Shown here: positions 1 through 20,453 of the stretch, in pieces | Position numbering within the stretch: position 1 is the first letter of the stretch | How the letters are laid out: each line of letters starts with the position of its first letter | Virus record (IMG/VR): IMGVR_UViG_3300046011_000019 | Span: 1-20,453 of that record | Reading direction: 5' to 3' (one strand) | Source of the DNA: a virus | Length of the DNA: 20,453 bases | Program-made: the position numbers and the translations under genes | Notes under the pieces: generated by a model | What the model saw: only the letters and a program-made list of their open reading frames with translations | Database searches by the model: none | Told to the model about the DNA's origin: nothing

Positions 1-796
1 CATTGAAACAGCTCAAATCTTCGAAAGAATGATGCTACAGGCTACAGGTACGCTAGATACAGCTAATTTACCTGCTCAAGTCAGTGGTGGTGATGCAGCA
101 GCGGCTGGTTTAGCGATGGCTGTTAGCGGTATCATCAAGAAGAATAAGCGTTCCTTAGTGAATTTCCAAGAAGATTTCCTTATTCCGTTCGTACAGAAAG
201 CTGCATGGCGGTATATGCAGTTTGCTCCTGACCGTTATCCTGTAAAAGACTTTGAGTTTATCCCAACAGGTACGTTAGGGATGGTTGCTAGAGAGTTTGA
301 ACAGGCTCAAATGATGGCAATGATGTCTACGTTAGGGCCAAACAGTCCTATCGTACCGTTATTGCTGCAAGGAATCGTTGAATACTCATCGTTACCTAAC
401 CGTGAGAGCTTACTACAGCAACTTCAGCAGCTAACACAGCCAAATCCTGAGCAACAACAGGCTCAACAGCAAGCTACACAGCTTCAATTGGCTGATGCAC
501 AAGCTACCGTACAGGAAAAGCAAGCCAGAGCACAGAAAGCAGCAGCAGAGGCTCAGAAAGCGTCTATAGAGGCTCAGTTAATGCCTGAAGAGGTAAGAGC
601 TAAGATCGTTAATGCAGCCACTCAGAACCTTCCTAACAACGATGACTCAGCAGAGCGTGAATTCCAACGTAGAATCAAGATTGCTGAATTAATGTTGAAG
701 GAAGAAGATATTAAGAGTAACGAAAACATTGCCAAGATGCAGATGGAGACTAAAAAGCAAGTTGATAAGCAGTTCAATGACGCTCTTGGTGAGTAA
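1..796 (+). CDS. Portal (head-to-tail connector) protein, C-terminal part
   Basis: The reading frame is open from base 2 through the first ATG at 29, so this is the C-terminal 264 or so residues of a gene that begins off the left edge. T7 gp8, the best-known relative by role, is 536 residues, so about half is present. The first part is a mixed helical segment with the 'EQAQMMAMM' and 'LGPNSPIVP' stretches typical of podovirus connectors. It is followed by a Gln/Ala-rich, probably coiled-coil tail (residues about 130-185 counted from base 29) and a charged helical end. Portal proteins form the dodecameric vertex through which DNA is packaged and ejected. Position just before fibre, scaffold and capsid genes supports the call. 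The fold assignment is from family knowledge; no catalytic motif exists to confirm it. Confidence 0.8.
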   Translation, partial: IETAQIFERMMLQATGTLDTANLPAQVSGGDAAAAGLAMAVSGIIKKNKRSLVNFQEDFLIPFVQKAAWRYMQFAPDRYPVKDFEFIPTGTLGMVAREFEQAQMMAMMSTLGPNSPIVPLLLQGIVEYSSLPNRESLLQQLQQLTQPNPEQQQAQQQATQLQLADAQATVQEKQARAQKAAAEAQKASIEAQLMPEEVRAKIVNAATQNLPNNDDSAEREFQRRIKIAELMLKEEDIKSNENIAKMQMETKKQVDKQFNDALGE

Positions 797-798
797 TC

Positions 799-1359
799 AT
801 GGATGAGGAAAAGCTACTACAGCTCGCTGCTGTTGTTGGTAAGCTAAAGAAAAAAGTAAGTGAGTTAGACTCCAAAGCAGATACCATCATTAAGCTGGAA
901 GGACCACAAGGTAAACAAGGTCCAAGAGGTGAAAAAGGTAATCCTGGTAAAGATGGACTACCAGGAAAAGATGGTAGAGATGGTGTTGATGGTAAAGATG
1001 GTAAGGACGGTAAAGCAGGTAAGGATGGTGTATCTGTTGTTGATGCTTACATTGACATTGACAACTCACTGGTACTTAAACTGTCTAATGGTATTGAAGT
1101 CAGTGCTGGTGAGTTACCACAGACTTCTAAGTCCAAGGACAACATATACATTCAGAATACACAGCAGTTTGGACTAGATGGTTTACCTGATGCCTCTGAA
1201 GATCCTGTACCAGAATACTTTCTTGTTAGACAAGACGGACAATGGAAGAAAGCATCGTTTACTTACTTACTTGGTTGGCTTAGTGTTGCGAACATCCTGG
1301 CTACTGAAAACGGTAATTTACTTACCACAGAAGCTGGTGACTACATTATCATGGAGTAG
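799..1359 (+). CDS. Collagen-like fibre protein
   Basis: This is a 186-residue protein. Residues 1-34 are a charged, heptad-like helix that could act as a trimerising or attachment segment. Residues 35-79 are 15 uninterrupted Gly-X-Y triplets, rich in G-K-D with G-N-P and G-L-P, which is the signature of a collagen triple helix. The remaining C-terminal domain is globular and ends in a '[16 protein letters not shown]' type motif that is common at the ends of phage fibre proteins. Collagen-like repeats occur in phage fibres and tail appendages as trimeric spacers. The gene starts 2 bases after the portal stop and 2 bases before the next fibre gene, so it is probably co-translated with them. 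A structural fibre role is inferred from the repeat and the context; which appendage it belongs to is unknown. Confidence 0.8.
903..1037 (+). repeat. Gly-X-Y collagen-like repeat region
   Basis: The codons for residues 35-79 of the collagen-like protein form 15 consecutive 9-base Gly-X-Y units. At the DNA level the stretch is dominated by near-repeats of GGT AAA GAT/GAC, so it could expand or contract by recombination or slippage. Confidence 0.8.
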
Positions 1360-1361
1360 AC

Positions 1362-2012
1362 ATGGCTGACATAAAGATATCAGCACTATCAAATGCATCA
1401 GCACTGGCTGGTACTGAAGTTGTACCTATTGTACAGGGTGGTAACACAGTAAAGACAACCCTTAGTAACATTGCTGCTTTGTCAGGCAATGGCACAGTAA
1501 CATCAGTAGCTATGTCAGTACCTACTGGATTAACTGTAACAGGATCACCAGTAACATCAGCAGGTACGTTAGCAGTATCGTATACAGCTGGTTATGCAAT
1601 ACCGACCACAGCAAAGCAAACTGATTGGGATACTGCTTATGGATGGGGTAATCATGCCTCTGCTGGTTATGCGGTAGGAACAACAACAATCACTGCCGGT
1701 ACTGGGTTGTCTGGTGGTGGTGATTTGTCCGCTAACAGAACCATTAACTTAGCGAACACAGCGGTTACAGCAGGTTCATACACTAACGCTAATATCACTG
1801 TTGATGCACAAGGTCGTATCACAGCAGCAGCAAACGGTACAGGTGGTGGAGGCGGTGGTTCTAGTACAATATTAGAAAACCTACGAACCATATCATCTAA
1901 CTATACAATAACAGACGGTTACAACGGATTAAGCGTTGGTCCTGTAACAATTAACTCAAATGCTTCAGTAACTGTAGGAACAGATGAGCGTTGGGTTGTT
2001 CTTGGTTTTTAG
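1362..2012 (+). CDS. Tail fibre protein (Ser/Thr/Gly-rich)
   Basis: This is a 216-residue, low-charge, Ser/Thr/Gly/Ala-rich protein of the kind found in phage fibre shafts. The N terminus 'MADIKISAL' followed by a 'PIVQGG' segment is a recurrent fibre start. Residues 88-103 carry a W-D-x-A-Y-G-W-G-N-H repeat unit, and residues 133-159 carry the widespread fibre motif around '[11 protein letters not shown]'. A poly-Gly linker follows at residues 160-166 and then a short C-terminal beta-rich piece. No signal peptide or membrane segment is visible. It sits 2 bases after the collagen-like gene. Its stop codon TAG is part of the Shine-Dalgarno sequence of the next gene. It probably contributes to the host-recognition apparatus; the receptor is unknown. 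Confidence 0.75.
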
Positions 2013-2021
2013 GAGAGTAAA

Positions 2022-2744
2022 GTGAGTAATCTCAAAGTCCAGGGTAATGCAAGCGGTACTGGAACAACTACGATACAGTCAGCAAATACTTCTTCTAGCA
2101 CAACATTTACGTTACCTGCCACAGATGGAACAAATGGTCAGTTCTTAAGTACGGACGGATCAGGCAATTTAACGTTTAGTTCTGCTGCTGGTGGTGGTTC
2201 TGTCACTACTGTATCCGTTGTTTCAGCTAATGGTTTAGCAGGAACAGTTGCTAATGCTTCATCAACACCAGCAATTACTTTATCAACATCAATAACAGGT
2301 GTTTTAAAAGGTAATGGTACAGCAATATCTGCCGCTACTGCTGGTACTGATTATGTAGTTCCTGGAGGTGCGCTAGGAACACCTTCTTCTGGAACACTAT
2401 CAAGTTGTACAGTAGACGGAACTAACAAGGTTGGTTATATCGGTGCTCCACAAAGTACAAATACAACAGTTGCTGCTAGTGACGCAGGAAAGCATATTTA
2501 CTTTACTGGTGGATCGACAGCAACATTAACGGTTAACACCAACGCAACAACAGCCATTGACGTAGGAACAACCATTCTTGTTGTTAACAACAATTCAGGG
2601 AACCTAACAATATCTGGTGCTGGTGTTACTTTCCAGCTTGCTAACGGAGCAACAGGAAACAGGACAGTAGCAACAAAGGGAATGGCTACGTTACTTAAAG
2701 TAGCTACAGATACTTGGTATGTTTCTGGCGCAGGAGTGACCTAA
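2022..2744 (+). CDS. Tail fibre protein (Ser/Thr-rich), GTG start
   Basis: This is a 240-residue Thr/Ser/Asn/Gly-rich protein. It starts with GTG at 2022, chosen because AGGAGAG at 2011-2017 lies just upstream and no better ATG is near. The segment 'GVLKGNGTAI' followed by 'AGTDYVVPGG' (about residues 92-116) is a standard phage fibre/appendage motif. The C-terminal half ('AASDAGKHIYFT' through 'TWYVSGAGV') looks like a beta-sandwich or beta-helix end domain. It is sandwiched between another fibre gene (9-base gap) and the glycine-rich gene (1-base gap), so it is most likely a fibre or fibre-tip component translated in series with them. The exact role and the receptor are unknown. Confidence 0.75.
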   Translation: MSNLKVQGNASGTGTTTIQSANTSSSTTFTLPATDGTNGQFLSTDGSGNLTFSSAAGGGSVTTVSVVSANGLAGTVANASSTPAITLSTSITGVLKGNGTAISAATAGTDYVVPGGALGTPSSGTLSSCTVDGTNKVGYIGAPQSTNTTVAASDAGKHIYFTGGSTATLTVNTNATTAIDVGTTILVVNNNSGNLTISGAGVTFQLANGATGNRTVATKGMATLLKVATDTWYVSGAGVT

Positions 2745-2745
2745 C

Positions 2746-4422
2746 ATGGCTGGCGCATTAAGTGCAATGATTGCTGCTGCTTTTTCTGGCAGCTCGGCTG
2801 GCTACACCATCGTCCAAACCTTTACCGCTACGTCCACTTGGACTTGCCCTACTGGGGTGACTGAGGTTGAATATTTGGTTGTTGCGGGTGGCGGAGGCGG
2901 TGGTGGCGCATACGGCGGTGGTGGTGGGGCCGGAGGATTTAGAGCTGGAACCGGCCTCAGTGTTACTGCGGGAACTGATTACACAATTACCGTTGGGTCT
3001 GGAGGCGCAAGCGGTTCACCATCTAATACAACTAATACAGGTGGTGATGGTGGTTCATCTTCTATAGGATCACCAGCTTCAATTACATCAGCCGGTGGTG
3101 GCGGCGCCCCTGGATACCTACCTGTCAATGGTAGTGGCAGATCTGGTGGTTCTGGAGGAGGTGGTATTTTAGGCGGCCCAGGTGGCGCGGCTTCTCCATC
3201 AGGTCAAGGCAATGCGGGAGGAAGCGGAAACGGGGCTAGCGGTGCTGGAGGCGGCGGAGGAGGGGCTGGTGGGGCAGGACAGCCTGGGCAAAATCCTTCT
3301 GCTGGAGGCAATGGCGGTTTAGCTGGAACCTCAACAATTACAGGTTCAACGGTTTATTATGCAGGCGGCGGCGGAGGAGGGGCTTATGGCAACGTCACTG
3401 CCGGTTTAGGTGGTGGTACTGCTACAACTTCTCAAAAAGGCGGTGGAGGAGATGGAAACGGTTCTGATACTGGGACTGGTGCAGGTACAGCAGGAACCGC
3501 AAACACAGGCGGTGGCGGAGGTGGAGGTGGTAAAGGTTCTCCAGCTTACGCAGCAGCGGTCGGTGGAGCAGGCGGCTCCGGCATTGTTATCCTAAAGTAC
3601 ACCGTACCATCACAAACCGTATTTGTGTTTAAAGGCACTACAACGTGGAAATGTCCTACGGGTGTGACCTCTGTTGACTACCTTGTGGTTGCGGGTGGTG
3701 GGGGTGGGGGAAGACTCGGTGGCGGTGGAGGTGCTGGTGGTTACCGCACTGCTTCAGGAGTAACTGTTACGGCTGGAAATAATTACACAATTACTGTCGG
3801 CGCTGGCGGGGCAGGTTCAACAGCAAGGACGAGTAAAGGCACGACAGGAGATCCATCATCTATTGCACAAGTAGAAGGAAGCCCATCGTTCACAACCATT
3901 ACGTCTGCAGGAGGTGGCGGGGCTGGTTCTTATGAGTCGCCTGCACAAGCGGGGTTGACAGGAGGATCGGGCGGCGGGAGTGCAGGAACAGGCTCTACGG
4001 CTGGCGGTCCTGCGTCAACTTCTCCATCAGGGCAGGGCAATGACGGTGGGGCAAGTTCAAACAATGTTGGTGCTGGCGGTGGTGGTGGCGCTGGCGCTAC
4101 TGGTGGAAATGCCTCTGGGTCAACTGGTGGAAACGGTGGGGCAGGAATTTTAGGTCCATCGTATGCAAGCACTTACGGAGCGGCTGGTCCTGGTGGGTCT
4201 CCTGCTACGGGATATTACTCTGGAGGTGGCGGCGGCGCAGGTGATACTGCTGGAAGCGGAGGTTATGGTGGCGGCGGTGGCGGCACTACGGGCAATACAA
4301 ACGGGACAAATGGCTCAACAAATTCTGGTGGCGGTGCAGGTGGAGCTAGGGACTTCAATGGCGCAGGCGGCAATGGAGGAACAGGCGGTTCCGGTATCGT
4401 CATCATAAAAATAAATCAATAA
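2746..4422 (+). CDS. Glycine-rich fibre/adhesin-like protein with internal duplication
   Basis: This is a 558-residue protein dominated by glycine runs. After a short N-terminal hydrophobic/small-residue stretch it contains two homologous halves, residues about 20-287 and 291-558. Each begins with a W-x-C-P-T-G-V-x-x-V-x-Y-L-V-V-A-G-G core, carries a conserved 'TITVG' strand about 50 residues later, continues through long poly-Gly stretches, and closes with G-G-S-G-I-V-I-x-K. This matches the glycine-rich domain family seen in many phage and bacterial surface proteins. Poly-glycine-II sandwiches form the receptor-binding tips of some phage fibres, such as the S16 gp38 adhesin. That structure is an analogy here, not demonstrated. 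The DNA is richer in G+C than its flanks. It is probably a receptor-binding or decorating protein. Confidence 0.75.
   Translation: MAGALSAMIAAAFSGSSAGYTIVQTFTATSTWTCPTGVTEVEYLVVAGGGGGGGAYGGGGGAGGFRAGTGLSVTAGTDYTITVGSGGASGSPSNTTNTGGDGGSSSIGSPASITSAGGGGAPGYLPVNGSGRSGGSGGGGILGGPGGAASPSGQGNAGGSGNGASGAGGGGGGAGGAGQPGQNPSAGGNGGLAGTSTITGSTVYYAGGGGGGAYGNVTAGLGGGTATTSQKGGGGDGNGSDTGTGAGTAGTANTGGGGGGGGKGSPAYAAAVGGAGGSGIVILKYTVPSQTVFVFKGTTTWKCPTGVTSVDYLVVAGGGGGGRLGGGGGAGGYRTASGVTVTAGNNYTITVGAGGAGSTARTSKGTTGDPSSIAQVEGSPSFTTITSAGGGGAGSYESPAQAGLTGGSGGGSAGTGSTAGGPASTSPSGQGNDGGASSNNVGAGGGGGAGATGGNASGSTGGNGGAGILGPSYASTYGAAGPGGSPATGYYSGGGGGAGDTAGSGGYGGGGGGTTGNTNGTNGSTNSGGGAGGARDFNGAGGNGGTGGSGIVIIKINQ
2803..3600 (+). 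repeat. Glycine-rich module, copy 1 of tandem duplication
   Basis: This is the first half of the internal duplication in the glycine-rich protein. It runs from the strand before W-T-C-P-T-G-V to the closing G-G-S-G-I-V-I-L-K. It aligns by eye with bases 3601-4419. The poly-Gly cores vary in length between copies while the framework strands are conserved. Confidence 0.7.
3601..4419 (+). repeat. Glycine-rich module, copy 2 of tandem duplication
   Basis: This is the second half of the duplication. It begins with the segment leading to W-K-C-P-T-G-V and ends with G-G-S-G-I-V-I-I-K at the C terminus. A third, more distant copy forms the C-terminal half of the fibre gene at 8204-9166. Confidence 0.7.
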
Positions 4423-4430
4423 GAGGGTAT

Positions 4431-4685
4431 ATGACAACAAAGGTATTTAGGTTCCTGGGGATTGATACAGCAATGCACTTGCTTCGTCCAGGTGCTAAAT
4501 GGGAAATCAGTAACAACGTCTTTACAAGGTGGGATGATCCACGGCCATGCCCAAGCATAGAAGAAGTGTATTGGGTCATTGACAAGATTCGTGAGTTTGA
4601 GGACAGCATCCCTACGATCTACACGGACGAGCAGTTAAAAGAGATGGGTATAGCCCGTGAGGAATTCCAACGTGCAGTTGCATAA
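4431..4685 (+). CDS. Small conserved phage protein of unknown function
   Basis: This is an 84-residue soluble protein. It resembles small proteins that I recall from marine and cyanophage genomes near fibre and oxygenase genes, with an 'FRFLGIDTAMHLLRP' start and an 'ISNNxFTRWDDPRPCP' core. I know no biochemical function for it. There is no membrane segment or signal peptide. The C-terminal half is an acidic helix. GAGGG at 4423-4427 precedes the ATG, fused to the stop codon of the glycine-rich gene. Its 3' end overlaps the start of the oxygenase gene by 14 bases, which suggests translational coupling and a shared task, possibly in fibre maturation or assembly. That role is inference from position only. 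Confidence 0.65.
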   Translation: MTTKVFRFLGIDTAMHLLRPGAKWEISNNVFTRWDDPRPCPSIEEVYWVIDKIREFEDSIPTIYTDEQLKEMGIAREEFQRAVA

Positions 4686-5274
4686 CCTATTCCCAACCCC
4701 TGTAGGCTTTGCAGAGCTTGGTAGACCTCTGAGCGATGAGGAGTTGTTCTTCATCCGTGAGCTTCAGACGCGACCCAACATGGGTAACACCACAAGCACG
4801 AACAACTTTGTGCTGCGTGACCCTGCGTTAACCTCACTGCGATCATTCATAGAAGATAGCGTCTCGGATTACTTCAAAAGCACAGTCAATCCTAAGCACA
4901 ATGTCAGCCTGAGAGTCACGCAAAGCTGGTGTAACTACTCAGAACCAGGGCAGTATCACCACAAACACGCACATCCTAATAGCTACATCTCAGGCGTGTT
5001 TTATGTGCAGACCAACGCTGATGACAGGATTTACTTTTACCGTGATGGCTGGCAGCAAATCAAGTTTCCGCCGGAGCAGTGGAACCCGTACAACTCTGAA
5101 AGCTGGTGGTTTGAAGCCACTGCTGGCAAGCTGATTCTGTTTCCATCGTCACTGACGCATATGGTTCCTGAAGTCAAAGGCGATGACACTCGGATTAGCT
5201 TATCGTTTAACACCTTCCCTGTCGGTGTTGTCGGGGAAGAAATGGATTTAACTGGATTAAAGCTGGAGGCGTAA
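4672..5274 (+). CDS. Putative 2OG-Fe(II) oxygenase (TIGR02466-like)
   Basis: This is a 200-residue protein. The GTG at 4672 is chosen as start because it gives the family-like N terminus M-Q-L-H-N-L-F-P-T-P and has GAGG at 4659-4662 with a 9-base spacer. An upstream GTG at 4657 would add five residues. The core shows S-W-C-N-Y then H-H-K-H-A-H-P-N-S-Y-I-S-G-V-F-Y-V (residues about 85-112). A later H in S-L-T-H-M-V-P-E-V (H163) and R174 are candidates for the distal iron ligand and the 2-oxoglutarate-binding arginine. These features match the putative 2OG-Fe(II) oxygenase family TIGR02466/2OG-FeII_Oxy_5. The classical HxD/E is not obvious; H-x-H is present instead, as I recall for this family. 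The substrate is unknown. It overlaps the next gene by one base. Confidence 0.75.
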   Translation: MQLHNLFPTPVGFAELGRPLSDEELFFIRELQTRPNMGNTTSTNNFVLRDPALTSLRSFIEDSVSDYFKSTVNPKHNVSLRVTQSWCNYSEPGQYHHKHAHPNSYISGVFYVQTNADDRIYFYRDGWQQIKFPPEQWNPYNSESWWFEATAGKLILFPSSLTHMVPEVKGDDTRISLSFNTFPVGVVGEEMDLTGLKLEA

Positions 5275-5633
5275 TGGCTCACTTTGCAAAGATTGATGAA
5301 AATAATGTTGTTACTCAAGTAGTGGTTGTTGACAACAAAGATACTTCTGATGCTGAAGGTGTAGAAAAAGAACACATCGGTGCAGCTCACTTAGAGAAGA
5401 TCTTAGGTGGTAACTGGAAACAAACCTCTTACAACGGTAACTTTAGAAAGAACTATGCTGGTATTGGTTATACGTACAGATCAGACATTGATGCTTTTGT
5501 ACCACCTAAACCATTTCCATCTTGGTTACTTAATGCAGATGCTCAGTGGGAAGCCCCTGTAGCAATGCCTACAGATGGTCAGATGTATTCATGGGATGAA
5601 GAAAATATTAACTGGGTATTGACAAATATGTAA
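5274..5633 (+). CDS. Conserved phage protein with AGIG motif (fibre-associated?)
   Basis: This is a 119-residue protein of a type I recall as common in marine and cyanophage genomes ('MAHFAKID', 'VVVVDNKD', 'WKQTSYNGNFRKNYAGIGYTY', 'PPKPFPSW', ending with 'YSWDEENINWV'). No function is established that I know of. The N-terminal and central motifs match those of the shorter protein at 9175-9426, and both lie downstream of glycine-rich fibre genes. A role as a fibre cap, adaptor or assembly factor is therefore plausible but inferred. The ATG overlaps the oxygenase stop as taATG, so translation is probably coupled. The DNA here returns to the AT-rich composition of the rest of the window (19, 25, 23 and 22 G+C per 60-base line across 5281-5520). 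Confidence 0.7.
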   Translation: MAHFAKIDENNVVTQVVVVDNKDTSDAEGVEKEHIGAAHLEKILGGNWKQTSYNGNFRKNYAGIGYTYRSDIDAFVPPKPFPSWLLNADAQWEAPVAMPTDGQMYSWDEENINWVLTNM

Positions 5634-5641
5634 AAACATGC

Positions 5642-5670
5642 TTGACAAATTAATAAAGATGTGGTAAAAT
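5642..5670 (+). promoter_or_regulatory. Sigma70-type promoter with extended -10
   Basis: TTGACA at 5642-5647 is a perfect -35 hexamer. It is separated by exactly 17 bases from TAAAAT at 5665-5670 (one mismatch to TATAAT). The bases TGG at 5662-5664 form an extended -10 (TGn). It lies in the 44-base gap before the gene at 5678. The expected transcription start is 5676-5678, at or next to the ATG. It would drive the scaffold-capsid unit through host RNA polymerase. Confidence 0.8.
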
Positions 5671-5677
5671 AACAACA

Positions 5678-5923
5678 ATGGATACTACTAAGTTACTAAG
5701 ATACTACGAAGAGCGATTCGACCTCATGAGCCATCCAGGATGGAAAACTCTATTGGAAGACGCTAAAGAGTACAGAGACGCAGTAGCGGACATAACCACT
5801 ATCTCTAGTGGAGAAGAACTACAAGAACGTAAAGGTCAACTAAAAGCTTTAGATTGGCTCCTAACGATGCATGAAGTTTGGGAAAAAGCCTATGAGGATT
5901 TAGTCAATGAGGATACTAAATGA
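5678..5923 (+). CDS. Small helical phage protein of unknown function
   Basis: This is an 81-residue, charged, probably all-helical protein starting 'MDTTKLLRYYEERFDLMSHPGW' and containing an E-L-Q-E-R-K-G-Q-L-K-A-L-D-W-L-L segment. Similar small proteins sit upstream of scaffold and capsid genes in other marine podophages as far as I recall, but I know no function. There is no Shine-Dalgarno sequence before the ATG. Instead the -10 of a near-consensus promoter ends only 7 bases upstream, so its mRNA would be leaderless or nearly so. The 3' end overlaps the next gene by 17 bases. Possible roles include head assembly or early regulation of the unit; neither is supported by a motif. Confidence 0.75.
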   Translation: MDTTKLLRYYEERFDLMSHPGWKTLLEDAKEYRDAVADITTISSGEELQERKGQLKALDWLLTMHEVWEKAYEDLVNEDTK

Positions 5924-6146
5924 TTTTGAATGTGAGAACCATCACGTAACTGAACACTTCGTTGATAGTTCCGTAAGTAGTGTGCAGTGCCCGTACTGTG
6001 ATTTGTTAGCACATCGTAAGTTAGCAGCTCCTAGGAGTAAATTGGAAGGCATCACAGGTGCTTTTCCAACCGCTCATGATCGATGGGCAACAGTCCATGA
6101 ACAGGCAGCAAACGTAGCAAGATCTAAGTCCTACTATGAGGGATAA
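5907..6146 (+). CDS. Small zinc-ribbon-like phage protein
   Basis: This is a 79-residue protein. A first half-site C-x3-H-H (Cys at residue 9) and a second half-site C-P-Y-C (about residues 29-32) are spaced like a zinc ribbon of the FmdB-like phage type. A basic stretch follows (H-R-K-L-A-A-P-R-S-K-L) and then a segment F-P-x-A-H-D-R-W-A-x-V-H-E that recurs in such phage proteins. Zinc binding and nucleic-acid or protein contact are inferred; the first half-site replaces one Cys by His. It starts inside the 3' end of the preceding gene (17-base overlap), which suggests translational coupling. It is followed by a 55-base gap before the scaffold gene. The role is unknown. Confidence 0.7.
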   Translation: MRILNDFECENHHVTEHFVDSSVSSVQCPYCDLLAHRKLAAPRSKLEGITGAFPTAHDRWATVHEQAANVARSKSYYEG

Positions 6147-6201
6147 CTTAGATTTCTTTTTAATTCCTAACAATTGGGTTATACCCGACTAGGAGAAGCA
6201 G

Positions 6202-6984
6202 ATGGCTGAATTTGTAGAATCTCTAGATGAAGAAGTAGGTAACGATGAATTTCAAGCTGTAGAGGCTAAGGCTGAAGCAGCACCAACTCAGGAAGAACCT
6301 ACGATCCCTGAGAAGTATAAGGGTAAATCGTTAGATGACATCATAAGGATGCATCAAGAGGCTGAAAAGCTAATTGGTCGTCAAGCACAAGAAGTTGGAG
6401 AAGTTCGTAAGTTAGCTGATGAACTCATCAAAAGGCAAATCACACCGCAGGATCAACCTGCTAAAGCTATCGAAGATGATACTGACTTTTTTGCCGATCC
6501 TGTTAAGGCAGTTAACAAAGCAGTTGAATCCCATCCAGCAGTTGTCCAAGCTCAACAGGCTGCGGCACAGATGGCAAGGATGCAAACTGCAAACAGGCTA
6601 GCTCAATCGCATCCAGATTATACACAGGTCATTACTGATCCTGAGTTTGCTACCTGGGTGAATGAGTCACCTGTACGTCAAAGATTGTACCTAGCAGCGG
6701 ACAAACAATTTGACTATGACTCAGCTCATGAACTACTGTCCAACTTCAAAGCATTGAAGAAAGCTAAACAGGAAACTGTTCAGCAAGCAGCACAGCAGTT
6801 ACAGAGCCAAAGAGATCAAACCTTGAAAGCAGCTACGGTAGCGGTTGATGGTGCTACTGGTGAAACGAGCAAGAAAATTTATCGTCGAGCAGATCTTATT
6901 CGGCTCCAAATGACTGACCCTGAGCGTTATATGGCACTACAAGATGACATCATATCAGCCTATAACGAAGGTAGGGTTCGATAA
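6202..6984 (+). CDS. Capsid scaffolding protein (T7 gp9-like role)
   Basis: This is a 260-residue, acidic-to-neutral, highly helical protein; T7 gp9 is 307 residues. It opens with an acidic, disordered stretch (residues 1-35). A 'YKGKSLDDIIRMHQEAEKLIGRQ' type segment follows at about 38-62, which is characteristic of podovirus scaffold proteins. After that come long Gln/Ala helices and a basic C-terminal helix region, which in scaffolds contacts the coat protein. AGGAGAAG at 6191-6198 gives a strong ribosome-binding site. Its place immediately before the major capsid gene is the classic scaffold-capsid order. It would guide procapsid assembly and then leave the head. No protease domain is seen. 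Confidence 0.85.
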   Translation: MAEFVESLDEEVGNDEFQAVEAKAEAAPTQEEPTIPEKYKGKSLDDIIRMHQEAEKLIGRQAQEVGEVRKLADELIKRQITPQDQPAKAIEDDTDFFADPVKAVNKAVESHPAVVQAQQAAAQMARMQTANRLAQSHPDYTQVITDPEFATWVNESPVRQRLYLAADKQFDYDSAHELLSNFKALKKAKQETVQQAAQQLQSQRDQTLKAATVAVDGATGETSKKIYRRADLIRLQMTDPERYMALQDDIISAYNEGRVR

Positions 6985-6987
6985 CCT

Positions 6988-7007
6988 AAACTTAAAGGAA
7001 ACTTAAA
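6988..7007 (+). promoter_or_regulatory. Capsid gene ribosome-binding site within a 9-base direct repeat
   Basis: AAACTTAAA occurs at 6988-6996 and again at 6999-7007, directly abutting the capsid ATG at 7008. The purine-rich Shine-Dalgarno element AAAGGAAA spans the join (6994-7001). The AT-rich repeat should keep the site unstructured, which fits a strongly translated gene. Whether the repeat has any other role is unknown. Confidence 0.5.
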
Positions 7008-7982
7008 ATGGCTACAGCAGCTTATCCTGGAGGTAGTTCCTCCATTGTCAACAAGACCAATGCAGATAAATTTATTCCTGAGATTTGGTCTGACGAAATC
7101 ATCGCTTCCTACAAAAAGAATCTTGTTATGGCGAACCTCGTCAACAAGATGACGATGCGTGGTAAGAAAGGCGATACCCTTCATATTCCTAGTCCTACCC
7201 GTGGTTCAGCAGCCGCTAAAGCAGCTAACACGGCTGTTACCATTCAGGCTAACGTTGAGTCTGAAGTGCAGGTTACCATTAACAAGCACTACGAATACTC
7301 ACGTTTGATTGAGGACATCGTTGAAGTTCAGGCTCTTGCCTCACTTCGTCGTTTCTACACTGAAGATGCTGGTTATGCTCTTTCAGCACAGGTTGACACT
7401 GATCTGATCCAGATTGGTCGTCTGTTCAATGGCTCTCATGCCGCTGGTGCTACTGGTGACTACAGTGTGTCCGGTACAACCACTGCCTACATCGGTGGTG
7501 ATGGTACTACAGCCTTCGTTGGTGGTGCTGGTGCTGGAAACGCAACTGCATTGACTGATGCTGCTATTCGTCGTACGATCCAGCGTCTTGACGATGCTAA
7601 CGTACCTCAAGATAGCCGTTACTTCGTTATTCCTCCTGTTGCTCGTAACACCATGATGGGTCTTGCTCGTTTTACTGAACAAGCCTTTGTTGGTGAGCAG
7701 GGCGGTAACAACACCATCCGTAACGGTCAGATCGGTGATGTATACGGTGTTAAAGTGTTTGTTAGCAGCAACGCTGACACTGCTTATGCTTCTTCTGGTA
7801 CGGCTCCTCGTGCTTGCTTGATGTTCCACAAGGATGCATTGGTCCTTGCAGAGCAGATGGCTGTTCGCTCACAGGCTCAGTACAAGCAAGAGTATCTCGC
7901 TACGCTGTACACTGCTGACACGCTGTACGGTGTTGCAGAGCTGCGTAACGATGCTGGTATTGCTCTGATCATTCCTAGCTAA
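7008..7982 (+). CDS. Major capsid protein
   Basis: This is a 324-residue protein, close to T7 gp10A (345). The N terminus (about residues 20-60) has the 'FIPEIWSDEIIASYKKNLVMANLVNK' pattern. It continues with 'GDTLHIPSPTRGSA' and the 'KHYEYSRLIEDI' strand typical of HK97-fold coat proteins of podo- and pelagiphage groups. The middle has Gly-rich loops, and the C-terminal region ends in 'TLYGVAELRNDAGIALIIPS'. It would form the icosahedral shell on the scaffold. Of 16 arginine codons I count 15 CGT and one CGC and no AGA/AGG, unlike most neighbours, which indicates selection for high expression. A UUCG-loop terminator follows directly. I see no slippery heptamer at the 3' end that would yield a T7-like frameshifted minor capsid form. 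Confidence 0.92.
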   Translation: MATAAYPGGSSSIVNKTNADKFIPEIWSDEIIASYKKNLVMANLVNKMTMRGKKGDTLHIPSPTRGSAAAKAANTAVTIQANVESEVQVTINKHYEYSRLIEDIVEVQALASLRRFYTEDAGYALSAQVDTDLIQIGRLFNGSHAAGATGDYSVSGTTTAYIGGDGTTAFVGGAGAGNATALTDAAIRRTIQRLDDANVPQDSRYFVIPPVARNTMMGLARFTEQAFVGEQGGNNTIRNGQIGDVYGVKVFVSSNADTAYASSGTAPRACLMFHKDALVLAEQMAVRSQAQYKQEYLATLYTADTLYGVAELRNDAGIALIIPS

Positions 7983-7993
7983 TTAGAAGCACT

Positions 7994-8022
7994 AGAGAGG
8001 CTGCTTCGGCAGCTTCTCTTTT
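7994..8022 (+). terminator. Rho-independent terminator with UUCG tetraloop
   Basis: The arms AGAGAGGCTGC (7994-8004) and GCAGCTTCTCT (8009-8019) form an 11-bp stem with one G-U pair, closed by the extra-stable C(UUCG)G tetraloop at 8005-8008. A short T run (8019-8022) and AT-rich sequence follow. It lies 11 bases after the capsid stop. The T run is short, so partial read-through to the next genes is likely. Confidence 0.85.
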
Positions 8023-8036
8023 ATATAGAGGTCACA

Positions 8037-8198
8037 ATGGCTACATTCAGATGTATTTGGTCTAACAACCTACTCAACGTAGAATATGAGTTTGATATTG
8101 CTGAGATGCGTAGACATCCAGATTATGAAGAAGTAAAAGAAGAACAAGAAAAGAAAACTGAAAAGGTCCAAAAGGTTAAGAATACCAAAGAGGATTGA
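8037..8198 (+). CDS. Small conserved phage protein downstream of capsid
   Basis: This is a 53-residue protein. It begins 'MATFRCIWSNN', contains 'EYEFDIAEMRRHPDYEEV', and ends in a Lys/Glu-rich, probably helical or disordered tail. Short proteins of this pattern (a C in the first strand, then an M-x-x-H-P-x-Y motif) often follow capsid genes in marine podophages as far as I recall; no function is known to me. AGAGG at 8027-8031 provides a ribosome-binding site, directly behind the terminator stem. The next fibre gene starts 5 bases after its stop. The real product begins at the ATG at 8037; the short length makes it easy to overlook. Confidence 0.65.
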   Translation: MATFRCIWSNNLLNVEYEFDIAEMRRHPDYEEVKEEQEKKTEKVQKVKNTKED

Positions 8199-8203
8199 CT
8201 TTC

Positions 8204-9166
8204 ATGGCTAACTATACGAAGACAACTAACTTTGCTGCTAAAGATACACTACCGAGTGGGTCAGCAGGTAAGATCATTAAAGGTACTGAACACGATACAG
8301 AGTACAACAACATTGCTACTGCTATCAGTACAAAGTTAGATGCTGCGTCTGGTACAGTAACAAACTTAACTGGCAGTGCTGTTAACTTAAGTGTTGTTGG
8401 ATTAACAGCATCTAGCGGAACTCTAACTAATTTATCTTTTGCTAGTGGAACCATTAGTAGTTTACTAACTGATTTGGCAGTTGCTGATGGTGGTACAGGT
8501 GCTTCAACAGCAGCGGCAGCAAGATCTAACTTACTTCCTTCTTATACATCTAATGCTGGTAAAACACTAAATGTTAATAGTGGTGCTACTGATGTTGAGT
8601 GGGTAACACCTGCTGGTGGTTTTTCTAACATAGCTGTATTAACTAGTGGTACATCGTGGACAGCACCTTCAGGCGTAACAAAAATTAAAGTTACTTGTGT
8701 TGGTGGTGGCGGCGGAGGTGGGGGTGCTTATAACTCAACTGCTGGTGGCGCAGGTGGAGGTGGGGGAACTTCCATAAAGATATTTACAGTTACTGGAGGT
8801 TCTTCATATACCTATGCTGTTGGTGCTGGTGGGGCTGGAGGTGATTACTATGACTCAGGTAGGTTTCCACCAGGAACAAGTTCACCAGGAACTGCTGGAG
8901 GAGCATCAACATTTACTGTAGGTGGAACAACGATAACAGGAAACGGTGGTAACGGTGGTTCAGCAGGAGCTAGTGGAGGAGCAGGAGCAACAGGAGGAAC
9001 CGCTACTAGTGGTGACTTAAACATGACAGGCGGTGCTGGTATAGGAAGTGCTGGTATAGGTGGTGGTTCTATTCTCAGTAATCACGGAAATGGTTTAAGT
9101 TACGGCGGTGGTGGAAACGGCAATGGTGGTAATGGTGCTAATGGCGTTATTGTTGTTGAATACTAG
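8204..9166 (+). CDS. Tail fibre protein with C-terminal glycine-rich domain
   Basis: This is a 320-residue protein. The ATG at 8204 is preferred over TTG at 8195 because GAGG at 8190-8193 is well spaced and M-A-N-Y-T-K-T-T-N-F is a standard fibre N terminus. Residues 1-46 are the attachment-like start ('AGKIIKGTEHDTEYNNI'). Residues 93-110 carry the classic fibre motif V-A-D-G-G-T-G-A-S-T-A-A-A-A-R-S-N-L. Residues about 142-320 are a glycine-rich domain with W-T-A-P-S-G-V at its start and G-x-x-G-V-I-V-V-E-Y at its end, homologous to both halves of the protein at 2746-4422. It is probably a receptor-binding fibre whose poly-Gly tip contacts the host; the receptor is unknown. Confidence 0.8.
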   Translation: MANYTKTTNFAAKDTLPSGSAGKIIKGTEHDTEYNNIATAISTKLDAASGTVTNLTGSAVNLSVVGLTASSGTLTNLSFASGTISSLLTDLAVADGGTGASTAAAARSNLLPSYTSNAGKTLNVNSGATDVEWVTPAGGFSNIAVLTSGTSWTAPSGVTKIKVTCVGGGGGGGGAYNSTAGGAGGGGGTSIKIFTVTGGSSYTYAVGAGGAGGDYYDSGRFPPGTSSPGTAGGASTFTVGGTTITGNGGNGGSAGASGGAGATGGTATSGDLNMTGGAGIGSAGIGGGSILSNHGNGLSYGGGGNGNGGNGANGVIVVEY

Positions 9167-9174
9167 GAACTATC

Positions 9175-9426
9175 ATGGCTATCTACGCAGTTATTGAGCA
9201 AAGTAAAGTTGTCAATGTTTGTGTTGCTGATGAAACAGACAACAAACCATCTAATTGGGTATTGTTAGAAAACCCTAATGCAGGTATTGGTTGGGATTAT
9301 ATTGATGGTGTGTTTGTTGATCAGAGACCACAACCTGACATTGTACCCGTTCAACAACCTACTAAAGAGGATTTGTTAGCGCAGCTTCAGCAACTACAGC
9401 AACAGATTGCAGCCTTAAGTGAATAA
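9175..9426 (+). CDS. Small AGIG-motif protein, possible fibre assembly factor
   Basis: This is an 83-residue protein. Its first 60 residues share the layout of the 119-residue protein at 5274-5633: an M-A-x-x-A-x-I start, 'VVxVxVxD', and a central A-G-I-G-x-x-Y followed by I-D-x-x-F/V-V and a Pro-rich turn. The C-terminal 25 residues are a Gln/Leu heptad helix (L-L-A-Q-L-Q-Q-L-Q-Q-Q-I) that could form a coiled coil, as in some small tail fibre assembly proteins. Its place directly after a glycine-rich fibre gene (8-base gap) supports a fibre-related job. Function is inferred from context; the paralogy is by eye over a short length. Confidence 0.6.
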   Translation: MAIYAVIEQSKVVNVCVADETDNKPSNWVLLENPNAGIGWDYIDGVFVDQRPQPDIVPVQQPTKEDLLAQLQQLQQQIAALSE

Positions 9427-9428
9427 TC

Positions 9429-9629
9429 ATGGCCCTACAAGCTGATGAGCAAGTTAAACAAGCAGGAGATGCATTATCAATCCTAACAGTGGTAGGTACG
9501 TTAGCAGAGCTACTACCGGCCATTGCAGCAGTGCTAACGATTGTATGGACTGCAATTAGGATATTCGAAACAGATACCGTTCAATGTATGTTCGGAAGGA
9601 GAAAGAAAAATGCCGATGGTAGCGAATAA
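9429..9629 (+). CDS. Small membrane protein, holin-like
   Basis: This is a 66-residue protein. Residues about 15-47 form one long or two short hydrophobic segments ('LSILTVVGTLAELLPAIAAVLTIVWTAIRIF'). A polar E-T-D-T-V and a basic C terminus G-R-R-K-K follow, giving the charge pattern of small phage holins. The 'WxAIRIxExxTV' ending is one I associate with small podophage holin-like proteins. It would insert in the inner membrane and help release the endolysin. The lysozyme lies 9 kb downstream beside a second membrane protein, so which one is the true holin cannot be settled here. Its 3' end overlaps the first lysine-rich gene by 20 bases. Confidence 0.6.
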   Translation: MALQADEQVKQAGDALSILTVVGTLAELLPAIAAVLTIVWTAIRIFETDTVQCMFGRRKKNADGSE

Positions 9630-9762
9630 GAAGTTTCCTTACACCGCCAAAGGAAAGAAAGAAGCGGAAGAGTATGCATCAAAGAAGGCTAAGAAGATGC
9701 ATGAGAAGAAAGAATCAAAGTCTATGAAGGCTAAAGAACGTAAGATGGGTTATCCGTCATGA
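9610..9762 (+). CDS. Tiny lysine-rich phage protein 1
   Basis: This is a 50-residue protein with 15 Lys and 1 Arg (32% basic). It starts 'MPMVANKKFPYTAKGKKEAEEY', a recurrent pattern of short phage proteins. The ATG at 9610 is chosen because AAGGAG at 9596-9601 precedes it by 8 bases; longer upstream extensions in frame lack such a site. There is no membrane segment. It begins inside the holin-like gene and ends in a 4-base ATGA overlap with the next tiny gene. It may bind DNA or RNA or be packaged in the head; this is inference from charge and position among structural genes. Confidence 0.65.
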   Translation: MPMVANKKFPYTAKGKKEAEEYASKKAKKMHEKKESKSMKAKERKMGYPS

Positions 9763-9917
9763 AACCTAAACCCGCTAAAGTACGTAAAGTTATGAAGGAG
9801 TACAAAGAAGGTACTCTACATAGCGGTAAAGGCGGTCCTGTAGTTAAGTCTCGCAAACAAGCAGTTGCTATCGCTTTGTCAGAGGCTGGTATGTCAAAGC
9901 CTAAGAAGAAGAAATGA
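9759..9917 (+). CDS. Tiny lysine-rich protein 2, DUF6496-like
   Basis: This is a 52-residue protein, 31% Lys/Arg. The core 'VMKEYKEGTLHSGKGGPVVKSRKQAVAIALSEAG' has the layout of the DUF6496 family: a helix, then an L-H-S-G-K turn, then K-x-R-K-Q-A-x-A-I-A-L-S-E-A-G. It ends in P-K-K-K-K. The family is widespread in phages and bacteria and has no established function that I know of. It overlaps the genes on both sides by exactly 4 bases (ATGA), so ribosomes could terminate and restart along the series. The basic tail suggests nucleic-acid contact (inference). Confidence 0.75.
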   Translation: MKPKPAKVRKVMKEYKEGTLHSGKGGPVVKSRKQAVAIALSEAGMSKPKKKK

Positions 9918-10060
9918 AGCAAGGACTATACGCTAACATCCAAGCCAAGCGTAAACGTATCGCTGAAGGCTCTGGTGAGAAGATGAGAAAACCAGGCACT
10001 AAAGGTGCTCCAACAGCAAAAGCATTTAAGGAGGCAGCAAAAACTGCTAAGAAGAAATGA
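9914..10060 (+). CDS. Tiny lysine-rich phage protein 3
   Basis: This is a 48-residue protein, 31% Lys/Arg. It has a start 'MKQGLYANIQAKRKRIAEGSGE' and a middle 'KMRKPGTKGAPTAKAFKEAAKTAKKK'. The L-Y-A-N-I-x-A-K-R-x-R-I and K-P-G-x-K-G-A-P-T motifs recur in short proteins of many aquatic phages; I know no function. It is linked by 4-base ATGA overlaps to both neighbours. The final Lys codons lie in a purine-rich stretch (10047-10057) that leads straight into the next start codon, so coding for the tail and providing a ribosome-binding region may coincide. Confidence 0.7.
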   Translation: MKQGLYANIQAKRKRIAEGSGEKMRKPGTKGAPTAKAFKEAAKTAKKK

Positions 10061-10317
10061 AGAAAGATTCAAGGCTGGAAAGAGCAGGAGTCTCTGGATA
10101 TAATCAACCTAAAAGAACACCAGGACATCCTACGAAATCTCACATTGTTGTAGCAAAGGACGGTGATCAAGTTAAGACGATTCGTTTTGGTCAACAAGGT
10201 GTTAAAGGTTCTCCTGAAGGATCTGCTAGGAATAAAGCCTTTAAAGCTCGCCACGCAAAGAATATTGCTAAAGGGAAGATGTCAGCGGCCTTCTGGGCTG
10301 ATAAAATTAAATGGTGA
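10057..10317 (+). CDS. Small basic phage protein 4
   Basis: This is an 86-residue protein, 23% Lys/Arg. The sequence runs 'ERAGVSGYNQPKRTPGHPTKSH', 'VVAKDGDQVKTIRFGQQGV', and a C-terminal 'FKARHAKNIAKGKMSAAFWADKIKW'. The central beta-like segment and the conserved basic C terminus form a compact conserved phage protein found in many environmental phages as far as I recall; its function is unknown to me. It is the last member of the ATGA-coupled series and lies 5 bases before the tail tube gene. A nucleic-acid-binding or head-completion role is possible but unproven. Confidence 0.75.
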   Translation: MKKDSRLERAGVSGYNQPKRTPGHPTKSHIVVAKDGDQVKTIRFGQQGVKGSPEGSARNKAFKARHAKNIAKGKMSAAFWADKIKW

Positions 10318-10322
10318 TCTAA

Positions 10323-10976
10323 ATGGCTACATTCTTAGATTGTGTTAATGGTGTACTACGTAGGCTTCGTGAGACTGAAGCAGCCTCTGTTACTGACACA
10401 ACTTATGTTAAGTTAGTAGGTGACTTTGTTAACGAAGCTAAACGTGAAGTTGAAGATGCATGGAACTGGTCTGTACTTCGTACCACTAAGACAATCACTA
10501 CTGTCAATGGTACACAGAACTATGAGATCCCTGGTACTAATCCTAGGTCTAGGTTATTAGTAGTTTACATACCATCACTGAAGAGAGATCTTCAGCAAGC
10601 TACACAGAATCAGATGCATGAATGGATTAACCTTCAAGGATCAGTGAATGGAGATCCTTTTTATTTTTCTATTGGTAACAGCACATCATCTACTGGTGTT
10701 ATTACTCTTGATCTATGGCCTATCCCATCGTCAGCATTGACTGTTAAAGTAGACTGTGTTGTACCACAGGCTGATTTGTCCGCTAGCACTGATGTGTTGT
10801 ATGTCCCTTCAGAGTTAGTGATTCAAGGTGCTTTACTACGTGCTATCAATGAACGTGGTGAAGATGGTGGTCGTCTAAGCGAACAACAAGCTGATTTGTA
10901 TCGTAAAGCAGTAGCATCCTATATCTCTATAGAAGCAGAGCGATATGGCGATGAAACAACTTGGGAGTGGGTATAA
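10323..10976 (+). CDS. Tail tubular protein A (gp11-like adaptor)
   Basis: This is a 217-residue protein, close to T7 gp11 (196). The start 'MATFLDCVNGVLRRLRE' and the segment 'FVNEAKREVEDAWNWSVLRTTKTITT' are the hallmark of the podovirus tail tubular A/adaptor family. A beta-rich middle ('LLVVYIPSLKR', 'ITLDLWPIPSS', 'VKVDCVVPQADLS') and a C-terminal helix pair with Y-x-x-A-V-A-S-Y follow. The protein forms a dodecameric ring below the portal that accepts the nozzle. The stop overlaps the next gene's ATG by one base, matching the usual gp11-gp12 order. Confidence 0.85.
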   Translation: MATFLDCVNGVLRRLRETEAASVTDTTYVKLVGDFVNEAKREVEDAWNWSVLRTTKTITTVNGTQNYEIPGTNPRSRLLVVYIPSLKRDLQQATQNQMHEWINLQGSVNGDPFYFSIGNSTSSTGVITLDLWPIPSSALTVKVDCVVPQADLSASTDVLYVPSELVIQGALLRAINERGEDGGRLSEQQADLYRKAVASYISIEAERYGDETTWEWV

Positions 10977-12508
10977 TGGCTGCTGAGTTACGGTCAGTTA
11001 GTATCGTAGCTCCTGGCTTTGCTGGTCTTAATACACAAGACTCTTCAGTAGCTATTACTAAAGACTTTGCACTGAAAGCAGAGAATGCTGTTATTGATCA
11101 GTTTGGTCGTATTGCTTGTCGTGGTGGTTGGGACAATGTCAATACATCAGCAGGATACAACAGCACAGAACCTACGCTACTCCATGAAGTAGTTAAACAA
11201 GACGGTACAACACAGATTGTATCTATTGGTAATAATCGTATCTACACAGGTACAACAACACTGACTCAGGTCTATGATGGTTCTGCTACATGGACAGCAC
11301 AGAACTGGAAAGCAGTTAACTTTAATGACCATACATACTTCTTCCAACGTGCTCATAATCCACTGATCTATGATCATGCAGGCAACACATGGACTTTAAT
11401 GTCCGCACACCCTAGCTATTCAGGTACTGTACAGTTAGCTAATGAAGTCTTAGCTGCTTATGGTCGTTTATGGGTAGCAGATACATCAACGAACAAGACT
11501 ACGATATGGTGGTCTGATACGTTGATCGGTTACAAATGGAATGGAGGTACTTCAGGCTCTTTAGACATTGAGAATGTATTCACTAACGGTACTGACTCAA
11601 TCGTTGGCCTAGCAGCCTTTAATGGCTTCCTAATCATATTCTGTAAGAAGTCTCTGATCATCTATAGTGGAGCTGCATCAGATCCAGCTTCTAATCTTAC
11701 CTTAGTAGAGGTTATTGATGGTGTTGGATGCATTGCTAGAGACTCCATTCAGGATGTCGGAACAGATATTTTCTTCCTTAGTGATACAGGGGTTCGTAGC
11801 CTCGGTAGAACAATTCAAGAGAAGTCAGCACCTTTGTTTGATGTATCAAAGAATGTTAGGGATGATCTAATCAGTGATATCGCTATCAACGAAGACAACG
11901 AGAACATCAAATCAGTATTCTATGAGAAGTCTGGATTCTATCTACTTAGTTTACCAACTAGAGAACTTTCCTACTGCTTAGATCTCAAGCAACGTCTACA
12001 GGATGGTTCATGTAAAGTAACTACGTGGACACTAGCACCAAAGGCTTTACTGTCTACAAGAGATAGAAAGTTATACATCAGCAGAGCTGGTTACATCGGT
12101 GAATATGCTGCTAGTTACTCTGACAATGGTACAACGATTAGATTCTTGTACTATACCTCTCACTTAGATGCTGGTAACGCATCAATACTGAAGATACTTA
12201 AGAAGTTATCCATCATTGTTATTGGTGGTTCGCAGACTACATTGTTTCTTAAATGGGGTACAGACTACACAACTAACTTCCAAAGTGTAGAGATGAACTC
12301 TATTCCAAGTACACCGCAATCAGAGTATAATGTGTCTGAGTTTAACATTGCTGAATACTTCAGTACAACCAAAGCAATCAACATACTTAAAGCACAACTT
12401 AGCAACGATGGTAGAGTGTTCCAAGTAGGTATCGAAGCTAACGTAAGTGCTGATGTACTGTCCATACAACAGATGGATGTATTCTTCAAAACTGGAAGAA
12501 CAGTATGA
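10976..12508 (+). CDS. Tail nozzle / DNA stabilisation protein (gp12- or P22 gp10-like)
   Basis: This is a 510-residue protein. The ATG at 10976 overlaps the previous stop (taATG) and is preferred to an in-frame GTG at 10961. The N terminus has 'PGFAGLNTQDSSVAITKDFALKAENAVIDQFGRI', a segment shared by podovirus nozzle and hub proteins. Repeated beta strands then suggest a propeller: 'VSIGNNRIYTGT', 'NFNDHTYFFQRAHNPLIYDHAGNTW', 'LIIFCKKSLIIYSG', 'DIFFLSDTGVRSLGR'. It is shorter than T7 gp12 (794) and nearer in size to the P22 gp10 stabilisation protein. It would close the tail tube and retain DNA. The role is firm by context; the exact family is less certain. Confidence 0.75.
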   Translation: MAAELRSVSIVAPGFAGLNTQDSSVAITKDFALKAENAVIDQFGRIACRGGWDNVNTSAGYNSTEPTLLHEVVKQDGTTQIVSIGNNRIYTGTTTLTQVYDGSATWTAQNWKAVNFNDHTYFFQRAHNPLIYDHAGNTWTLMSAHPSYSGTVQLANEVLAAYGRLWVADTSTNKTTIWWSDTLIGYKWNGGTSGSLDIENVFTNGTDSIVGLAAFNGFLIIFCKKSLIIYSGAASDPASNLTLVEVIDGVGCIARDSIQDVGTDIFFLSDTGVRSLGRTIQEKSAPLFDVSKNVRDDLISDIAINEDNENIKSVFYEKSGFYLLSLPTRELSYCLDLKQRLQDGSCKVTTWTLAPKALLSTRDRKLYISRAGYIGEYAASYSDNGTTIRFLYYTSHLDAGNASILKILKKLSIIVIGGSQTTLFLKWGTDYTTNFQSVEMNSIPSTPQSEYNVSEFNIAEYFSTTKAINILKAQLSNDGRVFQVGIEANVSADVLSIQQMDVFFKTGRTV

Positions 12509-12530
12509 TCATTTTTGATAGGAATCACTA

Positions 12531-14534
12531 ATGGCTACCACATTTAATTTAAGCCCTACAGAAAAGCAAGGAGTCTTAGACTTCATTGTAGGGAACTTAA
12601 ACAACCCTGAAGTTATCAGAAAAGCTGCACAGCAGTACGGTGCTACAGCAGATGACTTAGCCTCTGTGACAGGTCTTCCTGTAGGTCAAGTTCATCAGTA
12701 TTTCTTAGATGCTGGTGTACCTATGGGTACTTTGTTGACAGGTGGTGTACAACGAAACTTTGGTACTGAAGGTAATATCCGTCAGTTAGACAAGGGCGAG
12801 GACATCACTGTTGAGAAGGCTATCGGACGACAAGGTGATAAGATTGTTGTTCAACGGTATGATGCCTATGGCACACCAACAACGACAAGACTTGCTGATC
12901 CTAATACTTCTGAAGGTCGAGGATGGTTACAAGCACTAGGCATTGTTGGCGGTGCTATTGGATTAAGCAGTATACCTGAGATCAGTTCTTTGTTTAGTGG
13001 TGCTGAAGCTGCCACTGCTGCTGGTAGCACTGCTGCACCTGTAGGTGGTACTGTTGCTGGTGGAACAACCGCTGCTGGTTCTACCGCTGCTGGAGCAACA
13101 GCCGCTGAAATTGCTGCTGCTGGTGGTACTACAGCCGCTGGTACAACTGCTGCCGGTACAACTGCGACTGGTTTATTAGGTGGTGAATCTGCTTTAGCTG
13201 TTGCAGGTGTTGAAGGAGCAGCTTCACAAGCAGCAACTTCAGCTTATGCATCTACATTAGCATCTACAGGCAGTGCTTCTTTAGCAGCTATTGCTGCTGA
13301 TGTTGCTTCTGGTAATGTAGCAGCTGGTCTATCAGTAGCAGATGCTGTAGCAGCTGGGACAGCAGCAGCCGCAGACGCAGCCGCAACAGGTGCTGTTACC
13401 TCTACTGGTAATGTTGTTGGTGGGGGTGGTAATATAACCACTGGAGCAACTATTGGAACAGGAGCTACTGTAGGTAGTAATCTATTAAGTGACGCAGCTA
13501 ACGCAATTAAACCAGCAAGTGATGCAGCTAAAGGTTTATTAGATCCTAAAACACTTGGTAGTCTTGTTAATTCTGGTGTTAACTTATCCTTAATTCAAGA
13601 TGCTGCTGATAAGCTACGTAAACAAGGACAGATAAGCCAAGACGACTACAATGCATTATCAACAAGATTATTCAATACTTACCGTGATGTAGGTTTAGGT
13701 GCTGGTACAGCATTAGCTAACATTGGTGAACGTGCATCAAAGATGGTTGGTGACTTCACACCCTATGGTGTATCCACTAACTTAGTAAACACAAGAGTTA
13801 ATCCACAGACAGGACAACTAGAGAGTAACCTTACTGACACAGCGCAGATGCTGATGGCTCCTCTAGGTAGAGCTGCTATCCAGTCTGCACAGGCTGCTGA
13901 GATGACTAACGTAGATCAACTCAGTAAGGATTACTACAACAAACTAGCTGCATTGTCCGCACCTGAAGCACAGCGTCAGCGTCTAGCCACTGAAGAGCGT
14001 ATGCGTCAGCAAGGTAGGTTAGGTTTACTTGGCTCTGGTCTTGATGTAGCAGGTAAACAAGTAAGCACAGCAGCACCTGAGTTAACTGCTTTGGAACAAG
14101 CACTGGCAAGACAACAACTAGAAAGAGAAGTACAGTCTAGAAACCTTGCATTAGGTGAACGTGGTACACTGTTAAGCCAAGCACAGCAAGCCTATGCACC
14201 ACTACAGCAGATTAGTCAACAAGCACTACAACAAGCTCAGTTGTCTGGTCAGTTAGGTCAGTTGTCTCAGGCTGGTAGGATTGCACAAACTAATGCTTAT
14301 ATGCAACCTGCTATGACTGGTATCACAGCACCGCTAAATCTATTCTCCCAAGGCCTAACACAGGTTGGTAATGCACAAGCCCGTGGTATTCAGGAGAATC
14401 TAGATGCTCAAAAGGCTGCTTTACTTGCTCAAACGCTTGGTACGTCTAACGTAGCTAACCAGTTATTTGGACCTAACGGTATCGACTACTCAAAGCTAAT
14501 TGATGCTGGTTCTAAAATACTTGGTTTACCTTAA
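12531..14534 (+). CDS. Internal virion / DNA ejection protein candidate 1
   Basis: This is a 667-residue protein. Residues 1-130 look globular and helical ('LGEKQ'-free start 'MATTFNLSPTEKQGVLDFIVG'). A hydrophobic stretch lies at about 136-150 ('ALGIVGGAIGLSSIP'). Residues about 156-325 are an Ala/Gly/Thr/Ser low-complexity region. The C-terminal 340 residues are Gln/Ala/Leu-rich helices with 'RMRQQGRLGLLGSG' and 'ALARQQLEREVQSRNLALGERG'. This layout is typical of podovirus ejection proteins that are packed in the head and injected with DNA. I see no lysozyme or transglycosylase motif. AGGAA at 12521-12525 provides the ribosome-binding site. It is the first of three such genes between nozzle and lysis genes, as in T7 gp14-gp16. 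Confidence 0.65.
   Translation: MATTFNLSPTEKQGVLDFIVGNLNNPEVIRKAAQQYGATADDLASVTGLPVGQVHQYFLDAGVPMGTLLTGGVQRNFGTEGNIRQLDKGEDITVEKAIGRQGDKIVVQRYDAYGTPTTTRLADPNTSEGRGWLQALGIVGGAIGLSSIPEISSLFSGAEAATAAGSTAAPVGGTVAGGTTAAGSTAAGATAAEIAAAGGTTAAGTTAAGTTATGLLGGESALAVAGVEGAASQAATSAYASTLASTGSASLAAIAADVASGNVAAGLSVADAVAAGTAAAADAAATGAVTSTGNVVGGGGNITTGATIGTGATVGSNLLSDAANAIKPASDAAKGLLDPKTLGSLVNSGVNLSLIQDAADKLRKQGQISQDDYNALSTRLFNTYRDVGLGAGTALANIGERASKMVGDFTPYGVSTNLVNTRVNPQTGQLESNLTDTAQMLMAPLGRAAIQSAQAAEMTNVDQLSKDYYNKLAALSAPEAQRQRLATEERMRQQGRLGLLGSGLDVAGKQVSTAAPELTALEQALARQQLEREVQSRNLALGERGTLLSQAQQAYAPLQQISQQALQQAQLSGQLGQLSQAGRIAQTNAYMQPAMTGITAPLNLFSQGLTQVGNAQARGIQENLDAQKAALLAQTLGTSNVANQLFGPNGIDYSKLIDAGSKILGLP
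13000..13515 (+). repeat. Ala/Gly/Thr-coding low-complexity region
   Basis: Degenerate GCT/GGT/ACA-type triplets encode T-A-A-G and T-T-A-A-G units (residues about 156-325 of the protein at 12531). Near-perfect 15-base repeats based on GGTACAACTGC occur at about 13138-13170. The region is prone to length change. Confidence 0.6.
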
Positions 14535-14543
14535 GGAACAGTA

Positions 14544-15830
14544 ATGGCACAACAACAAATGAGTTTATTTGGTCCTAGTGTCTATGACATACAAAGACAG
14601 CAAATGCAGCAGGACCAAGCTAATGCAATACAACAAGCTCAGTTAAGTCCTTACCAAGGTATTGCGGCAGCGGCTGCAATGGCTGGTACACGCGCTGGTA
14701 GAAGCTTAGCAGGTTTGTTCGGTATCGAAGACCCTGCATTGTCTGAAGCTAAGAAGATGGAAGAGCTAAAGGCTGCTGTAGCTTCTCAGTGGGATGGTAA
14801 TGATCCGCTAGAGGCTTACAAGATCTTCGCTAAAGAAGCTTCTGCTAGAGGTCTTACACAGGCTGCTATCGGTGCTGCTACACAGATTAAAGCTTTTGAG
14901 GCTGAGAGGGAAACTAGTGGTCTTAGAAGCAGGCTTCTACAGGCTCAAATTGGTAAAACAGGTGCACAACAAACCAAAGAAGAGGCTTTGGCTGAGAAAG
15001 CTAGGAAAGAACAAGAAGTAAAACTATTTGGTAATGTAGATCCAGCTAAATTTACACCAGAAAGTTTAGAAGCTTTTAAACAATCAAGAAATTACAAAGA
15101 CCTTGTCCCAGTAGACTCTACTAAGTATTCTGACGTATATCAAATACCTGGAGCTGATGGTAGGCCAATGGCAGTTCAGCGTAACTTAAAAACTAATCAG
15201 ATTGAACCAGTTGATAAAGCCTCACGAGTTAATGTTAACGCATCGGCTAATATGCCTCCACAAGAAGTTGAGTTTCAGAAACAGATAGGTCAAGAAGACG
15301 CTAAAGCAGTTGTGAAAGCTAGGGAATTACGTACAACTGCTATTGGTGAATTAAGTAGTTTGAATGAAATGGCTACACGTAATCAGCAAAACATCACTAG
15401 TGGTACATTTGCTTCTGGTAGGGTTGGTGTAGCAAACTTCTTCAATACGATTGGTTTACTTGGTGCTAATGATGTTCAAAAACTAGCTAACTCTGAAGTT
15501 TATACAAAGAGTGCTGGTGATCTTGTGTTAGCTAAGATTAAATCTCTTGGTTCTAACCCATCTAACGCTGATAGAGAGTTCATTGTACGTATTGTCCCAC
15601 AGCTTGAGAACAGTCCACAGGCTAGAGCAGAACTTATTTCTTATCTACAGAAACGTGCTAACGATGTTATTAAAGAATCAAACGCACTAGAAACATACGC
15701 AAGACAAAACAAAGGATTGTCTGGATATGTACCAACAATACCTCTGACTATATCACCACAGACAGCAAAGAAAGCGTCTGATATGACTGATCAAGAACTC
15801 ATTGATGCTTACAAAAGCGGAAGGCGTTAA
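14544..15830 (+). CDS. Internal virion protein candidate 2
   Basis: This is a 428-residue, mainly helical protein with a Gln-rich N terminus ('MAQQQMSLFGPSVYDIQRQQMQQDQ'), an Ala-rich hydrophobic patch at about 41-60, and charged coiled-coil segments at about 115-165. The C-terminal region carries 'GSNPSNADREFIVRIVPQL' followed by a helix 'ARAELISYLQKRANDVI'. The N-A-D-R-E-F-I motif recurs in phage ejection and structural proteins of this gene position. The last residues 'MTDQELIDAYKSGRR' are also a common ending. The stop TAA of the preceding gene is fused to its GGAAC ribosome-binding site. It is probably injected with the DNA; no enzymatic motif is seen. Confidence 0.65.
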   Translation: MAQQQMSLFGPSVYDIQRQQMQQDQANAIQQAQLSPYQGIAAAAAMAGTRAGRSLAGLFGIEDPALSEAKKMEELKAAVASQWDGNDPLEAYKIFAKEASARGLTQAAIGAATQIKAFEAERETSGLRSRLLQAQIGKTGAQQTKEEALAEKARKEQEVKLFGNVDPAKFTPESLEAFKQSRNYKDLVPVDSTKYSDVYQIPGADGRPMAVQRNLKTNQIEPVDKASRVNVNASANMPPQEVEFQKQIGQEDAKAVVKARELRTTAIGELSSLNEMATRNQQNITSGTFASGRVGVANFFNTIGLLGANDVQKLANSEVYTKSAGDLVLAKIKSLGSNPSNADREFIVRIVPQLENSPQARAELISYLQKRANDVIKESNALETYARQNKGLSGYVPTIPLTISPQTAKKASDMTDQELIDAYKSGRR

Positions 15831-15832
15831 TA

Positions 15833-18049
15833 ATGGCTATGAACCTTGAGGAAATGCAAGCCATTGAAGCTGAAATGCGTAGGCGTGGTATTGATCCTAA
15901 CGCTTATGGTGGCGATGCAAAAAACCAAAGATCTGTGTTTGAGCCAGCTCAAGAAAAGACATTCACACAAAACGTAAGAGACTTTGGTGAATCTCTAGTT
16001 AAAGGCGGTGCTAAAGGTGTTTTAGACATTGTTGGTGGTTGGGGTAACCTATACGATTACCTTAAAAAGAAGAAAGATCCGTCAGTATTTTCTACACAGG
16101 GTATGGTTCAGGGAGTAAAAGAACTATCCGGCGTAGACTTAAATACTATCCCAGGTTTTCGTGGTGCTTATGAGTTTGGTGCTGCTGCTGCCCCTGCTGC
16201 TGCATTGACTGCTGCTGGTCTTCCTGGTATTACAGGCAGGGCTGGTATGGGCGCTGCTGCTATAGAGGCTCCTGTAGCAGGTGCTACAGGCTTAGCTGCA
16301 AGTACAATTGCTCCTGATTCTCCTGCCGCACAGTTTGCTCTACAGGCTTCTCCATACGCTATTGCTAGTGGTTTAAGAGCTGGTAGAAGTCAGTTGTTAA
16401 AGCCTGAAGGTATGCGAACACCTGCTGATACTGGTGTCCTTGATGTAGGTAGACTCACACCAGGACAGTTCACAGGTAATCGACAACAACTAGCTAGGGA
16501 AGAACGTGTTCGTGCTGCTCCAGAAAGCGGTGATCTACCAAGACAGTTTGATATACAACAAGCCTCTGATGTCCGCAACTACCTAACTGGTTTGTTTAAT
16601 AGGGCAGGGGATATGAATGTTGATCCTGTTGCGTTGACTAATCAAGTATGGTCATCGTTCAACAACTTTGGATCTGCTCTATCAAATCAGCTTAAGTCAC
16701 AAGCTAAAAGAGATTTTGCTGCTGCAAAGAATGCTGGTGGTTTAGTTGATACTACACCTGTATTGCAGATGGTAGATCAACAGTTAGCTCAGTTAGGGCC
16801 AGAGACACCACAAAATTCTGCTTTTATTTCTGCACTTAGGAAAATAAGAGAAGAGTTTGTTGAACCTGGACAACCAGCACAGACTGTTCAGTCAACAGTT
16901 CTTGGTCCTAGCGGACAACCTGCAATGACTACTACAGTTCCTGCTATTCCTGATAGAGCAATAAGTATTGATATTGACCGTTTACAGAAGAACATATCAG
17001 CATGGGGTGAAGCCGCCTTTAAAGGTGCTGGTTCATTAGCCGATGTTGGTGGTAGTGATATGTTCGCTGGTGTTGCTCAAGGACAGGTAAAGAACTTTGC
17101 TAGACAGGTTTTAAGAGCCTACAAAGATGCTTTAGATTTAGCTATTGATCAAGGTGTTCCAGGAGCAGATCGTTTAAAAGCGGCAAGAGACAACTTTGCT
17201 AAAAACATAGACAAGATCGAAGAGTTTGCTAACTATCCTATTACTAAGACTTTTGATGTAGAAAGAGTCACTGACTTAGTTCCTGAAGATGTTGCTATGA
17301 AGCTAGCAACACTTCCTAAATCACAACAAGCTATTGTGTTCAGCACATTAGGTCAACAAGCACCTGATGTAGCTAATCAAGTACGTGGTATCTTATTTCA
17401 AGATGTACTTAACAAAGCAGACATCAAAGGTGCTGCTGCGAACACACCTACCTTTAACATCCAAGCAGCCCTAAAAGGTATTCAGTCTGGTGACTTTAAC
17501 TTCTTGTTTCCAACAGCAGCAGATAAAGCAGATGCTATCAAAGCAATGTCTTTTATGCAAAAGGCTTTACAGTCTGAAGGAAGAGCGGGCGGTGCTTCTA
17601 TGATGTCTGGTGGTGAGGCTTACGCCACCACTAGGGCATTAGGCGGTACAGCACAGTCTGGTAACTTAGTTAAGATCTTAACAGACAGTATTAGAGGACT
17701 GGCTGACTATGTTGCTTCTCCAAAGGCTTTATCTGAAGTATTCTTTGATCCTAACATAAACAATGCGTTAAAAGAGGCTCAAAGACAGAAACCAAAAGCA
17801 GAGGTTATTCAGCGTGGTATTGAAGCTGTTGGTAAGTACGTTGGTGCTACTGCCTTAAGAGCTGGTCCTCAAATATCACCAGAGACACCAGAAGATCAAT
17901 CTATGCAGCAATTACCAACAACATCTCCTGTAGAGCCAGGACCATCTCTAGATGAGATCAAACAAGAACTACAGAAAAGAGGTATTAATGTAAGTTCTAT
18001 GTCTCCCAGTATTGTTCGTCAGATCATGGGAGAATTTGCTAATGTTTGA
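15833..18049 (+). CDS. Internal virion / DNA ejection protein candidate 3
   Basis: This is a 738-residue protein. The N terminus 'MNLEEMQAIEAEMRRRGIDPNAYG' is followed by 'FGESLVKGGAKGVLDIVGGWGNLYDYL' and an Ala/Gly-rich hydrophobic region at about 110-165 that could cross or perturb membranes. Residues about 225-560 form long helices with basic and acidic patches. The Pro-rich C terminus ends with 'SLDEIKQELQKRGINVSSMSPSIVRQIM'. There is no visible transglycosylase signature, unlike T7 gp16. It resembles podovirus injection proteins in layout, and it closes the group of three just before the lysis genes. The start ATG at 15833 has GGAAGG upstream; an ATG at 15839 is an alternative. It overlaps the holin candidate by 8 bases. 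Confidence 0.6.
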   Translation: MAMNLEEMQAIEAEMRRRGIDPNAYGGDAKNQRSVFEPAQEKTFTQNVRDFGESLVKGGAKGVLDIVGGWGNLYDYLKKKKDPSVFSTQGMVQGVKELSGVDLNTIPGFRGAYEFGAAAAPAAALTAAGLPGITGRAGMGAAAIEAPVAGATGLAASTIAPDSPAAQFALQASPYAIASGLRAGRSQLLKPEGMRTPADTGVLDVGRLTPGQFTGNRQQLAREERVRAAPESGDLPRQFDIQQASDVRNYLTGLFNRAGDMNVDPVALTNQVWSSFNNFGSALSNQLKSQAKRDFAAAKNAGGLVDTTPVLQMVDQQLAQLGPETPQNSAFISALRKIREEFVEPGQPAQTVQSTVLGPSGQPAMTTTVPAIPDRAISIDIDRLQKNISAWGEAAFKGAGSLADVGGSDMFAGVAQGQVKNFARQVLRAYKDALDLAIDQGVPGADRLKAARDNFAKNIDKIEEFANYPITKTFDVERVTDLVPEDVAMKLATLPKSQQAIVFSTLGQQAPDVANQVRGILFQDVLNKADIKGAAANTPTFNIQAALKGIQSGDFNFLFPTAADKADAIKAMSFMQKALQSEGRAGGASMMSGGEAYATTRALGGTAQSGNLVKILTDSIRGLADYVASPKALSEVFFDPNINNALKEAQRQKPKAEVIQRGIEAVGKYVGATALRAGPQISPETPEDQSMQQLPTTSPVEPGPSLDEIKQELQKRGINVSSMSPSIVRQIMGEFANV

Positions 18050-18506
18050 ACTCATTGGTGCTCTTATCGGTGGTGTCTTTCGTCTTGCTCCAGAGGTCTT
18101 AAAGATCTTAGATAGGAAGTTTGAAAGAGAACATGAACTGAAGAAGTTAGATGTTGAAGTCTCTATCGCTAAGATGCAAGCAGAGTTTGCTCTACAGCAG
18201 GGACATCAACGTCTACAAGAGCATGAATTAGATGCTATCGGTGAAGCATTCAAACAACAAGCAGAGTCTGACAGCAAAGCCTGGAAGTGGGTAGCATCAC
18301 TATCTGCTTTGGTTAGACCAGCAGTGACGTACTGGTTTGTAGCTTTTTATTCAGTTGTCAAAGCTGCTGGACTATACCTAGCTTTTCTTCAGGATGGTTC
18401 ATGGACAGCAGTGTTGTTGTCAGGATGGACTGACTACGATGAAGGTATGCTGTCATTGATTCTAACTTTTTGGTTCGTTGGTAGGGTATGGGAATCAAAG
18501 AAGTAA
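18042..18506 (+). CDS. Holin candidate (3TM holin-like)
   Basis: This is a 154-residue membrane protein. The ATG at 18042 is preferred over an in-frame alternative start at 18012 because GGGAG at 18028-18032 is 9 bases upstream. Residues 1-22 are hydrophobic/amphipathic ('MFELIGALIGGVFRLAPEVL'). Residues about 23-80 form a charged coiled coil. Residues about 84-117 and 130-148 are membrane segments, with a conserved L-V-R-P-A-V-T-Y-W-F and E-G-M-L-S-L-I-L-T-F-W-F-V-G-R pattern as in the 3TM holin family. It would permeabilise the inner membrane at lysis. It overlaps the lysozyme gene by 19 bases, a typical lysis cassette arrangement. A Rz-like role was considered because of the coil, but the membrane segments are at the wrong end. 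Confidence 0.7.
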   Translation: MFELIGALIGGVFRLAPEVLKILDRKFEREHELKKLDVEVSIAKMQAEFALQQGHQRLQEHELDAIGEAFKQQAESDSKAWKWVASLSALVRPAVTYWFVAFYSVVKAAGLYLAFLQDGSWTAVLLSGWTDYDEGMLSLILTFWFVGRVWESKK

Positions 18507-19060
18507 TCGCCATTGCTGAACCACTAATCAAGAGATTCGAAGGCTGGAGAAGTAAACCCTATCTGTGCAGTGCTAATGTTCCCACCATAGGCTGGGGATC
18601 AACCATGTATGAGAATGGTGATAGGGTTACCTTAGATGATCCTGAGATCTCAAAAGAAAGAGGACAGGAATTGTTCGAACTTGATGCAGAGAGGTTCCTA
18701 CTTCAAGTCTACAAAGCCTGTCCAGTGTTGACGAAACACCAAAATAAAGCTGCTGCACTACTTAGCTGGACTTACAACTTAGGACCAGCTAGGCTCCGAT
18801 CATCCACGATGCGAACAAGAATAAACCAAGAGCGATGGGAGGAAGCTGTTCAAGAACTAAAGCGTTGGAATCTTGCAGCAGGTAAAGTAACCAAAGGACT
18901 TGTTCTTCGTCGTGAAGCAGAGGCGACATTATTCCTCCTTAGCCCATCCAACAACAAAGCTAAAGATAGCGATGTTAACGAAGACAAAGAACCCTTCGAG
19001 AAGAACCTCAGAGCTGTCCTCGTCAGTTACGACAAAATCATCAGAGTAGCAAATCCCTAA
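18488..19060 (+). CDS. Endolysin: lysozyme, glycoside hydrolase family 24
   Basis: This is a 190-residue muramidase that cleaves the MurNAc-GlcNAc bond of peptidoglycan. Glu18 in 'RFEGWRSKPYLC', Cys27 and Thr33 in 'VPTIGWGST' reproduce the E-8aa-D/C-5aa-T catalytic spacing of T4 lysozyme (E11, D20, T26). Cys stands in place of Asp, as in several phage endolysins. Other family features are 'AALLSWTYNLGP' and a final 'GLVLRREAEATLFL'. There is no N-terminal signal or SAR segment, so export should depend on a holin. About 40 C-terminal residues beyond the catalytic domain are charged and of unknown use. It is the last gene before the late terminator. Confidence 0.9.
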   Translation: MGIKEVIAIAEPLIKRFEGWRSKPYLCSANVPTIGWGSTMYENGDRVTLDDPEISKERGQELFELDAERFLLQVYKACPVLTKHQNKAAALLSWTYNLGPARLRSSTMRTRINQERWEEAVQELKRWNLAAGKVTKGLVLRREAEATLFLLSPSNNKAKDSDVNEDKEPFEKNLRAVLVSYDKIIRVANP

Positions 19061-19125
19061 CATAAACCCTGGTAGAAAAGACCAACCATAGATATTCGGC
19101 ATAGTTTTCCTTAGTGACCTTTATA
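19061..19125. other. Intergenic region between convergent genes
   Basis: This is non-coding sequence between the lysozyme stop and the terminator stem. I see no gene, promoter or clear repeat in it. Confidence 0.5.
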
Positions 19126-19152
19126 GACCCCTGCAAAGGGGTCTTTTTTTTT
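19125..19152 (+). terminator. Rho-independent terminator of the late operon
   Basis: GACCCC (19126-19131) and GGGGTC (19138-19143) pair around a TGCAAA loop, extended by an A-T pair (19125/19144). A run of nine T (19144-19152) follows. It ends + strand late transcription after the lysozyme gene. On the - strand the stem is followed by TATAAAGG rather than a T run, so it is a weaker stop for the convergent reductase gene. Confidence 0.92.
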
Positions 19153-19154
19153 AT

Positions 19155-20453
19155 CTAGATTTCACATACACCGGCTACACAGGCTAGTTGCTGTGCACCT
19201 TCAACGTTATCATCATTTTCCTTAAGCATGTCCCAATTAATGTTTGCTGGCATCTTAGCTAACAAGGATTCATAGTCTTCCTTGCTGCATGTCTCATAAG
19301 GAGCCTGTCGATAAGTGCCCCCATCCATTGGCAGGAATGATACACCAGTACAGATGTCAAAGTTATCGAATACCCAAGCCCCTACAGTAGGCCATTCATT
19401 CTCATTGACTGAGATAGTTACTGAAGGTTTATGTTCGCACCAGTGAAGCTGATACACACGCCATAGCTTAAGATGAGATATAGCATCAACATCATCCCTG
19501 GTAATAGCACCTTCAGGAGCCTTCATAGGAAATGAGAACACTGTAGTGCTATCTGGTCTCATCACACAAGGTTCACTAGGAATACCTTGTTCGATCATAA
19601 ACGCCGTGAGAGGGTCTTTTTTATCTGATCGTACACGCCTAATGTAATACTGGGCATGTTGAGGATGAATGCCAGAAGCAGTGCCACAAAGCTGAGACAC
19701 AGTACCAGAAGGCTTGACGCAAGTGATAGCAGCAGAGACAGGGATATTAAGAGCATTTGCTGTAACTTCATTAGCAATGATTGCTTCATTTTTCAACATC
19801 TCCAATCTTGCTGGTAACGCTTTATCATCAGGATCATTCAGTAGTTTATGATCATAGATACCTGTCAGCGATACACCCAATAGACGCTCTTCAGCGGTGT
19901 TCTTTTCCCAGATCTTACGTAGGTATGGGAAGGTAGTCATTGTGCTCTGCCAAGTACCTAGAATCGATGCTACACGTACTTTGTACATCAAGTCTTGAAG
20001 AGTGTCCGTATCACGAACAATGACCTCTGTGAGGTTACAGAACTGGTAAGGACGAAGGATAATCTCTGAGCAAGGATTCGTACCGAAGTCATGGTTAGGA
20101 TCTCTACGGCCATTAACAGCTGCTTGCTTCTTCGATGCATCTCTGTTAAAGATACCACGTTCACCTGAATGGCTTTCATAGATCGAACACCATTCACGCA
20201 TAAACTGCCCTACTGAAGGCTTTACATCATACACAGCAGAGTTATTAGCAAGGCTACGCTGTCCTTGTTGTTCCCACCATGCCCCTGCTTTAGCGTGTGC
20301 CATACGATCATCACTGAGATCGCTTAAAGAGATCATTGCAGAACGCCGCACACCACCCACAACAACAACCTCCCCGATCTTGCACAGAATATCATGGCAT
20401 TCAAGGGACGACAGACGACGATTTTTGGCCGCTTGGAACTTCCTAATAACAAA
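19155..20453 (-). CDS. nrdJ: Class II (adenosylcobalamin-dependent) ribonucleotide reductase, C-terminal part
   Basis: The frame stays open to the right edge (31 more codons beyond the GTG at 20360), so the gene's start is off-window and 432 residues are visible. It reduces ribonucleoside triphosphates to deoxy forms using a thiyl radical generated from coenzyme B12. 'VVVGGVRRSA' near the start is family-typical. N-P-C-S-E (Cys codon at 20070-20072) matches the N406-C408-E410 active site of the Lactobacillus enzyme. A Cys 11 residues on corresponds to C419, and the C-terminal C-x4-C of 'CVAGVCEI' corresponds to C731/C736. 'CVKPSGTVSQLCG' is the phosphate-binding region. The C119 counterpart should lie outside the window. 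It is convergent with the late genes, so it belongs to another operon, probably for DNA replication. Confidence 0.95.
   Translation of the reverse strand, partial: FVIRKFQAAKNRRLSSLECHDILCKIGEVVVVGGVRRSAMISLSDLSDDRMAHAKAGAWWEQQGQRSLANNSAVYDVKPSVGQFMREWCSIYESHSGERGIFNRDASKKQAAVNGRRDPNHDFGTNPCSEIILRPYQFCNLTEVIVRDTDTLQDLMYKVRVASILGTWQSTMTTFPYLRKIWEKNTAEERLLGVSLTGIYDHKLLNDPDDKALPARLEMLKNEAIIANEVTANALNIPVSAAITCVKPSGTVSQLCGTASGIHPQHAQYYIRRVRSDKKDPLTAFMIEQGIPSEPCVMRPDSTTVFSFPMKAPEGAITRDDVDAISHLKLWRVYQLHWCEHKPSVTISVNENEWPTVGAWVFDNFDICTGVSFLPMDGGTYRQAPYETCSKEDYESLLAKMPANINWDMLKENDDNVEGAQQLACVAGVCEI

Follow-up and report, generated by a model that had tools for sequence, protein, structure and literature searches.

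A glycine-rich protein with two separately exchanged modules, probably the receptor-binding fibre tip of an uncultured freshwater podovirus

We describe a 558-aa glycine-rich adhesin that is probably the two-headed receptor-binding fibre tip of an uncultured freshwater podovirus, with heads that recombine and a small, probably mobile cassette of genes. Receptor binding is suggested by the predicted fold, the protein family, the position in the genome and the replacement of the adhesin by a lectin-type protein. The adhesin is encoded in a 20,453-base IMG/VR virus record, referred to here as the window (Table 1). The window carries podovirus-type genes, including a portal end, a P22-like capsid, an SU10-type adaptor and a lysozyme. 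It also holds the end of a ribonucleotide reductase gene (19155-20453, minus strand), truncated at the contig end and on the strand opposite to all structural genes. Nearly all differences between the window and three near-identical records fall within 190 bases of the portal gene (502-691), a cluster that looks like a small recombination event. Scanning viral contigs yielded 80 loci related to the window adhesin, the majority with two full modules; individual loci are given below by L numbers. Bacterial genomes were searched for the host, with seven distant, scattered matches in metagenome bins and no host found.

Table 1. Coordinates of the adhesin, its parts and associated genes in the window
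Feature	Position	Strand	Remarks
Window	20,453 bases		IMG/VR virus record
Collagen-like fibre protein	799..1359	+	PF01391, phrog_1806
Preceding fibre gene, probable docking partner of the adhesin	2022..2744	+
Two-module glycine-rich adhesin ORF, 558 aa	2746..4422	+	PF21722, phrog_2295; 63 double-module homologues aligned
N-terminal anchor peptide MAGALSAMIAAAFSGSS	2746..2796	+	predicted helix
Glycine-rich module 1	2809..3600	+	head VQTFTATSTWTCPTGV..., tail GGSGIVILKY
Hypervariable, exchangeable part of module 1	2998..3570	+
Inter-module linker TVPSQ	3601..3615	+	conserved family-wide
Glycine-rich module 2	3616..4416	+	head TVFVFKGTTTWKCPTGV..., tail GGSGIVIIKIN
Hypervariable, exchangeable part of module 2	3802..4383	+
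84-aa protein of cassette	4431..4685	+	phrog_21526; homologue downstream in 50/51 double-module loci
2OG-Fe(II) oxygenase of cassette	4657..5274	+	PF13759, TIGR02466, phrog_81
119-aa protein of cassette, candidate fibre chaperone	5274..5633	+	phrog_7759; downstream in 50/51 loci
Second fibre gene ending in a single glycine-rich module	8204..9166	+	module 8627-9163; PF21722 8645-9163
83-aa protein after single-module gene, candidate cognate chaperone	9175..9426	+

An earlier note, made from the sequence alone, had read the adhesin as a tandem duplication of a glycine-rich module within one protein, with start, middle and end motifs common to both halves. The present analysis agrees. The motifs are WTCPTGV (2836), YTITVG (2980) and GGSGIVILK (3571) in module 1, and WKCPTGV (3643), YTITVG (3784) and GGSGIVIIK (4384) in module 2. 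Pfam family PF21722 (Gly_rich_2) matches twice in the ORF and once further downstream, at 2824-3600, 3631-4410 and 8645-9163, with scores of 76.7, 66.9 and 38.6 bits that all exceed the curated cut-off of 24.3 bits; the whole ORF scores 135.4 bits. The ORF also matches the phrog_2295 profile (E = 3e-78). In the self-alignment, the two modules score 13.6 SD above shuffles that keep the glycines fixed and 20.2 SD above full shuffles. Since the former shuffles preserve the glycines, the likeness is not an effect of composition, and coincidence of low-complexity sequence is ruled out as its source. Within the window, 87% of framework columns (81% of the non-glycine ones) are the same in the two modules, as are 19% of other columns. 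At the DNA level the modules can be aligned over only a portion of their length (68% over 186 nt). A composition-corrected BLAST comparison of the modules gave no significant hit, a test that is uninformative here.

The third copy that the earlier note placed at about 8627-9163 is indeed a PF21722 module, scoring 6.0 and 6.6 SD above glycine-fixed shuffles, but its motifs are degenerate (WTAPSGV, YTYAVG and GVIVVEY) and it belongs to a separate fibre gene. The 83-aa protein encoded after it resembles the N-terminus of the 119-aa protein of the cassette. In the sibling locus L084, the shaft of this second fibre gene is identical to about position 8500, after which the glycine-rich end is replaced. 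The front of the 83-aa protein is replaced along with that end and its C-terminal helix is kept, the pattern that a cognate chaperone would show.

The double build is common to the family. In the alignment of 63 double-module proteins, the typical module 1 begins with VQTFTATSTWTCPTGVTEVEYLV and ends with GIVILKYTVPSQ, and the typical module 2 begins with TVFVFKGTTTWKCPTGVTSVDYLV and ends with GIVIIKINQ. For all 126 modules the nearest neighbours of head and tail sit in the same slot. The nearest neighbours of the variable part do so for 80 of 126, a count based on weak similarity (median 0.59), and the case for slot swapping made below therefore uses allele matches at the DNA level. Because the slot-specific heads and tails are common to the relatives, the duplication is old and predates the family. 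A recent duplication in this genome is ruled out, all 63 aligned proteins carrying slot-specific ends. Both modules contain framework blocks with conserved glycine stretches between them, and the segments between the glycine stretches are hypervariable in sequence and length at corresponding places of the two modules. Repeat length ranges from 238 to 301 aa for module 1 and from 238 to 352 aa for module 2. The proposal of a conserved framework with variable loops thus holds in both copies and over all 63 homologous proteins, conservation being far higher in the framework than in the loops. Double-module proteins are already present in databases, where they are unnamed or labelled ‘glycine-rich domain-containing’. 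On some contigs, three or four glycine-rich fibre genes stand in a row (L067:602-6308; L114:4306-8364), and L081 has two separate double-module genes on one contig (4270-5865 and 7662-9353).

AlphaFold2 predicts an ordered protein. The model of the 558-aa sequence, built from a 63-row alignment, has a mean pLDDT of 87.3, with low confidence mainly in residues 1-16 and in a single short loop. It resembles solved glycine-rich fibre tips, and the disorder that the earlier note had named as counter-evidence is not what is predicted. The model is a monomer with a pTM of 0.63, and how its two modules are arranged relative to each other is uncertain; phage fibres are usually trimers. A Foldseek search of the PDB gave the Pam3 fibre 7ypx as best match (E = 6e-5, prob 1.00), with chains of the tail tip of mycobacteriophage Bxb1 (9d93) and the TG domain of LTK (7nx1, E = 1e-3) also among the top matches. 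TM-scores are modest and reach about 0.5 when scaled by target length. Among viral structure models, 252 match at E <= 0.001, including the adhesin of phage HF2. A PDB sequence search with the single adhesin sequence found nothing, and the profile-based match to the Pam3 fibre is marginal (E = 0.02).

The three other cassette genes, for the 84-aa protein, the 2OG-Fe(II) oxygenase and the 119-aa protein, have homologues downstream of the double-module gene in 50 of the 51 loci with enough sequence. Those of the 84-aa protein and the oxygenase are often 90% identical or more across loci, and the position of the cassette relative to the capsid gene differs between loci. The 119-aa protein also occurs directly after single-module genes (L098, L110, L127 and L132). 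It is a candidate folding chaperone, which we offer as a lead and not a result: its structure model (pLDDT 91) has the Pam3 chaperone 7ypx_a as second PDB match, at a non-significant level (E = 0.97, prob 0.44). A Pfam search of the 84-, 119- and 83-aa proteins at a relaxed threshold gave nothing useful. In L007 (about 6004-6466), L019, L031 and L033, roughly 460-490 extra bases lie between the oxygenase and the 119-aa gene, which in the window meet at 5274. The collagen-like fibre protein near the oxygenase has a tandem Gly-X-Y array with a 9-base repeat at 967-1029 (within 799-1359); the protein is a possible substrate of the oxygenase. L075 combines a slot-1 head with a slot-2 tail in its one module (3128-4075), which is still followed by the 84-aa, oxygenase and 119-aa genes.

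L084 and the window have identical capsid proteins, and their flanks are 96-97% identical. In L084 the adhesin, 84-aa, oxygenase and 119-aa genes are swapped as a block for a 676-aa protein with three laminin-G-type domains. This protein retains the N-terminal MAGxLxAMIAxxFSG anchor, so that the anchor MAGALSAMIAAAFSGSS is common to the adhesin and to the laminin-G-type proteins standing in for it in sibling phages. The tail part of the preceding fibre gene is kept despite the replacement (72% DNA identity over 2479-2793). Similarly anchored proteins without glycine-rich modules occur in L054, L086 and L087. A laminin-G protein on the adhesin's anchor implies that the adhesin occupies the slot of an exchangeable binding protein.

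Comparison of the loci indicates that the modules assort independently. L025 and L083 have flanks and module 2 at about 97-99% identity and a module-1 variable part at 57%, which is background similarity. Likewise, L033/L036/L058 and L008/L031 have a common module 2 (97-99% at the DNA level) with unrelated modules 1, and L055/L082 and window/L007 have the same pattern of one-module replacement with other modules. Between the window and L017, upstream DNA is 98% identical and both modules differ. All contigs compared are metagenome assemblies, among which single mosaics could be chimeric. Over all pairs, module 1 identity has no predictive value for module 2 identity (r = 0.08). Alleles can also occupy either slot: the module 1 allele of the window sits in slot 2 of L017 and L019 (75% DNA identity over 650-690 nt), and module 1 of L079 matches module 2 of L011. 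The 135 modules form 97 allele clusters at 70% DNA identity. Within alleles, dN/dS is 0.04-0.20 in most pairs, with pS up to 0.6, and 0.38-0.65 in three pairs with few changes. These values are comparable to those of the flanking oxygenase (median 0.07). The earlier suggestion of a receptor-binding diversification module is right in that loop alleles pass between phages, but needs amending as to mechanism: the diversity comes from the exchange of old alleles that purifying selection maintains, and neither mutation nor a retroelement is its source.

Other sources of this variety have to be weighed against allele exchange. Targeted mutation, by a diversity-generating retroelement or similar hypermutation, could produce a conserved frame with variable loops resembling the phage tropism proteins of the retroelement kind, and the L084 fibre gene ahead of the laminin-G protein does bear an Mtd_N domain. 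Yet a reverse transcriptase was found in none of 28 records, most of them fragments, and whole variable parts are replaced, with insertions and deletions. Changes within alleles are mostly synonymous, the share of substitutions involving A varies from 10 to 64% with no consistent excess that would point to adenine-directed change, and the three near-identical records have zero substitutions relative to the window inside either glycine-rich gene. We give this explanation almost no weight. Unequal crossing-over or gene conversion between modules 1 and 2 of one genome is improbable as the main source, despite the presence of some alleles in different slots of different phages and the L075 module, whose head and tail are what a crossover between the copies would leave. 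Module identity is no higher within a protein than between proteins (median 0.562 vs 0.559), and the number of allele clusters exceeds the supply of two resident copies. Assembly chimeras might be suspected because the break points do fall in the most conserved and repetitive DNA, at which assemblers can switch between common glycine-rich and framework sequences. It is very unlikely that they account for the mosaics, as three other records carry the window's allele pair and match it at 99.8-99.9% over 5.9-10.4 kb, the module 2 common to L033, L036 and L058 is found in different samples with different partners, and repeats do not drive the replacement of the whole cassette in L084.

The adhesin might also be a virion surface or decoration protein, sticky toward mucus, particles or exopolysaccharide and without a part in host choice. 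Gly_rich_2 and related domains do occur in many viral proteins, those of algal viruses included. We nevertheless consider such a role unlikely: the gene lies among fibre genes, the protein shares its N-terminal anchor with a laminin-G-type replacement in a sibling phage and matches a solved fibre tip, and exchange of allele types under strong purifying selection would be needless for a loosely sticky surface.

On the reading that we prefer, a receptor-binding fibre tip, the short N-terminal helix would dock the adhesin onto the preceding fibre protein. Each module is predicted to consist of a TNF-like beta-sandwich base and a glycine-rich bundle that holds the variable segments at its tip. Each is probably a separate binding head, which would let the phage bind a pair of receptors or contact a single receptor in two ways. 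Recombination events in the conserved base and the closing strand would swap the variable parts whole, one module at a time. The incoming part would be an old allele out of a pool common to related phages, and could be moved between slots 1 and 2. The adhesin travels with the 84-aa protein, the 119-aa protein as a candidate folding chaperone, and the oxygenase, which may have some role.

There are precedents for single glycine-rich adhesins, for modular fibres and for fibre cassettes. The best structural match is the fibre gp24 of the myocyanophage Pam3 with its chaperone gp25 (7YPX; PMC9608196), which shares the TNF-like sandwich with glycine-rich loops. The Pam3 domain is built of stacked glycine-rich loops whose stems are conserved and whose tip is hypervariable and presumed to bind the receptor, and is held by the chaperone (PMC9608196). 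Conserved glycine stems and hypervariable tips are seen at the sequence level in the 63-protein alignment of the window adhesin family, and the 119-aa and 83-aa proteins are, by position, candidates for the small partner gene. Pam3 differs in having one glycine-rich domain on a helical shaft, whereas the window adhesin has two in tandem on a short anchor; the window is moreover from a podovirus and has an oxygenase in the cassette, and the sequence similarity is marginal. In the hafunavirus family (HF1/HF2-like haloviruses), a glycine-rich adhesin is the main host-range determinant (PMC8651126). These adhesins resemble that of the window in PF21722 (E = 6e-30 for the single glycine-rich gene of Halorubrum phage HF2), a predicted fold match, hypervariable segments tied to host range and a small adjoining gene (PMC8651126), but have one module per protein and an archaeal host; a phrog_7759 partner was looked for in HF2 and not found. 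The gp38 adhesins of the T-even phages S16 and PP01 (poly-glycine II sandwich; PMC12892980) likewise have a glycine-rich frame with hypervariable receptor loops that determine host range, but on a beta-helix base. No gp38 appears among the PDB sequence or fold matches of the adhesin, whose only Pfam match is PF21722, and it does not test as a member of the gp38 family. The TG (TNF-like plus glycine-rich) domain of LTK/ALK matches in predicted fold (E = 1e-3), a resemblance that may reflect deep homology or convergence; it differs in belonging to a eukaryotic receptor with one such region, not exchanged. Alteromonas phages have shared host-recognition modules in which a fibre and chaperone cassette sits on unrelated phage backbones (PMC10579305). 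They have no two-module adhesin, and PMC10579305 mentions no glycine-rich protein or oxygenase. We did not find two independently exchanged heads, slot-specific frames and a conserved four-gene cassette described in the literature searched.

2OG-Fe(II) oxygenases are common in phages, and the cassette ties one to a single kind of fibre tip. A further reading, which we hold tentatively and at somewhat less than even odds, is that of a two-slot combinatorial adhesin: either slot would accept any head from a large common pool of old, conserved receptor specificities, with the holder, chaperone and modifying oxygenase moving between unrelated freshwater phages. If so, mixing of heads would change or double the host range of a phage. 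Tandem heads that are exchanged independently, with old and purified alleles, would make receptor specificity a set of countable, interchangeable types. This opens the question of which head fits which lake-bacterial surface, and whether a second head means a second receptor. The exchange of ready-made parts suggests how such viruses may change hosts.

Follow-up and report, generated by a model that had tools for sequence, protein, structure and literature searches.

The internal proteins of phage T4 are small and basic, reside in the head, and come from a locus whose content differs among closely related phages; they carry a capsid-targeting sequence that is cut by the head protease. The island described here, four overlapping genes that we call P1 to P4, resembles them in the small, basic nature of its products and in its variable locus, a likeness drawn from the genes alone. 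Two protein families also bear on the comparison. P2 belongs by score to DUF6496, a family of unknown function, and P4 leads to Tlr6f (PF19058, DUF5754), which one report describes as ubiquitous yet uncharacterized (PMC12220804). A 2015 study reported Tlr6f from almost all polinton-like viruses, from several virophages and some phages, and from many Megavirales, and saw no detectable similarity to domains of known structure or function (PMC4642659). Finally, it has been argued that InPase domains and MuF proteins are packaged and injected (PMC5512222). One portal-InPase-MuF protein, of this polyvalent kind, contains a P4-type domain. P4 itself differs from that architecture in being a single free domain, and P1 to P3 show no link to MuF. 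None of the four combines several domains with a head domain, as polyvalent proteins do; the relative of P4 in CL131 has several domains.

The window (the whole stretch of DNA analyzed, 20,453 nucleotides) is a 20.5-kb virus DNA record in which a capsid gene (7008 to 7982; phrog_267, major head), a fibre-like gene, P0, P1, P2, P3, P4, and an SU10-type adaptor follow one another. From P0 to the adaptor, all genes lie on the plus strand. P0 (9429 to 9629) encodes a 66-amino-acid protein that has a hydrophobic stretch and, by eye, resembles a holin; it had no significant family match in Pfam or PHROG and also stands immediately 5' of the island in the close relatives. The next four genes, P1 (9610 to 9762; 50 amino acids), P2 (9759 to 9917; 52 amino acids), P3 (9914 to 10060; 48 amino acids), and P4 (10057 to 10317; 86 amino acids), agree in start and length with the open reading frames of a first-pass annotation of this DNA, as does their lysine-plus-arginine content, put there at 23 to 32% (32.0, 30.8, 31.2, and 23.3%, respectively). 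Their net charges range from +10 to +14 and their pI values from 10.0 to 10.7. The adaptor gene 3' of P4 (10323 to 10976), tail-tube A-like, matched PF24175 (SU10_adaptor, 4.2e-16) and phrog_10775 (tail protein, 4.2e-5). Elsewhere in the window, a strong terminator-like stem-loop of 11 pairs with a T-rich tail (7994 to 8019) lies 3' of the capsid gene, and a long minus-strand frame (19155 to 20360), ribonucleotide reductase-like by eye, is convergent with the late genes; a promoter scan found 4 candidates versus 7.0 expected.

The suggestion that three of the genes are smaller than gene calling usually admits was only partly upheld in the relatives. Roseobacter phage CRP-4 has both a 50-amino-acid P3 homologue and a 33-amino-acid neighbor annotated, while the P4 homologue of phage SIO1 (L085, 8001 to 8213; 73% identical over 71 residues to the P4 of the window) is unannotated. 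The CRP-4 neighbor, gp28 (L082, 8616 to 8717), consists of 39% lysine plus arginine, and its gene shares one base with the end of P3.

Short, lysine-rich frames in AAG/AAA-rich DNA could simply be spurious. Selection was examined among distinct sequences with 70% or more identity to the respective protein of the window (n = 41 for P1, 47 for P2, 62 for P3, and 90 for P4). In the proposed frames, the pN/pS ratios were 0.093 for P1, 0.159 for P2, 0.190 for P3, and 0.176 for P4, while the same DNA read in its two shifted frames gave values of 1.70 to 7.26. The dN/dS ratios were 0.063 for P1 (n = 41), 0.093 for P2 (n = 47), and 0.052 for P3 (n = 62; silent sites near saturation). Because pN/pS is low in the proposed frames and high in the shifted ones, P1 to P4 stand above chance, and their homologues number at least hundreds. 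Substitutions without a synonymous bias among relatives, which the first-pass annotation had named as the pattern that would speak against these genes, were not what we found: the codon-level constraint was strong. Strong purifying selection acts on P1 to P4, which are real genes, and we consider the probability that they are spurious frames to be negligible.

Along similar lines, P3 and P4 remained similar in phages that are otherwise divergent. In 58 loci with a tail gene less than 50% identical to that of the window, the median identity was 0.80 for P4 (17 loci) and 0.85 for P3 (48 loci), with median pN values of 0.11 to 0.14, versus 0.39 for the tail gene, a contrast that is biased because the loci were picked by their similarity to the small proteins. 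Silent differences were of the same order in all three genes (0.75 per site in P4, 0.76 in P3, and 0.72 in the tail gene). Since the silent sites are near saturation, recent transfer was rejected as the source of the high P3 and P4 identity, which speaks for constraint rather than recent exchange.

The genes had been described as chained by identical ATGA overlaps at all four starts. This was correct for the three joints at 9759 (P1/P2, 9759 to 9762, plus strand), 9914, and 10057, while P1 starts at 9610 without an ATGA, 20 nucleotides inside P0, behind its own ribosome-binding site (aaggag). ATGA joints occur at 3 of the 26 junctions among the 27 plus-strand genes of the window, and all three are inside the island. 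A further 4-nucleotide overlap, TTGA (8195 to 8198), would link the fibre-like gene with a 53-amino-acid gene at 8037, provided that a TTG start is used. The ribosome-binding sites of P2 to P4 are weak, and these proteins are probably made by stop-start coupling at the ATGA. The joint is typical of the close group; across the 80 loci fetched with P4, it was found immediately 5' of this gene in only 28. In two loci that lack P2 (L004 and L259), P1 is joined to P3 via GTGA.

A search for the same four-gene order in related phages, proposed as a check, showed that both order and membership differ between them. Among the 80 loci with P4, P3 was found in 35, P2 in 28, P1 in 12, and the tail gene in 26. 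Close relatives had the order P0-P1=P2=P3=P4-adaptor or were one gene short (P1=P2=P4 and P1-P3=P4), and further arrangements included P2=P3=P4, P1=P2=P3, P3=P2, and P2-P1-P3-P4, in a survey that counts some contigs more than once. A conserved four-gene unit was thus rejected. Nor is there a fixed set of four: within 52 distinct relatives, 31 had P2 and P3 in place, 18 had no P3, and 3 had no P2 between P1 and P4. In one of these three (L311), P2 is located upstream of P1; this locus is a long and distant row. On a tree of the flanking DNA, the presence of P3 changed at least 8 times, a count that was equal on three alignments, and that of P2 changed 3 times, once in L311; the tree is quick and unrooted, so that gain and loss are not separable, and 15 of its 49 inner branches are starred and 19 poorly supported. 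Even very near neighbors differ in gene content (L278/L280, L283/L284, and L261/L264). This single-gene turnover weakens the idea, advanced in the first-pass annotation, of a set of proteins made in fixed ratio.

The junctions left by this turnover are precise. In all 18 P3-minus loci, P2 is joined to P4 exactly at the ATGA and in frame, and in all 31 P3-plus loci, 11 to 14 identical bases are found in register at both ends of P3, versus 5 to 8 in a control pair of joints. In the window, they form a 14-bp direct repeat, AAGAAGAAATGAAG, with one copy at the P2/P3 joint (9906 to 9919) and the other at the P3/P4 joint (10049 to 10062), both on the plus strand. The copy at P2/P3 encodes the lysine tail of P2, the ATGA, and the beginning of codon 2 of P3. 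Three lysines or arginines at the C terminus were present in 112 of 181 P2 and 117 of 204 P3 frames, versus 5 of 115 for P1 and 0 of 175 for P4 (counts of all frames found, some contigs being counted repeatedly). We infer that the repeat, composed of lysine tail, ATGA, and next lysine codon, lets recombination remove or insert P3, an exchange that would leave the neighbors and their coupling intact. Units can also merge or keep other company: a single frame encodes both P3 and P2 in L144 and L149, and in some phages other small basic families are neighbors of the units.

As for the individual proteins, P1 had no significant Pfam or PHROG family and no match in the phage collection. P2 is a DUF6496 protein (PF20106; 48.7 bits versus a cut-off of 24; 1e-12), as the first reading had supposed from resemblance, and its homologue in Vibrio phage pA2SJ1 overlaps the portal gene by 4 nucleotides. 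P3 corresponds over nearly its full length to phrog_16028 (1.8e-27), the function of which is listed as unknown; its model consists of two helices (pLDDT, 79; pTM, 0.50). In cyano- and pelagipodoviruses, P3 is found amid genes for scaffold, capsid, and tail tube. Uncultured phage S28-C3 has a 49-amino-acid P3 homologue, without an annotation of its own, between the scaffold and capsid genes (L467, 2995 to 3144). P3 is carried by S-CBP4 and was matched in P-SCSP1u, and in P-SCSP1d, a sibling of the latter, it is adjacent to DUF6321. In Roseobacter phage CRP-810, the 52-amino-acid homologue gp49 (L086, 8216 to 8374) bears the annotation "ribonucleotide reductase A subunit," and similar labels are attached to P3 matches in Synechococcus phages S-B28, WH11-B, and 7B11-B, possibly a spreading misannotation. 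Kinship of P2 with P3 and of P4 with P2 was rejected (profile comparison, 0.2% each). A reservoir of P3 on plasmids was likewise rejected, since none matched at E values up to 0.1. The profiles of P2, P3, and P4 had no match among PDB sequences at E values up to 1, and the literature collection searched contained no publication under the names DUF6496, PF20106, DUF6321, DUF3008, and PF19846.

P4 could be placed in a wider context. It corresponds over nearly its full length to phrog_7595 (3.9e-36; function listed as unknown) and weakly to phrog_220, a minor head protein and DNA pilot family (2.9e-5). Against PF19058 it scored 12.4 bits (E, 0.16), below the curated cut-off (27.4), and its best single Pfam match, the tail tube initiator PF23980 (14.7 bits; E, 0.025), was also below cut-off. 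Among 38 members of the P4 family, 18 matched PF19058 at E values up to 1 (best, 3.4e-4), versus 16 for PF23980 (best, 0.0032) and 8 for DUF6321 (best, 0.0057). Four proteins from large viral genomes (phage NCTB and contigs of 200 to 261 kb, L461 to L463) pass the PF19058 cut-off with 37.4 to 43.8 bits, and the P4 alignment matched them in a profile-profile comparison at 97.9% (E, 5e-13; 75 columns), while comparisons between other basic profiles, used as controls, reached 9.9% at most. P4 and Tlr6f proteins are small solo viral proteins with an (F/Y)G motif, an RH-type arginine, and two C-terminal tryptophans in common; R65, H66, W80, and W86 of P4 are invariant. Judged by the profile comparison, P4 belongs with the Tlr6F superfamily, taken as wider than the Pfam model, as a free-standing phage version of the domain.

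The AlphaFold2 model of P4 (pLDDT, 90.7) combines a beta hairpin with helices; no chain among 537 from the PDB reached a Z score of 2, and Foldseek gave a match to a 95-amino-acid Tunisvirus protein (E, 1.7e-3; TM score, 0.63). P4 occurs in Roseobacter phages CRP-4, SIO1, and CRP-810, Celeribacter phage P12053L, and HMO-2011, among others. That it might be a gene of cultured cells was rejected after a pattern-based scan of a genome collection, in which 56 of 59 loci bore titles opening with MAG, two came from one bin, and one from an uncultured isolate assembly. DUF6321 was rejected as a proven relative (profile comparisons of 9.9%, with an E value of 0.0032, and 3.4%), although the weak Pfam cross-matches in 8 of the 38 P4 relatives keep a link possible. 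Two DUF6321-like proteins (L104, 6162 to 6410, and L167, 1003 to 1254) have a YGQAG motif resembling the FGQQG of P4; the profile comparison was unconvincing.

The location of P4-type domains in larger proteins points to the phage head. The CL131 protein contains a portal domain (60 to 419), a P4-type domain (534 to 604), an InPase domain (631 to 752), and a Mu F domain (991 to 1103). In ICP1 gp126, Peptidase_S78_2 (36 to 160) is followed by a P4-type domain (187 to 261), and in qdvp001 gp133 and Aeromonas phage PhAER-3 the P4-type domain comes first and Peptidase_S78_2 second. PHROG also supports the fusions in CL131, ICP1 gp126, and qdvp001 gp133. These fused domains are distant relatives of P4 (36.5 to 49.9 bits). 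The XkdF-type protease (PF14550) was matched only by fused proteins; P4 had no such match at E values up to 1. ICP1 gp126 is named capsid protease in several records and hypothetical in others, and it is not named in the parts of the main text of the ICP1 literature available. In Vibrio phage GR11A, gp110 (L092, 4899 to 5255; 118 amino acids) contains a P4-type domain but bears the name Peptidase_S78_2 domain-containing, a domain that Pfam does not find in it; the label was perhaps taken from fused relatives. The one literature collection searched yielded no publication linking Tlr6F to XkdF or portal proteins.

For P1, P2, and P3, no fusion to a known head protein was seen, and their link to the head consists of position and of fusions among small modules. 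Pfam identifies P3-DUF6321 fusions at three loci (L121, L136, and L163), and inspection by eye adds two more (L140 and L143); a DUF6321-like gene is found at most 1.5 kb away in 65 of 216 groups. A DUF6321-like stretch also forms the C terminus of a 427-amino-acid protein of the cyanomyovirus S-B43, recorded as T4-like structural protein GC0119, and the small module that joins P3 in the fusions of L121 and L136 begins two PHROG families labeled virion structural protein; these labels are the databases' own. The same applies to Escherichia phage 121Q gp51 (L465, 2501 to 3292), labeled structural protein, the N terminus of which is the MPSKS... module that is fused to P3 in L121. This module, possibly a targeting tag, recurs in jumbo phages, with gp165.1 as the match in phiKZ.

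The neighboring genes gave a mixed picture. Downstream (60 of 108 proteins examined; family counts overlap), a tail protein family accounted for 13 neighbors, portal for 6, terminase for 5, and PhoH and exonuclease families for 2 each, and upstream (60 of 104, with the same overlap), terminase led with 9, and HNH endonuclease families had 2 each. The earlier proposal of basic proteins of the structural region, perhaps bound to packaged DNA, fits the fusions of P4-type domains to head-protease and portal-MuF proteins and the scaffold, capsid, and tail-tube surroundings of P3. It fits less well in CRP-4, SIO1, and P12053L, where P4 is near phoH; in these phages, as in HMO-2011, no annotated head gene adjoins P4. 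The main texts of the papers found contained no detection of P1 to P4 or a homologue in virions, and the term mass spectrometry is absent from the text of the P-SCSP1u cryo-EM paper.

Given this evidence, we propose, with about an even chance of being right, that P1 to P4 are head-associated, probably packaged, DNA-binding accessory proteins. The island would be a modular set of strongly basic proteins, probably made late, that act inside phage heads and are most likely co-packaged with DNA. Since head-protease and portal-MuF proteins carry the Tlr6F/DUF5754 domain, P4 probably works in the procapsid interior, and the incorporation of its relatives into virus-shell proteins suggests that the small proteins work inside the virus particle. 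Charge alone is insufficient to show DNA binding, and a protease-linked P4-type domain may be shed on maturation. Alternatively, they could be helpers of procapsid assembly or encapsidation, partners of scaffold, protease, or portal that need not be kept in the mature virion. The presence of the P4-type domain on either side of the XkdF-type protease (before it in qdvp001 and PhAER-3, after it in ICP1) and the overlap of the P2 homologue with the portal gene in pA2SJ1 are consistent with such helpers, but P2 and P3 are singly absent among very close relatives, which suits an accessory role better than an assembly-essential one, and we regard this alternative as unlikely.

The proteins could also bind nucleic acids outside the virion or take part in host takeover, and merely ride in the late operon. 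Their strong positive charge would be expected, island-type genes adjoin psbA in S-CBP4, phoH in CRP-4, and lysozyme in CRP-810, and HMO-2011, SIO1, and P12053L have P4 with no annotated head gene beside it; against this, the P4-type domain is fused to head proteins and capsid, portal, or tail-tube neighbors recur elsewhere, making such a role, in our judgment, somewhat less probable again than that of assembly helpers. Co-injected effectors or anti-defense modules, along the lines of the polyvalent-protein idea, would be swapped because hosts differ. The rapid single-gene turnover and the portal-InPase-MuF protein with its P4-type domain, an architecture of that kind (PMC5512222), are compatible with them, but P3 and P4 are highly conserved across divergent phages (in a biased sample), unlike a fast arms-race protein, and we think them quite improbable.

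Packaged head accessory proteins thus remain our preferred reading, and it carries a meaning for both the domain and the island. Tlr6F spans viruses of bacteria and eukaryotes, and its fused phage relatives offer a concrete location for it, the procapsid interior. The island is an example of the clean swapping of tiny genes, which would be possible because the signals for coding, coupling, and recombination share the same 14 bases. Since cultured phages carry these genes, both the head role and the clean gene swapping are directly testable. More tentatively, Tlr6F/DUF5754 may be a capsid-interior module, and the island of these aquatic phages a string of exchangeable basic beads, the joints of which serve both translation coupling and recombination; each phage might thereby assemble its own set of DNA-associated head proteins.
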